Positions 1 through 64,000 of a stretch of DNA of 64,000 nucleotides are shown one piece after another. A program made the translations under genes and the position numbers. The notes under the pieces were generated by a model. That model did not search any database and was not told where the DNA came from. It was given only the letters and a program-made list of their open reading frames with translations. This stretch comes from Candidatus Poribacteria bacterium (GTDB lineage: Bacteria > Poribacteria > WGA-4E > WGA-3G): positions 1-64,000 of the forward strand of contig VXMD01000026.1 in the NCBI GenBank assembly GCA_009841255.1. Reading direction: 5' to 3'. The first letter of the stretch is position 1. Each line of letters begins with the position of its first letter.

Positions 1-406
1 TGCCAATTTCTCCATAACCATAGGCGATTCGTTTTCCATCCGGCGACCATGTAGGACGCGTTCGTATCTTCCATTTGTCAAATACCTTTTGTACATTAGA
101 GCCATCTGGATCCATGAGATACAAATCCCAAGTCCCCCATGCCTTCTGCTCACGGTCAGATATGAAAAGGATGTGTTCACCTGTTGGGGACCAAACTGGA
201 GAGATATCATCTGCGCGATGATTGGTTAGATTCACCTGTTCGCTGCCATCAGGATTCATCAGATAGATTTCACGATTCTCTCCTACACCGGCTCTAGCAA
301 ACACAATTTTTGCCGTAGTGGGTGCTTTGGCAGGAACAGGACAAACGTTCGCACATAATATGACGACACTTAGGGTATATAAAACAAGTAGGCGTTTCTC
401 TTGCAT
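1..406 (-). CDS. TolB-like (PD40) beta-propeller protein, 3' end beyond window
   Basis: The reading frame opens at an ATG at 404-406 behind an AAAGGAG ribosome site and runs off the left edge, so the C-terminus is not seen. The N-terminus is a signal peptide (hydrophobic LLVLYTLSVVILC). Propeller blades of the WD40-like PD40 type follow, with the motifs IYLMNPDGS, SPVWSPTG and RPTWSPDGKRIAYG. About 100 bases of its first blade are nearly identical to the next gene upstream (432-1403), so the two are recent tandem paralogues. It is probably exported to the periplasm or cell surface; the ligand is unknown. Only 26 bases separate it from its upstream neighbour, which suggests co-transcription. 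Confidence 0.8.
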   Translation of the reverse strand, partial: MQEKRLLVLYTLSVVILCANVCPVPAKAPTTAKIVFARAGVGENREIYLMNPDGSEQVNLTNHRADDISPVWSPTGEHILFISDREQKAWGTWDLYLMDPDGSNVQKVFDKWKIRTRPTWSPDGKRIAYGYGEIG

Positions 407-431
407 TATAGACTCCTTTGAAAGAAGGACT

Positions 432-1403
432 TCAATTTTTCTTTATTTCGCCCCACTGTGTTGTTAGCAACTGCGGTTGGGGTGATACAGGTAAGGCATA
501 CGCTGGGTCGAACCAATCGCCTGTAAAATGCCAGAATTTTGGATCTGTAAGCTGCACTGGCTCCCCGCCGTCCAATCCAACTTTGAAGATTTGCATCTGC
601 TTTCCGTTTATATACCGGGCATAAAGGAGTTCATCACCCCGTGGCGACCAGACCGGTGAGCTTTCTCTGCCGGTTTCATCAATAACCTGTTGGAGACCTG
701 TGCCATCGCGATTTATGATATAAATCGTCTGTGTATCAACGAACTTTCCTAAAGGCACTTTGTGGAGCCAAGAAAAGGCGAGTTTGTCACCCGATGGTGA
801 CCATTCGGGAGAAGTCAACCACGAAGGTTTTGCGGGTTTAGGGAAGAACACTTTCTGTTTATATGTGCTAACGTTGAGGAGGCTAATTTGCCTGCGTTTA
901 ACCGTTCCCGTGATAAACGCTATCTCTGTGCCATCCGGGGACCATGCTGGAAGACTACCAATCGCCGCTCGCTCCTCTTTTTTTCCGTCTATTGAGGCGA
1001 TATAAATGAACCCTTTGCCCTGCTCGCGTCGCGTATAAGCGATCTGTTCTCCGTCCGGTGCCCAGGTCGGGTGCCTTCTATCCTCTGATTTGCCAAATAC
1101 CCGTTTCACGTTTTTTCCGTCTGCATCCATGAGGTACAGGTCCCGGACTCCATCTCGGTCTGAGGCAAAAAGGATTTGCTCACCTGTTGGCGACCAAACT
1201 GGAGAAATATCGTCTGCGCGATGATTGGTTAGATTTACCTGTTCGCTGCCATCAGGATTCATCAGATAGATTTCCGAATTTTGTTTGTTATCGATTAAGG
1301 AAAATGCGATTTTGGGGGTTTGTGGCGCCTGTGCCAAAACGCTACAAACGCTTGAACAGAAAAATATGAGACTAAAAATAGAAAGAGGTCGTATCAATTT
1401 CAT
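432..1403 (-). CDS. Secreted TolB-like beta-propeller protein with C-terminal TTxWGxIK tail
   Basis: 323 residues. A signal peptide (residues 1-25, ending VLAQA) is followed by about six PD40/TolB blades, each with a core such as SPVWSPTGEQILFASDRDG, HPTWAPDGEQIAYTRR or SPVWSPRGDELLYARY. Proteins of this fold act in the periplasm as binding scaffolds, but no partner can be named here. The last residues are LLTTQWGEIKKN, matching the tail also seen on the neighbouring Kelch and LamG proteins. The ATG has a good GGAGGACC ribosome site. It lies fifth in the same-strand run that starts with the LamG gene at 7731, and the partial gene at 1-406 is its tandem duplicate. Confidence 0.88.
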   Translation of the reverse strand: MKLIRPLSIFSLIFFCSSVCSVLAQAPQTPKIAFSLIDNKQNSEIYLMNPDGSEQVNLTNHRADDISPVWSPTGEQILFASDRDGVRDLYLMDADGKNVKRVFGKSEDRRHPTWAPDGEQIAYTRREQGKGFIYIASIDGKKEERAAIGSLPAWSPDGTEIAFITGTVKRRQISLLNVSTYKQKVFFPKPAKPSWLTSPEWSPSGDKLAFSWLHKVPLGKFVDTQTIYIINRDGTGLQQVIDETGRESSPVWSPRGDELLYARYINGKQMQIFKVGLDGGEPVQLTDPKFWHFTGDWFDPAYALPVSPQPQLLTTQWGEIKKN

Positions 1404-1592
1404 AAAGGTCCTCCACCTACATCTATACTCGCATCTTTATTTTCGGATTCACGTTATCATAACACAAATCTCTCTCGGGATGTAGATATTTTATCGGAGG
1501 TCGCGATTTGAGGATGGCTGCTACCGGGTGTTTTTTGTAGGAGGGAATTCTAATTCTTGGTAATATTGGAAACCATATTTAAACTGGCAGGG

Positions 1593-2687
1593 TTAATTTT
1601 GACGTTCTGCCTTCAACGCTCCCCAGCGCACAGGCAGTTTCCCGACCGCTGTGACGGCACGAAAGCCCGTACCAAATACCGTTACGCTGGTAAAATGTTC
1701 TCTGTTTTCGCCTACGCCCCCGAAGACATAGATGTTGCCGTTGACCGCCGCTGCGCCAAAAGGTAAGACAGGTATTGGCATCGGTGGAATATCACTCCAT
1801 TCCTCTGTCTCTGGGTTATAGATATCAACAGTTGCCAGGTATTGCGGAACTCTGTTTTGCCAAGTGAAACCACCAATCAGATGAATCACATCCTCAAGAA
1901 CAACTGTCGAGAATGCTAACTTCAGGGCGGGCATCTCATTCTTCCGTTCCCAGCGGTTGATTTTCGGATCATATGCCTCAATGACCGTCAAAAAGGGACC
2001 CCCCGCGCCTACTTGCGGCCACCCGCCTCCGCCGATGGCGTAAATGTGATTGTTAACGATTCCTATACCAAATCCATCGCGTTTCGTTGGCATATCTGCC
2101 CGCTTCACCCACGTATCAGTGGCAGGGTCGTAGGCTTCTACGAGGTCAATACGTCCTGGAGCCTTAGGTCCCCTGTCGAAAAGATGAATAGACCCGCCAA
2201 TGCTATAGATTTTACCAGCAATAGCACCTATACCAAAATCCACGCGAGCCACAGACATCCCTTGCTTTCTCGCCCAGGTATCATTCTTCGGGTCGTATGC
2301 CTCTACGATATCCAGAAATTTTAGGTTGACCGCACGATTATCTACCCCATTATAGCCGCCGCAAACATAAATTGTCCCGTTCACTACTGCTACTTCAGCA
2401 CTCGTGCGTGGCGTTGGCATATCTGCGACCTGCTCCCAACTATTCGTTTTTGGATCATACACCTCAACAGTTGAAAGTCCATAGGGACCCCGCCTATTTT
2501 GAAAAGGCGTGCCACCGATGAGATAAATCTTCCCATCGACCACGGCAGTCGCGAAACCTGTTCGCTGGGTCGGGAGTTCGGAGATGACCTGCCACTCGTT
2601 GGCATCGGCTTTTTCGATCGCAAAATGAAGGGCAACCGCGGTAGTCAGTCCAACTGTAACCCATTGTAAAGACCGAAGTATTTTCAA
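1593..2687 (-). CDS. Secreted Kelch-repeat protein with C-terminal WGxLK tail
   Basis: 364 residues starting at a TTG codon with AAGGAA upstream. A signal peptide covers residues 1-29 (ends KADANEW). Six Kelch blades follow with the pattern 'AVVDGKIYLIGG ... VEVYDPKTNSWEQVADMPTPR', giving one complete six-bladed propeller. It ends GKLPVRWGALKAERQN, a divergent copy of the tail shared with other exported proteins in this window. The fold serves in binding or, in some families, catalysis; the function here is not known. It is a paralogue of the next gene upstream (2786-3904), and the 98-base gap fits an operon. Confidence 0.87.
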   Translation of the reverse strand: MKILRSLQWVTVGLTTAVALHFAIEKADANEWQVISELPTQRTGFATAVVDGKIYLIGGTPFQNRRGPYGLSTVEVYDPKTNSWEQVADMPTPRTSAEVAVVNGTIYVCGGYNGVDNRAVNLKFLDIVEAYDPKNDTWARKQGMSVARVDFGIGAIAGKIYSIGGSIHLFDRGPKAPGRIDLVEAYDPATDTWVKRADMPTKRDGFGIGIVNNHIYAIGGGGWPQVGAGGPFLTVIEAYDPKINRWERKNEMPALKLAFSTVVLEDVIHLIGGFTWQNRVPQYLATVDIYNPETEEWSDIPPMPIPVLPFGAAAVNGNIYVFGGVGENREHFTSVTVFGTGFRAVTAVGKLPVRWGALKAERQN

Positions 2688-2785
2688 CGGTATTGATTCC
2701 TTCTTATTAACACAAATAAACCATTGTTAAGGTGAGTTGTGGTGTTCTACTTTGATTTCACCGCGGGGTGTGGATGGTTTTCCTG

Positions 2786-3904
2786 TTACTGTATGTTCTT
2801 AAGGGTGCCCCATGTTTTGAGAAGTTTCCCTGTTGGATCGACGCTTTGAGGGAACCCTTCTGGGGCATAGATCTCAACAGTTGCAACTGGGACCTCATCA
2901 GGATCTGCTCCGGTAAAGATATAGATTTTCCCGTTTATGACCTCAGTCGTATGTCCTAATTTGCTAACCGGCATATCGGGTTTCTGGGTCCAACGACCGG
3001 TTTCAGGGTGATAGATGTCGATTGTTTTAAAATATTTTACATCTAACCCGTTACCTCGAAAAAATCCGCCTATCACGTAAATGTTTCCATCGATGACACT
3101 TGCGGTATGACTCGATTTTGCGGCAGGCATATCACCTATTTCACGCCATTGATTTGTTTTTCGATTATACACTTCCATACTGGAGAGAAAGGGACCTGGA
3201 TGAAATGGAATCTGTGGCCACCCTGTTCCACCCATGACGTAAATCTTCCCGTCCACAACACTGATTGCAGTGCCAGAACGCGCATGGTTCATTTTCTTCG
3301 CTTTCGTCCATGTGTTGGTTGTTGGATTGTAGACCTCCACGGTATCTAAACGCCACGGTTTCTTCTTCTTAATATTATTTGGTGCTCTCCCACCGCTGGC
3401 ATATATTTTTCCATCGACGACACAGGTCCTGGTGATTCTGGGTGTTGGCATGTCTGCTTTCTGCGTCCATGTGTCCGTAATCGGATCATACATTTCCACA
3501 GTTGGAAGTTCTTTAAGCTCCAGTCGTTTAACCTTTCTGGGTTCATCGTTAAGAATGACATCAATCTCAAATCTCTTCAGTTCCAATCCACCAATGGCAT
3601 ATATTTTTCCATTAACAACCGAGGTAGATACGCCAGAGCGAGGTGTCGGCATATCTGCCTTTCGTTCCCATGTGTCGATTTTAGGGTCGTACATTTCTAC
3701 CGTTGAGACGGACAAGTCTCCAAATCCATCAATAGCACCTCCGATTGCATATATCTTTCCATTCACAACACATGTATCAAAACTAGATCGCTGTGTCGGC
3801 ATGTCTGCTTTTCGCGTCCAATTTTCTTCGGCAGTAAGATTCGGAACGTTGGTAACTAACAGGGCACACAGAATCAGGATACCGAAGGTCAAATATATTT
3901 TCAT
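2786..3904 (-). CDS. Secreted Kelch-repeat protein with C-terminal KTWGxLK tail
   Basis: I place the start at the ATG at 3902-3904 (MKIYLTFGILILCALL), which has an AGAGG site and begins directly with the signal peptide; the reading frame is also open to a TTG 30 bases upstream that would add ten non-signal residues. The product has 372 residues. Six Kelch blades (EMYDPKIDTWERKADMPTPRSG and similar) form a propeller. The second blade carries a charged insert of about 20 residues (RFEIDVILNDEPRKVKRLEL). The protein ends TGKLLKTWGTLKNIQ. It begins 26 bases after the stop of the sigma-propeller gene, so the two are almost certainly co-transcribed. Confidence 0.87.
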   Translation of the reverse strand: MKIYLTFGILILCALLVTNVPNLTAEENWTRKADMPTQRSSFDTCVVNGKIYAIGGAIDGFGDLSVSTVEMYDPKIDTWERKADMPTPRSGVSTSVVNGKIYAIGGLELKRFEIDVILNDEPRKVKRLELKELPTVEMYDPITDTWTQKADMPTPRITRTCVVDGKIYASGGRAPNNIKKKKPWRLDTVEVYNPTTNTWTKAKKMNHARSGTAISVVDGKIYVMGGTGWPQIPFHPGPFLSSMEVYNRKTNQWREIGDMPAAKSSHTASVIDGNIYVIGGFFRGNGLDVKYFKTIDIYHPETGRWTQKPDMPVSKLGHTTEVINGKIYIFTGADPDEVPVATVEIYAPEGFPQSVDPTGKLLKTWGTLKNIQ

Positions 3905-3930
3905 GGTTGCCTCTATTTGTAGGACGCATT

Positions 3931-6816
3931 TCAATACCCAGAACTACTCTCTGGGGCGCTGTCTGTCTCGAGGGGGATATGAAACATCCCGTGTTGTTGC
4001 GTAACACTATAAAGCCTGTTATTATTGGCGACGAGAGAAAGAATCTTATCGGGAACATTTGACGAAATCTGTTCCCATTGGCCACGGGCATCTAAGTGAT
4101 AAACCCCTGCTTCACCGATTCCGTAGACTTTGGTGCCATCTGTCGTAAATCTGTCTACGATAGGACGCCCGCCATCACTATCGGTCAAAACGCTCCAGTG
4201 TTCCCCAGTCTGTGAAACCAAGGTTCCGTTGTCTGTTGCGACGTAGATCGTTGGCCCCACAAAGGTTACCTCTTTGAAACGGGTAAAGCGCAGCGGCAAG
4301 CTCGATGTAATGTCTTTCCAACTGTTTCCTTCGTCAAGTGACTGGAACAGATGTCCGTCCCGTTGACCGACGTAGACGGTTTCATCGGAGACCGCTATTT
4401 TGAATCCACCTCTGAAATCCCTATAGGACACTTGACTTGTATCTACCAATCCAGTGTTTGTCCACGCCGGATCCCCCAGTTTCCATTTGAAAAGTTTTCT
4501 TTGGTATTCCACATAGAACGCATCGCGGCTGGCGGTAGCCGTCTCCGTTTGCAGACGAGCTATAGCATAAGGATTAACTGTCTCCCGATCAAAAATGGGG
4601 ACACCTTGAACTGGTATGAGCGTATCACCGTCTGTAGATAAACGGAAAATTTGGAAGTCTTCTGCTTCAGATGAAAGGAAATAAAGGGTGTTGCCAACAA
4701 CTACGAACTTTGACTCAGAAGCGACTTTGATTCTGGGGTTGAGAACGGCTTCGGGGTCATCAACGGGAACTTTTTTCCAAGACTCCCCGGCATCCGAGGA
4801 TTGATAGACTTCATAGCCGGAATGTGCGTATAACCTATTGTTGAATGCAACCAGATCGATGATGAGTGTTCCTGTTATCCCGTTCAAAAAGATGTGCCAT
4901 GAGTTACCGCCATCAGTCGTGCGATGAAGCCCGAATCCGCCGGATTTGTAAAACGTACGCTCGTTCACCATTACAGCGGGGCGGCTACTTGTCCACAACC
5001 AATTCAAGTCCCGTCCAAGTTTTGCCCAAGTTTTACCACCATCTACTGAACGAAATTGATACTCCCCTAATGCCAAGAGCGTTTCACCTACGGCTAAAAC
5101 TGTTATACCTGCTGGTGAACCCTCATGACTGTATTCACTGCCATCCATTATTTCAGTCCACGAGGCTCCCAAGTCAGCTGAATGGAAAATCTTGACTGGG
5201 GACGACCTGTTACGCCAGTTATCCCAGTTATTTCGTATCTCTTGATATACCTCTGTTGGCGTTAATTTCACCAATAGATTGGAACCTGTTCCAACATAAA
5301 GGTTATTTCCAGAGGTTGTTAAGGAACAGACAGCCCGTGATGTATCCACTGGTAGTTTATTCCAGATGCCGACATCGAGACGGTAGAGTCCGTTCTCTGT
5401 GCCAGCAAACACTGTATTATCAACAGCGGCGATTGCGGAGATTTTTTTGCTTGTTAATCCATCGTGAAGGGGTTGCCATTGCGTTCCACCGTCTGTTGAT
5501 CGGAAAATCCCTTCATCTCTCAGGGCAAGGTACATTGTAATGTCGGGTTGTGCCTCACCCGTAATGAGAATTCCGACAGCCTCTCCTTTAGGTCGAGGAC
5601 CGAGTGTCCTCCACGCCTCACCCCTATCCGCCGAAGTGAATATCTCGTCGGCGGAAACGATATACAGGTTTCCCGCGTGGGTTGCCATTGGCATTAGAGA
5701 TTTGTCAATTGGAACACTCTTGTCGATGTGTGTCCATGCGGTCGCGTCTTCTGTTAATCTGTATAGTCCTGACGAGGCAACAGCATAGACGGTTCCTTCA
5801 GGTGTAGCGAAGATATTGCGGATATAACCGGCTGGGGGTCCATTTGTCTGCGTCCACTGTGAAATAGAGAACTTGGAAGAACCCGTTTGGGCATTAGCTG
5901 TTGAGGTCTTCTCAGAAGCCTGCAAAGCGACAGCGTTGATTCTATTGGAGGACACGGTTCGCCCAGCCCGATTTAGCAGATCGGGTTTTGACTGAATGTC
6001 AAGGACGATAGGGGCATCAACGATTTCAATTGTGGGTTCAGATGCCGCCTCAAAACTATAAGGTTTCTGGAAATGGGTGAGGTATCGATCGCTTGCACCC
6101 ATCAGCAACAGCACCAAAACCGCAGCGGTTCCCAAAGCCATCCATGGAATCAACGGTTTCGTAGCAGAAGGGGGGGTGGGTTTCAAGTCAGCGACTTGCC
6201 GCATGATGTTCTGGCTTAAACCCGTCGATATGTGGACGCCACTGAAGACTTCTTGAATGAGGAGTTCCTGATCTGCTTGTAAACGTTCGCGCCCGCGCCG
6301 GAGACGGCTTTTAATCGTGTTCACTGACACCCCCAAGAAGTTGCCTATCTCTTTCGCTGTCATCTCACCGAGATAATAGAGCGTCATCACTGTGCGCTCG
6401 CTTTCTGGGAGTCTTTCGAGAAGTTCTTCGACGATTTCATACCGGCGTTCCGTCGCTTCCGATTCACGTTCCTCAGAAACATAACGTTCATAAGTTAACT
6501 GATCGATTTTCCGTACTGACGTACGCTCCAGCGACTGCATCGCCGATTTGTTCCTTTGGAGCCAGTTAATGCAAAGCCGATTTGCAATGACATACAACCA
6601 TCCAGCAAATTGATGCGGATTTTTGAGGGTCGAGAGTTTTTTGTATGCTTGGAGGAAGGTGTCCTGCGTAATCTCTTCAGCATAGTGAAAATCGCTAATC
6701 TTTCGCCACGCGAGGGCGTGAACACTCCGCTGATATTTTTGCACTAACGTGCTGAAGGCATCATCGTCCCCCGATAAAATGTCGTGAATCAACTGAACAT
6801 CTTCTTTTGTTTCCAC
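3931..6816 (-). CDS. ECF-type sigma factor fused through a membrane helix to a periplasmic BNR/Ycf48-like propeller
   Basis: 961 residues. Residues about 20-85 are sigma-70 region 2 (FSTLVQKYQR, EEITQDTFLQAYKKL, WLYVIANRLCINWLQRN). Residues about 130-180 are region 4 (LPESERTVMTLYYLGEMTAKEIG, VNTIKSRLRRGRERL). A single membrane helix sits at about 224-240 (PWMALGTAAVLVLLLMG). The remaining roughly 700 residues hold repeats of the BNR/photosystem-assembly type (STDGGTQWQPL, SADLGASWTEI, SVDGGKTWAKLG, SSDAGESWKKV). A sigma factor tethered by its own helix to an outside propeller suggests a one-protein trans-membrane transcription sensor. It sits inside an operon of exported propeller and LamG proteins. 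It lacks the WG tail found on them. Confidence 0.9.
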   Translation of the reverse strand: METKEDVQLIHDILSGDDDAFSTLVQKYQRSVHALAWRKISDFHYAEEITQDTFLQAYKKLSTLKNPHQFAGWLYVIANRLCINWLQRNKSAMQSLERTSVRKIDQLTYERYVSEERESEATERRYEIVEELLERLPESERTVMTLYYLGEMTAKEIGNFLGVSVNTIKSRLRRGRERLQADQELLIQEVFSGVHISTGLSQNIMRQVADLKPTPPSATKPLIPWMALGTAAVLVLLLMGASDRYLTHFQKPYSFEAASEPTIEIVDAPIVLDIQSKPDLLNRAGRTVSSNRINAVALQASEKTSTANAQTGSSKFSISQWTQTNGPPAGYIRNIFATPEGTVYAVASSGLYRLTEDATAWTHIDKSVPIDKSLMPMATHAGNLYIVSADEIFTSADRGEAWRTLGPRPKGEAVGILITGEAQPDITMYLALRDEGIFRSTDGGTQWQPLHDGLTSKKISAIAAVDNTVFAGTENGLYRLDVGIWNKLPVDTSRAVCSLTTSGNNLYVGTGSNLLVKLTPTEVYQEIRNNWDNWRNRSSPVKIFHSADLGASWTEIMDGSEYSHEGSPAGITVLAVGETLLALGEYQFRSVDGGKTWAKLGRDLNWLWTSSRPAVMVNERTFYKSGGFGLHRTTDGGNSWHIFLNGITGTLIIDLVAFNNRLYAHSGYEVYQSSDAGESWKKVPVDDPEAVLNPRIKVASESKFVVVGNTLYFLSSEAEDFQIFRLSTDGDTLIPVQGVPIFDRETVNPYAIARLQTETATASRDAFYVEYQRKLFKWKLGDPAWTNTGLVDTSQVSYRDFRGGFKIAVSDETVYVGQRDGHLFQSLDEGNSWKDITSSLPLRFTRFKEVTFVGPTIYVATDNGTLVSQTGEHWSVLTDSDGGRPIVDRFTTDGTKVYGIGEAGVYHLDARGQWEQISSNVPDKILSLVANNNRLYSVTQQHGMFHIPLETDSAPESSSGY

Positions 6817-6861
6817 GAGACTTCCTCCTATACACCTATGACGAAAGTTTTTTTACAGATT

Positions 6862-7731
6862 TCATTGCTTGAGTCGTCCCCATGTTGTGGCGAGTTTTTC
6901 GTGGGGTTCGGCTGCGAGGGGGATACCGGTCTTTGCGCCATTTTGACCCGTCAGATGGTGTGCATGCCCCGATGCGTCTGAAAATTTCTGTGTTCCGTTG
7001 GGTTCATCAAAATGCCACAGCGCAACTGTCTTCGCGTCTTTCTTGAACTTTTCGCGCGGCGTGAACCCTTTTTTGCCGACATTGTAACGAGCGACCCTTG
7101 AGATACGGACCTCATCAATATATCCCGCAAAGGGACCCCAGAAGAAGTTATCGAACACTTTAATTTTTTTTCCAAACCCTCCGAGTGTAAAATCCTTTGG
7201 ATGCTCGAAGTGTGCGAGATCGTGTGCAAGCGTTGTTTTTCGCGGCAGGATCTTTGCGACATCGTTAACAATGGCTGTTGTTTCTTTCTCTCTTGACTGA
7301 AATGCGATGTGATTCCATTGATTCGGGGAAAGTGCTATTATGTACCCTTGCGTAGCAGGTTTGCCCTTCACCGTAATATGCGATCGAAATATTAGGAATA
7401 AATCACCTGTCTGCCAATCAATACCTTCCTTTATGTTCTCCCACTCTCCATTATCGCTCGCGACGCTCATCTCCATCTGTTGGCTGAGAATCATGGCATA
7501 TACATTCCCAGCAGGTGGTGTGGTCGGATAGACCCACGCTTCAACGGTGAGCTCGTCCGTGCCTTTCGGTAAGAGGACACCAAAGGTTTTAAAGTCTAAA
7601 ACCGCAGAGTCGTCCACGCCATCGAGGATTAGATAGTTACCCCCAGCGGGTGAAGGGGGTGGAAACGCTTTAGCACTTAGCGGGATTAAAGCGAGGAAAA
7701 AGAGGCATGTTAGGATGTGTCGGTGTATCAT
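6862..7731 (-). CDS. Secreted LamG-domain protein with C-terminal TTWGxLK tail
   Basis: 289 residues. The ATG has an AAAGGAGAT site. A signal peptide spans residues 1-22 (LFFLALIPLSAKAFP). A concanavalin/LamG jelly-roll follows (residues about 30-230: NYLILDGVDDSAVLDF, ELTVEAWVYPT, QWNHIAFQSR, GYIDEVRISRVARY), then VALWHFDEPNGT, a common end for this family. LamG domains usually bind glycans or proteins outside the cell. The end HEKLATTWGRLKQ matches the tail on the Kelch and TolB proteins downstream. It is the first gene of the same-strand run that includes the sigma-propeller gene 45 bases downstream. Confidence 0.88.
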   Translation of the reverse strand: MIHRHILTCLFFLALIPLSAKAFPPPSPAGGNYLILDGVDDSAVLDFKTFGVLLPKGTDELTVEAWVYPTTPPAGNVYAMILSQQMEMSVASDNGEWENIKEGIDWQTGDLFLIFRSHITVKGKPATQGYIIALSPNQWNHIAFQSREKETTAIVNDVAKILPRKTTLAHDLAHFEHPKDFTLGGFGKKIKVFDNFFWGPFAGYIDEVRISRVARYNVGKKGFTPREKFKKDAKTVALWHFDEPNGTQKFSDASGHAHHLTGQNGAKTGIPLAAEPHEKLATTWGRLKQ

Positions 7732-7930
7732 CTTTTATCTCCTTTTTCGTCTAAAGAGGGAAACTCGTGAGTTTCATATCTTGTAAAATCAAGACGATAT
7801 TGTTAAAGACACAATTTTAAGGCAAAAAGGGTGCATAATGGGAAAAAAAATGAAAAATTGCTTGAAATTGCGGATTTTTTTACGAATTTAAGGGAAAAAA
7901 GAGTGTTGTGTGGATAAGGGGAATAAAAAT

Positions 7931-8134
7931 GGAGCCGGAAACCACATTCCTAATCGGTTCCAAGAGTTTCAGGGATTTCAACTGAACTAACACATGCAAC
8001 GGGAACTTGCAAGTCACACCTTATAGGAATTATGGCTCCGACTACCCAAGGAGGCTCACATAGACACGAGCAAGTTCCGTGCCAATCGAAAATGGGCTGT
8101 TTTGGGCAATTTTTCGGAATATTGCCTATTTTTT
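7931..8134 (+). ncRNA. Candidate free-standing structured RNA of unknown class
   Basis: No reading frame covers this part of the 468-base gap. Pairings seen directly: GGAGCC 7931-7936 with GGCTCC 8034-8039; ATTCCTA 7946-7952 with TAGGAAT 8024-8030; hairpin TGCAA 7995-7999 / TTGCA 8007-8011. The loop and 3' arm of that hairpin (CGGGAACTTGC, 8000-8010) can also pair with GCAAGTTCCG at 8070-8079, giving a pseudoknot or an alternative fold. A factor-independent terminator closes the element on the plus strand, so it is probably transcribed rightward. I see no good promoter, only a weak TTGAAA near 7862. It does not fit tmRNA, RNase P RNA, SRP RNA or 6S RNA by sequence. Confidence 0.5.
8105..8134 (+). 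terminator. Intrinsic terminator of the candidate RNA
   Basis: GGCAAT (8105-8110) pairs with ATTGCC (8121-8126) around a TTTTCGGAAT loop region and is followed by TATTTTTT. The T tract lies on the plus strand only, so it ends rightward transcription and not rtcB, which arrives from the right. A competing pairing exists just upstream (CGAAAAT at 8087-8093 with ATTTTTCG at 8109-8116) that would break this stem, as in an anti-terminator. Confidence 0.65.
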
Positions 8135-8199
8135 GGACATGCTATGATAAAAAAATGCACAGCGTGGCGAAAGTATGTGGGAATCACCGACACTAAAAC

Positions 8200-9654
8200 T
8201 TAGCCTTTTACAACACCAATGGGACGGAGGCGTGCAACGCGACGGGAAAGTCCCGCTTTGTCAACGACTCGGACGACCTCGTCAACGTCTTTGTAGGCTT
8301 CGGGGACCTCTTCTTGGAGCGTCCGTCTGCCTTCTGCTCGGACGTAGATACCTTGTGCCTCCAAATCTTTCTGGATAGAACGTCCCTTTGTCAAGGCGAT
8401 CGCTTTTCGCCGCGAGAGAACCCTACCTGCCCCGTGACAGGTCGTGCCCCACGTCTCAGCCATTGCACCCGGGTTCCCGACAAGCACGTAGGAGGCGGTT
8501 CCCATATCGCCGGGAATTAAAACAGGTTGACCGACTTTCTGGTATTTATCGGGGATCTCAGGATGCCCCGCTGGAAACGCACGCGTCGCGCCTTTGCGAT
8601 GGACGAAGAGTTCACGCTCTTTACCATTAACGGTGTGTTTCTCAAATTTTCCGATGTTGTGGGCGACGTCGTAGACGAGTTCTAAGCCGAGTTCGTCTTC
8701 TGTGGTTTCAAAGAACTGCATGAAGGTCTGGCGGACGAGATGCATGATACACTGCCGGTTGTTCCAGGCATAGTTGGCACTACACGCCATTGCGGTGATG
8801 TAATCCTGTCCCTCGGGTGAGTTGATCGGTGCCGAAGCGAGTTGTCGATCGGGGAGATTTATACCGTATCTCTCGGCGACTTTGACCCAGCTTTTGACGT
8901 GTTCATCACAAATTTGGTAACCGAAGCCGCGCGAACCCGTATGGATCATGACGCAGATATTGCCCTCACGCAACCCCATGGCGTCAGCGGCTTCCCGATA
9001 AAAAATACGGTCAACGGTTTGCACTTCAAGGAAATGGTTGCCGGAACCGAGGGTGCCGAGTTGGTTTTTACCGCGTTCCAACGCCCGTTGGCTCGCCGCA
9101 TCGGCATTTGCGTGTTGTAGAAAACCGGTCGCTTCTGTAAAGTCGAGATCTCCTACGTGACCGTATTCCCGCTCAATTGCCCAAAGCGCGCCTTTCTCTA
9201 ACATCCGTCGCTCTTCTTGGAGAGTGAGCCGGATTGTGCCGCTGGAACCGACACCACACGGGACGTTCTCGAACAACTTGGCGACGAGTGCTTTCCGCTT
9301 GCCTTCAAGCTGCGAGACATTGAGGTTCGTCCGAATCAGGCGGACGCCGCAGTTGATGTCATACCCGATACCACCCGGAGAGACGACACCATCTGCTTTC
9401 GGATCCGTAGCAGCGACACCTCCAATGACGAAGCCGTAACCCCAGTGCAAATCGGGCATTGCGAGGGAGTGTCCGACAATACCGGGGAGATGTGCTACGT
9501 TTGCGACTTGTTGCAGTGCCTCGTCGCTTTTGGCGTTTTCGAGAAGTTTCTCGTTGGCGTAGACAATTCCGTCTACACGCATGCCTTTCATGTAACTCTT
9601 CGGGATACGCCAGCGATATTCATCAAGTTTTTGGAGTGTTATGTTTTGTGCCAT
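8200..9654 (-). CDS. rtcB: RtcB RNA-splicing ligase (tRNA/RNA 3'-phosphate ligase)
   Basis: RtcB joins RNA 2',3'-cyclic-phosphate or 3'-phosphate ends to 5'-OH ends, using GTP and manganese. The signatures are all present: GGIGYDINCGVRLIRTN (metal-binding Cys), LGSGNHFLEVQ, MIHTGSRGFGYQ, YDVAHNIGKFEKH, VHRKGATRAFPAG, IPGDMGTASYVLVG, and TCHGAGRVLSR with the histidine that is guanylylated. The start is chosen at MAQNITLQKLDEYRW (ATG at 9652-9654); the frame is open 13 codons further but that extension has no family likeness. No archease gene is adjacent. The upstream dehydrogenase gene ends 42 bases before this start, so the two may share a transcript. Confidence 0.95.
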   Translation of the reverse strand: MAQNITLQKLDEYRWRIPKSYMKGMRVDGIVYANEKLLENAKSDEALQQVANVAHLPGIVGHSLAMPDLHWGYGFVIGGVAATDPKADGVVSPGGIGYDINCGVRLIRTNLNVSQLEGKRKALVAKLFENVPCGVGSSGTIRLTLQEERRMLEKGALWAIEREYGHVGDLDFTEATGFLQHANADAASQRALERGKNQLGTLGSGNHFLEVQTVDRIFYREAADAMGLREGNICVMIHTGSRGFGYQICDEHVKSWVKVAERYGINLPDRQLASAPINSPEGQDYITAMACSANYAWNNRQCIMHLVRQTFMQFFETTEDELGLELVYDVAHNIGKFEKHTVNGKERELFVHRKGATRAFPAGHPEIPDKYQKVGQPVLIPGDMGTASYVLVGNPGAMAETWGTTCHGAGRVLSRRKAIALTKGRSIQKDLEAQGIYVRAEGRRTLQEEVPEAYKDVDEVVRVVDKAGLSRRVARLRPIGVVKG

Positions 9655-9696
9655 GATAAATTGAGCAGACACCAAGACTGCCCTTGTCCACAAGGT

Positions 9697-10866
9697 TTAA
9701 AGCGAACTCAATTCAGGTAATTCTACCCACTTTCGGGTCTGCCACGCTTCCATGCCCTTTTCTGCTAATTGCACACCCTTTGCACCTGCGAGCAGCGTCC
9801 ACGGGAAGGGTTCATCGGCGACAACGTGTCGGAGGAAGAGTTCCCACTGCGCTCGAAATGCGTTCTCGTAATCTTCCTGCTCTGGCATTTTGAGCCATCC
9901 ATCGAAGAATTTGATCGGCTGTTCGATGTCTGGATTCCAAACGGGGCGCGGCGTGCCAGAGAGCGGTTGGATCCAGCAATCTCTCAAGCCTACAATAGCG
10001 GATCCGTTTAAACCATCTACGTGTATCGTCAGCAGATCGTCGCGGCGGACCCTGACTGCCCAAGATGAGTTGAAATGTGCGATGATTCCGTTCTCCAATT
10101 CAAACGTCGCGTAGGCGGCATCTTCAGCGGTACACTGATACGGTTTACCTTCCTCATCCCATCGCTGTGGGAGGTGCGTGGCAGCGATACAGGAGACGCC
10201 TTTGACGGCACCGAACAGGTTGTCAATAACGTATCGCCAGTGGCTGAACATATCGAGGATGATACCACCGCCGTCCTCGACACGGTAGTTCCACGACGGA
10301 CGTTGCGTCGGGATCGCATCCCCTTGGAAGACCCAATAGCCGAACTCACCACGGACAGCGATAATCCGTCCAAAGAAGTCAGCGTCTATCAAACGTTTCA
10401 GTTTCTGGATACCGGGTAGCCAGAGTTTGTCCTGAACGACGCCGTTTTTGAGTCCTGCTTTCGCCGCCTGTTCGTAGAGCCGATACGCATCGGCAGTGGT
10501 CGTAGCGGTCGGTTTTTCACAGTAGATGTGTTTGCCGGCGGATATTGCGGCTTCAACCGCATCGACGCGACGGGACGTGACCTGCGCGTCAAAGTAGACA
10601 CTATAGGCATCATCGGCGAGCGCAGCGTCGAGATCCGTGCTCCATTTCTCGACTCCGGTGGTTTCGGAGAGTTTCTCTAATTTAGCCGGATTTCTGCCGA
10701 CGAGGAATGGGTCAGGCATAATGACTTCGCCGTCCCCGATCGGGATGCCCCCCTCTTCTGCGATTGCTAAGATGGAGCGGATGAGGTGTTGGTTCGTGCC
10801 CATCCTGCCGGTGACGCCGTTCATGATGATGCCGACGCGGTGTGTTTTTTGGGTATGATTGGTCAT
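9697..10866 (-). CDS. Gfo/Idh/MocA family oxidoreductase
   Basis: 389 residues with an AAGGACT site before the ATG. The N-terminal Rossmann domain begins VGIIMNGVTGRMGTNQH, which is atypical at the glycine-rich loop. It is followed by the family's EKP motif (AGKHIYCEKPTATT), with lysine as the usual catalytic residue, and a C-terminal beta-sheet domain (VRGEFGYWVFQGD, DGGGIILDMFSHWRYVIDN). These enzymes oxidise or reduce sugars, inositols or similar compounds with NAD(P); the substrate cannot be read from sequence. Three such enzymes lie in this window. Immediate neighbours are a cupin gene upstream and rtcB downstream. Confidence 0.9.
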   Translation of the reverse strand: MTNHTQKTHRVGIIMNGVTGRMGTNQHLIRSILAIAEEGGIPIGDGEVIMPDPFLVGRNPAKLEKLSETTGVEKWSTDLDAALADDAYSVYFDAQVTSRRVDAVEAAISAGKHIYCEKPTATTTADAYRLYEQAAKAGLKNGVVQDKLWLPGIQKLKRLIDADFFGRIIAVRGEFGYWVFQGDAIPTQRPSWNYRVEDGGGIILDMFSHWRYVIDNLFGAVKGVSCIAATHLPQRWDEEGKPYQCTAEDAAYATFELENGIIAHFNSSWAVRVRRDDLLTIHVDGLNGSAIVGLRDCWIQPLSGTPRPVWNPDIEQPIKFFDGWLKMPEQEDYENAFRAQWELFLRHVVADEPFPWTLLAGAKGVQLAEKGMEAWQTRKWVELPELSSL

Positions 10867-10922
10867 GTATAGTCCTTATTGCACGTGGATACTGTTTTTA
10901 GGCGCGGTTTAAAATGAAACGA

Positions 10923-10946
10923 GTGCGGTTAGAAACCGCACCTACC
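10923..10946. repeat. Short hairpin repeat
   Basis: GTGCGGTT, a three-base loop AGA, then AACCGCAC, followed by CTACC. It is one member of the palindromic mini-repeat family dispersed in this window (see 16640, 37018, 59189 and 59229), here in the gap before the dehydrogenase gene. Confidence 0.6.
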
Positions 10947-10964
10947 AAAGCGTGAATGTACTTA

Positions 10965-11414
10965 TTAGGACTTCGCTGGCTCAGTACATTGCGGGGCTGC
11001 GCCTTCAGGGAGTGGTGGTGCGTCAACACCCGCTTTTGGGAGTGTGCCGGCGAGTTCTTGCTTCCAATGCGCGACATCGCCCGCGGGTCCATAACAGTAA
11101 ACCATGTGCATCGGTATGTCACCGGTGTTTGTGAGTTGGTGGAAGATCCAAGACGGAATGAACACAGTCTGCCCGGCGGAGAGGGTTTGACGTTCCTCAC
11201 CGAGACACATTTCGCCTTCACCTTCAACGATGAAATATATTTCTTCCTGTTCGTGATTGTGCCACGGCACTTGTCCACCATTTGGTTCTAAGACGACGAA
11301 CCCCATACAGAATTCACCTATCTGGATCGGGGAGGCACCGCCGACGAGATTTTTGGTCCGTCTACGGGCAGGATAGGTGCGTCCTTCAATTTCATTTAGA
11401 TCTGTGATTAGCAT
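10965..11414 (-). CDS. Cupin-domain protein
   Basis: 149 residues, single-domain cupin. The metal-binding motif is complete: W-H52-N-H54 with E58 in the first motif, and H92 in the second (PSWIFHQLTNTG). The loop GEGEMCLGEERQTLSAGQTVFIP is typical of small cupin_2 proteins, which include isomerases, dioxygenases and sugar-binding regulators. The precise activity is unknown. It lies between ppdK and a Gfo/Idh/MocA gene on the same strand, so a role in sugar or organic-acid metabolism is possible but only inferred. Confidence 0.88.
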   Translation of the reverse strand: MLITDLNEIEGRTYPARRRTKNLVGGASPIQIGEFCMGFVVLEPNGGQVPWHNHEQEEIYFIVEGEGEMCLGEERQTLSAGQTVFIPSWIFHQLTNTGDIPMHMVYCYGPAGDVAHWKQELAGTLPKAGVDAPPLPEGAAPQCTEPAKS

Positions 11415-11626
11415 TGTGTGTTTTCCTTTAGAGGTTAATAGTTAACAGTCATCTTTACAATGTGCTTGTCAGACACTCTTTTCCATATTCTTTAGATAGT
11501 TTGCTATAATATTCTTACAAATTCCAATCGCTTTTGCCATCTTGGAGGAAATGCTTGCGTGCGTGAGGTAGGCGTGCTTACGGAGCACGCCATACCTATC
11601 AATAGTGATGCACTTTATCCGGGGTA
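11415..11626. repeat. Gap between ppdK and cupin with a hairpin repeat
   Basis: No gene is seen. GGCGTGCT (11571-11578) pairs with AGCACGCC (11584-11591) around a five-base loop, flanked by GGTA and ATACC, another member of the dispersed palindrome family. The hairpin is followed by ATACCTATC, not a T tract, so it is not an obvious terminator. Confidence 0.5.
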
Positions 11627-14260
11627 CTAATTTCCGTCCTCAATGACGGCTTGTGCCGCCGCGAGACGGGCAATCGGCACACGGAATGGGGAACACGATA
11701 CGTAATCGAATTCTAATCCGTAACAGAACTTCACAGAGTTCGGTTCGCCGCCGTGCTCACCACAGATACCGACTTTCAGGTCAGGACGAGTTGCGCGCCC
11801 TTTTTCGGAACCGATTTGCAAGAGACTGCCGACGCCATCTTGGTCGAGCACCTGGAACGGATCGTATTCAAGCACGCCGTTTCTGACGTAGTCGTCGAGG
11901 AACTTCGCTGCGTCGTCACGACTCATCCCGAAAGTCGTCTGGGTGAGATCGTTGGTGCCGTAGGAGAAGAATTCGGCTTCGGCGGCAATTTTATCCGCTG
12001 TGAGTGCTGCGCGGGGCAGTTCAATCATCGTACCGATGAGATATTCGACGCAGGTACCCGACTCCTTGAAGACGGCTTCAGCGGTATCCACGACAACTGT
12101 ACGCTGTAGGGATAATTCGTTGATGTGTCCGACGAGCGGAATCATAATCTCTGGTAACACGGTGATGCCCCGTTTTGAGACATCAACAGCGGCTTCAAAG
12201 ATTGCGCGTGCTTGCATTTCGGTTATCTCTGGATAGACGATACCGAGCCTACACCCACGATGCCCAAGCATCGGATTAAATTCGTGCAATTCCTCAACGC
12301 GCTCGCGAAGTTTTTGAGGGTCAACACCAATCCGCTCTGCAAGCTCAAGGATCTCAGTTTCGTTTTTCGGCAAGAACTCGTGGAGGGGCGGATCCAGGGT
12401 CCGGATCGTGACCGGGTAGCCTGCCATTGCCTCAAAAATACCGATGAAATCTGAACGTTGATGCGGCAGCAGTTTCGCCAACGCCGCTTCGCGTTCCGTT
12501 ATATCATCGGCGAGAATCATCTCACGGATGGCATCAATTCCTGCGCCGAAGAACATGTGCTCGGTGCGACAAAGCCCGATGCCTTCCGCGCCAAATTGTC
12601 GGGCGTTTGTGGCATCTTCGGGTGTATCCGCATTCGTGCGAACACCTAACGAGCGGACTTCGTCTGCCCACTCCATGAGTGTTCCGAATTGTCCACTCAA
12701 TTCGGGTTGTATCAGTGCCACCTGTCCATTGAGAACATCACCTGTAGATCCGTTGAGCGTGATGTAATCCCCTTCGGCGTAGCGTTTCCCCTCGGCATAA
12801 AATTCCAATGCTTCTTCGTTGATAAACAGTGCTGAACATCCCGCTACACAGGATTTTCCCATACCGCGGGCAACGACGGCGGCGTGACTCGTCATACCCC
12901 CGCGGGCGGTGAGTATCCCCTCAGCGGCATCCATACCGCCAATGTCTTCCGGTGATGTTTCGGTGCGGACGAGGATAACCTTCTCTCCAGCGGCTGCGAG
13001 TTCTTCAGCGTGGAGTGCAGTGAAGACGACCTTACCGACGGCAGCCCCTGGGGAAGCGGGTAAACCTTGAGCGATCACCTCGACATCTGCCGCTGGGTCA
13101 ACGCTCGGATGCAACAGTTGATCCAAGTCGTTCGCGGGGACGCGGGTCAAGGCGGTCTGTTTATCGATCAAACCTTCCTCAACCATCTCAACAGCGATAC
13201 GAACAGCGGCTTGACCTGTGCGTTTTCCGTTACGGGTTTGGAGCATATAGAGTTTACTATCTTGAATCGTAAATTCCACATCCTGCATGTCTGTGTAATG
13301 CTTCTCAAGCCGCAAGCCGATATCCACCAATTCATTATACGCATCGGGCAAGATGTTTCTCAATTCGGCGACGGGAAGGGGAGTCCGGATGCCAGCGACG
13401 ACGTCTTCACCTTGCGCGTTAATGAGGAATTCGCCATAAAATTGATTTGCGCCGGTCGAAGGGTTACGGGTAAAAGCGACGCCTGATCCGGAGGTGCCGC
13501 CCATATTTCCAAACACCATGGCTTGGACGTTAACAGCCGTGCGTCCGAGTTCTTCGGAAATATCGTTGAGACGGCGGTAGGTAATGGCGCGCGGGTTACC
13601 AGAGGATTCAAAAACAGCATCCCGTGCCATATCTAATTGCTTCCGGGGCTCATCGGGAAAATCGCTACCTGTGTGCTGTCTGACAGCCCTCTTGAATTCA
13701 TAGACGAGTGCCGCCAAGTCTTCGGCTTCTAATTCGGTATCTAATGTAACACCTTTCGCCTTTTTCTTTTCTTCAAGTAGATGTTCAAACTCATCGTGAT
13801 CGACATTCAGGACCACGTTTCCGAACATCTGGACGAAACGCCGGTAGGAGTCGTAAGCGAAACGTTCGTTTTCAGATCTGGCGATGAGTCCTTTAACCGC
13901 GTCATCGTTTAAGCCGAGGTTGAGAATCGTGTCCATCATACCGGGCATCGAGACAGCGGCACCAGAACGGACAGAGAGTAAGAGTGGATTTTCGGTATCA
14001 CCGAACTTTGCGCCGAGTGCGGCTTCTAATTTTACAAGATTCTCATCAATCTGTGCGTCAAGTCCAGCGGGGTACTGTTTATTATTTTCGTAGTATAATT
14101 TGCAAACCTCAGTGGAGATGGTGAAACCTGGTGGGACAGGGACGCCGAGATTGCTCATCTCTGCGAGATTTGCCCCTTTTCCGCCAAGCAACATTCGCAT
14201 TGTGGCGTTACCTTCGCTTTCACCGCCTCCAAAGAAGTAAACGTACTTTGGTTGTGGCAT
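11627..14260 (-). CDS. ppdK: Pyruvate, phosphate dikinase
   Basis: 877 residues from the ATG at 14258-14260, which has an ideal AGGAGG six bases upstream; a TTG one codon earlier is rejected. It interconverts pyruvate, ATP and phosphate with phosphoenolpyruvate, AMP and pyrophosphate. The N-terminal nucleotide-binding domain has [42 protein letters not shown] and [13 protein letters not shown]. The swivelling domain has the phosphohistidine in [18 protein letters not shown] (His about 459). The C-terminal PEP/pyruvate barrel has [24 protein letters not shown] and VGICGEHGG with the catalytic Cys. It is separated from pafA by 37 bases and may be read from the proteasome operon. Confidence 0.97.
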
Positions 14261-14297
14261 CAAAAGCCTCCTATTATTGGTTATCGGTTATCTCTAT

Positions 14298-15656
14298 TTA
14301 AATTGAATAAATTGTTCGACTTGCTTCGTCAAATTCGGGTTTAAAAGGATCTGTCGAAAGGTAAAGGATCTGATAGGGCTCATACAGTTGAATGTAACTC
14401 CAATTAACACCGCAGAGAACTTTTCCTTCGTTAACCTTCTTGATAAACTTGCCACGGAATTTCGCTCGGGTCCGTTCAGGTGGAAATTGCTCAGCATGGC
14501 GAATCTGCTCATCCGTGACAATTCGCTCGGTCTCCGATCGGTTTTCAAGAGTGTAATAGAGACTTTCCGCTTGACGCACATTGTGGTATTTTAAATCTAA
14601 ATGTTTTACCTGCGGCGCATCCCATTCAAGCTGACGCTTCATAAGGTAGGTCTGTAGCCATTTCCACTTAATGACCCAGTCTAATTCTCTGTCCAACTGC
14701 ATCGGATCGCTTTCCAAGCAGGTAAGAACGTACTCCCAGCGAGCCATCACTTGGTTCGTGGTAGAATCGGATTCAGTTTGTTCAAGATACCGCTTCGCGC
14801 ATTCTAAATATTGCCACTGTAGTTCAACCGCAGTGAGCCGCTTCCCGTTTTGGAGTTCAATCGGATGTGTACATGTAATATCGTCAGAAATATCGCGAAT
14901 CGCTTTGACGGGATTGCGGAGTGCAAACCGCTGCTCAATGAAGTTATCTTCAATCATGCGCAGGATAATACCGGTTGTACCCACTTTCAGAAAAGTCGAA
15001 AATTCGGACATATTGGAATCTCCGACGATAACATGGAGACGCCTGTATTTCTCACGGTCGGCATGCGGTTCATCGCGTGTGTTGATAATCCCGCGTGCCG
15101 TTGTTGTGCCGATAGAGATTTCCTCTCGTATATGTTCAGCACGTTGTGAAATTGCGTAGTAACCCCGATGGCTGGGTTTGATTTTTCCAGCACCCGCGAA
15201 AACTTGGCGGGTTACAAAGAAAGGTATCAGTTGCGATGCCAGCTGACGGAAATCGACGTGTCGCTCCATTAAATAGTTTTCATGGCATCCGTATGTATTC
15301 CCCGGGGTATCCAAGTTATTTTTAAAGATAGAAATTTTTCCATAGAACCCGTCGTTACGCATCCGCCGTTCTGCAGTACTGGCAAGCCGTGTGATGATGC
15401 GTTCGCCCGCTTTATCGTGAGCGACGAGTTCGGTAACATCATCGCATTCAGGGGTCGCGTATTCTGGATGGCATCCGATGTCTTGGTAGAACCTGGCACC
15501 ATTTTCAAGGAAGACATCGGGATACATTCTCCCAGCAACAATTTCACGGAAAAGATACATCACAACGTTCTGAACGGTGAGTGTCTTTCTGCGCGGGGCA
15601 TCTGGGGTCCAGATGATTCCGAATTCGGTTTCTAATCCGTAGATTCTACGTTTCAT
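14298..15656 (-). CDS. pafA: Pup-protein ligase PafA
   Basis: 452 residues. PafA uses ATP to join the C-terminal glutamate of Pup to lysines of target proteins. It begins RRIYGLETEFGI, with the ExE metal/ATP residues E9 and E11. It contains RFYQDIGCHPEYATPECD, where D59 is the catalytic aspartate, and the DEPHADREKYRRLHVIVGDSNMSE strand shared with Dop. It lacks the 40-residue loop that marks Dop (absent after residue 35), which distinguishes the two. It is the last gene of the pathway in the operon. The ATG lies directly against a copy of the dispersed repeat ending CCGCAAGGTATCATAAAAAA, whose AAGG is the only ribosome-site candidate. Confidence 0.96.
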   Translation of the reverse strand: MKRRIYGLETEFGIIWTPDAPRRKTLTVQNVVMYLFREIVAGRMYPDVFLENGARFYQDIGCHPEYATPECDDVTELVAHDKAGERIITRLASTAERRMRNDGFYGKISIFKNNLDTPGNTYGCHENYLMERHVDFRQLASQLIPFFVTRQVFAGAGKIKPSHRGYYAISQRAEHIREEISIGTTTARGIINTRDEPHADREKYRRLHVIVGDSNMSEFSTFLKVGTTGIILRMIEDNFIEQRFALRNPVKAIRDISDDITCTHPIELQNGKRLTAVELQWQYLECAKRYLEQTESDSTTNQVMARWEYVLTCLESDPMQLDRELDWVIKWKWLQTYLMKRQLEWDAPQVKHLDLKYHNVRQAESLYYTLENRSETERIVTDEQIRHAEQFPPERTRAKFRGKFIKKVNEGKVLCGVNWSYIQLYEPYQILYLSTDPFKPEFDEASRTIYSI

Positions 15657-15750
15657 TTTTTTATGATACCTTGCGGTTCGGTCAGGTCAATTGGGTAAAT
15701 AATGCCACTCGACGTATATCCGCCTGCGCCGTTGTTGCAGGCGGCTGATT
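15657..15750 (-). repeat. Dispersed start-codon repeat, copy upstream of pafA
   Basis: On the minus strand the sequence reads GCAGGCGGATATACG ... GACCTGACCGAACCGCAAGG, then TATCATAAAAAA and the pafA ATG. The core GACCGAACCGCAAGG is shared with copies at 25236-25394, 49498-49645, 49761-49910 and 63264-63390. The rest of the prcA-pafA gap (15751-15884) holds no gene; CATTGTCCCGCAAG near 15869 recurs near 29742. Confidence 0.75.
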
Positions 15751-15884
15751 TTGATTGTTTTCTGGAGTGTATTTCATAATGGAGTGGAAGACGGATGCAA
15801 GAAAAGGAAACCCTTCAAAGTCAAGTTCATCTTATTCCCTCGTAAGGTCGAATTAAAAGGCGACACTCATTGTCCCGCAAGCCT

Positions 15885-16619
15885 CTATAGGCTTGCACCT
15901 AAACTCCATAAATTAGAGACCTCGTCGGTAGAGAGTCGACGAAATTTTCGGCGTTCGGCGGTGTGTTCAAGACATGCCACTTCTATCGTTTCTGGGTTAA
16001 TTTCATAATCATCTTCACTATCGGTTTCAACGGTTTGAAAGGTTTCTGTTACCAATTGGAGGGCGGCTGACATTTCCAAACCTTCTGTGTAATTCTGTTC
16101 CAGAATTTCTGTTATCGTTGTGGCGCGCCCGCCAATGACGGCGTACTTTTCTTCTTCCGAGTAGATACCATCAAAAGCAATATGGTAAATCTGATTCCGT
16201 TGTGTTCCAGTGCTTGTTGCGGCATCGGTGGTTCCTACCTCGCATACGAGGAGTTCAATCTCCAGCGGTTTAGCATCCCATGCTTGTGCGACTGCTCCCA
16301 TGTGTTGCGAATAGAGATTCGTCAGCCACTTTGCGGTGACGTCTTCACGATAGTAGCGAAAGCCTTTAATTTCGGATTCACGAATGCCCGCAACGCGTAA
16401 CGCCTCATATTCAGCGATCCTACCTGCTGCTGCGAGGGCAATCCTATCATAAATTTCGGAGATTTTAAAGGTCGTTTTGCGTGGATTCTCAGCAACCATC
16501 AGGAGTCCATCTCGGAATTCTAAGACGACGACCTCTTTCGCCTGTGCGATGCCGCGACGGACAAAATCCTCTTTATCCTGACGGATTTGTTCCGGTGAAA
16601 CATAATAAGGTGTGGACAT
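15885..16619 (-). CDS. prcA: 20S proteasome alpha subunit
   Basis: 244 residues. It forms the outer gated rings of the bacterial 20S proteasome. The N-terminus MSTPYYVSPEQIRQDKEDF and the segment FRDGLLMVAENPRKTTFKISEIYDRIALAAAG match actinobacterial PrcA closely, including the conserved KISEIYDR(I). It has no catalytic N-terminal threonine, as expected for alpha subunits. The C-terminal part is acidic (TDSEDDYEINPETIEVACLE). It follows prcB by 111 bases, in the usual order pup-prcB-prcA. Confidence 0.95.
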   Translation of the reverse strand: MSTPYYVSPEQIRQDKEDFVRRGIAQAKEVVVLEFRDGLLMVAENPRKTTFKISEIYDRIALAAAGRIAEYEALRVAGIRESEIKGFRYYREDVTAKWLTNLYSQHMGAVAQAWDAKPLEIELLVCEVGTTDAATSTGTQRNQIYHIAFDGIYSEEEKYAVIGGRATTITEILEQNYTEGLEMSAALQLVTETFQTVETDSEDDYEINPETIEVACLEHTAERRKFRRLSTDEVSNLWSLGASL

Positions 16620-16639
16620 GTTTATATTCTTCAGTTTCC

Positions 16640-16666
16640 GTAGGGGTTGGGTAACCCAACCCTTAC
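16640..16666. repeat. Short hairpin repeat in the prcB-prcA gap
   Basis: GTAGGGGTTGGGT / AACCCAACCCTTAC is a near-perfect palindrome with essentially no loop, about 20 bases upstream of the prcA start. A sister copy with the same GTAGGGGTTGGG arm lies at 59183-59205. As a hairpin within the operon it could modulate prcA expression relative to prcB. Confidence 0.6.
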
Positions 16667-16730
16667 AGAGGAGAGAAAACGCCTCTTGACTCTGGTAACT
16701 GGCCGCTGGTTACTTCTTCTCCGACAACTA

Positions 16731-17525
16731 TTAAAGGCGCGATATGAGTTCCCGGTATAGTTCTTCTACGGTAGCCTCGGGAATCTCAGCGACTCCTTCT
16801 TCAGTGATGGTATAAAGCGTTGGGAAAATTTTCCGGATGAGATCAGGACCCCCCGTTGCGATATCTTCATCGGCAGCGTCCCAGAGGGCTTCTGCGACCA
16901 TCTCTAACGCGTCTTGACGCGTAATCTCTGGGGTATACCGTTTTTTTAGGGTTGTACGGGCATCCTTACCACCGGAACCGATTGCGTAATAGTCGTCTTC
17001 CTCATAACGGCCGCCAACGGCATCGTATTTAAAAATTCTGCCGCGTTGCCGTTTCAAGTCGTAGCCGGCGAAGAGTGGCAAGACAATTAAGCCCTGCATG
17101 GCGAGCCCTAAGTTAGAGCGGACCAAATGTGAAAGGAAATTCGCTTGTCCTTCAAGGCTGAGGTTCATCCCTTCTGTCTTTTCGTAGAATTCGACCTCAA
17201 CTTGAAAGAGTTTTGCCATCTCAATACAGGGACCCGCGGCACCCGCCACAGCGATTGCCGAGTGCCGATCGACTGGATAAACTTTCTGAATTCGCCGTTC
17301 ACCGACCTGATACCCTTCCGTTGCCTGCCGGTCGCCAGCCATAATGACGCCAGCATCGTAGACGACCGCTAAAACGGTTGTGCCTTCGTAAGAACGGAAT
17401 GACGACTCGGGAGTGTGGGCACTTGAGACGGCGTCAGGCGAATTGGACATCGCCAATAATTCGGGATAGCGACGCTTGAGGATTTGGAAGAAATCAGAAG
17501 TGCCATAATCATCGAGGTCAAGCAC
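16731..17525 (-). CDS. prcB: 20S proteasome beta subunit
   Basis: 264 residues. This is the catalytic inner-ring protease subunit. A 48-residue propeptide ends FRSYEG, and cleavage before T49 exposes the N-terminal nucleophile threonine (TTVLAVVYDAG). Counting from T49, the other catalytic residues fall where expected: Asp17 in MAGDRQATEG (D65) and Lys33 in RRIQKVYP (K81). GSGGKDA supplies the conserved C-terminal serine-glycine loop. The start is GTG; its AGGAGG ribosome site is made by the last codons of pup (GGA GGA CAG TAG), so translation of prcB is tied to that of pup, two bases away. Confidence 0.96.
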   Translation of the reverse strand: MLDLDDYGTSDFFQILKRRYPELLAMSNSPDAVSSAHTPESSFRSYEGTTVLAVVYDAGVIMAGDRQATEGYQVGERRIQKVYPVDRHSAIAVAGAAGPCIEMAKLFQVEVEFYEKTEGMNLSLEGQANFLSHLVRSNLGLAMQGLIVLPLFAGYDLKRQRGRIFKYDAVGGRYEEDDYYAIGSGGKDARTTLKKRYTPEITRQDALEMVAEALWDAADEDIATGGPDLIRKIFPTLYTITEEGVAEIPEATVEELYRELISRL

Positions 17526-17527
17526 TT

Positions 17528-17725
17528 CTACTGTCCTCCTCGTTGGATATAGTTTTCGACGAATTCCTGTGAATCTTCTTCCAGGATTTCATCGATTTCA
17601 TCAAGGAGCGAGTCTAAGTCTTCAACGAACTCCTCGTCCATTTCGCTCGATTCGACATTCAGTTCAATCTCTTCGGTTTCATCGACAGGATGATTGACCT
17701 GTTCCTGTTGTTTTTCAGTCGACAT
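17528..17725 (-). CDS. pup: Prokaryotic ubiquitin-like protein Pup
   Basis: 65 residues, very acidic and probably disordered, ending ENYIQRGGQ. The GGQ terminus means Dop must deamidate the glutamine to glutamate before PafA can use it, as in mycobacteria. The central segment EFVEDLDSLLDEIDEILEED is the coiled-coil-forming helix that binds the Mpa coiled coil. There is no lysine after K5. AGGAGAAAACC precedes the ATG. It sits between dop and prcB as in actinobacteria. Confidence 0.96.
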   Translation of the reverse strand: MSTEKQQEQVNHPVDETEEIELNVESSEMDEEFVEDLDSLLDEIDEILEEDSQEFVENYIQRGGQ

Positions 17726-17785
17726 GGTTTTCTCCTGATAAAGCGAGGCAGGAGTACGAACCTGAGTCCAGTCCTACGCCGCGGG

Positions 17786-19303
17786 TTAATACGGTTTTGA
17801 AGAATTACCTCGGAGTTCTTTAATGAGTTCTTCTGCTGTGCAGGTGTTCAGCAACTCGCCAACGATCTTTTGTGTGCCGAAGTGGGGCCGATCCATCATA
17901 ATTTTATCAAGCCCTCCGGATTTACCGATAAAAATCATTGAGTTCCAGCTAGCACTATAAATGTGCTTTGGGAACTTCCGTAAACAGGTGCCGCGAAAAT
18001 AGGCACGGGTATCCACAGGTGGATAGTGCATCGCGTGCACAATTTCTTCATGACTGAGCAACCGTTTCACATGTCCGTTTTTCAGCAGTCTAATATAAAG
18101 TCCTTTGTCTGGGCGGATATCATGATACTGTAAATCAAGCATCTGTACATGTGCGTCAGTCCATTGGTATCCGTGTCGTTTGCGATACGCCTCTATTAAT
18201 TTCTTTTTAATGACCCAGTCGAGATGTTGGCTGAGTCGCATGGGATTGATTTCTAAGTTGTCAAGCACATATTGCCATTTTTCGAGGACATCTTCGACGA
18301 CAGGTGTCCGCTCTTCGGCTGTGAGATGTTGTTGTGCGAGTTTGAGATACGCACGCTGTACTTGTATCGGGGTCCACTGTTCTCCATCTGCGAGTTCTAT
18401 CTGATTTTTGCACGAAAGGTCTCGTGAAATACTTTTTATTGTCGCGACAGGATCCTTTAAACTGAATTGTTTGCCGACAACACCTTTCTCAATCAACTGG
18501 AGTACTATAGAAGTAATGCCAGCTTTGAGATAGATACTGAATTCCGACATGTTAGAGTCGCCGACAATAACGTGCAAACGTCGATAGGTTTTGTCGTCAG
18601 CATGGGGTTCATCGCGCGTGTTAATCAAAGGGCGATTCACCATCGTACTGAGTCCTACCTCTTTCTCAAAAAAATCGGCGCGTTGAGAAATCTGATAATC
18701 TATTGCGTTACTTCCGTTTTCTGCGCCGACTTTGCCGCTACCCGTGATGATAATACGGGTAACAAGGAAAGGGGTCAACCCATCAACAATTCTATCAAAC
18801 GGCACTTTACGAGACATAAGATAGTTTTCGTGTGAACCGTAGCTGTGCCCTTTGTAATCGGTGTTATTTTTATAGATGATAATTTCTTGGTTGTCAAGCA
18901 AAAGGCGTTCAGCTGTTACCCTGCTGAGTTCCAATATTAATTCTCCCGCCTTTTCGTAAAGAAGTAGATCGCGTGCATTGGCACATTCCGGCGTGCAGTA
19001 CTCTGGATGTGCATGGTCTACGTAATAACGTCCTCCGTTTATCAGTATATCATTGACGACGCTATTTGTATCTGCTTCACTGATAGGTATTTCCGTCTCT
19101 GCGAGAAACCCACGGGCGTCCATCAATGGACTTTCTTGTTCATAATCCCATGTAACAGAGGAAGTTGCACTCGGAATATCATCCCTTGCAGTTTTATAGG
19201 CATTAACTACCAAAGTGGAAGCAGCAACCGGATCTTGCTCACGCGCATTTTTGACTGAGATACCATACTCAGTCTCTGTTCCCATTATTATTGGTATTTC
19301 CAT
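17786..19303 (-). CDS. dop: Deamidase/depupylase of Pup (Dop)
   Basis: 505 residues. Dop deamidates the C-terminal Gln of Pup and also removes Pup from conjugates. It starts near IIMGTETEYGIS (E10, E12). Residues about 36-78 contain the Dop-specific loop (TARDDIPSATSSVTWDYEQESPLMDARGF). GGRYYVDHAHPEYCTPEC carries the catalytic D96. The DEPHADDKTYRRLHVIVGDSNMSE segment is shared with PafA, its paralogue. The ATG has no clear ribosome site, only AATAAAAAA. A second ATG at codon 7 is an alternative start. It is followed 60 bases later by pup. Confidence 0.95.
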   Translation of the reverse strand: MEIPIIMGTETEYGISVKNAREQDPVAASTLVVNAYKTARDDIPSATSSVTWDYEQESPLMDARGFLAETEIPISEADTNSVVNDILINGGRYYVDHAHPEYCTPECANARDLLLYEKAGELILELSRVTAERLLLDNQEIIIYKNNTDYKGHSYGSHENYLMSRKVPFDRIVDGLTPFLVTRIIITGSGKVGAENGSNAIDYQISQRADFFEKEVGLSTMVNRPLINTRDEPHADDKTYRRLHVIVGDSNMSEFSIYLKAGITSIVLQLIEKGVVGKQFSLKDPVATIKSISRDLSCKNQIELADGEQWTPIQVQRAYLKLAQQHLTAEERTPVVEDVLEKWQYVLDNLEINPMRLSQHLDWVIKKKLIEAYRKRHGYQWTDAHVQMLDLQYHDIRPDKGLYIRLLKNGHVKRLLSHEEIVHAMHYPPVDTRAYFRGTCLRKFPKHIYSASWNSMIFIGKSGGLDKIMMDRPHFGTQKIVGELLNTCTAEELIKELRGNSSKPY

Positions 19304-19479
19304 TTTTTTATTGGTTATCAGTTTTAATAGTTATCGGTTCGCCTGCTGCGCGGGCTTTCAGTTATCAGTTATCGGTTAAAGAGGGTTTTTGCTTGGGTAT
19401 TTCTGCGTATTTCCCATGTGAAACAAAAACCTCTTAATTCTCACTGTGAGGCAAACTGACAACTGACAACTGATAACCA
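19304..19479. repeat. mpa-dop spacer with GTTATCAGTTAT-type repeats
   Basis: No gene. GGTTATCAG and GTTATCGGTT units recur several times, and AACTGATAACC at the mpa side can pair with them. A piece reading (minus) TACGCAGAAATACCCAAGCA, at about 19390-19413, is also part of the long dispersed repeat at 49498-49645. Similar GTTATCRGTT strings occur at 14279-14290 and 49471-49480. Confidence 0.5.
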
Positions 19480-21264
19480 TCAAAGGAATGTACCGCTTCG
19501 GGTCACTCGAACATTCGGTGTTTTCTCTTGTGCGGGTTCATTAATCAAGGCACGGATATTAACAATCTTTTCACCTTTCCTGCCCGAGATTTTTGCCCAA
19601 TCATCAGGGTTCGTCGTGTTCGGAAGGTCCTCATTTTCGTGGTATTCTTCTCGAATGGCTACTTTGAGATCTTCAAGACGCATTCCTTTATCAATCCCAT
19701 CAGAGGCAATAAAACGTTTGATCGCTGATTTTTTCGCACGTGAAACGATGTTTTCGATCATTGCCCCACTAACAAAGTCTTTAAAGAAGAGGGTTTCCCG
19801 CTCGCCACGGGCGTAAGTTACCTCAATGAAACGATTTTCATCGGTAGTTGCGTACATGTCGTCTGCCGCTTCATCGATGAAGTGTTTGGCGATAGCCTGC
19901 GTATCTCCATCAAACTCCTGACGAACATTTTCAGAGAACGGAAGTTCTGGCGTCAGGTATATGGCGAAGATGTCCTTAGCTCCCTCAAGGTTGGGGCGAT
20001 CAATTTTAATTTTCACATCGAGTCTACCGGGTCTTAGAACAGCGGGATCAAGGAGATCCTGTCGATTACTTGCGCCAATAACAATAACATCCCGAAGGTT
20101 CTCAACGCCATCAATTTCGGAGAGGAACTGCGGGACAAGCGTTGATTCCATGTCCGATGAGATTCCCATGCCTCTGGAGCGGAAGAGAGAATCCATTTCA
20201 TCAAAGAAGATGATCACAGGAAATCCTTCTCTCGATTTATCGCGCGCTTTTTCAAAGACTTCCCGAATTTTACGTTCAGTTTCACCGACATACTTATTGA
20301 GGAGTTCGGGTCCCTTGATGTTGATGAAATAGCCGCGAACTTCGTCTCTGCCTGTTTCTTTTCGGACGCGTTCGGCGATACTGCTAGCGACAGCGCGAGC
20401 GATTAAGGTTTTACCACAACCTGGGGGTCCGTAGAGAAGGACGCCCTTGGGCGGTGAGAGGTTAAATTCTTTATACTCGTTTGGATAGAGATAGGGTAAC
20501 TCAATGGCGTCTCGAATGGCTTCTATCTGTGTATCGAGTCCACCAATGTCGGTGTAACCGATGTCTGGCACCTCTTCGAGTAACAGATCTTCGACTTCTC
20601 GTTTAGGAAGTTTTTCCATGAGCATACTGGTCGTATGATTGAGAAGGACATGATCTCCGGCTTTCAGGGGTTCCTCTGTGAGGGATTCGGCTATTCTGAC
20701 GACCCGTTCTTCATCGGTGCGGAGGCTCACGATGGCACGTTCATCCGCAATTCGCTCTTTGATTTTGACCACATCGCCGTGCTTTTCGGCAGTTTTGATG
20801 TCAACAACGTTCATTCCGCTGTTAACAATAACCTCTTGCCCAACGGCGAGGTCTTTATCCCTGAGTGCGGGATCGAGATTGACACGCCATTTTCTGCCGC
20901 TAATGTCAATATCGACGGTGCCATCTTCGTTTGAAGCGAGGAAGACTCCGTAATTATTGGGGGGTGCGCTAAGTTGGGCGACCTTTTCCTTGAGGATCTG
21001 CAGTTTCTCTTTCGCCTCTTGAAGCGTGCTGGTGAGTTTCTTATTGCGCCGGTGTGCCGTCATCAACTCACGTTGCATTTCATAGAGTCGAGTTTCAAGG
21101 TCCTTGACATATACGGCACGCTGTTGTTGCCGCATGCTTTCAAGTTCGCCTTCGAGCATGTCAATGGTCCCTTGGAGTGTGCGAATTTGCTGTTGATACC
21201 AAACAGCATCGCCGCTCTCTTGCTCCTCAAAGGAATCCGTGGAATTTCCTCTTTTGATAGCCAT
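19480..21264 (-). CDS. mpa: Proteasomal AAA ATPase Mpa/ARC
   Basis: 594 residues from the ATG at 21262-21264. Upstream in-frame starts are rejected because they precede the promoter at 21385-21413. This is the ring ATPase that recognises Pup and feeds substrates to the 20S core. Residues about 20-95 are an N-terminal coiled coil that binds Pup (QQQIRTLQGTIDMLEGELESM). Tandem OB folds follow, then the AAA domain with Walker A GPPGCGKTLIARAVA and Walker B VIIFFDEMDSLFRSRG. The C-terminus SGTFL resembles the GQYL tail by which Mpa docks into the alpha ring, with Phe for Tyr. Length and layout match the family (about 590-610). Confidence 0.95.
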   Translation of the reverse strand: MAIKRGNSTDSFEEQESGDAVWYQQQIRTLQGTIDMLEGELESMRQQQRAVYVKDLETRLYEMQRELMTAHRRNKKLTSTLQEAKEKLQILKEKVAQLSAPPNNYGVFLASNEDGTVDIDISGRKWRVNLDPALRDKDLAVGQEVIVNSGMNVVDIKTAEKHGDVVKIKERIADERAIVSLRTDEERVVRIAESLTEEPLKAGDHVLLNHTTSMLMEKLPKREVEDLLLEEVPDIGYTDIGGLDTQIEAIRDAIELPYLYPNEYKEFNLSPPKGVLLYGPPGCGKTLIARAVASSIAERVRKETGRDEVRGYFINIKGPELLNKYVGETERKIREVFEKARDKSREGFPVIIFFDEMDSLFRSRGMGISSDMESTLVPQFLSEIDGVENLRDVIVIGASNRQDLLDPAVLRPGRLDVKIKIDRPNLEGAKDIFAIYLTPELPFSENVRQEFDGDTQAIAKHFIDEAADDMYATTDENRFIEVTYARGERETLFFKDFVSGAMIENIVSRAKKSAIKRFIASDGIDKGMRLEDLKVAIREEYHENEDLPNTTNPDDWAKISGRKGEKIVNIRALINEPAQEKTPNVRVTRSGTFL

Positions 21265-21384
21265 ACGTGAAGTTCTCACTTTCCAAAACGATTTTCGACT
21301 CCACTCGTAGCGGTGAAAGTCAGGTACGCGGATAACTGTATGTGAATGGGTTTTAGATTTTATAAACCCACCGCTTTTATTTAG

Positions 21385-21413
21385 AGTATAGCGTACCGAA
21401 AAAATTGTGTCAA
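21385..21413 (-). promoter_or_regulatory. Promoter of the Pup-proteasome operon
   Basis: On the minus strand TTGACA (21408-21413), a 17-base spacer and TATACT (21385-21390). It is an almost consensus sigma-70 promoter with transcription expected to start near 21378, about 115 bases before the mpa ATG. It shows that mpa is transcribed independently of recA. Confidence 0.75.
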
Positions 21414-21447
21414 GAAAAAGTTGCCGTTTTTGTTTTTTCGAGAATTT

Positions 21448-21480
21448 TGTATAGCGAGGCGTGTGTACCTCGCTATACAA
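21448..21480. repeat. Perfect 13-bp hairpin between recA and mpa
   Basis: TTGTATAGCGAGG and CCTCGCTATACAA flank an eight-base loop. A second weaker hairpin (GCATGG ... CCATGC) lies at about 21507-21527, right after the recA stop. Neither is followed by a T tract in either direction, so they are not classical terminators; they may protect or process the recA 3' end. Confidence 0.55.
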
Positions 21481-21543
21481 GTAATACGTCCCTAAGGAAT
21501 GCTAAAGCATGGAAACCTTACCATGCGCTTGTTACGCTACCAC

Positions 21544-22593
21544 TTAGACTGCATCGTCAGTTTCATCTGCGTCTTCAGGAATCGCACCAGCGGTAGATAC
21601 TGGTGCCACACTGAGTGTCTCCCGTATCTTCGTCTCGATTTCTGCCGCAATATCTGGGTTCTCTTCCAGATATTTCTTAGCATTCGTTCTACCCTGGCCA
21701 ATTCGTTCGCTGTTGTAGGAGAACCAGGAACCACTCTTTTGAATCAATTCATTATCAACGGCGATATCCAAGAGGTTTCCTTCTTTAGAGATGCCTTTCC
21801 CGAAAGTAACGTCGTATTCTGCCTCTTTGAAAGGGGGCGCCACTTTATTCTTCACCACTTTGACCCGGACACCGCTCCCAAGAATTTCATTGCCATCTTT
21901 AATCTGGGTGCCGCGGCGGAGTTCTAACCGAACGGAGGCGTGGAATTTGAGCGCGAGTCCACCGGGTGTTGTATCTGGGTTCCCGAACATGATCCCGATT
22001 TTTTGACGAATCTGATTTGTGAAGATAACACAGGTTTGGGATTTGTTCGTGACACCTGACAACTTCCGGAGTGCTTTTGACATGAGACGCGGCAACAAAC
22101 CGACATGTGCGTCGCTCATTTCACCCTCGATTTCGGCTTGAGGGGTCAAGGCAGCTACCGAGTCGACGACGACCACATCAATCGCACCGCTACGGATAAG
22201 CGTTTCGACGATTTCTAATGCTTGTTCGCCGGCATCGGGTTGGGCGATCAATAGGTTTTCCATGTTGACCCCGATACTTCGAGCGTAGGTTGTATCGAGT
22301 GCGTGCTCAACATCAATGAACACAGCCGTGCCGCCTAACTTTTGGGCTTCGGCGACAATATGGAGTGCTAAGGTGGTTTTTCCTGTGCCTTCGTGTCCAA
22401 AGATTTCGATGATTCTGCCGCGCGGGACACCGCCTACACCGAGAGCGAGGTCGAGCGCGAGCGAACCGGTTGGGATCGCTTCAACGGGCACAACTTCGTT
22501 GTCCGTGAAGCGCATGATAGCACCTTTACCGAATTCACGTTCTACTTGCGAAATCGCTTGGTCAATGACTTTCTGTTTCTGTTCGTCTTGCAT
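21544..22593 (-). CDS. recA: Recombinase RecA
   Basis: 349 residues, full length. This is the strand-exchange ATPase of homologous recombination and SOS co-protease. Walker A is [11 protein letters not shown], with [21 protein letters not shown] upstream; [30 protein letters not shown] (loop L2) and [18 protein letters not shown] are all canonical. The C-terminus is acidic ([10 protein letters not shown]). The ATG has AAGGAGAAAG. It follows thpR by 59 bases and may belong to the lolA-pgsA-thpR transcript. I see no LexA-type box nearby. Confidence 0.98.
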
Positions 22594-22652
22594 GTTTTTA
22601 CTTTCTCCTTATGTTGCACCTACTCTGGAAAATGGGTACTTCGGGTGTTGTG

Positions 22653-23240
22653 TTACGCCGAAAACTGACATACGTTTAAAGGTGTATAGATCGCCCCATT
22701 TGGGTGAAGTTGGCTCTGCATGAGTGCGATTTCGTTTACACGCATTGATCCACCAACGATTGTGTCATATTTACGTAGAATATTCTTTAACGGTTCAAGA
22801 TTTGTCGCGGTTCTCAGCCGCGCGAGCGTTAGGTGTGGGTGAAACCGATGGTCTGTTGAGAAACCGAGATGTCTCAATTCGAGGTTCACGGCTTTTGCGA
22901 GGCGGGACACGGTTGATGCCTCCTGTTTTATGCCTAGCCAGATGACACGCGGACGAGCAAGATTCGGGAACGCACCGATGCCTCCGAAGGCAATAGAAAA
23001 TGGCGCATACGTATCTGTCACACGTTGAAGGGCTTCGCTCACCTCATGGATCGCTTCAGGATGGACATCGCCAAGAAATTTCAAGGTGAGGTGAAAATTT
23101 CCGTGCTTCGTCCACGAGGTTCCCTTGTGAATCTGCGACTGCAGGTGTGTTTGCACGGGCTTCAGCAATGCCTGTATCGGTTCTGGAATCTCGACTGCTA
23201 CAAAACAGCGAATGAGCGCACCTTTAGCTGTGTTCATCAT
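22653..23240 (-). CDS. thpR: RNA 2',3'-cyclic phosphodiesterase (LigT/ThpR family)
   Basis: 195 residues. It has the two HxT motifs of the 2H phosphoesterase family: HLTLKFLGD (residues about 49-57) and HPHLTLARL (about 143-151). It hydrolyses 2',3'-cyclic phosphates at RNA ends, the same end chemistry used by RtcB in this window. The start overlaps the pgsA stop (ATGATGA), so translation is coupled; a second ATG follows directly. CFVAVEIPEPIQ at the N-terminus is typical. Confidence 0.93.
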   Translation of the reverse strand: MMNTAKGALIRCFVAVEIPEPIQALLKPVQTHLQSQIHKGTSWTKHGNFHLTLKFLGDVHPEAIHEVSEALQRVTDTYAPFSIAFGGIGAFPNLARPRVIWLGIKQEASTVSRLAKAVNLELRHLGFSTDHRFHPHLTLARLRTATNLEPLKNILRKYDTIVGGSMRVNEIALMQSQLHPNGAIYTPLNVCQFSA

Positions 23241-23857
23241 GTACCTGCTTTTGGATCGTAACGGGTTGCATGAACCAACGCAAATAAAGGTTTGCGATTG
23301 TTAACGAGAAATTCCAGACCAGATCCAACTGTGAGTACTAACGGGATATACATCATAAAATAGATAGGACCTCGGCTTTGCAGAATCAGGGTGGTGTTCA
23401 GATTGTCTTGAAATGCGAGTAAAGTTAACCCCGTGATGATGACGATCAGCTGTGAAGTCATCTTATATTTTCCCCACTGATTTGCCGAGACGACCTGCCC
23501 GTATTTTGCGATGAAAACAATCCGCAGGAATGTAACGAGAACTTCACGACCGATGATAACAAAAACCATCCATACCGGGATAAGTCCACTATCAACGTGT
23601 TTGAATAAAGCGAAACAGATTAAAGCGGCACCGATTAACAACTTATCGGCGAGTGGATCCATGAATTTCCCGAAGCCCGTCACACCTTGCTTTCGTGCAA
23701 TTTTACCATCAAAGTGATCCGTCAGTGCCGCTACAACACAGATAGTGAGCGCAGTCCTCATCATATCAGCCTGAAAACAGTATATGAACGGAGGGATCAG
23801 GAAGAGCCGTAAAATGGTGAGGAGATTTGCCAACCGCAAAAGGGTACCGAAATTCAT
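23237..23857 (-). CDS. pgsA: CDP-diacylglycerol--glycerol-3-phosphate 3-phosphatidyltransferase
   Basis: 206 residues, an inner-membrane enzyme that makes phosphatidylglycerol phosphate. The CDP-alcohol phosphotransferase signature D-x2-D-G-x2-A-R-x8-G-x3-D-x3-D is intact in TDHFDGKIARKQG and GKFMDPLADK. About five to six membrane helices are visible. NLLTILRLFLIPPF at the N-terminus is the usual start of PgsA. It is coupled to thpR by overlapping stop and start codons and lies downstream of the lolA-like gene. Confidence 0.93.
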   Translation of the reverse strand: MNFGTLLRLANLLTILRLFLIPPFIYCFQADMMRTALTICVVAALTDHFDGKIARKQGVTGFGKFMDPLADKLLIGAALICFALFKHVDSGLIPVWMVFVIIGREVLVTFLRIVFIAKYGQVVSANQWGKYKMTSQLIVIITGLTLLAFQDNLNTTLILQSRGPIYFMMYIPLVLTVGSGLEFLVNNRKPLFALVHATRYDPKAGT

Positions 23858-23906
23858 AATATGTTCACGAAAGCATAGGAATTATCTCGTGCTAAGAGAT
23901 GCATTA

Positions 23907-24644
23907 CTAATTTTCGGAGAGATCTATTACCTCGGCATCTTCGGGCACCACAAACTTGAAAAGATCCGGTGCAAGTTCCTTATCTCGTTCAATCTGTGTC
24001 AGTGCGACGATCACACTTTGACGCGTACCGTCTTCAAACTCGGTTTCGTAGCCAAATTGCACGGGAAGCCACTCACCGGATTTCACCCAGATTTGAAGGG
24101 TTTCCTTTGCGTTCGTGCTCACCATGTGAACTTTAGGGGTCAACTCAATTTGATGTACCCCTTTCGGGTTCGCGAATTCGTCAGGAACGAGAGCCATATC
24201 GTAGTTCTTCTGGACATCTTCAAGTGATGCGCCAATACCCGGCAACAATTCTCGACGTTCTGGATTGTTCCACTTCATCTTATTGACTTGATTGAGTATC
24301 GGTGTATATGTCCAACCGTATTCACCGTCCAAAACAGTGAGTTGGACGACCTGCGATGCATCGCTCCGATCGACATACTCCTTACGAAGCAGATTCGGTT
24401 TCCCGAATATGAACCGTCCACGAGCGACACTTCTCTTATTCGCGAACAGCGTCGTCTCCTCAAAGTTGGCACTGAAGTTATTGGATTTCTCGTATGCCGT
24501 TTTGAAATTCTGAAAAATTTCGTCAACAGTTTGTGGATGTGCTGTGTGAACGAATAGCGCTAAGAGGAACACCGCTATTGACAATAAATTTCGGAGTCGC
24601 ACAGACCTTTTCAGTATAGTGATCCAAGGGGTTCGTCGGATCAT
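23907..24644 (-). CDS. LolA-like outer-membrane lipoprotein carrier/sorting protein
   Basis: About 245 residues. I choose the ATG at 24642-24644 because AGGAG lies six bases upstream; the ATG two codons earlier touches the AGGAG. A signal peptide (IAVFLLALFVHTAHPQ) is followed by a LolA-type half-barrel: VDEIFQNFKTAYEKSNNFSANFEE, GRFIFGKPNLLRKEY, GWTYTPILNQVNKMKW and a C-terminal LAPDLFKFVVPEDAEVIDL. LolA ferries lipoproteins across the periplasm, so the gene argues for a diderm envelope. It is the first gene after the promoter at 24699-24728. Confidence 0.85.
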   Translation of the reverse strand: MIRRTPWITILKRSVRLRNLLSIAVFLLALFVHTAHPQTVDEIFQNFKTAYEKSNNFSANFEETTLFANKRSVARGRFIFGKPNLLRKEYVDRSDASQVVQLTVLDGEYGWTYTPILNQVNKMKWNNPERRELLPGIGASLEDVQKNYDMALVPDEFANPKGVHQIELTPKVHMVSTNAKETLQIWVKSGEWLPVQFGYETEFEDGTRQSVIVALTQIERDKELAPDLFKFVVPEDAEVIDLSEN

Positions 24645-24698
24645 TATCATCTCCTACTTTGCCAAATTACCTTTTGGAAAACCAATTTCTATTTCAAT

Positions 24699-24728
24699 AT
24701 TATAGCATAATCTATTTCGGGGTGTCAA
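24699..24728 (-). promoter_or_regulatory. Promoter of the lolA-pgsA-thpR(-recA) unit
   Basis: Minus strand TTGACA (24723-24728), an 18-base spacer and TATAAT (24699-24704): both boxes are consensus. Transcription should begin near 24692, leaving about 50 bases of leader before the lolA-like start. Confidence 0.78.
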
Positions 24729-24782
24729 CATTATTTCCGTTGAAAATGGGCTATTTTATGTAGGGTCAATCATATACTGCTC

Positions 24783-25163
24783 TCAATTCGCTAAGCGCGT
24801 CCAATCCGTCAGGATAACCTCTATATCCTTAGGATCCTCTAAGGCATACATAACGAGACGTTCTAAAACTTCGGCAACGGGGGGTTCTCGGAATATCGCT
24901 TGGAACCAGTTGCCGAACGTTTTAACCGCATCTGGGGATTCGGAACACACCCGGAAAACAACCCGACAGAAGTCGAGTCCTTCGTCTACCCATTTTTCAG
25001 TGATCCAGACATCTCCTGGGAATCCGTGAAAAATTGGCAAGAGATCCGCTATGAGAACCGGCAGGTCTTCATTGAGATAAGAGATCTCTGGTAGGATGTC
25101 AAAATGGATAGCATATTTATGAGTATATGAGGCACGTTCGCGTGCTTCGTTTTGCGTTTGCAT
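24783..25163 (-). CDS. Hypothetical protein, 126 residues
   Basis: I do not recognise this family. The start is set at the ATG at 25161-25163 (MQTQNEARERASYTHKYAIHF); the frame is open further upstream, but that part is the dispersed repeat read in the antisense direction. The protein is acidic, soluble, without signal peptide or membrane helix, and largely helical in appearance (LPVLIADLLPIF, VAEVLERLVMYALED). It stands alone between two promoters. A TATAAT-like box lies on the minus strand at 25213-25218 with a poor -35 box inside the repeat. Confidence 0.65.
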   Translation of the reverse strand: MQTQNEARERASYTHKYAIHFDILPEISYLNEDLPVLIADLLPIFHGFPGDVWITEKWVDEGLDFCRVVFRVCSESPDAVKTFGNWFQAIFREPPVAEVLERLVMYALEDPKDIEVILTDWTRLAN

Positions 25164-25235
25164 AGGTGATTTCGTAGACTTTAAATGGACAAGTCGACTT
25201 TCTATATGGTATATTATAACACGTGATGTATTGAT

Positions 25236-25394
25236 AAATCCAAACCCATAGCCTGCGACAATACGCAGAAACGCCCAAGCAAAGACTTTCTTCGCATTGG
25301 ATTTTAGCGTTCGCAAAAACACGCAGGCGGATCTACGGAAAGGCACGTTATTCTTCAAACCTACCTGACCGAACCGCAAGGTAAAATTAAAAAT
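25236..25394 (+). repeat. Dispersed start-codon repeat, copy upstream of metH
   Basis: It begins AAATCCAAACCCATAGCCTG, continues with CAATACGCAGAAACGCCCAA and CACGCAGGCGGATCTACGGA, and ends ACCTGACCGAACCGCAAGG then TAAAATTAAAAAT directly before the metH ATG. The copies at 49498-49645 and 49761-49910 match it module by module. AAGG is the only ribosome-site candidate for metH. Confidence 0.8.
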
Positions 25395-28300
25395 ATGGCA
25401 GACACTGAACGAATAATATATCTTAAAAATGAACTGGAGAAACGGATTCTAATCCTTGATGGTGCGATGGGGGCGCTGTTGCAGACGTATCGGCTCACAG
25501 AGGCGGATTTTCGAGGTGAACAGTTTGCCGACCACCCATGTGAACTCAAAGGCTACAACGATCTGCTCTCCATAACACAACCACATATTATAAAAGAGAT
25601 ACACGCAAATTACTGCAGTGCTGGCGCGGATATCATCGAAACAAATAGTTTTACCAGTACGTCTGTGTCAATGGCAGACTACCAACTCCAGGACGTTGCG
25701 TATCAGGTGAACTATGCGGCTGCACGCATCGCACGCGAGGTGGCGGATAAATGGACGTCTCCGGACAAACCGCGCTTCGTCGCCGGGAGTATGGGACCTA
25801 CCAACCGCAGTTGCTCGATTTCGCCGAATGTGAACGATCCGGGGTATCGGAACGTTACCTTTGCTCAACTCGTTTCTGCCTACACGACGCAAGCGGAAGG
25901 TTTAATTGACGGGGGTGCCGATCTCCTTCTCGTCGAAACCGTCATGGATACGCTTAATTGTAAGGCGGCACTCTTCGCCATAGAGACGCTCGCTGAAGCA
26001 CGGGGCATTGATATCCCGCTCATCGTCTCGTCTGACAGGAGCGGTGGTGGCGGCAGAAACCTTTCTGGACAAACAGTCGAGGCCTTCTGGAACTCCGTTC
26101 GGCATATGAATTTGCTCGCTGTCGGATTGAATTGCGGCTTCGGCGCACAACAGATTCGTCCGTATCTCGTCGAGATGGCGAAGATAGCGGATATACCCGT
26201 TATCTGCTATCCGAACGCTGGACTTCCCAATGAACTTGGGCACTATACCCAGACCCCAGCCGAAATGGGGGAGTGGATGCACGATTTCGCGCAAAACGGG
26301 CTCGTCAATATCGTCGGCGGCTGTTGTGGATGTCAACCTGAGCACATTGAAACGATTGCCAAAGTTGCCGCTGAATACGCACCGCGGGAACCTGTGCCAC
26401 AAAAACCTGCTTGTCGTCTCAGTGGCTTAGAAGCGTTTAACATCGCTCCTGATTCTCTCTTTGTTAACGTTGGCGAACGCACAAACGTAACAGGATCCCG
26501 TCGGTTCGCAACACTCATTAAAAACGAGGACTATGAAACCGCTTTAGAGGTCGCCAGAGATCAGGTAGAAAACGGGGCACAACTGATTGACATTAATATG
26601 GATGCGGGTATGTTAGATGCCAAGACCGCGATCGTCAAATTCCTTAACCTCATCGCCGCCGAACCCGACATTAGTCGTGTACCCATTATGCTGGATTCCA
26701 GTCGATGGGAGGTCATAGAAGCAGGCTTGGCGTGTATTCAGGGGAAAGGTGTCGTTAACTCAATCAGTTTGAAAGAGGGTGAAGAGGATTTCTTAGCGAA
26801 GGCACGGCTCATTCGACGCTACGGTGCCGCCGTTATCGTCATGGCGTTTGACGAAGAGGGACAGGCGGATACCTACGAACGGAAAGTCGAGATCTGTCGT
26901 CGGGCGTATCAACTCTTAACGGAAACGGTCGGGTTCCCACCGGAGGACATCATTTTCGACCCAAATATCTTCGCTGTTGCGACTGGCATTGAGGAGCACA
27001 ATGCATACGCGAAGGCGTTTATTGAGGCGTGTGTGCAGATTAAAGCCACGTGTCCATATGCCTTAGTGAGCGGCGGTGTTAGCAATATTTCCTTCGCCTT
27101 TCGCGGCAACGACACAGTGCGCGAGGCGATGCACGCTGTGTTTCTTTATCACGCCATCAACGCCGGTATGGACATGGGCATTGTCAATGCTGGTCAACTC
27201 GCCGTGTATGACGATCTGCCGAAACCGCTCTTAGAAGCAGTGGAGGATGTTCTGTTCAACCGCCGAGAAGATGCGACCGACCGACTCGTCAATCTTGCCG
27301 ATACGTTGAAGGGTAAGGGGAAAAAGAAGCGGGTCAATAGGAAATGGCGGAAACTACCGGTTGAAGAGCGTTTACGGCACGCCCTTGTCGAAGGGATTCT
27401 CGAATATATTGAAGCCGATACGGAGGAAGCACGGCAAAATTATGAACGTCCTATACATGTCATTGAAGGACCTCTGATGGATGGTATGAACCGCGTGGGT
27501 GAACTCTTCGGTGACGGTAAAATGTTCCTGCCACAGGTCGTCAAGAGCGCGCGAGTCATGAAGAAGGCGGTCGCACACCTCATTCCATATATCGAGAAGG
27601 AGCAGGCGGAAGGTGCACTCCAATCCAGAGGCAAGATTGTGATGGCAACAGTGAAGGGCGATGTTCACGACATCGGTAAGAACATCGTTGGTGTTGTGCT
27701 TGGGTGCAACAATTACGAAATCGTTGATCTCGGTGTGATGGTGCCTGCGGAGGAAATTCTGGAAACCGCACGGAAAGAGAACGCCGATATGATCGGCTTA
27801 AGTGGACTCATTACACCGTCCTTGGATGAGATGGTGCACGTCGCTGGAGAGATGGAGCGTGAAGGTTTCCGAATCCCACTCCTTATCGGTGGCGCGACGA
27901 CTTCAAAGGTCCATACCGCCGTTCAAATCGAACCCGCATATAGCGGTTCGACAATTCACGTCAGGGATGCCTCTCGAAGTGTTGGCGTTGTCGGTGAACT
28001 TATGAGCAGTGAAAGACAACAGACCTTTACTGAGCAAACCCGTGAGGAATACGCTGATATCCGGGAACGTCGCGCCAGAAATCGGCAACAGGCGAACCTG
28101 CTATCTTTTGCTGTTGCTCAGGAACGGAGAGCCACACTGGATTGGCGAAATTATCAACCGCCGACGCCGTGTATGATAGGTACTCAGGTGTTTGGAGACT
28201 ATTCGTTAGCGGAACTCGTTGACTATATCGACTGGAGTCCGTTCTTTACGACGTGGGGACTCCGCGGCAAATATCCGAATATACTGGAGCATCCAGAGGT

Positions 28301-29069
28301 CGGTGAGGAGGCGCGTAAACTCCTTAAGGATGCTGAAACGCTCCTCCGGGTTATCATCGAAGAGAAAAGGTTTCAGGCACGCGCTGTCGTTGGAATTTAT
28401 CCTGCTAACGGTGTCGGTGAGGATACTGAAATTTACGCCGACGAAGCGCGGGAAGAAGGGATCGCCACCTTGCACCACCTGCGCCAACAGACGGAACAGC
28501 CCTTTACGCGACCGAACCTCAGTCTCGGTGATTTCATTGCACCGAGGACAACAGGGGTCCCGGATTATATTGGAGCATTTGCTGTGACAACGGGTATCGG
28601 TGTCTCTGAATTCTGTGCTGAGTTTGAGCGGGAACAGGACGATTACAACAGTATTATGGCAAAGGCGTTAGCGGACCGACTGGCGGAGGCTTTCGCGGAA
28701 CGGATGCATCAGCACGTTCGTACAACGCTTTGGGGGTATGCCGTTGATGAGACGTTGGATAACGAAGCCCTGATTGCTGAAAGATACCGTGGGATTCGTC
28801 CGGCGCCGGGATATCCTGCATGTCCTGACCATAACCAGAAACGCGTGTTGTTTGACTTATTGAACGTTACGGAAAACACGGGGATCTCTCTCACCGAGAG
28901 TCTGGCGATGTCACCGGCGGCATCTGTAAGTGGATGGTATTATTCGCATCCAGAGGCGCGATATTTCAGCATTGCTCGGATTGGGGAAGATCAAGTCTCG
29001 AATTACGCAGGACGTGCCGGTATGGACATCGAAACGACGAAACGATGGCTGAGGCCGTTGCTTACATAA
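25395..29069 (+). CDS. metH: Cobalamin-dependent methionine synthase
   Basis: 1224 residues, the full four-module enzyme that makes methionine from homocysteine and methyltetrahydrofolate. Module 1 (about 10-330) binds homocysteine and zinc (GLNCGFG and [11 protein letters not shown]). Module 2 (about 350-620) is the pterin barrel ([27 protein letters not shown]). Module 3 (about 650-900) binds B12: [21 protein letters not shown], with H758 as the lower cobalt ligand. Module 4 is the AdoMet activation domain ([20 protein letters not shown] near the end). No B12 riboswitch is evident upstream; the start codon abuts a dispersed repeat. A bidirectional terminator follows. Confidence 0.98.
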
Positions 29070-29082
29070 AAAGATCTTAATA

Positions 29083-29127
29083 ACAAAAAAACAGGTCGGT
29101 GAAACTCCTTCCACTGACCTGTTTATT
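29083..29127. terminator. Bidirectional terminator between metH and the VOC gene
   Basis: ACAGGTCGGTG (29091-29101) pairs with CACTGACCTGT (29112-29122), one G-T pair. TTTATT follows on the plus strand, and seven A residues precede it, giving a T tract on the minus strand, so it can stop transcripts from both convergent genes. Confidence 0.85.
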
Positions 29128-29182
29128 GTGAATTCCTTACTTCTGCGCTTCCTTATTGAAGTAAGCACGGCATTATTAACCA

Positions 29183-29545
29183 TTACACCACAGGCTGATA
29201 CAGACCAATGCAGTTGCCACTTGGGTCGAGGAACAACGCGAAGGAACCTATGCCGCTCGGAATAGGACGCGGCGGCACAAGGGTCTGACCCCCGAGGCTC
29301 TCCGCCTTCTCAAGCGATGTCTGAAGATCATCGACCTGAATATAAATCGTGACGCCGTTATCAGAACACATATCGTCGGTCGTCGAGAAGATGTGTCCAT
29401 CTACTTCATTCTCTGATTCTGGGTCCACACTATAGATGCCGTGCGTGTTATAGTTAATATTCCAACCGAACAAGGAACCGTAAAACTTGCTTAGTGATTC
29501 ACCGTCCCTTCCTGATATTTCAAAGTGTACGACAGAGTTTCCCAT
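29183..29545 (-). CDS. VOC (glyoxalase/bleomycin-resistance fold) protein
   Basis: 120 residues from the ATG at 29543-29545, which has AAAGGA eight bases upstream. The longer frame to 29650 adds residues unlike the family. VVHFEISGRDGESLSKFYGSLFGW is the typical first beta-alpha-beta unit of a VOC protein, and GSFALFLDPSGNCIGLYQP the last; the fold holds a metal or small ligand. Substrate unknown. Confidence 0.85.
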   Translation of the reverse strand: MGNSVVHFEISGRDGESLSKFYGSLFGWNINYNTHGIYSVDPESENEVDGHIFSTTDDMCSDNGVTIYIQVDDLQTSLEKAESLGGQTLVPPRPIPSGIGSFALFLDPSGNCIGLYQPVV

Positions 29546-29822
29546 TAATTCTATTCCTTTCACCTCCAACATAGAGACAGATTCAAAAAGCCGCCTGCTA
29601 CTAAGCAAGTACTCTCTTGCGCTCGCCTCCAAACATCGAATAATCGCCAATGAATGCTTTATCCCTTCTGAATTTTAGGGTAGGTTCGTAGTAATGCGAT
29701 TTATCGCACTGCTTCGCAGTGAGAAAAGGTCAACAACAGACATTGTCCCGCAAGTCCATACGCGACTTTCGAATTGCTCTACTACAAACCAAAGTTGGTA
29801 CCCGTAATAATTTGGGAGTCGG
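29546..29822. repeat. Gap with two adjacent hairpins
   Basis: No gene recognised. TGCGATTTATCGCA (about 29696-29709) and CACTGCTTCGCAGTG (about 29708-29722) are adjacent short palindromes. CATTGTCCCGCAAG at about 29742 also occurs at about 15869, marking another small dispersed repeat. Confidence 0.45.
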
Positions 29823-30620
29823 TTAATCGGCTTTGATGTCAGCCCAGGTGGTTGTGAGTTTACCTGAAGGTTCAATATCAGCCGCTGTTGCTAATCCGTC
29901 ATTCATGAGGGTTGCAATATCATCTTCGTCTAACGCGACCTTGAAGATGGCAACGTCGTCAACGATTCCGGCGAAGAACTCACCCCATTGACCGTGTTGC
30001 CCAGTGGCAAGATAAATACCGATTAGAAAGGGTTTATCGGTTAGCGGGTTCCTTCCTAAGTTTGGTGTCGTTACCCCTTCACCGATCTGATCGGCGTCTA
30101 TATATACGCCGAACCCGTCACCGTCCCACGTAACAGCAACGTGATGCCAGTCTGTATCTGGCTTCCAAGGCGCATCTATAAAGTGAAGCGTGCCGCCGGG
30201 GTCATGCGTGTGATGTCGGATTCTACCGGCATCCCACCAAAATCCGGGTGCCCAATCATCTTTCGTTATCACAGCCATACCGCCACCGGGAGGCTTATCT
30301 AATTTAAACCAAAAGGCGATCGTATGTTCGGCACCCACATTCAAAGAATCATCGTGTTCAATCTCCACATAAGCATCCGAGCCATTAAGACTCAAACCTT
30401 TGCCAAACTTACCATCAACCCATTTGGCACCGCCCTCAATCGAGCCGTCGTTGCCCGTCCCGGAGGAATCTCCGGCTTTCTTACCATTTCCCTCATCAAA
30501 GAGCCACATTCCGACACAATCTGCAAAGTCAATTTCAGCAAAACTTGTACCTACAAACATTAGGCTCATCGCCATTAAACTGACACATAACAATTTTAAC
30601 CCTGTAACTCTGGTTTTCAT
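29823..30620 (-). CDS. Secreted LamG-domain protein with C-terminal TTTWxxIK tail
   Basis: 265 residues. A signal peptide (residues 1-28, LLCVSLMAMSLMFVGTSFAE) is followed by a LamG domain (DFADCVGMWLFDEGNGK, GLSLNGSDAYVEIEH, EHTIAFWFKLDKP, DWHHVAVTWDGDGFGVYID, FAGIVDDVAIFKVALDEDDI). This arrangement is typical of surface carbohydrate- or protein-binding proteins. The end IEPSGKLTTTWADIKAD is the clearest copy of the tail shared with the 0-8 kb proteins, although this gene is far from them. It has a strong promoter of its own at 30771-30800. Confidence 0.9.
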   Translation of the reverse strand: MKTRVTGLKLLCVSLMAMSLMFVGTSFAEIDFADCVGMWLFDEGNGKKAGDSSGTGNDGSIEGGAKWVDGKFGKGLSLNGSDAYVEIEHDDSLNVGAEHTIAFWFKLDKPPGGGMAVITKDDWAPGFWWDAGRIRHHTHDPGGTLHFIDAPWKPDTDWHHVAVTWDGDGFGVYIDADQIGEGVTTPNLGRNPLTDKPFLIGIYLATGQHGQWGEFFAGIVDDVAIFKVALDEDDIATLMNDGLATAADIEPSGKLTTTWADIKAD

Positions 30621-30770
30621 CTTTTGCTATCTCCTTCATCTATTCTCAGAGCGAAAGCCAACGAATTATCCACCGGCTATTCCTCAAAAGTGAGTCTCGC
30701 CCGATAGGTATTGGTCACTGAGGCAGCAAGACGCATCTGGCTTTCCTCTGTGTAATAATTGTATTATACG

Positions 30771-30800
30771 ATTATACCATTTAGATGTTTCATGTGTCAA
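30771..30800 (-). promoter_or_regulatory. Promoter of the LamG gene
   Basis: Minus strand TTGACA (30795-30800), an 18-base spacer and TATAAT (30771-30776), both consensus. The expected leader is about 140 bases long. Confidence 0.75.
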
Positions 30801-30832
30801 GTGCGCTTTTCGTGGTGTGTTTCGCATTTGGA

Positions 30833-30861
30833 TTGATATTCAAGCAAATTTCTGTTATAAT
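30833..30861 (+). promoter_or_regulatory. Promoter of the DUF58 gene
   Basis: TTGATA (30833-30838), a 17-base spacer and TATAAT (30856-30861). It diverges from the LamG promoter; together these two sites account for most of the 313-base gap 30621-30933, in which no gene is seen. Confidence 0.75.
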
Positions 30862-30933
30862 TGTGGACAAGATTACCGTTGCACCAAAACGCCCGTGTCC
30901 GTCGCCGTTTTTAAGTAATCTAGGAAAGGAAAT

Positions 30934-31824
30934 ATGCAAACATCTCATAAATACTTAGACCCAGTTGCCCTCTCTCGAATTGGCGGTATGGAACTCGTCG
31001 CGCGGCTCGTCGTTGAGGGATTTGTTACTGGGTTGCACAAAAGTCCGTACCAAGGGTTCAGCGTGGAATTCGCCGAACACCGGCAGTATATGCCCGGCGA
31101 TGAGATCCGTTATATCGACTGGAAAGTCTATGGAAAATCGGATCGGTATTACGTCAAGAAGTTTGAAGAGGAGACGAATCTGCGCGCATATGTCCTTCTG
31201 GATACGAGTGCATCGATGAACTATAAGCACGCAGCGGAAGGATTGACGAAGTTTGAATACGGGTGTTATCTCGCGGCGACGCTCACCTATCTTATGCTGA
31301 AGCAACGCGACTCTGTCGGGTTGGCACTCTTCGACACGGACATTACGCAATACATTCCACCGAGGGGTGCCGCAACGCATCTACGAGCGATTATGTCGGC
31401 TTTGGAGAACGCTACGCCCGGTCAGGAGACCGAGTTGAGCAGCCTCTTCCATGAACTCGCCAAACGGATTGTGAGACGCGGTTTGGTGATTGTCATCTCC
31501 GATCTACTTGACGAACCCGCACAGGTCATCTCAGCCCTGAAACACCTCCGCCATCAGAAACATGAGGTTATCGTTTTCCACTTACTTGATCCCGCCGAAC
31601 TTACCTTCCCTTATACCGGTTCTGTCGTCTTTCGGGACATGGAAACGGGGCAGACGCTTTCAACGCAGGCGGATACCCTGAAAGCAGATTATCTTGAAAA
31701 ATTGAATCAGTTCATTCAGAGTTACCGTCGCGGGTGCGGCGCGAGTCAGATCGATTACGTTCAGCTGGATACCGCGACGCCGTTTGACTATGCACTGTCT
31801 GAGTACCTGTCCCGTCGAAAATAG
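30934..31824 (+). CDS. DUF58 (von Willebrand A-like) protein
   Basis: 296 residues with AAAGGAAAT before the ATG. The DUF58 core is FSVEFAEHRQYMPGDEIRYIDWKVYGKSDRYYVKKFEEETNLR. The vWA-like MIDAS motif DTSASM follows, and GLVIVISDLLDEP and KHEVIVFHLLDPAELTFPY complete the fold. DUF58 proteins commonly accompany MoxR-type AAA ATPases and vWA membrane proteins in chaperone-like systems, but here no moxR gene is next to it, so it appears solitary. It is cytoplasmic, with no membrane segment. Confidence 0.92.
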   Translation: MQTSHKYLDPVALSRIGGMELVARLVVEGFVTGLHKSPYQGFSVEFAEHRQYMPGDEIRYIDWKVYGKSDRYYVKKFEEETNLRAYVLLDTSASMNYKHAAEGLTKFEYGCYLAATLTYLMLKQRDSVGLALFDTDITQYIPPRGAATHLRAIMSALENATPGQETELSSLFHELAKRIVRRGLVIVISDLLDEPAQVISALKHLRHQKHEVIVFHLLDPAELTFPYTGSVVFRDMETGQTLSTQADTLKADYLEKLNQFIQSYRRGCGASQIDYVQLDTATPFDYALSEYLSRRK

Positions 31825-31863
31825 ACCTCGCTTCTATAATATCCCTACATTGATGATAACATC

Positions 31864-34800
31864 TTACGCAGCGGCAGAGGTGCGTTTGATGACCACAACC
31901 GTTAAATCATCATACTGTTCCGCGTCCTCAACGAATCTATTCACGTCTTCGACGATGTGTTGGATAACTTCCTCAGCGGTGTATTCGTTTGGTATCTGGG
32001 AAACCAATTCTATTAAACGTTCGGCTCCGTACATTTCTTCATCGGGGTTGAGGGCTTCGATGAGACCGTCGGAATGGAAGATCAGCATATCACCTTCAGA
32101 TAAATCGAAAGCGGTAGATTCATATTGAACGCTTTTCATGCCACCGAGGGGCAGGTCACTATTTTCAATTTCAATAACTTCAGTGCCCCTTTTGAGGATT
32201 GGGTAGGGTTGCCCGCCGTTGGCGTAGTGGACCCGTTTCTCGGATTCGTTCAGAATTGCCAGGTTAAGCGCAATAAAACTGGGACCGTACATCCGAGGTG
32301 CTAACCCAGCATTGAGGTCGGTGAGGATCGCGTCGGCGTCGGATCTAAATCTGGCAACTTCGTGCAGCATTCCGTTCGTGAGCACGGCGTTCATTGCCCC
32401 GCGTAATCCTTTGCCTGCCGCATCTGCGACTGCAATAACGGTATGTCCATTTTCAACGGTCAGGTAATCGTAAAAATCGCCGCCCACCTGCGTTGCTGGG
32501 ACCGACATCCCGGCAATATCAAATCCTTTTGTATCGGGGGATTCCGTGGGGAGTAGCCCCATTTGAATATTTTGTGCCTCGTCGAGTTCGGCACGGATTC
32601 GCTGTATCTCCGCTGCCTCCCTTTGCAACATTTCATTGCGAAGTTGGGCGGTGTGCCTCCGGCTGATGATCAAGCGGCCGACGAGCGCAAGGACAATGAT
32701 CGTGAAGATAAGCGTGGGGAGATGGGTGCGCCACTGTGTCCAGAACGGTGATGGGATACTAAAGTCGACCACAGCAGGTGGATGCGTGTAGGGCCAGTCT
32801 TCGCGAAAAGCCTTAACGATGAAGCTATAGGTGCCGGCTTTAAGACCCGTATATCGTATGCATAAAACGCCATCTTGGTGTTGAAATCCCTGCTGAACAC
32901 CGTTATTATGCGTGGCTTGTTGCGTTTCCAATCCGGATGCGGGGAACCATTTGTCGGATGAGGCACCGGAACCGGTGGGCAAAAGTGAGAACACCTCCGC
33001 TGAAAGCCTTGTCCATCCAGGGCTATCCAACCCGATAATTTTAAATTCATAGGAGAGCCGTTCTCGGAGCGGACTGATGCCGCGCACATAGAAGATGATG
33101 TGTTTGTTGCCACGTGCGGGTAAATGAATAGGCGATGAGAGTGCGGTATAGGTTTTATCGGTCCTTAGAGCAGTGAGTCGATAGAATGGGAGTCCCCCGC
33201 GCGTTGGAGTGTATTGTGTAACGCCGCCTTGGCTTGCAAACCAAATATCTTTGTCGGAGGATTCATAAATTTTCGAGATATTGTTATGTGCCAGACCGTC
33301 TTTTGTGGTGAGCGTATCAAAGGTTTTACCATCGTATCGGACGGTACCGCCGCCCTTTGTTGCGAACCATATACTGCCGCTACTATCCTCCATGACATCC
33401 TGCACATTGTCGACGAGGAATCCCTGTTTTCTCGAATGCTGAGATGTATTTTTGGTTGTATACGCTGTGAGTTCATTTCCATCGTAACGAACGGCACCCT
33501 GAGAGGTCGCGAGCCAGAGGACACCTTCGCGCGTCATTAAGGACACGTTTTCTGAAGCGAGTTCAATGTCTTCAGCTGTGATGAGTTCTTGGTCCCGATA
33601 TTTCTTGAGAGCGTCCGGAAAGAGAAACGTAATTTCCTCCTTCTTTGCTGTTGGGTGCTGCCACGCACCGAGTGGGGCGGCACGGGAATGCCCGTTAAGC
33701 ACAATCGGTGTGGTCGGATCAGAGACATTCCAGCGGATTAACTTTCCCGTCACAGCATTGAAAAACCATTTGGCACCCGATGGCATTTCGAACATCTTTG
33801 TTACTTTAATCAGATAGGGAAGTGTCTCAGGCTCAATATCTATAGACGTTGAGGGTCCAATCTTTTTTGGATAGGATTGCACTCTTCCGTTCTCATAAAG
33901 TACCCATAATTTTTCGGCATCCGTGTGCAAGGTATTTATACGGGAGTCGGCATGATCGATTTCCAAGGTTGTTTGAAAAGGGATTCTCTGGAATCGGTTT
34001 GTAAACCATAACAATCCTGCTGCGTCCGCTTTGAAAAGGTGTCCACCAAAAGCCAACCATCGGTGTTCCCCTTCGGTGACAAATAGATTCGGGTGCCTAT
34101 CAGAAAGTCTCCTGGGGCGTCCGGTTTGGGGTTTGATAAAGATAGAAACTTGATCGAAGGACTTGTCGCCGTAGCGGAAGAACGTATATCGCGTCGCGTT
34201 TTCACCATATACCGGTTTATTGATGAACCAGATATATTTGCCGACTTCAAATATTTTAACAATATCTGTCCAAAGTGCGAAGGGTGACTTCCCTCTAATT
34301 CTACGACTGATTCCAGTACCGTGATTTTGGATGGCAGGGCTTGGGTTGAAGACTGTCACACCGTTGTCATGTCCGAACCACAAATCACCGTTAATTGCTT
34401 CAAGAATCGTCCGAATTCGGTCAATATCAAGCGCATTATTGACACTATAAGGGATTGACTTAAAAGTCGCGTCGTATTTTTCCGCCTCACCGCTTGCGTT
34501 CGTAAACCAAAAATTTCCCCGGGCGTCCTCAATTTCAAGAATCCCTCGCATGTGTCTGGGAGTCTGTAGTTGTGAACCGTCCCACCATCTTGTAATGCGC
34601 CCATCGCTAAACCAGAGTCGTCCTTTCGTGTCATTTTGGAATGCGGCTTGCCTCGGCGGTCTATACCGCCCAGAACCGGTCTGTGCTGAACGTAGCGGTA
34701 GAATCTGCTGAAAGGTTTGCCCATCGAACTTTAGGAGGAGATTATAGCCACCGAACCAAAGATTCCCGGAGGTGTCCTCCGTTACCGCCGCAATGTTAAT

Positions 34801-35565
34801 CGCGGCGTTAGGGGGATTGTAACGCGTGAATCCAGTCTTCAGTTGGGGACGCCGTGTTTTAGCGTTTGGGTCATCACTCCCGCTGGGTTTCTCGTCTGGC
34901 CGACGCGTCTCACGAAAACTCAGAATTACAGCCTTTTTTTCCTGTGTGCCTTCACTACCGGCGAGCCAGAGGGTACTATCTTCGCTTTCGAAGATGACGT
35001 TTATTGTCAATGTTTCCGTTGACTGGCGTGGATCTTCGCTTCCAATCTCGTGCTGATGTGCCTCTGGCGGTTTTTGGACCCCTGGGGTAACATATTTCGT
35101 TAACCACTGGTTTTCACTTACCCACACGTCGCCCGCCTTGTCAACAATTAGGAAGTTTCCAGTTCCGATCCGTTTGACCGAAGTGCCGTCAAAACGGCTG
35201 ACCTGACCCATTGTTTCTGAATCATCTCGGGTAAGGAACCAGATGTGTCCCCACTTATCTTCAGCAATTTGTCGCGTGCGTCCGAGCAGTGCCCCTGGTT
35301 GGACACCCGCGACTGTTATCTCCTCCGAAATGATTGGGACAGCCTTATAAGGCACGAAAGATTTGCCATCAAACCGGCTGACACCGCCTCTATCAGAACC
35401 CAACCAAAGCGTGCCTCGGCTGTCTTGAAAGATAACTGGGACTATCGGACCCACAAGACCATCAGCAGCCGAGTAGGTTGCTATCTGCTCGAAGGCAACA
35501 GAAGGTTCGATGAGAGTGAGGAGGCATAGAATTGGGATGAATGCGAATTTTGTTAAGCTACTCAC
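31864..35565 (-). CDS. Periplasmic propeller - Y_Y_Y - membrane helix - PP2C (SpoIIE) phosphatase signalling protein
   Basis: About 1233 residues from a GTG at 35563-35565 with AGGTGG upstream. Longer frames to 35775 are rejected because they start upstream of the promoter at 35704-35732. The order is signal peptide (FAFIPILCLLTLIEPSVA), two-component-regulator propeller repeats (IFQDSRGTLWLGSDRGGVSRF, DSSGSIWFATKGGGTVRYDG), a Y_Y_Y domain, one membrane helix (LPTLIFTIIVLALVGRLII), a short coiled coil, and a C-terminal SpoIIE/PP2C phosphatase (GDFYDYL, VADAAGKGLRGAM, FHSDGLIEA). It resembles hybrid two-component sensors but ends in a phosphatase, so it probably acts on an anti-sigma-antagonist type partner not present nearby. 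Confidence 0.92.
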   Translation of the reverse strand: MSSLTKFAFIPILCLLTLIEPSVAFEQIATYSAADGLVGPIVPVIFQDSRGTLWLGSDRGGVSRFDGKSFVPYKAVPIISEEITVAGVQPGALLGRTRQIAEDKWGHIWFLTRDDSETMGQVSRFDGTSVKRIGTGNFLIVDKAGDVWVSENQWLTKYVTPGVQKPPEAHQHEIGSEDPRQSTETLTINVIFESEDSTLWLAGSEGTQEKKAVILSFRETRRPDEKPSGSDDPNAKTRRPQLKTGFTRYNPPNAAINIAAVTEDTSGNLWFGGYNLLLKFDGQTFQQILPLRSAQTGSGRYRPPRQAAFQNDTKGRLWFSDGRITRWWDGSQLQTPRHMRGILEIEDARGNFWFTNASGEAEKYDATFKSIPYSVNNALDIDRIRTILEAINGDLWFGHDNGVTVFNPSPAIQNHGTGISRRIRGKSPFALWTDIVKIFEVGKYIWFINKPVYGENATRYTFFRYGDKSFDQVSIFIKPQTGRPRRLSDRHPNLFVTEGEHRWLAFGGHLFKADAAGLLWFTNRFQRIPFQTTLEIDHADSRINTLHTDAEKLWVLYENGRVQSYPKKIGPSTSIDIEPETLPYLIKVTKMFEMPSGAKWFFNAVTGKLIRWNVSDPTTPIVLNGHSRAAPLGAWQHPTAKKEEITFLFPDALKKYRDQELITAEDIELASENVSLMTREGVLWLATSQGAVRYDGNELTAYTTKNTSQHSRKQGFLVDNVQDVMEDSSGSIWFATKGGGTVRYDGKTFDTLTTKDGLAHNNISKIYESSDKDIWFASQGGVTQYTPTRGGLPFYRLTALRTDKTYTALSSPIHLPARGNKHIIFYVRGISPLRERLSYEFKIIGLDSPGWTRLSAEVFSLLPTGSGASSDKWFPASGLETQQATHNNGVQQGFQHQDGVLCIRYTGLKAGTYSFIVKAFREDWPYTHPPAVVDFSIPSPFWTQWRTHLPTLIFTIIVLALVGRLIISRRHTAQLRNEMLQREAAEIQRIRAELDEAQNIQMGLLPTESPDTKGFDIAGMSVPATQVGGDFYDYLTVENGHTVIAVADAAGKGLRGAMNAVLTNGMLHEVARFRSDADAILTDLNAGLAPRMYGPSFIALNLAILNESEKRVHYANGGQPYPILKRGTEVIEIENSDLPLGGMKSVQYESTAFDLSEGDMLIFHSDGLIEALNPDEEMYGAERLIELVSQIPNEYTAEEVIQHIVEDVNRFVEDAEQYDDLTVVVIKRTSAAA

Positions 35566-35703
35566 TACAAACCACCTGTGATAGTTCAAAGCCGCGAAGT
35601 ACTTGGAAGGTCTTTGTGGAGAAAGATTGAGTTCGAGAATAGCCCTTGAATCGGTGCGCGAGGATAAATCAGAAAAATCTGAAAATAACCTTGCTTTGCT
35701 AAA

Positions 35704-35732
35704 AAGATAACAGATTTGGGAAGCAGAGTCAA
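35704..35732 (-). promoter_or_regulatory. Promoter of the propeller/PP2C gene
   Basis: Minus strand TTGACT (35727-35732), a 17-base spacer and TATCTT (35704-35709). It fixes the transcript start near 35697 and thereby favours the GTG at 35565. Confidence 0.65.
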
Positions 35733-35747
35733 GAGAAATCAAACGCA

Positions 35748-35776
35748 TTGACCCCTTAAAGGGATTGTGATACAAT
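35748..35776 (+). promoter_or_regulatory. Promoter of the Gfo/Idh/MocA gene at 35839
   Basis: TTGACC (35748-35753), a 17-base spacer and TACAAT (35771-35776). It is back to back with the promoter at 35704-35732, with only 15 bases between the two -35 boxes, so a regulator binding there could affect both genes. Confidence 0.7.
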
Positions 35777-35838
35777 GCGAAATATCAACAGCGTAGGTAG
35801 AGGGACACAAGGACGATCAAACGTGAAAGGAGAGAACC

Positions 35839-36990
35839 ATGAAGACATATCGGATCGGAATTTTGGGATGTAGAGGGCGCGGGACGGCAGCAGCACGGGC
35901 ATATCATGCGCATCCACGGACCGAGATTGTTGGACTCTGTGATCTGATTCAGGAGCGTCTCGATACGCTCGGTGAAGAGGTCAACGTCACCGCACGGTTT
36001 ACCGATTTAGATGAGATGATTCGGCAGACCCAACCCGACATCGTTGCGATTCCCACCGGCACGGAATTCCACTATGATCTGTGCATGCGCGTGCTGGAAC
36101 ATGGTGTCCATATTGAGGTCGAAAAGCCGATGTGTGTAGATCTCGTACAGGCGGATGCCGTTATTGCCAAAGCGAAGGAAAAAGGCGTGCAGATCGCCGT
36201 CCACCATCAAGGTAGAGTCGGTGCCCCTATGCAAGCGCTCTCACGAGCCTTTGATGCGGGCAAGATCGGTGCGTTGCGCTATATGTACGGCAGTGGGAAA
36301 GGCTACTACGGCGGCTACGGCTTGATGAACATCGGCACCCACATGCTCAACAACATGCTCCACTTCGGGAAACGTTGCCAGAGTATTGTGGCACACCTGA
36401 CGACGGGCGGAAAACCGATTCTGCCGACAGACGTTGTGCCGTCGCCGAGTGGTATGGGGACAATCGCGGGCGAATATATCACGGCGACACTGCAGTATGA
36501 GGGCAATGTCACGGGTACCCTGCTCCAACACCGCTTTGACAAAATGGATACCAATGGGTATATTATGGAGCTTTACGGCACTGAAGGGAGGCTCTTCTGG
36601 GGACTCGGTGGCGCCTGGTGGCTACCGACACCGCACTATGTTCCTGACGGCACACACGACCAGTGGGAAGCGTTGGAACTTATCTATCCTGATCACTACG
36701 ACTCTGAAGGTAGCGCGTCGGAAGCGGATTACTGGTTTGTGGAGGATTACGTCAATGCTTTAGATGAGGGCCGAGCCCATACATGCAGCGGGACCGAGGG
36801 ACGACACATCATTGAGATGATGATGGGTATCTTTGAGTCAGCGGCTTACGGCACGAGCGTTGACCTTCCGCAATCCGATCGGCGACATCCCTTGTTACGC
36901 TGGCGTGAGGAAGCGGGGTTGGATTCACCTGCGGAGATGCCGAGAGCGTATTGGGATTGGCTCACGTTGGAATCCGAACGGATTAACTAA
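35839..36990 (+). CDS. Gfo/Idh/MocA family oxidoreductase
   Basis: 383 residues with GAAAGGAGAG before the ATG. A Rossmann fold (YRIGILGCRGRGTAAARAYHAH) is followed by the EKP-type catalytic motif (GVHIEVEKPMCVDL) and HHQGRVGAPMQALSRAFDAGKIG, then the C-terminal domain, which contains YGGYGLMNIGTHMLNNMLHFG. The glycine-rich loop has Cys and Arg in unusual places (GCRGRGTA). It probably acts on a sugar or cyclitol; the substrate is not known. It converges with another member of the same family (37044-38012), but the two are only distantly alike. Confidence 0.92.
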   Translation: MKTYRIGILGCRGRGTAAARAYHAHPRTEIVGLCDLIQERLDTLGEEVNVTARFTDLDEMIRQTQPDIVAIPTGTEFHYDLCMRVLEHGVHIEVEKPMCVDLVQADAVIAKAKEKGVQIAVHHQGRVGAPMQALSRAFDAGKIGALRYMYGSGKGYYGGYGLMNIGTHMLNNMLHFGKRCQSIVAHLTTGGKPILPTDVVPSPSGMGTIAGEYITATLQYEGNVTGTLLQHRFDKMDTNGYIMELYGTEGRLFWGLGGAWWLPTPHYVPDGTHDQWEALELIYPDHYDSEGSASEADYWFVEDYVNALDEGRAHTCSGTEGRHIIEMMMGIFESAAYGTSVDLPQSDRRHPLLRWREEAGLDSPAEMPRAYWDWLTLESERIN

Positions 36991-37017
36991 CTTCCAGGAA
37001 ATCAATTTTTTACTACT

Positions 37018-37048
37018 GGCGAGGTTTCCGAACCTCGCCCTTTTTATT
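37018..37048. terminator. Hairpin repeat acting as terminator between convergent dehydrogenase genes
   Basis: GGCGAGGTT (37018-37026), loop TCCG, AACCTCGCC (37031-37039), followed by CTTTTTATTT. The same arm sequence GGCGAGGTT occurs in the hairpin at 59229-59249, which lacks the T tract, so this seems to be a dispersed palindrome recruited as a terminator for the plus-strand gene. Confidence 0.75.
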
Positions 37049-38012
37049 TCGCTATCTGCGCGATAATTGCATTCGTCTCCAACCCCGATTCACCCGTACA
37101 TCGGAATTGGATCGGTTCACCCGTCTTGAGGTGATTGACAAAATCCGCCACAAGCCCCGTGTGCGTGTAAGGGAATGGGGTTTGATTCATCGCAATCTGC
37201 TCATCGGATTTTTCAAGCGTCAGGTTCCCGCTATTCAACGGCGAACACCTTAAAGCTCCTTCCGTGCCGTAGACCTCAACGTCGTCAATCGAGACACCGA
37301 CGTTCCAGTTGATGTTCGCAACGGCATGCGCGCCGCTCTTGAAACGGAGCGTAAACGCCGTAGAATCATCGACCGCAATATCCAGATGCACCGTCTCGGC
37401 GTAGCCTTGCACGGATTCAACCTCCCCCATCAGATACTGAAGGAGTGAGATACGGTGGCTCCCGAGATCCATCAGCACACCGCCGCCACTGACTTTTGGA
37501 TCCACCCGCCACTTGTGCAGATCGTGCCGATTCGGATCATAGAAACCGGTATGATTAATCCGTGCTAGCACCACATCACCGATAACCCCTTCAGCCATCA
37601 ACGCCTTCATCTTCACGATATTTGGATAGAAGTTGCGATAATAGGCGAGCATCAAGGTGACACCTGCGGCGTGGCAGGCATCCACCATCCGTTGGCACTC
37701 TTCAACCGTCATTGCCATCGGTTTCTCGCAGAGGACGTGCTTCCCCGCCGCTGCCACACGGAGCGTCTGTTCGCAGTGGAGATAGGGGTGCGTTGCGATG
37801 TAGATCGCATTGAGTTCGTCATCTGCAAGGAGTGCGTCTATATCGGTGTAGAATCGCTTCGCACCGTGTCTCTCGGCGAAGGATTCCGCTTTGGCGTGAT
37901 CCCGTCGCATGACGGCGATGAGTTCCGAATCATCGACGGTGTAGAGGGGCGGTCCGCCCTTATATTCAGCGACATCTCCACAACCGAGTATTCCCCATCT
38001 GAGCGTTGCCAT
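37044..38012 (-). CDS. Gfo/Idh/MocA family oxidoreductase
   Basis: 322 residues with GAAAGGAACAGG before the ATG. LRWGILGCGDVAEYKGGPPLY is the nucleotide-binding start. AAGKHVLCEKPMAMTVEECQRM carries the EKP motif. DPKVSGGGVLMDLGSHRISLLQYLMG is the family's G-x-D-x4-H region with the usual catalytic His. It is shorter and more canonical than the two other members in this window. An NAD(P)-dependent sugar dehydrogenase is likely. It has its own strong promoter. Confidence 0.93.
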   Translation of the reverse strand: MATLRWGILGCGDVAEYKGGPPLYTVDDSELIAVMRRDHAKAESFAERHGAKRFYTDIDALLADDELNAIYIATHPYLHCEQTLRVAAAGKHVLCEKPMAMTVEECQRMVDACHAAGVTLMLAYYRNFYPNIVKMKALMAEGVIGDVVLARINHTGFYDPNRHDLHKWRVDPKVSGGGVLMDLGSHRISLLQYLMGEVESVQGYAETVHLDIAVDDSTAFTLRFKSGAHAVANINWNVGVSIDDVEVYGTEGALRCSPLNSGNLTLEKSDEQIAMNQTPFPYTHTGLVADFVNHLKTGEPIQFRCTGESGLETNAIIAQIAK

Positions 38013-38055
38013 GAAACCTGTTCCTTTCTCAATTCAGAGTGTGGTCATTGCTGTT

Positions 38056-38084
38056 AGTATACTCTGAGGACGTAGATTTGTCAA
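38056..38084 (-). promoter_or_regulatory. Promoter of the Gfo/Idh/MocA gene at 37044-38012
   Basis: Minus strand TTGACA (38079-38084), a 17-base spacer and TATACT (38056-38061); the leader is about 35 bases. Confidence 0.75.
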
Positions 38085-38239
38085 CTGTGCTTTTACAAGT
38101 TTTAGGACTATTCGGTTTTCTATACTTCAAGTTAATGGGTTCGTCGTAGGGAAACCATCTATTGCCCGTTGTCCTTCAGAACGTGCAATGAATCGCACGC
38201 CTACAAACTGAGGCGACTTGTCTATGGGAATCTTCTGCG

Positions 38240-38268
38240 TTGAATACTGGGTCGGAATCTGTTAGGAT
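38240..38268 (+). promoter_or_regulatory. Possible promoter of the VOC gene at 38297
   Basis: TTGAAT (38240-38245), a 17-base spacer and TAGGAT (38263-38268). Weak boxes but good spacing and position. A GTGC ... GCAC hairpin repeat lies upstream at 38183-38198. Confidence 0.4.
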
Positions 38269-38296
38269 ATTACGGAAAGAAAAGGAGGAATGGACA

Positions 38297-38692
38297 ATGG
38301 CAAAAGCTACGAAACTTGAAAGGATTCATCCGTTTTTTATTGTGGACGACCTTGCGGCGTCAATCGACTTTTACACGCAGAAACTCGGTTTTGAGACGGA
38401 TCTCCTCATCCCGGAAGAGGATCCATTTTTTGCGATCGTGAGTCGTGATAACGTGCGGATTCTTCTCAAACATATCGCCGAAGATATTCATCCAGTCCCG
38501 AACCATACCCGACACGAGTGGGCGAGATGGGAGGCTTTCATTCTGGTTTCTGATCCTGATGCATTGTTTGCGGAGTTTGAGTCCCGTGGATTGGCGTTCC
38601 ATGAACCCCTCGCAGACACGGACGACGGTTTACGCGCCTTTGAACTCGAGGATTATGACGGGTATGTTTTGTGTTTTGGGAAACCGCTATGA
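38297..38692 (+). CDS. VOC (glyoxalase fold) protein
   Basis: 131 residues from the ATG at 38297, which follows AAAGGAGGAATGGACA. LERIHPFFIVDDLAASIDFYTQKLGFETD and the C-terminal LEDYDGYVLCFGKPL are typical of bleomycin-resistance/glyoxalase-type proteins that bind or modify small molecules. Probably a soluble homodimer. No resistance or degradation partner is adjacent. Confidence 0.88.
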   Translation: MAKATKLERIHPFFIVDDLAASIDFYTQKLGFETDLLIPEEDPFFAIVSRDNVRILLKHIAEDIHPVPNHTRHEWARWEAFILVSDPDALFAEFESRGLAFHEPLADTDDGLRAFELEDYDGYVLCFGKPL

Positions 38693-38999
38693 AAATTTCA
38701 TAGTAAGGGTTTGAGAAACGATCTTTGTAACCCTTTTTTCCGTAGAAGTTTGACGGCTTGACACCGTGGCGTTTGGTAAACTCAGCGACAGTGCGTTTGT
38801 GGATAAATCCTGTTTCCGCTTCCATGTTGCCGAGGAAATCGAGCAGAAGGGCGGACTCTGTGTAATTCAGGTCGTATTCGATGATACTATTGAAATGGCG
38901 ATCAGAGACTCTTATCGCCGGGAGGGCGAATGTAAGGTTGGGGTTCAGCGGCTGCGGTGGAGTTGTCACCGGCTGCGGGTTTGTGTCGTATTGTTGCAT
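38538..38999 (-). CDS. Possible winged-helix/HTH protein, probably 3'-truncated
   Basis: The frame opens at an ATG with AGGAG seven bases upstream (39005-39014 region). The first 102 residues look real: YDLNYTESALLLDFLGNME followed by KRTVAEFTKRHGVKPSNFYGKKGYKDRF, which resembles the helix-turn-helix of phage/plasmid replication proteins. The last 50 residues are antisense to the VOC gene and look like a chance extension, so the true 3' end seems lost. The gene lies immediately downstream of the structured leader and promoter at 39010-39514. Confidence 0.4.
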   Translation of the reverse strand: MQQYDTNPQPVTTPPQPLNPNLTFALPAIRVSDRHFNSIIEYDLNYTESALLLDFLGNMEAETGFIHKRTVAEFTKRHGVKPSNFYGKKGYKDRFSNPYYEIFIAVSQNTKHTRHNPRVQRRVNRRPCLRGVHGTPIHGTQTPQTMHQDQKPE

Positions 39000-39009
39000 A
39001 AGGAGGCTC

Positions 39010-39478
39010 CTAATTTTAGGGTTAACGGTTCAGTGATTCCTGGTAACACCTTCCTCGGGGTCCAGGTATCGCTACGGGAAATACCGGGTCTCCGCTGCTA
39101 AACCATGAGGACACATGGTTTAGCAGGAAATATAACAGCACCATAGCACCCCCTTTGTTGAAAGAAAAAGGCACGGCATGGCGAGCCAGAAAACGCCAGT
39201 ATATTCGATATTTAATCTATATGGAGATACAGTGCCATGCAGATACAAAGCAAGTGCATAGCACTGTCTCCAGTGAAAATGCCTGTGTAAAAAAGTGGTA
39301 TTGCATCGGTGTTTCGTTCCATCGAGGATGACGAAACATCCAAATCACAGCAACCCTACTGGTATAGGGGGGTTGGAGAAAGCATCCCCAGGAAGGGATT
39401 ACCAGTGCTTTCTCCTCACCGATGCTATGATCAGACGGGTGTCTAAACACCCTGAACGGTTGGGTTCCCAACCATCCT
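39010..39478 (-). ncRNA. Candidate structured leader or non-coding RNA
   Basis: Transcription from the promoter at 39485-39514 would give, 5' to 3' on the minus strand: hairpins GGTTGG/CCAACC (39458-39473) and GGGTGT/ACACCC (39437-39452); then an outer stem GCATCGGTG/CACCGATGC (39303-39311 with 39417-39425) enclosing three hairpins (GGAGAAAGCA/TGCTTTCTCC, an AACCC/GGGTT arm, and TGTTTCGT/ACGAAACA), i.e. a four-way junction. GGAGACAGTGC/GCACTGTATCTCC follows at 39221-39272, and a perfect 13-bp hairpin CTGCTAAACCATG at 39093-39125. It ends at the ribosome site of the 38999 gene. No known class recognised. Confidence 0.45.
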
Positions 39479-39484
39479 GATAAT

Positions 39485-39514
39485 ATTATACTCAACTTTT
39501 TGATGAAAAGTCAA
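39485..39514 (-). promoter_or_regulatory. Promoter of the structured transcript
   Basis: Minus strand TTGACT (39509-39514), an 18-base spacer and TATAAT (39485-39490). The only gene downstream on this strand is the short HTH-like frame about 480 bases away. Confidence 0.65.
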
Positions 39515-39594
39515 GTAAAAAGTATCAAGACCTATCAACACACAGCCCTGAAAACCGCTTGCGATATTCAAGGGTTCATGTTATGATAACAGGA

Positions 39595-39858
39595 GCAATA
39601 CCACTACCGTCGTAGTGGATGGTATTGCGGAGGCCCGTTAAGGGTCTAGTGTCCAAACTTTTCCCCTTGACGGTGCCTCTAACATATATGATACCATCTG
39701 CTGCTCGTATGTGAATTTGAGCGACAGAGCTATCATAACATTAAAACCTAAAAATTTTGCAAACCTTTTCTTACAGAACTATTCAGTTTCAATAAATTTC
39801 CAGATTTCGCACCTGTTCTTAACGATCCGGATGGGTGCGAAAAATGAAAAACTGAATA
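39595..39858. repeat. Three long inverted repeats upstream of the membrane-protein gene
   Basis: (1) GCAATACCACTAC / GTAGTGG..TATTGC at 39595-39628. (2) GAGGC + CCGTTAAGGG (39630-39644) with CCCTTGACGG + GCCTC (39664-39679). (3) TATTCAGTTT (39780-39789) with AAACTGAATA (39849-39858), enclosing TTTCGCACC (39805-39813) with GGTGCGAAA (39834-39842). None is followed by a clean T tract. No gene is seen in 39515-39964. Confidence 0.6.
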
Positions 39859-39882
39859 ACCCTGCTTTCAACACATCTCCGC

Positions 39883-39911
39883 TTGTAAACTTGTCCAAAG
39901 CAGAGTATAAT
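39883..39911 (+). promoter_or_regulatory. Promoter of the first membrane-protein gene
   Basis: TTGTAA (39883-39888), a 17-base spacer and TATAAT (39906-39911). The leader GAAAACTTGTGCTGAGGTTC and a TGTGCTG/CAGCACA hairpin are closely mirrored in the leader at 41926-41955. Confidence 0.7.
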
Positions 39912-39964
39912 AGACGAAAACTTGTGCTGAGGTTCTATGCCGCAGCACATCCGTCGGAGCGGGC

Positions 39965-41893
39965 ATGGAGACTAACGGGAACAGGAAACGGAACCTTGTT
40001 AAACCGCATATCCTGCTGATTGGGTTGGTGCTCGTCGCTTTTAATAGCTACTGGTGTCTGATGGGGACAGAGGTGTGGCACTCTACGCAGTTGACGATCG
40101 CTTCTCTGTTCTTCAACGCCGTTTTTACCCTTCTCGTCTTCGTACTCGTCAATCTACTGTTCCAGCGATTCCTGCCGCGTCTGGCGATGTCGGAAGCGGA
40201 TTTGCAAACCATCTATGTCATGGTCGTGATGGTATCGACGATCAGCGGACATACCATGATGGGGTACCTCATCCCCGTCCTCACGCATACATTTCAGTTC
40301 GCAACCCCCGAAAATGAATGGTTATCACTCTTTGGAAATAGTATCCCCAGTTGGATCGCAATCAAAAGCCCGCGTGTCTTAGACGGGTTCTACAACGGGG
40401 ATTCTACCCTCTATGATTCTGCTACGCTGAACGCATGGATATCGCCGGTGCTTGCGTGGTCGAGTTTTGTTATCGCGCTCTGGTTGACGTTGTTGGCGGT
40501 AACGGTCTTTCTCCGTAGACAGTGGACAGAAAATGAACGGCTGAACTACCCAATCGTCCAACTCCCGTTGGCACTCACAAGCAACCCGAAACGCTTTTTT
40601 ACTTCGCCGTGGATGTGGCTCGGCTTCGCGATTGCGGGGAGTGCAGAACTCCTAAATGGATTAAGTTTCCTGTTTCCAGAAATCCCCTCTCTACCGATTA
40701 GAAACAGAGTGCTTGGACAATTCAGTTCAAAGCCGTGGAGTGCGATGGGACCGATTCGCATCTCCCTCTATCCATTTAGCATCGGTTTGATGTTCTTCAC
40801 GCCGCTGGATCTGTCGTTTTCGTGCTGGTTCTTTTGGTTACTGACCCGTCTTCAGATGATAGTGACGGATATGCTCGGCGCACGCGATATCTATCGGTTT
40901 GAACAGCAGACGGGGGCGTGGCTTGCGTTCGGATGCATCCCGTTATGGATGGGACGACGGCACTATGGACGTATCATCCGTAAAGTTTTCGGGATCGCAC
41001 AACGTCGTGGCGAACCACCCCCTGACGATTCTGGGGAACCGATGCGCTACCGGACTGCGGCGGGACTCTTTACCGTCGGGTTGTTGTTCCTGTTCTTCTT
41101 CTGTTTCCAGATGGGGATGACCTTCTGGGCGATTGGTCTCTTTTTTCTGTTCTACTTTCCGATGATTATCGGTATTACCCGTATTCGCGCCGAAATCGGT
41201 CCACCACTCCATCAACTCATCCTTGTCGATCCCGGAAGGACGATGGTCACGGCGTTAGGCACACGTCGCTTAGGCACAGGCAATCTGATGGGCTTGACGT
41301 TCCTTTACCCATTTGTCCGCTGTTTCCGTGCGCATCCGACACCCAGTGAGCTGGAGGCGTTTCGCTTAGCGGAACGGAGTCAAATCGGGTATCGGCAACT
41401 ACTCATCGGTATGATCTTGGCGATCGTGTTCGGTATCCTGATAACGTTCTGGGCATACCTACATGTCCTTTACGATATGGGTGTGGCAAGCAAGGCACGC
41501 GGCTGGATCGTCTATATGGGATGGGAGACGTTCAATCGCCTGCAAACATGGCTTGTCAGTCCACAGGAGACGGGCGTACCGGAACTCGGTGTTATCGGCA
41601 GCAGTTTCGTCTTCACGATATTCCTGATGATTATGAAGATCCGATTTCTCTGGTGGCCGTTACACCCTGCCGGTTATGTGTTAATCAGTGGCTCTGGAAT
41701 GGGAAGATTGTGGTTTACAATCTTCTTGGGTTGGTTAGCGAAGGCGATCGTGTTGAAGGTTGGCGGCGTGAAACTCTACCGACAAGCGATACCCTTCTTT
41801 TTGGGGCTCATTTTAGGGGATTACACGCTCGGCTGTGTCTGGAGCCTCATCGGACTGGTGCTGGAGATACCGACGTATATTGTGTGGCATTAG
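39965..41893 (+). CDS. Polytopic membrane protein, DUF6785/DUF6784-like, copy 1
   Basis: 642 residues, with GGAG five bases before the ATG. It has roughly 12-14 membrane helices, for example HILLIGLVLVAFNSYWCLMG and LFFNAVFTLLVFVLVNLLFQ, and short charged loops. A conserved acidic stretch (AMSEADLQTIYVMVVMVSTISGHTMMGYLIPVL) and a late loop (RIRAEIGPPLHQLI, RCFRAHPTPSELEAFRLAERSQ) are strongly conserved between the two copies. The layout resembles uncharacterised transporter-like families seen in Planctomycetes and Poribacteria; no substrate is known. The second copy at 42684-44609 is about 85-90 percent identical by eye. The archaeal-type pantothenate-pathway gene lies between them. Confidence 0.88.
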   Translation: METNGNRKRNLVKPHILLIGLVLVAFNSYWCLMGTEVWHSTQLTIASLFFNAVFTLLVFVLVNLLFQRFLPRLAMSEADLQTIYVMVVMVSTISGHTMMGYLIPVLTHTFQFATPENEWLSLFGNSIPSWIAIKSPRVLDGFYNGDSTLYDSATLNAWISPVLAWSSFVIALWLTLLAVTVFLRRQWTENERLNYPIVQLPLALTSNPKRFFTSPWMWLGFAIAGSAELLNGLSFLFPEIPSLPIRNRVLGQFSSKPWSAMGPIRISLYPFSIGLMFFTPLDLSFSCWFFWLLTRLQMIVTDMLGARDIYRFEQQTGAWLAFGCIPLWMGRRHYGRIIRKVFGIAQRRGEPPPDDSGEPMRYRTAAGLFTVGLLFLFFFCFQMGMTFWAIGLFFLFYFPMIIGITRIRAEIGPPLHQLILVDPGRTMVTALGTRRLGTGNLMGLTFLYPFVRCFRAHPTPSELEAFRLAERSQIGYRQLLIGMILAIVFGILITFWAYLHVLYDMGVASKARGWIVYMGWETFNRLQTWLVSPQETGVPELGVIGSSFVFTIFLMIMKIRFLWWPLHPAGYVLISGSGMGRLWFTIFLGWLAKAIVLKVGGVKLYRQAIPFFLGLILGDYTLGCVWSLIGLVLEIPTYIVWH

Positions 41894-41896
41894 ACC

Positions 41897-41925
41897 TTGC
41901 CAACTTACGCTAAACAGGGTATAAT
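41897..41925 (+). promoter_or_regulatory. Promoter of the phosphopantothenate synthetase gene
   Basis: TTGCCA (41897-41902), a 17-base spacer and TATAAT (41920-41925). Promoter and leader match those at 39883-39955, including GAAACTT-TGCTGAGGT-CTA, so they look like a duplicated regulatory block. Confidence 0.7.
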
Positions 41926-41956
41926 ATACGGAAACTTCTGCTGAGGTGCTACGCAG

Positions 41957-42691
41957 TTGAGCGACGTTCCGAAAACACATCCCCGGTACCTTTCATTGGC
42001 ATTACGTGATACTATCGTTGCAGGCGTGGAACAAGGCATTACCTCTATCCACGGACTCATCGCGCATGGACGCGGAGAGGCTTTCGATTACCTCATCGGC
42101 GAGGCGACGCAACCCTTTGCCAGGGAGGCAATCCGCGCCGCCGCGGCGATGCTCCGTCTGTCAGAGCATCCTATCATCTCCGTCAACGGAAATGTTGCAG
42201 CACTGGCACCCGAGGCACTCATTGAACTCGGACACGTTCTGAACGCGCCGCTTGAGGTCAATATCTTCCACACGGAAACGGGACGCGAACAGAGAATCCG
42301 AGAACATCTACTGAAGCACGGCGCACCGGATATACTCATGCCGACCACCGAGGCACAACTCGCCTATATCGACTCCAATCGAAAGTTCGTGCATCCAGAA
42401 GGCATCTTCAAAGCGGATGTCGTCTTTGTGCCGCTTGAGGACGGCGACCGATGTGAGGCACTCCGAAAGATGGGCAAAGCGGTTGTGACCGTCGATCTGA
42501 ACCCGATGTCGCGCACGGCGAAGCAGGCGAGTATCACGATCGTGGATAACGTCGTGCGGGCATTGCCACTGTTATGCGAAGAGATTCGGAACTTCAGCGA
42601 TCCCTCAGCACAGGACACCCTGAAAAGATACAGAAACCAAGCGGTGTTACAGGAAGCATTAAGGCACATCAGCAGGAGCGGGAATGGCTAA
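41957..42691 (+). CDS. Archaeal-type 4-phosphopantoate--beta-alanine ligase (phosphopantothenate synthetase)
   Basis: 244 residues from a TTG with GAGGTG eight bases upstream. It matches the archaeal COG1701/DUF137 enzyme along its length: PKTHPRYLSLALRDTIVAGVEQGITSIHGLIAHGRGEAFDYLIGE, PIISVNGNVAALAPE, FKADVVFVPLEDGDR, VVTVDLNPMSRTAKQASITIVDNVVRA. In Archaea this enzyme joins 4-phosphopantoate to beta-alanine in CoA synthesis, replacing bacterial PanC. Its partner pantoate kinase is not in this window. The stop overlaps the next ATG by eight bases, so it is translationally coupled to the second membrane protein, suggesting a linked role. Confidence 0.9.
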   Translation: MSDVPKTHPRYLSLALRDTIVAGVEQGITSIHGLIAHGRGEAFDYLIGEATQPFAREAIRAAAAMLRLSEHPIISVNGNVAALAPEALIELGHVLNAPLEVNIFHTETGREQRIREHLLKHGAPDILMPTTEAQLAYIDSNRKFVHPEGIFKADVVFVPLEDGDRCEALRKMGKAVVTVDLNPMSRTAKQASITIVDNVVRALPLLCEEIRNFSDPSAQDTLKRYRNQAVLQEALRHISRSGNG

Positions 42692-44609
42692 CGGAAACGG
42701 AAAAACCAATCTCGTCAAACCGCATATTCTGCTGATTGGGCTCGTGCTTGTTGCCTTTAATAGTTACTGGTGCCTGATGGGGACAGAGGTGTGGCATTCT
42801 ACGCAGTTGACGATCGCTTCTCTGTTCTTCAACGCCGTTTTTACCCTCCTTATTTTCGTACTCGTCAACCTACTACTCCAAAGATTCTTGCCGCGTCTGG
42901 CGATGTCGGAGGCGGATTTGCAGACTATCTACGTGATGGTCGTGATGCTGACGACTATCAGCGGGCATACGATGATGGGCTATCTGATTCCTGTCCTCGC
43001 ACACGCCTTCCAGTTCGCGTCGCCAGAGAACGAATGGATTCCACTTTTCGGGCATCACGTCCCGACGTGGATTGCCATCAAAAGTCCACGCATCTTGGAC
43101 GGGTTCTACGAAGGGGACTCCACGCTCTACACCTCCAGCACTTTAGACGCATGGATACCGCCGGTAATCGCGTGGTCGAGTTTCGTCATTGTGCTCTGGC
43201 TGACGTTGTTGGCAGTGACGGTCTTTCTTCGGAAACAGTGGACGGAAAATGAACGGCTGAACTATCCGATCGTCCAACTCCCATTGGCACTCACGAGCAA
43301 TCCGAAACGCTTCTTTACTTCGCCGTGGATGTGGCTCGGCTTCGCACTCGCGGGGAGCGCAGAATTGCTGAATGGCTTGAACTATCTGTTTCCCGATGTA
43401 CCCTCCCTCCCGATCAAGGGCAAAACGATCGGTCAATTCAGCTCAAAGCCGTGGAGCGCGATGGGACCGATCCATATCTCCTTCTATCCGTTTAGTATCG
43501 GTTTGATGTTCTTTACGCCGCTGGATCTCTCGTTTTCGTGTTGGTTTTTCTGGCTTTTCAGCCGCATCCAACTGATTGTAATCGACGCGTTCGGCGGGCG
43601 GAACATTTATCATCTCGAACAGCAGATGGGTGCCTGGATTGCGTTCGGGTGTATTCCGTTGTGGATGGGACGACGGCATTACGGACGCATTCTTCGGAAG
43701 GTTTTCGGGATCGCACAACGTCGTGGGGAGCTGGCACCTGACGATTCTCGTGAGCCGATGCGTTATCGGACTGCAGCGGGACTGTTCACCGTCGGGATGC
43801 TGTTTCTTTTCTTTTTCTGTCATCAGATGGGGATGACCTTCTGGGCAATCGGGCTTTTCTTCCTGTTCTACTTCCCACTGGTCATCGGCATCACACGTAT
43901 CCGTGCTGAAATTGGACCGCCATTGCATCAGCTCATCTTTGTCGATCCTGGGCGGACGATGGTGCTTGCGTTAGGCACACGTCGGCTCGGTGCCGCCAAC
44001 CTGACGGGATTAACGTTCCTCTATCCGTTTGTCCGCTGTTTCCGCGCGCATCCCACGCCGAGTGAGCTGGAGGCGTTCCGTCTGGCAGAACGGAGCCAGA
44101 TTGGGTATCGGCAGCTGCTCATCGGTATGATCTTGGCGATCGTGTTCGGTATCCTGATAACGTTCTGGGCATATCTACACGTCCTCTACGATATGGGTGC
44201 CGGGAGCAAAGCACGCGGCTGGATCGTCTATATGGGATGGGAGACGTTCAACCGCTTGCAAACGTGGCTTGTCAGTCCACGAGAAACGGCTGTGCCGGAA
44301 CTCAGCGTTGTCGGTGGTAGTTTCCTGTTCACGATATTCCTGATGATGATGAAGATCCGATTTCTCTGGTGGCCCCTACATCCGGGCGGTTATGTCCTCG
44401 TGAGCGGGACGGGGATGGGCGGTTTGTGGTTTCCGATCTTTCTCAGTTGGTTGGCAAAAGCGGTTGTATTGAAGATCGGCGGTGTGAAACTCTATCGACA
44501 AGCGGTGCCATTTTTCTTAGGTTTGATTTTGGGAGATTATACACTTGGATGCGTCTGGAGTTTGATCGGATTGGTGCTGGAGATGCCGACGTATATTGTG
44601 TGGCATTGA
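42684..44609 (+). CDS. Polytopic membrane protein, DUF6785/DUF6784-like, copy 2
   Basis: 641 residues, a tandem paralogue of 39965-41893 offset by about 2.7 kb. The same 12-14 helix layout and conserved loops are present; differences cluster in short stretches (for example NYLFPDVPSLPIKGKTIG for SFLFPEIPSLPIRNRVLG). Several blocks of more than 50 bases are identical in DNA (around 41405-41460 and 44122-44180), consistent with recent duplication or gene conversion. The start overlaps the end of the phosphopantothenate synthetase gene. Substrate unknown. Confidence 0.88.
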   Translation: MANGNGKTNLVKPHILLIGLVLVAFNSYWCLMGTEVWHSTQLTIASLFFNAVFTLLIFVLVNLLLQRFLPRLAMSEADLQTIYVMVVMLTTISGHTMMGYLIPVLAHAFQFASPENEWIPLFGHHVPTWIAIKSPRILDGFYEGDSTLYTSSTLDAWIPPVIAWSSFVIVLWLTLLAVTVFLRKQWTENERLNYPIVQLPLALTSNPKRFFTSPWMWLGFALAGSAELLNGLNYLFPDVPSLPIKGKTIGQFSSKPWSAMGPIHISFYPFSIGLMFFTPLDLSFSCWFFWLFSRIQLIVIDAFGGRNIYHLEQQMGAWIAFGCIPLWMGRRHYGRILRKVFGIAQRRGELAPDDSREPMRYRTAAGLFTVGMLFLFFFCHQMGMTFWAIGLFFLFYFPLVIGITRIRAEIGPPLHQLIFVDPGRTMVLALGTRRLGAANLTGLTFLYPFVRCFRAHPTPSELEAFRLAERSQIGYRQLLIGMILAIVFGILITFWAYLHVLYDMGAGSKARGWIVYMGWETFNRLQTWLVSPRETAVPELSVVGGSFLFTIFLMMMKIRFLWWPLHPGGYVLVSGTGMGGLWFPIFLSWLAKAVVLKIGGVKLYRQAVPFFLGLILGDYTLGCVWSLIGLVLEMPTYIVWH

Positions 44610-44703
44610 TACCCAAAAATGAGACGAATTTCTCAGAAACACTTGCACTTTAATGGTGTGTATGGTATCCTATACAATAACAGGGGATAAAGGAGGAAAT
44701 CCA

Positions 44704-44952
44704 ATGAATGTTCAAGAGTTGTATGACTTGCTATCAAAGCAATTAACTGAGATGGAAACGCGGTACACGAAACGGTTTGAGGTACTTGAGTCTCAGCTTG
44801 GGTCCGTCGATTCTCGGCTTCGGAATGTTGAAATAGACATTGCTGAAATCAAGGGGCGTAAAGCGGGATGGGAGTCTGCTCGAAATTGGATAGCCACCGG
44901 CATATCTCTTGTTGCCCTTGGTGTCGCAATAGCAGTGGCTTTATGGAAGTAA
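44704..44952 (+). CDS. Small coiled-coil protein with C-terminal membrane helix
   Basis: 82 residues from the ATG at 44704 behind AAAGGAGGAAATCCA; an in-frame ATG at 44653 has no such site. Residues 1-55 form a heptad-like coiled coil (LSKQLTEMETRYTKRFEVLESQLGSVDSRLRNVEIDIAEIK). The C-terminus is one membrane helix (WIATGISLVALGVAIAVALW). Architecture like hemolysin XhlA or small scaffold proteins; function unknown. It precedes the methyltransferase gene by 18 bases. Confidence 0.75.
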   Translation: MNVQELYDLLSKQLTEMETRYTKRFEVLESQLGSVDSRLRNVEIDIAEIKGRKAGWESARNWIATGISLVALGVAIAVALWK

Positions 44953-44970
44953 GGGCTCCTACCTTTTTCT

Positions 44971-46113
44971 ATGAAAACTACCCATAATATTCTTTTTCAA
45001 GATGCACGAGATTTGAAAGAAATCCCTTCCCAAAGCGTTGATCTCGTCGTTACCTCTCCGCCGTACCCCATGATTGATATGTGGGATGAGATGTTTAGTC
45101 ATCAGAATCCAGAGATTCAGAAGGCATTGGCATGCGGCGATGGGAAACAAGCTTTTGCGTTGATGCACGAGATTCTCGATGCTGTCTGGAGTGAAGTCTT
45201 TAGGGTTTTAAAGGACGGTAGATTTGCGTGTATTAATATCGGAGATGCGACAAGGACCGTAAAAAATGATTTCGGTTTGTATCCTAACCACGCCAGAGTC
45301 TTGAATTACCTCTTAGATATCGGATTTTCTGCACTTCCCGATATCCTTTGGCGAAAACAAGCCAACACTCCTAACAAATTTATGGGATCGGGCATGCTGC
45401 CTGCGGGTGCTTATGTAACGCTGGAACACGAATACATTCTGATAGTAAGAAAAGGCTCCAAAAGGGAATTTAAAACGGAAAGGGAAAAAGAAAATCGACG
45501 TGAGAGTGCTCTGTTTTGGGAAGAACGAAATATTTGGTATTCGGATGTTTGGACGGATATTAAGGGAACGGAACAGAAGCTCCCGAATACGATGTCGCGA
45601 TTGAGAAGCGCAGCGTTTCCTTATGAGTTGGCGTATCGACTCATCAATATGTATTCTGTGAAAGGTGATGTGATACTCGATCCGTTTCTGGGGACAGGAA
45701 CCACAACTGCGGCTGCCATGACATCGGGACGCAACAGTATCGGTGTTGAGATTGATGAGAGTTTTCAACAGGTTATTTGTCCGATTACGGACCATATTGT
45801 CGACTTTTCAAATGATTATTTGCACAACAGATTACAAAAACACTGTGCGTTTGTCGAAGACCGGATTCAAAACTCAGGAGCGTTAAAGTATACAAACAAG
45901 CATTACGGTTGTCCGGTGGTGACAAGCCAAGAACAGTTTATTTTCCTGAACAGTTTAAAAGAGGCCTACACGCGCCGAGATAACATCTTTGAAGTCGTGT
46001 ATTCAACCAAACCCCAAACTTGGAACTTTAATCAACCCCCAGAAACCTTAGTTCAGAATAAGGAGAAGTCCCAAACAAAACCTGTTCAACTCAGTATGTT
46101 GAATGCCCAGTAA
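44971..46113 (+). CDS. Type II DNA methyltransferase (probably N4-cytosine)
   Basis: 380 residues. Catalytic motif IV is TSPPYPMIDMWD, the SPPY form typical of m4C (and some m6A) methyltransferases of the beta type, where motif IV precedes motif I. The AdoMet-binding motif I follows late, as VILDPFLGTGTTTAAA (about residue 230-245). ALPDILWRKQANTPNKFMGSGMLPAGAY is the intervening target-recognition region. It overlaps or abuts a MjaI-like endonuclease gene, making a restriction-modification pair. Codon usage and base composition are more AT-rich than upstream genes. Confidence 0.9.
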   Translation: MKTTHNILFQDARDLKEIPSQSVDLVVTSPPYPMIDMWDEMFSHQNPEIQKALACGDGKQAFALMHEILDAVWSEVFRVLKDGRFACINIGDATRTVKNDFGLYPNHARVLNYLLDIGFSALPDILWRKQANTPNKFMGSGMLPAGAYVTLEHEYILIVRKGSKREFKTEREKENRRESALFWEERNIWYSDVWTDIKGTEQKLPNTMSRLRSAAFPYELAYRLINMYSVKGDVILDPFLGTGTTTAAAMTSGRNSIGVEIDESFQQVICPITDHIVDFSNDYLHNRLQKHCAFVEDRIQNSGALKYTNKHYGCPVVTSQEQFIFLNSLKEAYTRRDNIFEVVYSTKPQTWNFNQPPETLVQNKEKSQTKPVQLSMLNAQ

Positions 46114-46138
46114 CTTCATGTTGGACCAAGGGATCCGT

Positions 46139-46720
46139 ATGCGAATTAAATTAAAGAATGCTGAGATTCAAGAGTATGTGAACGCTCCTGCTAGCGAATT
46201 TCCAAAGTACACGACCCAATTAATGAATGTCGCAAATCAGAATTCTCAAGCGACACGACCGAGGCACGTTGGACAATTGAGCGAACTGATTCAAGAATTT
46301 CCGGAACAGACTTTTGAAGAATGGGTTATATGGTATCAAGAACACTATCCCGATGCGATTGATGAGGCAACAGATAGAATAATCTCAATGATAGAAAACT
46401 TCAAAGAGGCTGTGCAAAAAATTGACCGAACTTTGGTTAAATCGTGGGTAGAGGATCTTGTTCTCGTCAAAACGTTTGCTGGACTTAAATTTCAGGAGGT
46501 AATCTTGAAAAAGTTGGCAGAAATAAAGGGATGTGACTACCGTTTAGCAGAACCGCATGAAGAATCACAAGGTATAGATGGGTTCGTAGGCGAAGAAGCA
46601 TATTCCATCAAGCCCAGTACCTATGATGCAATGCCGACTTTAGCGGAGTCCATAGAGGTAAAGATGGTTTTTTATGAAAAGACGGCAGATGGCGTAGTGT
46701 TTGAAATACCAGAAGAATAG
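46139..46720 (+). CDS. MjaI-family type II restriction endonuclease
   Basis: 193 residues from the ATG at 46139, with AAGGGA five bases upstream; the frame is open to 46103 within the methyltransferase gene. The region FPKYTTQLMNVANQNSQATRPRHVGQLSELIQEF is what I associate with the MjaI family, whose founder cuts CTAG. A plausible PD-(D/E)XK core is IDGFVGEEAYSIKPSTY, with the ExK-like pair near the end. The match is from memory of the family, so the recognition site is tentative. Partner of the methyltransferase just upstream. Confidence 0.72.
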   Translation: MRIKLKNAEIQEYVNAPASEFPKYTTQLMNVANQNSQATRPRHVGQLSELIQEFPEQTFEEWVIWYQEHYPDAIDEATDRIISMIENFKEAVQKIDRTLVKSWVEDLVLVKTFAGLKFQEVILKKLAEIKGCDYRLAEPHEESQGIDGFVGEEAYSIKPSTYDAMPTLAESIEVKMVFYEKTADGVVFEIPEE

Positions 46721-46760
46721 GGAATGGTGAAAGTATACAACTATTTCAAAAGTAATAATT

Positions 46761-47504
46761 ATGACTGACAACAAATTTAAGGAGAGACTAAAATCACGGA
46801 TTGCCACATTTGCTGATGAAAAAAGAAAATTGTGGTTTGAAAATTATATTAAGCACGATACTAAATTTCGTGGCGTAGAAATATCTACAGTCACAACTGA
46901 ATTAAAAGGTTGGTATAGGTGCGAAAACATTACCAAGCTCCGGCTTGATGAGCAGTTAAACTTGGCACTTTCATTTTTTGAAGAGGAGTATGCTGAAGAT
47001 AAACTTGCAGGCATTTTATTCTTGCAACTTTATCTCTATGACAAATTTGATTATAGGGTGTTGCTTTCCCAGTTTGAGTCAATTTTTGAGAACGGGTATA
47101 TATACGATTGGAGTGTGTGTGATTGGTTTTGTATCAGAGTGTTGCGACAGCTGATCAGAGCCAATGGTAGAGAGTGTGCTGAAGCAATATCTAAATGGCA
47201 TACAGCCCAAAACGTATGGCAAGCCAGATGCTCTGTTGTCGCATTTTCCAATCTAACAAAAGACGCTGAGTACACACCACTCTTATTGAAATCAAATGCG
47301 AAATTGATTAAGAGAGAAGAGCGTTTTGCCAAAACTGCGGTGGGATGGATACTGCGGGAATTGTCAAAGATAGATAAACAGATAGTGGTGGATTTTATTG
47401 CGGAAAATCGTCAGTATTTTTCGAGAGAAAGTCATGAAAATGCGATAAAGTATTTTGATAAAGATGAAAAGAAAAAAATGAGAAAAAAATTAAAGCAAAA
47501 TTAA
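46761..47504 (+). CDS. AlkD-like DNA alkylation repair protein
   Basis: 247 residues of HEAT-like helical repeats, typical of the AlkC/AlkD family of DNA glycosylases that remove positively charged alkylated bases without base flipping. Family features seen: KRKLWFENYIKHDTKFRGVEISTVTTEL at the N-terminus, DWSVCDWFCIRVLRQLI with the DWx-D pair, and FAKTAVGWILRELSK near the C-terminus. It sits 40 bases after the endonuclease gene and shares its low GC content, so it was probably acquired with the restriction-modification pair. Confidence 0.82.
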   Translation: MTDNKFKERLKSRIATFADEKRKLWFENYIKHDTKFRGVEISTVTTELKGWYRCENITKLRLDEQLNLALSFFEEEYAEDKLAGILFLQLYLYDKFDYRVLLSQFESIFENGYIYDWSVCDWFCIRVLRQLIRANGRECAEAISKWHTAQNVWQARCSVVAFSNLTKDAEYTPLLLKSNAKLIKREERFAKTAVGWILRELSKIDKQIVVDFIAENRQYFSRESHENAIKYFDKDEKKKMRKKLKQN

Positions 47505-47627
47505 ATCTATCACGTAAATTGGGGGTTGGATTTCGCTATCTCTATCTATGTGAGTGAATCATCGAAAACAGAACGTTCGGTGGAAACTCAATAAAACCAA
47601 CCTTTCATCGCTCAACCCAACCTACGC

Positions 47628-49433
47628 CTATTTTTTTCGTTCCTGCTCCTTATACTGCAACTGATACAACCGATAATAGATGCCCTCCTGTTGCAATAAT
47701 TCATTGTGGGTGCCGGTCTCTCGGATTTCGCCGCGGTGCATCACGATAATCTTATCCGCATTTTGGATCGTCGAGAGTCGGTGCGCGATGACGACGGAGG
47801 TGCGGTCTGCCATTAAACGCCTAAGCGCATCTTCAATCAGAATTTCGGTTTCGGTGTCAACGCTTGAGGTCGCTTCGTCGAGAATAAGGATACTCGGATC
47901 GGAGGCTAACGCACGCGCAAAGGCGACCAACTGTTTCTGTCCAACGGATAACCCGCCGCCGTCCTCTTTAATCTCTGTGCTGTAGACCTGCGGCATTTTC
48001 TGAACGAACCGATCTAAGTGTACATCTTCCGCGGCACGTTTCACCTGCTCCGGCGAGATTGACGGATTCCCCAGACTGATATTCCGTTCGATGGAGTCGG
48101 AAAAGAGAAAGATATTCTGTTGCACAATACTGACCGCCTCCCGTAATTCCTTGACGTTCATCTCTCGGATATCTACACCGTCAATTAGGATCTGTCCCTT
48201 GTTAATCTCGTAGAATCGGCAGAGCAGATTGATGATAGAGGTTTTTCCCGCACCCGTATGCCCGACGAGTGCGACCTTCTCGCCCGGTTTCACCTTAAAT
48301 GAGACATCCCGTAAAACGTAATCATCGTCGTTATAGGCGAACCAGACGTTTCGGAATTCAATCTCACCCTTCAAAGTACCAGTGCCGCTTTTAGGGGCGG
48401 CAGAGACGATAGAGGGTTGTGTATCCAGCAGATGGAAGATGCGCTCGGAGGATGCCATTGCGTTCTGGAAGATGGTATATTTTTCGCTGAGTTCTCGGAT
48501 GGGCCAAAAGAAACGTTCGGCGTAACGGATAAACGCTAACAGCACGCCGAAACTCAGTGCCTCTTGCACGACCTGTCCACCACCGTACCAGATAATCACG
48601 GCTATCGCAAGAGAAGCAGTTACTTCAATCAGTGGGTGGAAAATTGAGAAATAGAAGATACTTCGCAGGTTCGCAGCGAGGTATCTCCGGTTGCGCTCGT
48701 TAAAACGGAGATGACTCCGCCGCTCTTGTGCGAAAAGTTGCATCGTCGTCATACCGACGATGTTCTCTTGCAAAAAGGCGTTGATTCGTGCGAGTTGCTT
48801 ACGTTGTTCCCGAAACGCACGGCGCGAATAGATCTGGTAGACGAGCGTTGCCCCGAAGATGATTGGAATCACGGTGAATGTCACGAGTGCGAGTTTCCAG
48901 TTATAGAGGAGCATTGCTGCCATGATCCCCAAAATCTGGAGTAGATTCGCGAAGACGGTAATCACACCGGAAGCAAAGAGTTCATTGAGGACCTGAACAT
49001 CTCCCATAACGCGGGTCATCAGTCTGCCAACCGGATTTTTATCAAAAAATTGGACGTCCAAGCGTTGCAAATGTGAAAAGAGCGTTTGTCGCAGATCGTG
49101 CATCACGTGTTGTCCGATCATCTGCATGCGGTATTCTTCAAAGTAACTGAATACGAATTCGCCAATCAATGCCAGGACGAAAAAAATCGCGATTGTACTT
49201 AATCCGTCCAATACGCCCGGGGTAATGTGCTCGTCAATACCACGCTGCAATAGGTAGGGTCCAGCTAAGCGTGCAAGTGTATTCCCGACCATGAGGAATC
49301 CGATGATGAGCAGTTGAAATTTGTAGGGTTTGAGATACGCCAAGAGACGCTTCATCAGCACCCGGTCATAGACTTTCCCGAGGTCTTGCTCTTCATCGCT
49401 ATATTCGTATAATTCGCCTCCCATGCCGAACAT
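47628..49433 (-). CDS. ABC exporter half-transporter with intact ATPase site
   Basis: 601 residues. The N-terminal part has six membrane helices (LLIIGFLMVGNTLARLAGPY onward); the C-terminal ATPase has Walker A GHTGAGKTS, signature LSVGQKQLVAFARAL and Walker B ILILDEATSSVD with the catalytic glutamate. Multidrug or lipid exporters of this type work as dimers. The adjacent gene 49904-51766 encodes a partner with a weakened Walker B. The ATG follows AGGAGG by nine bases; the N-terminal extension GELYEYSDEEQDLGKVYDR is typical of the second half of heterodimeric exporters. Confidence 0.95.
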   Translation of the reverse strand: MFGMGGELYEYSDEEQDLGKVYDRVLMKRLLAYLKPYKFQLLIIGFLMVGNTLARLAGPYLLQRGIDEHITPGVLDGLSTIAIFFVLALIGEFVFSYFEEYRMQMIGQHVMHDLRQTLFSHLQRLDVQFFDKNPVGRLMTRVMGDVQVLNELFASGVITVFANLLQILGIMAAMLLYNWKLALVTFTVIPIIFGATLVYQIYSRRAFREQRKQLARINAFLQENIVGMTTMQLFAQERRSHLRFNERNRRYLAANLRSIFYFSIFHPLIEVTASLAIAVIIWYGGGQVVQEALSFGVLLAFIRYAERFFWPIRELSEKYTIFQNAMASSERIFHLLDTQPSIVSAAPKSGTGTLKGEIEFRNVWFAYNDDDYVLRDVSFKVKPGEKVALVGHTGAGKTSIINLLCRFYEINKGQILIDGVDIREMNVKELREAVSIVQQNIFLFSDSIERNISLGNPSISPEQVKRAAEDVHLDRFVQKMPQVYSTEIKEDGGGLSVGQKQLVAFARALASDPSILILDEATSSVDTETEILIEDALRRLMADRTSVVIAHRLSTIQNADKIIVMHRGEIRETGTHNELLQQEGIYYRLYQLQYKEQERKK

Positions 49434-49497
49434 AGGTGGATTCCTCCTTTGTCAGTTAAAGGTAAAATTATAGTTATCAGTTACAAGAGGTTTTCGT

Positions 49498-49645
49498 TAA
49501 ATCCAAAGCCCGTAGCCTGCAACAATACGCAGAAATACGCAGAAACGCCCAAGCAATACGCAGAAATACCCAAGCAAAAACACGCAGGTGGGTCTACGGA
49601 GAAGCACGTATTTACAAAACCCACCTAACCGAACCGCAAGGTTTT
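49498..49645 (+). repeat. Dispersed start-codon repeat, copy between the ABC genes (1)
   Basis: It contains AAATCCAAAGCCCGTAGCCT, three CAATACGCAGAAAY units, CACGCAGGTGGGTCTACGGA and ACCTAACCGAACCGCAAGG. Here no gene starts after it. With the next copy it fills most of the 470-base gap 49434-49903, in which no gene is seen. Confidence 0.75.
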
Positions 49646-49760
49646 CTAATGATTCGCAAGGCGAGAAATAAAGTTGTCTGTGGATTCAACGGTTTCTCTC
49701 ATATCCGCTCTCCGCTACGCTTACGAGCTACAGGTTGGGTATTATTTTAATTTCCTAACA

Positions 49761-49910
49761 GTAGCCTGCAACAATACGCAGAAACGCCCAAGCAAAAACC
49801 CCAAGCAAAAACACGCAGGCGGGTCTACGGAAAAAGACTTTATCTCTCAAATCCACCTGACCGAACCGCAAGGTATAATTAAAAATCGAATCGCACGGTA
49901 AAATTAAAAT
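49761..49910 (+). repeat. Dispersed start-codon repeat, copy between the ABC genes (2)
   Basis: GTAGCCTGCAACAATACGCA, two CCCAAGCAAAAA units, CACGCAGGCGGGTCTACGGA, ACCTGACCGAACCGCAAGG and TATAATTAAAAAT, then a second short end CGCACGGTAAAATTAAAA. The element's right end overlaps the stop codon of the minus-strand ABC gene. Confidence 0.75.
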
Positions 49911-51766
49911 TCTTCGAGTTCCTCTTGCAAGAGTTGTGTTTCGTAGATGCCGGCGTAAATCCCGTTGTGTTCAAGCAGTTGTTCGTGTGTACCTGTTTCA
50001 ACGATGCTACCGTCATTGAGGACGATAATGTGGTCGGCATTTTTGACCGTAGAGATCCGATGCGAAATGAGGATCGTCGTGCGATCCTTCATGATCTCGT
50101 CGAGTCGGTTGAGAATCGTATCCTCGGTTTGGGTATCCACGTTTGCGAAGGCGTCGTCAAGGATAAGGATTTTGGGTTTAATGATAATTGCGCGTGCGAG
50201 TGCGCTCCGTTGGCGTTGCCCCCCGGAAATCGTTATGCCACGTTCACCGAGGAAGGTTTCCAATCCGTCAGGGAATTCTTCAATTTGTGCAAGGAGATCT
50301 GCGGAGTGTGCGGCTTCTTTTACCTCTTCATCGTCCGCTACTTCGAGGCCGTAGGTGATATTGTTTCGCAAATAGTCTGAGAAGAGAAACGGTTCCTGCT
50401 CCACAAATCCGATATTGGAGCGGAGAACGTTTAGCGGTATATCCTGAATGTCCACGCCGTCGATAAAGATGGTGCCACGTTCTGATTGACGGATACGAGG
50501 AATGAGGTTGACAAGGGTTGATTTTCCAGACCCCGTCCCACCGACAATCGCGAGCGTCATACCACGCGCAATTTTGAGGTTGATGTCTTTGAGTACAGGC
50601 GTTCCGTCTGGGTAATCGAAATTTAGGTTTCTAAACTCAATTTCGCCTTCAATGTTTTTGATACTCCATTTCACCTGTTCGCTGTCGAAAATTGCTGGTT
50701 TCTCATTGAGAACTGCGTTCATCCGATCCATAGACGCTGCCCCGCGTTCAAAGGTGTTGACAATGAAACCGAGGGTAATCATCGGACGGACGAGCATCAT
50801 GAGATAGGCACTGAACGCCACAAAATCGCCGAGTGTAATCTTCCCTTCAATGACATGGAGACCGCCCATCCAGAGGAGCACCACACCCCCGATACCCGGT
50901 AGGAAGCGGAAGAGCGGAAAGAAGAACGTCATCAATCGGATTTGCCGGTGGTTCCGTTCAACAAACTCGTGATTCAGTTCTTGGAAATGCTCGACCTCAC
51001 TTGCCTCAAGCGTATATGCTTTCACGACCCGCACACCCGACAAATTCTCTTGTACCTTGGTATTCAGTGTTGAGAACGCCTCTTGGATACTCTCATAATG
51101 GGCGTGTAACCGCTTTCCGAGAGAACGAATCAAAACTGCGAGGATCGGATAAGGCAGCAACGCAACAACCGTTAGGCTTGCGTCAATCTGAAGCATAATG
51201 GTAAGCGCGAACCCGAAAAACACTGTTGCATCAGCAGTGTACATGATCGCACTGCTCAGTACCATTCGGATGGCGTTTAGGTCGCTGGTGGCGCGTGTCA
51301 TCAGATCGCCGGTGCGGACGTTATCGTAATAGGAAGCGGAGAGTTTTTGGAGATGGAGAAAGAAGTCGGCACGGAGGTGAAACTCCATCTGTCTGGCGAC
51401 CCCTTGGATGATGCGCCGTTGGGCGAAACGGAGGATACCGGCAAAGAGCGCGACGCCGAAGACAAGAAGCCCGAAAAAAAGGACTCGACCCGTGGATACT
51501 GTAAAGTCTGGGTCCCTAATGGCGCGTTCTAACTCGTCAAAAACCCTTTGCAGGATCTTTGGACTGATCAGCAGGATCCCATTCGTTAGAATCACGAGGA
51601 CGAAGCTGATTGAAATGGCGTATCGATACCGAATGATGTACTTCTTGAGACCGAGCAGACTACGAATGGTGAGACTCCTTTCCGGCGAATGCGTTTTGCC
51701 GTATGGTGTTGTGTTAAGAGAGTATTTTATATTTTGACGTGAATTTCGGCTATCTGTATTAATCAA
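49904..51766 (-). CDS. ABC exporter half-transporter with degenerate ATPase site
   Basis: The longest frame gives 620 residues from a TTG. A better-supported start is an ATT codon at 51665-51667, because AAGGAG lies seven bases upstream of it; this would give 587 residues, beginning just before the first helix (RSLLGLKKYIIRYRY). Six membrane helices are followed by an ATPase domain with Walker A GGTGSGKST, signature ISGGQRQRSALARAI and Walker B ILILDDAFANVD, where Asp replaces the catalytic Glu. This matches the non-catalytic half of heterodimeric exporters such as BmrC/TM287. Partner: 47628-49433. Confidence 0.93.
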   Translation of the reverse strand: MINTDSRNSRQNIKYSLNTTPYGKTHSPERSLTIRSLLGLKKYIIRYRYAISISFVLVILTNGILLISPKILQRVFDELERAIRDPDFTVSTGRVLFFGLLVFGVALFAGILRFAQRRIIQGVARQMEFHLRADFFLHLQKLSASYYDNVRTGDLMTRATSDLNAIRMVLSSAIMYTADATVFFGFALTIMLQIDASLTVVALLPYPILAVLIRSLGKRLHAHYESIQEAFSTLNTKVQENLSGVRVVKAYTLEASEVEHFQELNHEFVERNHRQIRLMTFFFPLFRFLPGIGGVVLLWMGGLHVIEGKITLGDFVAFSAYLMMLVRPMITLGFIVNTFERGAASMDRMNAVLNEKPAIFDSEQVKWSIKNIEGEIEFRNLNFDYPDGTPVLKDINLKIARGMTLAIVGGTGSGKSTLVNLIPRIRQSERGTIFIDGVDIQDIPLNVLRSNIGFVEQEPFLFSDYLRNNITYGLEVADDEEVKEAAHSADLLAQIEEFPDGLETFLGERGITISGGQRQRSALARAIIIKPKILILDDAFANVDTQTEDTILNRLDEIMKDRTTILISHRISTVKNADHIIVLNDGSIVETGTHEQLLEHNGIYAGIYETQLLQEELEEF

Positions 51767-51943
51767 GTTTCCGATAATGCGAAGAGGTCTCTTCCTGTAG
51801 GAGCTAGCTGTGCTCGCGACTTCTCAAAAACGCGTAAAGGTGCATCCAAGAATGTGTATCAGTAAATCATCATCTGTTCAAAACGTAGTAAAATCTACCT
51901 ATGTAACCGTTATGATGCACAAAACTATCATCGAGGAGTCGAT

Positions 51944-54004
51944 ATGCAACAAAATCGAAGACCCGCACCATTCAATGTTGTACCAGGGGACCCCGAAGGC
52001 ACTACATGGGCACTACCTGATGGCGCAATCGCCCGATTCGGGAAAGGGATTGTATTGTCTGGCGGTGGATCGAAACTGGCACTCCCTCCCGATGGTATGT
52101 ATTTCGCTGTCCAAACCCGTATCGGGCTCTGGTGGTATGAGATGTCGTCAAAGTCGCCTATCGCCTTGTGGGAAACTGAACGCGGATTGATTGCTGCGAC
52201 CGATTTTTCACCGGACGGTGAATGGATCGCTATCGCCAATTGGGATGGGGTCCTTAAGATAATAGATGTGCAAAGTGGTGAGGGCATCGCGCAGATGAAG
52301 CGGACGGAAGCGCATAATGTTTATGAGCATATTGTCTTCTCCCCAGACTGCAAACAGATTGCTACCGCGAATCAAGATGGCATCGTTGAGATATTGGATG
52401 TCCATCAAGGTATCTGCGTTGCACAGATGGATCCAGGGAACCGTGAAGTTATATCAAGTGATATTTACCGATTGGAATTCTCTCCAAATGGACAGTACGT
52501 CGTTGCGACTGCAGATAATCTTGGTACAGAAGGCACACAAACTTACATCTGGTGTCCGGAGACAGGCGAGTTAATTTTCAAGTTTGCCGGTAGAAATTTT
52601 AGATTCTCTCAGGAGAATTGCCTATTGGCAGGAGTGACTGCTGACGAATCCATTGATGATACTGACTCTATTAATCACTACATTTCAGTATGGAATGTAA
52701 GGACAGGTGAACGTATCTCCCACTTTAGCGTGAAAAGGCCTTGGATGGATATTACCTTTTCACCTGGCGGTGCGTTCCTCGCATCGAGTAGTAGAGATGA
52801 GAGTCTACGCGTGTGGGATGTCGCAAAAGGGGTCGAAAAAATCGCTTATACTGAGTTTCAAGCGTCTCGGATAACATCATTCTATTCGGCAGAAGGCGAG
52901 TTGTTTGCGATTATGGATGGGGAGGACACGGTTGAAGTCTGGAATATGGACCGCTGTGAAAAAATAGAGGTTCCAGAACTACATCCGAGGAGTGTTGATG
53001 CCGCATGGTTCAGAGAATTCCCACAGGTGGCTCTCGCCGCCATACGTACCGATACTACGCCGAACAAAAAGACTCAAACTGGCAACATCCATACACTCTC
53101 AACAATTCGTGAATCTGCCTGTTTTCCAGATCCAGTTATGTTCTTACCGGATGGACAGACGCTCGCAACAAGAGGATTTCGCAACGGAATTGTGTTATGG
53201 GATGTTGGGCGTAAGCAGGTTCGGGAAACACTACTAAGGGATACGCGTATCGCCTCTTTTACTGTTTTATCTTCTGGAAACATGCTGGCTGCCCATAGTC
53301 AAGACAATAACCTCAAAGTTTGGGATGCCGAGAAACCGAACGCACCGATTGCTGAATTCACTGAAACCGATCCGGTCCGATTGATATGGAATATAGCGTT
53401 TGCACCGACAGGTGATCGCCTTGCGGTGGGGAGCAGAGAAGGGACAATCTATCTATACGATTTCAAACGTCGGGAAAGGTTGAAACCACTCACAGGACAT
53501 ACAGATTTCATCTGGTCAGTGGTTTTCTCACCAGATAGCAAAAGATTGGTAAGTGGTTCAAGCGATGGAACCAATCGTCTGTGGGATGTTGGATCCGGTG
53601 AAGAAATTGCTACGTTGCCTTTGGATGAACCTCGCATACTAATGGAGATAGCATTTTCACCGTGTGGCAACTTGATTGCTGGTGGACTCTCCGGCGAACT
53701 CCGTTTGTGGTGTGCCAAAACCCTGACAACACTTTTTGCAATACCGCAGTCACAGAGACAGGACCCGTATGCCTTAGCGTTTTCGCCGTGTGGTAAGTAT
53801 CTTGCATCGGGCACTTGGTGGGAGAGAGGAATGGAGAAGATGGCAATTCGGTTATGGGATGTGGGAAGCGGTGAAAATATCGCTACTCTCTGGGGACATC
53901 CGACAGATATTCAGTCCCTTGCCTTTTCACCGGACGGCACACTTCTCGCAAGTGGCAGTTTCGACTGTTCCATCCTTCTTTGGGATCTGAAAACGCTAAA
54001 CTGA
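51944..54004 (+). CDS. Cytoplasmic WD40-repeat protein
   Basis: 686 residues with GAGGAGTCG before the ATG and no signal peptide or membrane helix. About 12-14 WD40 blades fill the whole length (FSPDGEWIAIANWDGVLKIID, FSPDSKRLVSGSSDGTNRLWD, LAFSPDGTLLASGSFDCSILLWD), most complete in the C-terminal half, so it likely forms two propellers. Such stand-alone WD40 proteins act as interaction platforms; no partner domain is fused here. It lacks the WG tail, in line with a cytoplasmic location. Confidence 0.9.
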   Translation: MQQNRRPAPFNVVPGDPEGTTWALPDGAIARFGKGIVLSGGGSKLALPPDGMYFAVQTRIGLWWYEMSSKSPIALWETERGLIAATDFSPDGEWIAIANWDGVLKIIDVQSGEGIAQMKRTEAHNVYEHIVFSPDCKQIATANQDGIVEILDVHQGICVAQMDPGNREVISSDIYRLEFSPNGQYVVATADNLGTEGTQTYIWCPETGELIFKFAGRNFRFSQENCLLAGVTADESIDDTDSINHYISVWNVRTGERISHFSVKRPWMDITFSPGGAFLASSSRDESLRVWDVAKGVEKIAYTEFQASRITSFYSAEGELFAIMDGEDTVEVWNMDRCEKIEVPELHPRSVDAAWFREFPQVALAAIRTDTTPNKKTQTGNIHTLSTIRESACFPDPVMFLPDGQTLATRGFRNGIVLWDVGRKQVRETLLRDTRIASFTVLSSGNMLAAHSQDNNLKVWDAEKPNAPIAEFTETDPVRLIWNIAFAPTGDRLAVGSREGTIYLYDFKRRERLKPLTGHTDFIWSVVFSPDSKRLVSGSSDGTNRLWDVGSGEEIATLPLDEPRILMEIAFSPCGNLIAGGLSGELRLWCAKTLTTLFAIPQSQRQDPYALAFSPCGKYLASGTWWERGMEKMAIRLWDVGSGENIATLWGHPTDIQSLAFSPDGTLLASGSFDCSILLWDLKTLN

Positions 54005-54022
54005 ATGCCTCTGATTTTTCTG

Positions 54023-54051
54023 TTGACACCAGTACCCCTGTAATGTATGAT
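54023..54051 (+). promoter_or_regulatory. Promoter of gnd
   Basis: TTGACA (54023-54028), a 17-base spacer and TATGAT (54046-54051), starting 19 bases after the WD40 stop codon. Confidence 0.78.
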
Positions 54052-54087
54052 ATGCAAAACTAATTCTATCATAGGAGGAAAACAGAT

Positions 54088-55551
54088 TTGGCGGCAGATA
54101 TTGGACTCATCGGATTAGCGGTGATGGGCGAAAACCTCGCACTGAATATGGAGAGCAAAGGGTTTGAGGTGGCGGTCTTCAACCGGACCGTCTCACGGGT
54201 AGATGCTTTCATGGCGGGTGCTGCGAAGGACAAAAATATCACTGGGACGCATTCGATTCCGGAACTCATTGGGAAGTTAGACAGTCCCCGAAAAATTATC
54301 TTGATGGTGAAAGCAGGTGAACCCGTCGATGCGTTTATTGGACAATTGGTCCCGCATCTTTCAAAGGGTGACCTTATTATTGACGGTGGAAACTCCAATT
54401 TCAACGACACTGTCCGTCGGCATGCGGAATTGGCTGAGCAGGACATTCTGTTTATCGGCACAGGTATCTCCGGCGGCGAAGAGGGTGCGCTCAAGGGACC
54501 GGCAATGATGCCGGGCGGTTCAGCCGAGGCTTACGCACTCGTGGCACCGATCTTTACGAGGATTGCGGCACAGGTGGAAGGCACACCGTGTTGTTCTTAT
54601 ATCGGACCCGATGGCGCGGGACATTACGTCAAGATGGTGCATAACGGCATTGAATACGGCGACATGCAGCTGATATGTGAAGCCTACTCCCTGATGAAAG
54701 GCATTTTGGGAATGAGTGCCGACGAGATGCATGGGGTCTTCAGCGACTGGAACCGCGGCGAACTAAATTCTTACCTCATCGAAATCACAGCTGACATCTT
54801 CACACAACTCGATAAGGGTGGCACGCCTTTCGTTGATGTGGTACTGGACCAGGCAGGACAGAAGGGCACTGGCAAATGGACGAGTATTTCGGCACTGGAT
54901 CTCGGTATCTCTGCGCCGACAATCGCGGAGGCGGTTTTTGCGCGTTGCATCTCCGCTGTTAAAAGCGAACGCGTTGCGGCAGAACAGGTTATCCATGGGC
55001 CCGGTGGTACTTATCAAGGCGATCGGGACGAGGCACTCAAAGCGATTCACGACGCGCTTTACGCCGCGAAAATCTGCTCTTATGCCCAAGGCTTCGCCTT
55101 AATGCGGGAAGCAAGTGAGGAGTTTGGATGGAATCTGGATCTCGGTCAGATTAGTCTCGGATGGCGAGGTGGGTGTATTATCCGGGCGAAGTTCCTACAT
55201 CGGATCGCAGAGGCGTTCGAGCGGAATCCTGAACTGCCGAACCTCATGCTTGATTCCTACTTCCGAGATGTGCTTGAAACCGCGCAACCCAACTGGCGGA
55301 GTGTTATCAGTACAGCCACGCAACTCGGTGTTCCTATCCCGGCATTCAGTTCCGCTTTAGCCTATTTCGATAGCTACCGTAGCGGCAGACTTTCTGCGAA
55401 TCTGATTCAGGCGATGCGGGACTATTTCGGTGCACACACCTATCATAAACTCGATGCAGATGGAAACACGATCCTCGGAGAAGACGGGGAACCGACGGTG
55501 TTCCATACCGAATGGATGCTTGAGGGACGTCCTGAAGTTATTGTTGATTAA
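54088..55551 (+). CDS. gnd: 6-phosphogluconate dehydrogenase (decarboxylating)
   Basis: 487 residues from a TTG that follows AGGAGG. It converts 6-phosphogluconate to ribulose 5-phosphate with NADP in the pentose phosphate pathway. The NADP fold is IGLIGLAVMGENLALNMESKGFEVAVFNRT; the substrate site is FIGTGISGGEEGALKGPAMMPGG; GPDGAGHYVKMVHNGIEYGDMQLI carries the catalytic Lys and the H-N pair. The C-terminal helical domain is complete (LGQISLGWRGGCIIRAKFL, NLIQAMRDYFGAHTY). Length is normal for the long-form enzyme. Confidence 0.97.
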   Translation: MAADIGLIGLAVMGENLALNMESKGFEVAVFNRTVSRVDAFMAGAAKDKNITGTHSIPELIGKLDSPRKIILMVKAGEPVDAFIGQLVPHLSKGDLIIDGGNSNFNDTVRRHAELAEQDILFIGTGISGGEEGALKGPAMMPGGSAEAYALVAPIFTRIAAQVEGTPCCSYIGPDGAGHYVKMVHNGIEYGDMQLICEAYSLMKGILGMSADEMHGVFSDWNRGELNSYLIEITADIFTQLDKGGTPFVDVVLDQAGQKGTGKWTSISALDLGISAPTIAEAVFARCISAVKSERVAAEQVIHGPGGTYQGDRDEALKAIHDALYAAKICSYAQGFALMREASEEFGWNLDLGQISLGWRGGCIIRAKFLHRIAEAFERNPELPNLMLDSYFRDVLETAQPNWRSVISTATQLGVPIPAFSSALAYFDSYRSGRLSANLIQAMRDYFGAHTYHKLDADGNTILGEDGEPTVFHTEWMLEGRPEVIVD

Positions 55552-55629
55552 ATTTAAAATTATTGGGCTCTTGACCTGCGTTTCATTATACGTAGGTTTT
55601 CGGTTATCTTGTGGGTACTTTTTAGGATC

Positions 55630-55723
55630 GGACCCGTAGCCCGTAATGAAATGGAGGGCGGATTTAAGAATGACACGTCAAAATCTTGACGCACGTCGTT
55701 CTTCCGCAAGGTAAAATTAAAAA
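55630..55723 (+). repeat. Dispersed start-codon repeat, variant copy upstream of the HAD gene
   Basis: It contains GACCCGTAGCCCGTAATGAA, GGAGGGCGGATTTAAG, a hairpin GACACGTCA/TGACGCACGTC, and the shared end CCGCAAGGTAAAATTAAAAA, directly followed by the ATG at 55724. Only the right end matches the other copies. Confidence 0.6.
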
Positions 55724-56620
55724 ATGGAACACGGATCACAACAGGCATTACACGATTTTCAACCGCAACACGAATTTTTCGTTGGAATTGATTCGGACGG
55801 TTGCGTTTTCAACAGCATGGAGGTCAAACACAACGACTGTTTCAGCGTGAACCTCGTCAAACATTTCGGCTTGGCATCTATCTCACGACAGGTGCATCAG
55901 GCGTGGGATTTTGTGAATCTCTATTCAAAGACGCGTGGCACGAATCGGTTTAAGGCGATTCTACTGGTCTGCGATTTCCTACGCGAGATGCCACTTGTGC
56001 AAAAGATGGAGGTTGCGGTGCCAGAATTGTCTCACCTGCAAGAATGGTCGGAAACAGAGACGAAACTCGGCAACCCCGCGCTGCAAGCCGCGATTGACAA
56101 CGCAACAGGAGAACGACTCGACGAATTGAGCCAAGTGATGGCGTGGAGTCTCGGTGTGAACGAGAGTGTTGCAGAGATTGTTTATAACCTCCCACCCTTT
56201 CCTGGGGTGCGCGAAACCTTGCAACGGCTTCAGGGCAAATCGGATGTCATTGTCGTTTCCGCGACGCCGGATGAAGCACTTATACGCGAATGGGCTGAAC
56301 ACAAAATTGACGCCTACGTCGCTCTGATTGCCGGACAGGAGATGGGAACAAAGACAGAACATCTCACGATAACGACGAAAGATAGGTATCCCGAAAACCA
56401 CGTCTTGATGCTCGGTGATTCTCCCGGTGACCTGAAAGCGGCAAGAGATGTAGGCGCGCTATTCTTTCCCGTCAATCCCGGCTCCGAGGATACGTCGTGG
56501 CAACTCTTCCTTGACGAAGCAATGGGTAAATTCTTCGACGGACACTACGCCGGTGCGTATGAGGACGCGTTGATTGATAAGTTTCAGGAATTGTTGCCGG
56601 AAACGCCGCCGTGGGAATAA
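55724..56620 (+). CDS. HAD-family hydrolase
   Basis: 298 residues. HAD motifs: I in FFVGIDSDGCVFNSM (nucleophile Asp in DSDG), II in VIVVSATPDEAL, III/IV in PENHVLMLGDSPGDLKAARDVGALFFPVNPG. A large helical cap lies between motifs I and II (residues about 30-165). Likely a phosphatase acting on a small phosphorylated metabolite; the substrate is not known. The start codon follows the dispersed repeat with no other ribosome site than its AAGG. Confidence 0.88.
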   Translation: MEHGSQQALHDFQPQHEFFVGIDSDGCVFNSMEVKHNDCFSVNLVKHFGLASISRQVHQAWDFVNLYSKTRGTNRFKAILLVCDFLREMPLVQKMEVAVPELSHLQEWSETETKLGNPALQAAIDNATGERLDELSQVMAWSLGVNESVAEIVYNLPPFPGVRETLQRLQGKSDVIVVSATPDEALIREWAEHKIDAYVALIAGQEMGTKTEHLTITTKDRYPENHVLMLGDSPGDLKAARDVGALFFPVNPGSEDTSWQLFLDEAMGKFFDGHYAGAYEDALIDKFQELLPETPPWE

Positions 56621-56736
56621 AAAAGAAAGTAAGATGAAAAAAGGAGGGAAGTTTGGAAGGAACCGCCCCTCCTTACCTCTTCCATTCTTCCACGCTTTCA
56701 ATTACCTATATTACATTATGAAAGGACCTTTAGTGT

Positions 56737-57687
56737 ATGAAGATACTATTACAAGGACGTGTTGAAGGTGAACTGCTCCAGAGATTGGAGAGCATTGTCG
56801 GTGACGAGCACACCTTTGTTACCCCAGCTTCACAAGAGGCGCTTATCGAAGAAGGCAAAGATGCTGAAGTCTTTTACGGCTACTGCAGTGAAGACCTTTT
56901 TCCGCACCTACCGAACATCAAGTGGATTCAATCTTCCAGCGCGGGTATGGACCGACACATGTACCCTGCGCTCCGTGAGAGCGATGTTCTTTTAACGAAC
57001 GCGGCGGGCTTATACGGGACACACGTCGCAGATCAAGCGTTCGCGCTCTTGCTCGGTTTGGCACGCGGTATCCACGAATCTGTTCGGAATCAGGACAAAC
57101 ACCAATGGGGCGGCGCAAGGACAATGCCGATGATCGAGATCGACGGATTTAAGATCGGTATCGTCGGAATGGGCGGCATCGGGATGCAGATGGCGAAGCG
57201 CGCAAAAGGCTTTGACATGTATGTGATGGCTGTCGATGCCTACCGCACCGATAAACCCGACACTGTCGATGAATTGCTGCCGATGGATCAGCTTTCCAAT
57301 ATGATGAGCCAAGTCGATGTTGTGATGATTGCGTGTCCGTTGACGGAGGAGACACGGGGCCTCATCAATAAGGAGAATCTATCCGTGATGCAACCGACAG
57401 CGTTCTTTATCAATGTCGCTCGCGGTCCGATTGTCAATGAACCCGATCTGATTGAGATTCTCCGCGCCGGTACAATCGCGGCGGTGGGCTTGGATGTCAC
57501 CGAGATCGAGCCGCTTTCTGCGGACAGTCCGTTATGGGATTTCGATAACATTATCATCTCGCCGCATTCTGCGGGAGGTTCGCAGCGGCGGATGCACCGT
57601 ATCACCTCATTCTTCTTGGATAACTTGGAACGGTATCTGAAGGGTGAGGAGTTGCGGAACGTTGTGAACAAGCAGCTCGGTTTTTAG
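56737..57687 (+). CDS. D-2-hydroxyacid dehydrogenase family protein
   Basis: 316 residues, AAAGGA upstream. The NAD-binding motif is KIGIVGMGGIGMQMAKRAKGFDM. Catalytic residues appear in FINVARGPIVNEPDLIEIL (Arg), DVTEIEPLSADSPLWDFDNI (Glu) and IISPHSAGGSQRR (His). Members reduce 2-keto acids or oxidise D-2-hydroxyacids, including glycerate and phosphoglycerate; this length fits glyoxylate/hydroxypyruvate-type enzymes. It follows the HAD gene by 116 bases and is closed by a hairpin at 57721. Confidence 0.93.
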   Translation: MKILLQGRVEGELLQRLESIVGDEHTFVTPASQEALIEEGKDAEVFYGYCSEDLFPHLPNIKWIQSSSAGMDRHMYPALRESDVLLTNAAGLYGTHVADQAFALLLGLARGIHESVRNQDKHQWGGARTMPMIEIDGFKIGIVGMGGIGMQMAKRAKGFDMYVMAVDAYRTDKPDTVDELLPMDQLSNMMSQVDVVMIACPLTEETRGLINKENLSVMQPTAFFINVARGPIVNEPDLIEILRAGTIAAVGLDVTEIEPLSADSPLWDFDNIIISPHSAGGSQRRMHRITSFFLDNLERYLKGEELRNVVNKQLGF

Positions 57688-57720
57688 GGTTGTATTCAGC
57701 AGGCGACTTACAAAATTTAT

Positions 57721-57763
57721 GCGGGTGGATAGTACTGATATCCATCCGCTTCTTATGATTTTT
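57721..57763 (+). terminator. Probable terminator of the HAD/dehydrogenase unit
   Basis: GCGGGTGGATA (57721-57731) pairs with TATCCATCCGC (57739-57749), one G-T pair, followed by a loose T-rich run TTCTTATGATTTTT. Confidence 0.6.
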
Positions 57764-57838
57764 ACAGGGCTCAACCCCAAGATTGTGATTCTCATCTTCA
57801 TTTTCAAGACTTCATGCTTTAGCTTGGAGATGTAGAAA

Positions 57839-58483
57839 ATGTTATTAAACAGAGAGAAATTTGAAATGAATAATAAATTGGATTTGAAAAAAGAATATAA
57901 AAAATATTTCTATCCAGATATAGTGCCTGAAATTTTTAGGTTACAACCTTTTCAATATCTATCAATTGAAGGTTCAGGTTCACCTGACAGTAAGGAATTC
58001 TCAGAATCATGTTCTACGCTTTTCTCGGCGATGTATACAATCAAATTCCAGAAAAAGAATGAAAACATGGATTTTGTGGTTCCTCCGTTAGAAGGTTTAT
58101 GGTGGTCGGAAAATATCAGTGATTTTGCTAATAATCTAAGAAATAATTGGCAATGGTTGCTTATGATAATGTTGCCCGAATATATTACATTAACCGATTT
58201 GAGAGAAGCATTAATTGAATTAAAAAAAAAGAACAAGAAAACAAACTTACATGAAAAACTTAAAATTGAAAAACTATCAGAAGATGTAGTTGTTCAGGTA
58301 ATGTATGAGGGGCCGTTTTCAGGAGAAGGAGATACTATAAGTAATATGCACGCATTTGCAGAAACTTTAGGGTATAAATTAACAGGCAAACATCATGAGA
58401 TTTACTTGTCTGATTTCCGTAGAGCTGATCCTCAGAAATTAAAAACAGTATTAAGGCAACCAATAAAATTAATATCAGAATAG
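57839..58483 (+). CDS. GyrI-like small-molecule-binding protein
   Basis: 214 residues; a second ATG at 57866 (MNNKLDLKKEYKKYFYP) matches the usual family start better, so the first nine residues are doubtful. LQPFQYLSIEGSGSPDSKEFSESCSTLFSAMYTIKFQKK and VVVQVMYEGPFSGEGDTISNMHAFAETLGYKLTGKHHEIYLSDFRR are typical of stand-alone GyrI-like (SOUL/GyrI fold) proteins, which bind hydrophobic ligands or hydrolyse electrophiles. The gene is distinctly AT-rich compared with gnd and the dehydrogenase, which suggests transfer. Confidence 0.85.
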   Translation: MLLNREKFEMNNKLDLKKEYKKYFYPDIVPEIFRLQPFQYLSIEGSGSPDSKEFSESCSTLFSAMYTIKFQKKNENMDFVVPPLEGLWWSENISDFANNLRNNWQWLLMIMLPEYITLTDLREALIELKKKNKKTNLHEKLKIEKLSEDVVVQVMYEGPFSGEGDTISNMHAFAETLGYKLTGKHHEIYLSDFRRADPQKLKTVLRQPIKLISE

Positions 58484-58551
58484 AAAGGAATCCCCAATCT
58501 TTAGATTGGAGAGGATGTCAAACAATAAGAAAAAGAAGGAGAAATTTTGAT

Positions 58552-59070
58552 ATGAACAAACATAATCTCAGCAAAGCGGGGCGTTCAGAGAAAGAAGCGA
58601 CAATTGCTGAAATACTCAAAGAAAATCCGAAGGCAACAAGGGCAGAAATCACGGAACGCACAGGTATACCTGACACAACGGTATATCACATTCGTAAGAG
58701 AATCGAAGGGCAAACGCGGTATAAAATAAGAGAAGACTATAATATTGTGTATGCTTGGAGATGGTCTGGCGATAGTAGGTTCGCGAAAATAGGTAAAACT
58801 ACTATAGGTGGATTAGAGGGGCGGATGTTAAAAACGTATCATCCTACAGATGACCCGGTCCTGATCGCTATTATGCTGTGTAGTAGCGAGGATCAAGCCT
58901 CAGAAAATCATGACTATTTTCTAAACGAAGCGTTTGAGCGGACCCGCTCGGATAGAGAGTGGGTGATTATCGACCCAGGTTTTCACGAAGAAATCAATGA
59001 CCTCTGTATATCAGACCCTAATGAGCTGTCTGAAATGTTTAACGGACGGATAAAAACAGAAACATCATAA
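58552..59070 (+). CDS. HTH protein with a GIY-YIG-like (T5orf172/MUG113-type) domain
   Basis: 172 residues with AAGGAGAAATTTTGAT before the ATG. Residues about 12-50 form a helix-turn-helix (EATIAEILKENPKATRAEITERTGIPDTTVYHIRKRI). Residues about 62-150 look like a T5orf172/MUG113 GIY-YIG nuclease: NIVYAWRWSGDSRFAKIGKTT, GLEGRMLKTYHPTDDP, and NEAFERTRSDREWVIIDPGF. The catalytic tyrosines are partly replaced (IVYAW for GIY), so activity is uncertain. A HTH-nuclease pairing suggests a homing or phage-type regulator. Confidence 0.68.
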   Translation: MNKHNLSKAGRSEKEATIAEILKENPKATRAEITERTGIPDTTVYHIRKRIEGQTRYKIREDYNIVYAWRWSGDSRFAKIGKTTIGGLEGRMLKTYHPTDDPVLIAIMLCSSEDQASENHDYFLNEAFERTRSDREWVIIDPGFHEEINDLCISDPNELSEMFNGRIKTETS

Positions 59071-59072
59071 TA

Positions 59073-59140
59073 TTACCTTACTTTCAGTTCAGCCCAGAGT
59101 GTGGTTATTTTATTTAAGAAGCGATTGCGAAAGTGTTTAC
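59073..59140 (-). pseudogene. Possible remnant of a WG-tail protein gene
   Basis: The minus-strand frame ends NKITTLWAELKVR and a stop, which fits the tail seen on the five intact exported proteins (compare KLTTTWADIKAD). Upstream in this frame nothing resembles a LamG or propeller protein, and the segment is interrupted by hairpin repeats at 59183-59249. I read it as the eroded 3' end of a lost gene, but a 13-residue match could be chance. Confidence 0.3.
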
Positions 59141-59182
59141 GGGCTTTTTTATAGTAAATCCTAAAAATATATGGACAGTTTC

Positions 59183-59249
59183 GTAGGGGTTGGGTCTCCC
59201 AACCCGAAACGCACCCCCTATTACGGTAGGCGAGGTTTCTAACCTCGCC
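59183..59249. repeat. Two adjacent hairpin repeats
   Basis: GTAGGGGTTGGGTCTCCCAA (59183-59202, completing CCC to 59205) and GGCGAGGTT/AACCTCGCC with loop TCT (59229-59249). The first shares its arm with 16640-16666, the second with 37018-37039. Confidence 0.6.
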
Positions 59250-59311
59250 GATGCAGCATGTCAAAGTAATTCTAAAACCTACCATAGTTGACAAATCAAT
59301 GGAGCAAAACA

Positions 59312-59497
59312 ATGGATATGTTAGTTGAAAGATTAGACGCGAAATTACGCGAATGGGAACCCAATATTGCGGCGACAGTCAGGGAACGAATTTCGGAAAT
59401 TATTGACCTCGCAGACCAAGATGGATTGAATATAATGCGATCGCGTGGCGTGGAACAGGAGGTTTTGGACTTACTCGATGCCTACGTATCTGGGTGA
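59312..59497 (+). CDS. Small protein preceding the AAA gene
   Basis: 61 residues from the ATG at 59312, with GGAGC seven bases upstream. It is acidic and predicted helical (LVERLDAKLREWEPNIAATVRERISEIIDLADQDGLNI, LDLLDAYVSG), with no recognised domain. The 21-base gap to the AAA-like gene suggests co-translation and a role as its partner. Confidence 0.65.
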   Translation: MDMLVERLDAKLREWEPNIAATVRERISEIIDLADQDGLNIMRSRGVEQEVLDLLDAYVSG

Positions 59498-59518
59498 GAT
59501 AATGAGGAGAGAACAGAC

Positions 59519-61129
59519 ATGAGAAGGTTCGGTACGCAGGGACCCGTGAACCCTGAACAGCATTATGTTGTCCCTCGCACGGGAGAACTCACCGAATTTA
59601 TCAAGCGCGTTAAAGAGGGACGCTACATCGTCATCTTCGCACCCCGGCAAACAGGAAAGACGACCTTTTTTTATGCTGCTCTGGATATCCTTGCCGCCGA
59701 AGAGCCAACCTATCTTCCTATCCACTTAGATTTTGAGGCGTATAAAAACCTCACCCCGTCCGATTTTTACAGCAATCTCACCGAAGATATGCGCGAGGAA
59801 ATTGAACACGTTTTCCACAGTCGCGACGCAGCACTTGACGAAGCCCTAAAACGTTTTCTTGACGAAGCCCAGATGACCAACCATTTGTCAATGCTGGAGT
59901 TCTTTGAACAGGTTCAGCGTTTCTTGAAGGACGGGGAACATTGGCAAAAAGTGGTCCTCATTATCGACGAGTTTGATGGCATCCCCACATCTGCCCTGAA
60001 GGGTTTTCTGCACGCCTTTCGACATACTTACATCACCCACGCTACACTTCAATGTCCCCACAGCCTTGGTATTGTGGGGGTCAAAAGTATCGCCCAACTC
60101 AACTATGATCGCTCCGTCTCCCCGTTCAATATCCATGACGATTTTGCGCTATCTAATTTTACGGTTGCTCAGGTGCAAGAGTTGCTGGGTCAATATACTG
60201 ACGAGACTGGGTAAGCCTTCGCTCCGGAAGTCATTGAATCCATTCATAAACAGACGGGTGGACAGCCTTTTCTTGTCAACAGATTCGCACAGATACTCAC
60301 TGAGGAGATGGGGATCCCGAAAACCGAAACAATTACGATGGCACATTTTGCAGAGGCACATATACAACTTTTGGACGAGCGGAATACTAACATTGAACAT
60401 CTCTTAACAAATATCCGCAAAAACCGCCGCTTTGAGACCATACTCATGCAAATTGTCTCTTATGAAAACAGTGTGCAATTCAATCCCGACAGTGACATCA
60501 TCAATGAACTCGCCACGTATGGTGTTATCACGAAAGGAACTGACAGAAAGTGTGAGATTGCCAATCCGATTTACCTGCACCGTATCATACAAGCATTCAA
60601 ACCGATAGTCAACGGGTTGGAGCGCGACTACTTCCCCGAAGACACCGATGGATTTCAGTATCTCACGTCCGATGGACAAATTCAGATGGAACAACTTCTG
60701 AATAACTTCCGTGATTTTATTGCTCGGGCCGGGTTCAGGATCCTGCAAGTCCCTGAGACTCCCCAAGAATTCATCGGACAGCATTTGCTTTTTGCCTATC
60801 TCGACCAGTTCGTTACCACCGTGAACGGAGCGATGTATATGGAAGTCCCAACAGGACGGGGCAGGATGGATCTGATCGTTCTTCACACCGGGAGAAAATA
60901 CATCGTTGAAACAAAGATATGGCGAGGTGAGCGGCTCTATACTGAAGGCAAACGGCACCTCGCGGCGTATCTGTCAACGGAAGGCGTAATGGAGGGCTAC
61001 TACGTGGTGTTCGATCACCGCGAGGTGCCAAAACCGCGCACTGAGACAGAGACGATAGATGGACGGACGATTCGGAGTTACGTTGTTCCTGTGGTGCAAG
61101 AACGCCCTTCACGGGAAAATTTGAGATAG
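59519..61129 (+). pseudogene. AAA-like ATPase with C-terminal PD-(D/E)XK domain, interrupted by one stop codon
   Basis: A single 536-residue frame is broken only by TAA at 60212-60214; reading on in the same frame continues the protein without loss (ending QYTDETG, resuming AFAPEVIESIHKQTGGQPFLVNRF). The N-terminal half is the AAA-like/ORC-type domain with Walker A APRQTGKTTFF and Walker B VVLIIDEFDGIP. The C-terminal 100 residues are a PD-(D/E)XK fold (VPTGRGRMDLIVLHTGRKYIVETKIWRG, with D and E-x-K). It is either a recent pseudogene, a sequencing error, or a split gene with a restart at the ATG at 60308. Confidence 0.8.
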
Positions 61130-61136
61130 GTACCCC

Positions 61137-63293
61137 TTAAACAGTGGTTCGTCCCTCCGAATCATCAGCCTCAATCCGCACGGCACAGAATTTCAACTCT
61201 GGTTGCTTGGATACCGGATCAAACGCAGGGTTCGTTACATAATTTGAATTGGTTTCTGGGTGGAAGAGATCCCCCCAATGGAACGGCGTGAAAAGCAATC
61301 CGCGTCGAATTGTCTCTGTGACACGTGCCTTCGCATAACACCGTCCGCGTCGCCCGACGAGATACACCCACTCACCGTCCTGCACGTCGTTCTCTATTGC
61401 ATCATCTGGATGGATCTCCACAAAAGGCTCTGGGTCTTTGCGGACAAGTTGCGGCACCTTGCCCGTTCGGGTCCGGGTGTGCCACTGGCTCTCAATCCGT
61501 CCTGTCGTTAAACCGAGCGGGAACTCCGCATCGGTGTTTTCGTCCGGTGGCTGATAGACAGGTGTATGAAATTGTGCCTTCTCGGACTCAGTGAAAAACT
61601 TCCTGCGCGTATACCGACGCTGTGTACCAGGGTGTCGCGGATGTGGACAGGGCCAGCGGAGTGATGTCTTCGCGAGCCGTTCGTTCGTCATCCCTATCTG
61701 ATCACAGGGTGTTCCTGCTGTCAGGAGCCGGTATTCATCCCAGACCTCTTCAGGTGTATAGAAATCAAAATTCCGTTTGAACCCCATGGCTCTTGCAACC
61801 TGCGTGAATATCCACCAATCCGGCATCGCTTCACCAGGAGGCGTGAGGAACTGATCGCTTCGGACGACAAGCCGTTCACTGTTCGTCATGGTGCCCTGCT
61901 TTTCACCCCACTGCGCGGCGGGAAGTATTACATCTGCGTATTCCGCTGTCTCTGTCGGATAATAACAATCCTGAACGATCACCAAATCCGCGCGACGCAA
62001 TCCTTCTTGTGACACCTTTGTATCGGGCATGCTGACTGCTGGGTTCGTACAGGCGATCCAGAGTGCGCGGACTTTCCCTGCAGCCGCTGCTTCAAACATC
62101 GGCACTGCTGTTAGACCGGGATTTGGGTCGATGCTGCCGGGTGGAACGCGCCATGCACCCTCCAGATACGCACGGTGCATATCGTTCGTGACGACGCGGT
62201 AGCCGGGTAATTGGTGTGACAGATAGCCGACCTCTCTACCGCCCATGGCGTTCGGTTGCCCTGTCAGCGAGAACGGACCTGCGCCGCTGATGCCGACTTC
62301 TCCTAACTGGAGGTGCAGGTTGATGAGGGCGACGTTTTTGTCAACACCGCTTGTGCTTTGATTGGTGCCTTGGCAGTAGAAACTGAGCAGACGGCTCGGC
62401 TTGGAAAGGTATTCGACGATCTCGTCGATACGCGCTGGGTGAATATCGCAGACAGCGAGAAGTTCGTTTTCGTCTAAGTTTTCTAAATGGTTCTCGTAGG
62501 CACTGAAGTTTTCAGTGTGCCTTCGGACGAACCGTCTGTTAATCCGTCCTATCGCAAGGAGACGTTTGGCGATGAGTTGGAGGAAGGCAACATCACTTCC
62601 GGGGGCAAGCGGAACATGGATGTCTGAGAATTCCGCTGTCTTGCTGCGGCGCGGATCCACGGTGATAATCCGTGTATTCGGCTCAACTGCCCGTCGCTTC
62701 CGAATCATCTGGAAGAGGACGGGATGGTTTACCGCCATATTCGCCCCGATGATCAGAAAGACCTCGGCGTGCTGAATGTCGTCGTAACAGGTCGGCGGTC
62801 CATCCGAGCCGAACGACTGCATATAACCGACCACTGCGGAGGACATACAGAGCCGACTGTTCGTATCTACGTTATTCGTCCGAAGGAACCCTTTGAACAG
62901 TTTATTGAAAATGTAGGAAGCCTCTGTATCCAACTGCCCAGAGCCGTAGAGTGCGATAGAATCTTTGCCGTGCTCCAATTGGGTTTCCTGAAGCCAATTT
63001 GCTGTGAAGGCGATGGCTTCGTCCCACGAAACTTGACGTGGTGGTTCGCCTCGGCGGTCACGGATCATAGGATACGCGAGTCTGCCGTCGTGGTGTTGAA
63101 AGACTTGTTTGAGGTGTGCGCCTTTTGGACAGAGCATTCCGTAATTTGGTGCGACATCGGCGTCCGCTGAGATTCTCGTAATTTTGTTATCGCTGACGGT
63201 TGCGCGGATGACGCAACCGACGCCGCAATAGGGACAGACCGCTTTTCCCGTTTTTTTATTTTTCCTTGCGGTTCGGTCAGGTAGGTTGTGCAT
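61137..63293 (-). CDS. Assimilatory nitrate reductase, molybdopterin catalytic subunit
   Basis: 718 residues. The 4Fe-4S motif is CPYCGVGC ... GMLCPKG. VDTNSRLCMSSAVVGYMQSFGSDGPP is the NarB/NasA signature with the cysteine that holds molybdenum. QCLG-type features are LTGQPNAMGGREVGYLSHQLPGYR and QWHTRTRTGKVP at the C-terminal molybdopterin domain. It reduces nitrate to nitrite in the cytoplasm. A formate dehydrogenase is less likely given this signature and the adjacent NarK-type transporter. The first 13 residues ([13 protein letters not shown]) are translated from a second copy of the dispersed repeat, whose own start position now reads ACG. Confidence 0.92.
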   Translation of the reverse strand: MHNLPDRTARKNKKTGKAVCPYCGVGCVIRATVSDNKITRISADADVAPNYGMLCPKGAHLKQVFQHHDGRLAYPMIRDRRGEPPRQVSWDEAIAFTANWLQETQLEHGKDSIALYGSGQLDTEASYIFNKLFKGFLRTNNVDTNSRLCMSSAVVGYMQSFGSDGPPTCYDDIQHAEVFLIIGANMAVNHPVLFQMIRKRRAVEPNTRIITVDPRRSKTAEFSDIHVPLAPGSDVAFLQLIAKRLLAIGRINRRFVRRHTENFSAYENHLENLDENELLAVCDIHPARIDEIVEYLSKPSRLLSFYCQGTNQSTSGVDKNVALINLHLQLGEVGISGAGPFSLTGQPNAMGGREVGYLSHQLPGYRVVTNDMHRAYLEGAWRVPPGSIDPNPGLTAVPMFEAAAAGKVRALWIACTNPAVSMPDTKVSQEGLRRADLVIVQDCYYPTETAEYADVILPAAQWGEKQGTMTNSERLVVRSDQFLTPPGEAMPDWWIFTQVARAMGFKRNFDFYTPEEVWDEYRLLTAGTPCDQIGMTNERLAKTSLRWPCPHPRHPGTQRRYTRRKFFTESEKAQFHTPVYQPPDENTDAEFPLGLTTGRIESQWHTRTRTGKVPQLVRKDPEPFVEIHPDDAIENDVQDGEWVYLVGRRGRCYAKARVTETIRRGLLFTPFHWGDLFHPETNSNYVTNPAFDPVSKQPELKFCAVRIEADDSEGRTTV

Positions 63294-63390
63294 TTTTTTA
63301 TTTTTCCTTGCGGTTCGGTCAGGTGGGTTAGGTATTTAGCGCGCCTTCCCGTAGAACTGAAAAAACACCCAAGCAAAACCCTCTACTTCG
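63264..63390 (-). repeat. Two tandem copies of the dispersed start-codon repeat
   Basis: On the minus strand, copy 1 ends ACCTGACCGAACCGCAAGG then AAAAATAAAAAA and the nitrate reductase ATG. Copy 2 repeats CCTGACCGAACCGCAAGG and AAAAATAAAAAAACG inside the coding sequence. Upstream, ACCCAAGCAAAACCC and CTACGGG-like modules match the longer copies. Confidence 0.8.
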
Positions 63391-63397
63391 TTACGAA

Positions 63398-64000
63398 CTA
63401 CGCGCTTTGTATGACATCGGCTTTAAGGCGTTGTCTCTCCGAAATTGCGGCATCAAAGGCTTTCTTCTCTGCGTCTTGGACTGCGGGTGAGAATCTCACC
63501 AGGACTGTGGCAAATGCGGCGACTGCGACCATTATGCCGAGATATAATAGACCTTGCTGCATCGTGATGCTCTCAGACCGAAACAGGAAACCCGCGGCGA
63601 CTGCACCGGCGTTTCCGCCCGCACCCACGATACCAGCAACGGCGCCTAACGCCTTTCGATTGATGAAGGGTACAATCCCAAACGTTGCGCCTTCGGACAT
63701 TTGCACAAAGAGACTGAAGATAATCATCGTTCCGACTGCAAGCACGAGGACTGCCATCTGCGAAAACAACATCAACATGACCCCTTCGCCTAACAGGACA
63801 ACGAAGAGGAACATAACGCGTCCCCGAAGTCCCATCTTTTTCGCAAAGAAGTCGGAGAAAAATCCACCGACTGTCCGTGCAAAAATGTTCATCAGACCGA
63901 ACAACCCTGCAATGAGTCCGGCGGTTTTGACATCCAGTTGGAATCGATCGTGATAATAGAGCGCAGCGACATTGTTAATGGTAAGTTCTACCCCGAAACA
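63398..64000 (-). CDS. NarK-type nitrate/nitrite MFS transporter, 5' end beyond window
   Basis: The frame is open through the right edge; about 200 residues of the C-terminal half are seen. FGVELTINNVAALYYHD is the NarK/NrtP motif that lines the substrate path, followed by LMNIFARTVGGFFSDFFAKKMGLRGR (the MFS loop) and GAVAGIVGAGGNAGAVAAGFLF, the second glycine-rich nitrate signature. It is an inner-membrane importer for nitrate. It lies 104 bases upstream of the nitrate reductase gene, separated by two copies of the dispersed repeat, and the pair form a nitrate-assimilation unit. Confidence 0.92.
   Translation of the reverse strand, partial: CFGVELTINNVAALYYHDRFQLDVKTAGLIAGLFGLMNIFARTVGGFFSDFFAKKMGLRGRVMFLFVVLLGEGVMLMLFSQMAVLVLAVGTMIIFSLFVQMSEGATFGIVPFINRKALGAVAGIVGAGGNAGAVAAGFLFRSESITMQQGLLYLGIMVAVAAFATVLVRFSPAVQDAEKKAFDAAISERQRLKADVIQSA

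Follow-up and report, generated by a model that had tools for sequence, protein, structure and literature searches.

A candidate sigma-54-dependent small RNA gene, absent from Rfam, in sponge-associated Poribacteria

In Pseudomonas, the genes of the small RNAs (sRNAs) CrcZ, CrcY and CrcX carry an RpoN promoter and are controlled by the NtrC-family activator CbrB (PMC8657755). The enterobacterial sRNAs GlmY and GlmZ have sigma-54-type promoters as well, with GlrR as the activator (PMC3844500). For the Qrr sRNAs of Vibrio, where sigma-54 works with LuxO, a sigma-54 dependence that requires enhancer-binding proteins is described (PMC10162802). In Salmonella, sigma-54 is found together with rtcB (PMC3844500).

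The locus described here lies in a 5.7-Mb genome of a Poribacteria bacterium, in a 64-kb stretch of DNA that was analysed as a whole and is referred to as the window. The RNA-bearing interval is flanked by a LamG-like gene (6862-7731, minus strand) and by rtcB (8200-9693, minus strand; PF01139, E 1.2e-173), which is an upstream neighbor on the same strand and lies outside the sRNA unit. We conclude that the interval holds an uncatalogued minus-strand sRNA gene of sponge-associated Poribacteria, a new family of a known kind of regulator, and we put the probability that this gene is free-standing and sigma-54-dependent, with its own promoter, paired upstream sites and terminator, at roughly 0.88. 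By analogy, it resembles the Crc, Glm and Qrr systems at the level of transcription, and it matches no catalogued family. As for CrcZ, CrcY and CrcX, a sigma-54-type promoter with an NtrC-family activator is predicted to drive a small RNA; CrcZ, however, is longer and titrates Hfq-Crc via many A-rich motifs, and the Poribacteria sRNA has no Rfam match. Nor does it match GlmY and GlmZ in sequence or structure by Rfam, and it occurs as one copy, not as a duplicate pair. Qrr sRNAs, also without a match to it in Rfam, are often present in several copies, whereas this sRNA is single-copy. It differs from the RtcR-controlled rtcBA operon in that the promoter there drives rtcBA, while the Poribacteria promoter sits downstream of rtcB and would drive an RNA.

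A sequence-only reading had placed a structured RNA of no assigned family in a gene-free interval just past the rtcB 3' end, and both points held. No plausible coding gene was found between the LamG-like gene and rtcB, only chance open reading frames, and no open reading frame of at least 50 amino acids on the minus strand over the sRNA. None of the 4227 Rfam models, 6S included, matched anywhere in the window at the curated threshold, and relaxed thresholds gave none either; the best weak scores were 16.1 of 45 bits for sbrA and 11.2 of 38 bits for drz-agam-2-2. In a sigma-70 promoter scan the count was not above that of shuffled sequences, with no hit at the sRNA site. A literature search on sRNAs or sigma-54 in Poribacteria found nothing relevant.

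A covariance model, R1, was built from the minus-strand RNA and searched across 85 genomes. In the genome of origin (G000), where the structured-RNA segment is single-copy, R1 matched contig C26 at 7925-8060 on the minus strand with 135 bits. R1 detected one copy per genome in 33 of the 38 genomes of the genus and in 19 of the 21 others in the family; the 26 genomes from other Poribacteria families had none, so that 52 of 85 genomes carry the sRNA, each once. The same-genus copies of the segment, present in most genomes, are 70-93% identical. From the R1 match and two alignments (A3 and A5), the gene spans ~134 nt (7925-8058, minus strand); the start at ~8058 is an estimate, placed 12 nt beyond the -12 C, and the end was set at the U tract. 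Conservation covers 7925 to ~8161 and begins abruptly at the A run 7925-7929, with none upstream of plus-strand 7925. These limits fit the minus strand best, as the A run then reads as a terminator U tract and the part beyond 8134 lies upstream of the promoter. In seven family genomes (G002, G008, G009, G011, G033, G062 and G064) the sRNA was not detected, and the set of activators they encode could help to identify the cognate regulator.

The predicted sigma-54 promoter (TTGGCACGGAACTTGCT; -24 element TTGGCACG, -12 element TTGCT) lies at 8085-8069 on the minus strand and matches the consensus perfectly. TTGGCA..TTG is retained with constant spacing in all 52 copies across the family, and likewise in all 30 genus copies; only one of the 52 departs, by a C to T change at the -12 C. 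In these copies the RNA's conserved CCTCC lies 14-18 nt downstream of the -12 element. Within the window this is the only sigma-54 match, even with one mismatch allowed. Shuffled windows contain at least one loose sigma-54-like match in 41% of cases when one mismatch is allowed, and thus it is the conservation, not the single match, that carries the promoter claim. Across the genome, the exact consensus occurs at 7 sites, against 0 for a reversed control pattern. Of six further sites inspected, four (L037-L040) are directly followed by what looks like a start codon, and another is the first of a tandem promoter-like set upstream of an Hsp20-type gene. Three tandem sigma-54-like promoters are seen at C31:87468 (L036), before an apparent Hsp20-type heat-shock gene. 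At C32:50203-51093 (L038, L050) an activator gene adjoins the sigma-54 promoter of an oppositely read gene, and the two are likely a local regulator-target pair.

The promoter is preceded by two 17-bp sites in inverted orientation (TGYCTATTTTTTNNNCA). The first, site 1 (TGTGCATTTTTTTATCA; family consensus TGTCTATTTTTTNATCA), occupies 8145-8161 on the minus strand and is conserved as a 17-mer in most of the 52 copies. Site 2 (TGCCTATTTTTTGGACA), an inverted copy of site 1, occupies 8123-8139 on the plus strand; in most copies its start is 54-56 bp away from that of the promoter, on the upstream side. Measured from the -24 box, the paired 17-mers start 54 and 76 bp upstream (~66-103 bp before the RNA start), and they are helically phased; upstream activator sites often lie about 70-150 bp upstream (PMC3844500). 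From the start of one site to the start of the other the distance is 20-23 bp in most genomes and 31 bp in several, so that the two spacings differ by roughly one helical turn; in one copy (L016) the stretch between site 2 and the promoter is ~10 bp shorter, again one turn. In one genome (G034) an insert of ~130 bp separates the sites from the promoter and leaves all parts intact, which is compatible with an enhancer, since enhancers tolerate added distance. This insert (contig C63, L028, ~5012-5140) has inverted ends, ACGTGAGTTTG and CAAACTCACGT, and resembles a mobile or repeat element of small size. A strict pattern search of 40 related genomes found the paired sites at the sRNA locus only, and at the other sigma-54 promoters of the own genome they were not visibly common, with two weak candidates. 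The block at 8100-8161 is best read as a predicted enhancer. On the same contig, 3.8 kb past the end of the window (C26:67812, L191), a similar motif, also enhancer-like, and TTGGCAAGGTTTTTGCT are found ahead of a response-regulator-like gene, possibly a second target of the same activator.

The RNA itself is dominated by one long helix. The nested complementary segments pointed out earlier, GGAGCC (7931-7936) with GGCTCC (8034-8039) and ATTCCTA (7946-7952) with TAGGAAT (8024-8030), are present, and the covariation proposed as their test bears out the long nested helix. In this main helix, P1 (5' arm 8024-8042, 3' arm 7933-7952, minus strand), 14 of 20 pairs have changed on both sides and 90.5% of cells are paired. 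The U tract (7925-7929) directly follows the 3' arm as in an intrinsic terminator, and its T run is conserved at the RNA 3' end. For the whole structure in 52 copies, in an alignment fitted to the minus-strand structure, 88.9% of cells are paired and 22 of 39 pairs have changed on both sides; 119 cells changed on both sides compared with 37.5 in shuffles, a value that 0 of 500 shuffles matched. In slid-partner controls, pairing dropped to 29-43%. Default RNAalifold gave weak structures only, on both strands, and the structure signal required ribosum scoring and the wider family. Raw APC covariation from 30 close sequences was dominated by phylogeny and was set aside.

Folding of the single sequence gave a z-score of -2.06 for the plus strand (7 of 200 shuffles) and -1.08 for the minus strand. 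As both values are modest, the strand is not decided from one sequence. Across the 52 copies the mean z-score is -3.06 for the sRNA strand versus -2.45 for the opposite one, the sRNA strand being better in 35, and P1 holds 93 G-U cells on the sRNA strand versus 47 if read on the other (~2:1). Both the G-U counts and the z-scores across copies favor the minus strand.

These results bear on the proposal from which the analysis started, a structured plus-strand RNA of ~200 nt at 7931-8134 that would contain a pseudoknot and stop near 8134 at a terminator of its own. P1 pairs on the plus strand too, the plus-strand z-score of the single sequence fits, and the proposed terminator, GGCAAT (8105-8110) with ATTGCC (8121-8126) followed by TATTTTTT, is present; within the genus its hairpin and T run are kept throughout, and most changes in the arms still allow G-U pairing when read on the plus strand. 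We nevertheless consider such an RNA very unlikely. The promoter in 52 of 52 copies, the G-U counts and the fold z-scores assign the gene to the minus strand, the strand of rtcB, and the RNA runs from ~8058 to 7925 inside a conserved block that continues for 27 bp beyond the proposed end. Since nothing is conserved before plus-strand 7925, a plus-strand promoter is missing. The segments GGAACTTGC (8002-8010) and GCAAGTTCC (8070-8078) of the pseudoknot exist, but the partner, GCAAGTTCCG, is the invariant -12 promoter element, and only 7 of 38 testable copies retain the 9 bp that it would form with GGAACTTGC. The inverted repeat of the terminator (8105-8126, plus strand) overlaps site 2 and is mostly lost in the sister genus, where 1 of 17 copies has a strong stem abutting the T run, whereas the sRNA, promoter and enhancer sites persist. 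A plus-strand terminator confined to the genus may therefore be an extra feature of a block that is mostly predicted enhancer. The same loss, and the lack of a following gene on the plus strand, speak against the idea of a switch. In one genome, moreover, an insert of ~130 bp splits the plus-strand unit. The locus illustrates that, when only one strand is read, promoter conservation can pass for a pseudoknot and an enhancer can look like a terminator.

Returning to the minus-strand gene, its neighborhood invites another explanation, namely that the segment is a 3' untranslated region element that controls or terminates the rtcB mRNA. rtcB adjoins the segment in nearly all genus copies, on the same strand and with the sRNA directly downstream. 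We hold this to be highly improbable, because each sRNA copy has its own sigma-54 promoter, no sigma-54 site lies before rtcB in the window, and the gap between the two varies widely among copies in length and sequence. In two complete or near-complete family genomes (G063 and G082) they are megabases apart, which leaves a strict link between sRNA and rtcB, and the functional connection guessed at earlier, unsupported; the association is positional.

The least probable alternative is a diverged housekeeping RNA, for instance an unusual 6S RNA: a single, stable copy throughout the genus would suit it and the slot is open, as the Rfam 6S model found nothing in the whole genome, but Rfam matches are lacking at gathering and relaxed thresholds, sigma-54 control is unusual for housekeeping RNAs, five same-genus genomes and all 26 searched genomes outside the family gave no match, and RNase P RNA is readily found elsewhere in the genome. 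This lineage may lack 6S RNA or have a strongly diverged one.

In the predicted sRNA, the 5' segment (GAGCCTCCTTGGGTA, 8042-8056, minus strand) is near-invariant, with invariant alignment columns; its RNA consensus is RCCUCCUURGGURAG, of which CCUCCUU is complementary to Shine-Dalgarno sequences. This anti-Shine-Dalgarno CCTCCTT (8054-8048, minus strand) lies in a small hairpin, GCCU/GGGU, or GCCU/AGGU in the sister genus. The hairpin helix is 98% paired, and one of its pairs is U-G in 33 cases and U-A in 18, the change from U-G to U-A being seen in the sister genus. A search for the extended Shine-Dalgarno target CCCAAGGAGG before ATG gave 0 matches, and no strong extended target for the sRNA 5' end was found. 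The genome encodes one rpoN, its product having all three Pfam domains, nine clear or strong enhancer-binding activators and a match to an Hfq-like domain or protein. The parts of a sigma-54-dependent sRNA gene that sequence can show were found: the promoter, RpoN with activators, putative upstream activator sites and a structured RNA with an intrinsic terminator.

Taken together, we propose that an NtrC-family enhancer-binding activator would bind the two inverted 17-bp sites (8123-8161) and turn on sigma-54 RNA polymerase at 8085-8069. The polymerase would start at ~8058 and yield an RNA of ~134 nt, predicted to fold into the small CCUCCUU 5' hairpin and the long helix, which closes a junction with two hairpins, and the transcript would end at the U tract after this helix. 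Judging from its sequence, the sRNA probably acts in trans by base pairing; by the simplest route, the 5' CCUCCUU would pair with the Shine-Dalgarno regions of its targets, and the Hfq-like protein may take part.

Control by sigma-54 would mean that a stress- and nutrition-linked system switches the sRNA on. A bolder idea, which we regard as doubtful, is that it may be a family-wide master sRNA of sponge-symbiont Poribacteria with a dedicated sigma-54 activator, whose invariant CCUCCUU hairpin would mask the Shine-Dalgarno sequences of many mRNAs and repress them at once. For a phylum known mostly through metagenome assemblies, the locus contributes an RNA family that Rfam lacks, and it gives a complete predicted control unit of enhancer, promoter, RNA and terminator that is directly testable in metatranscriptomes.
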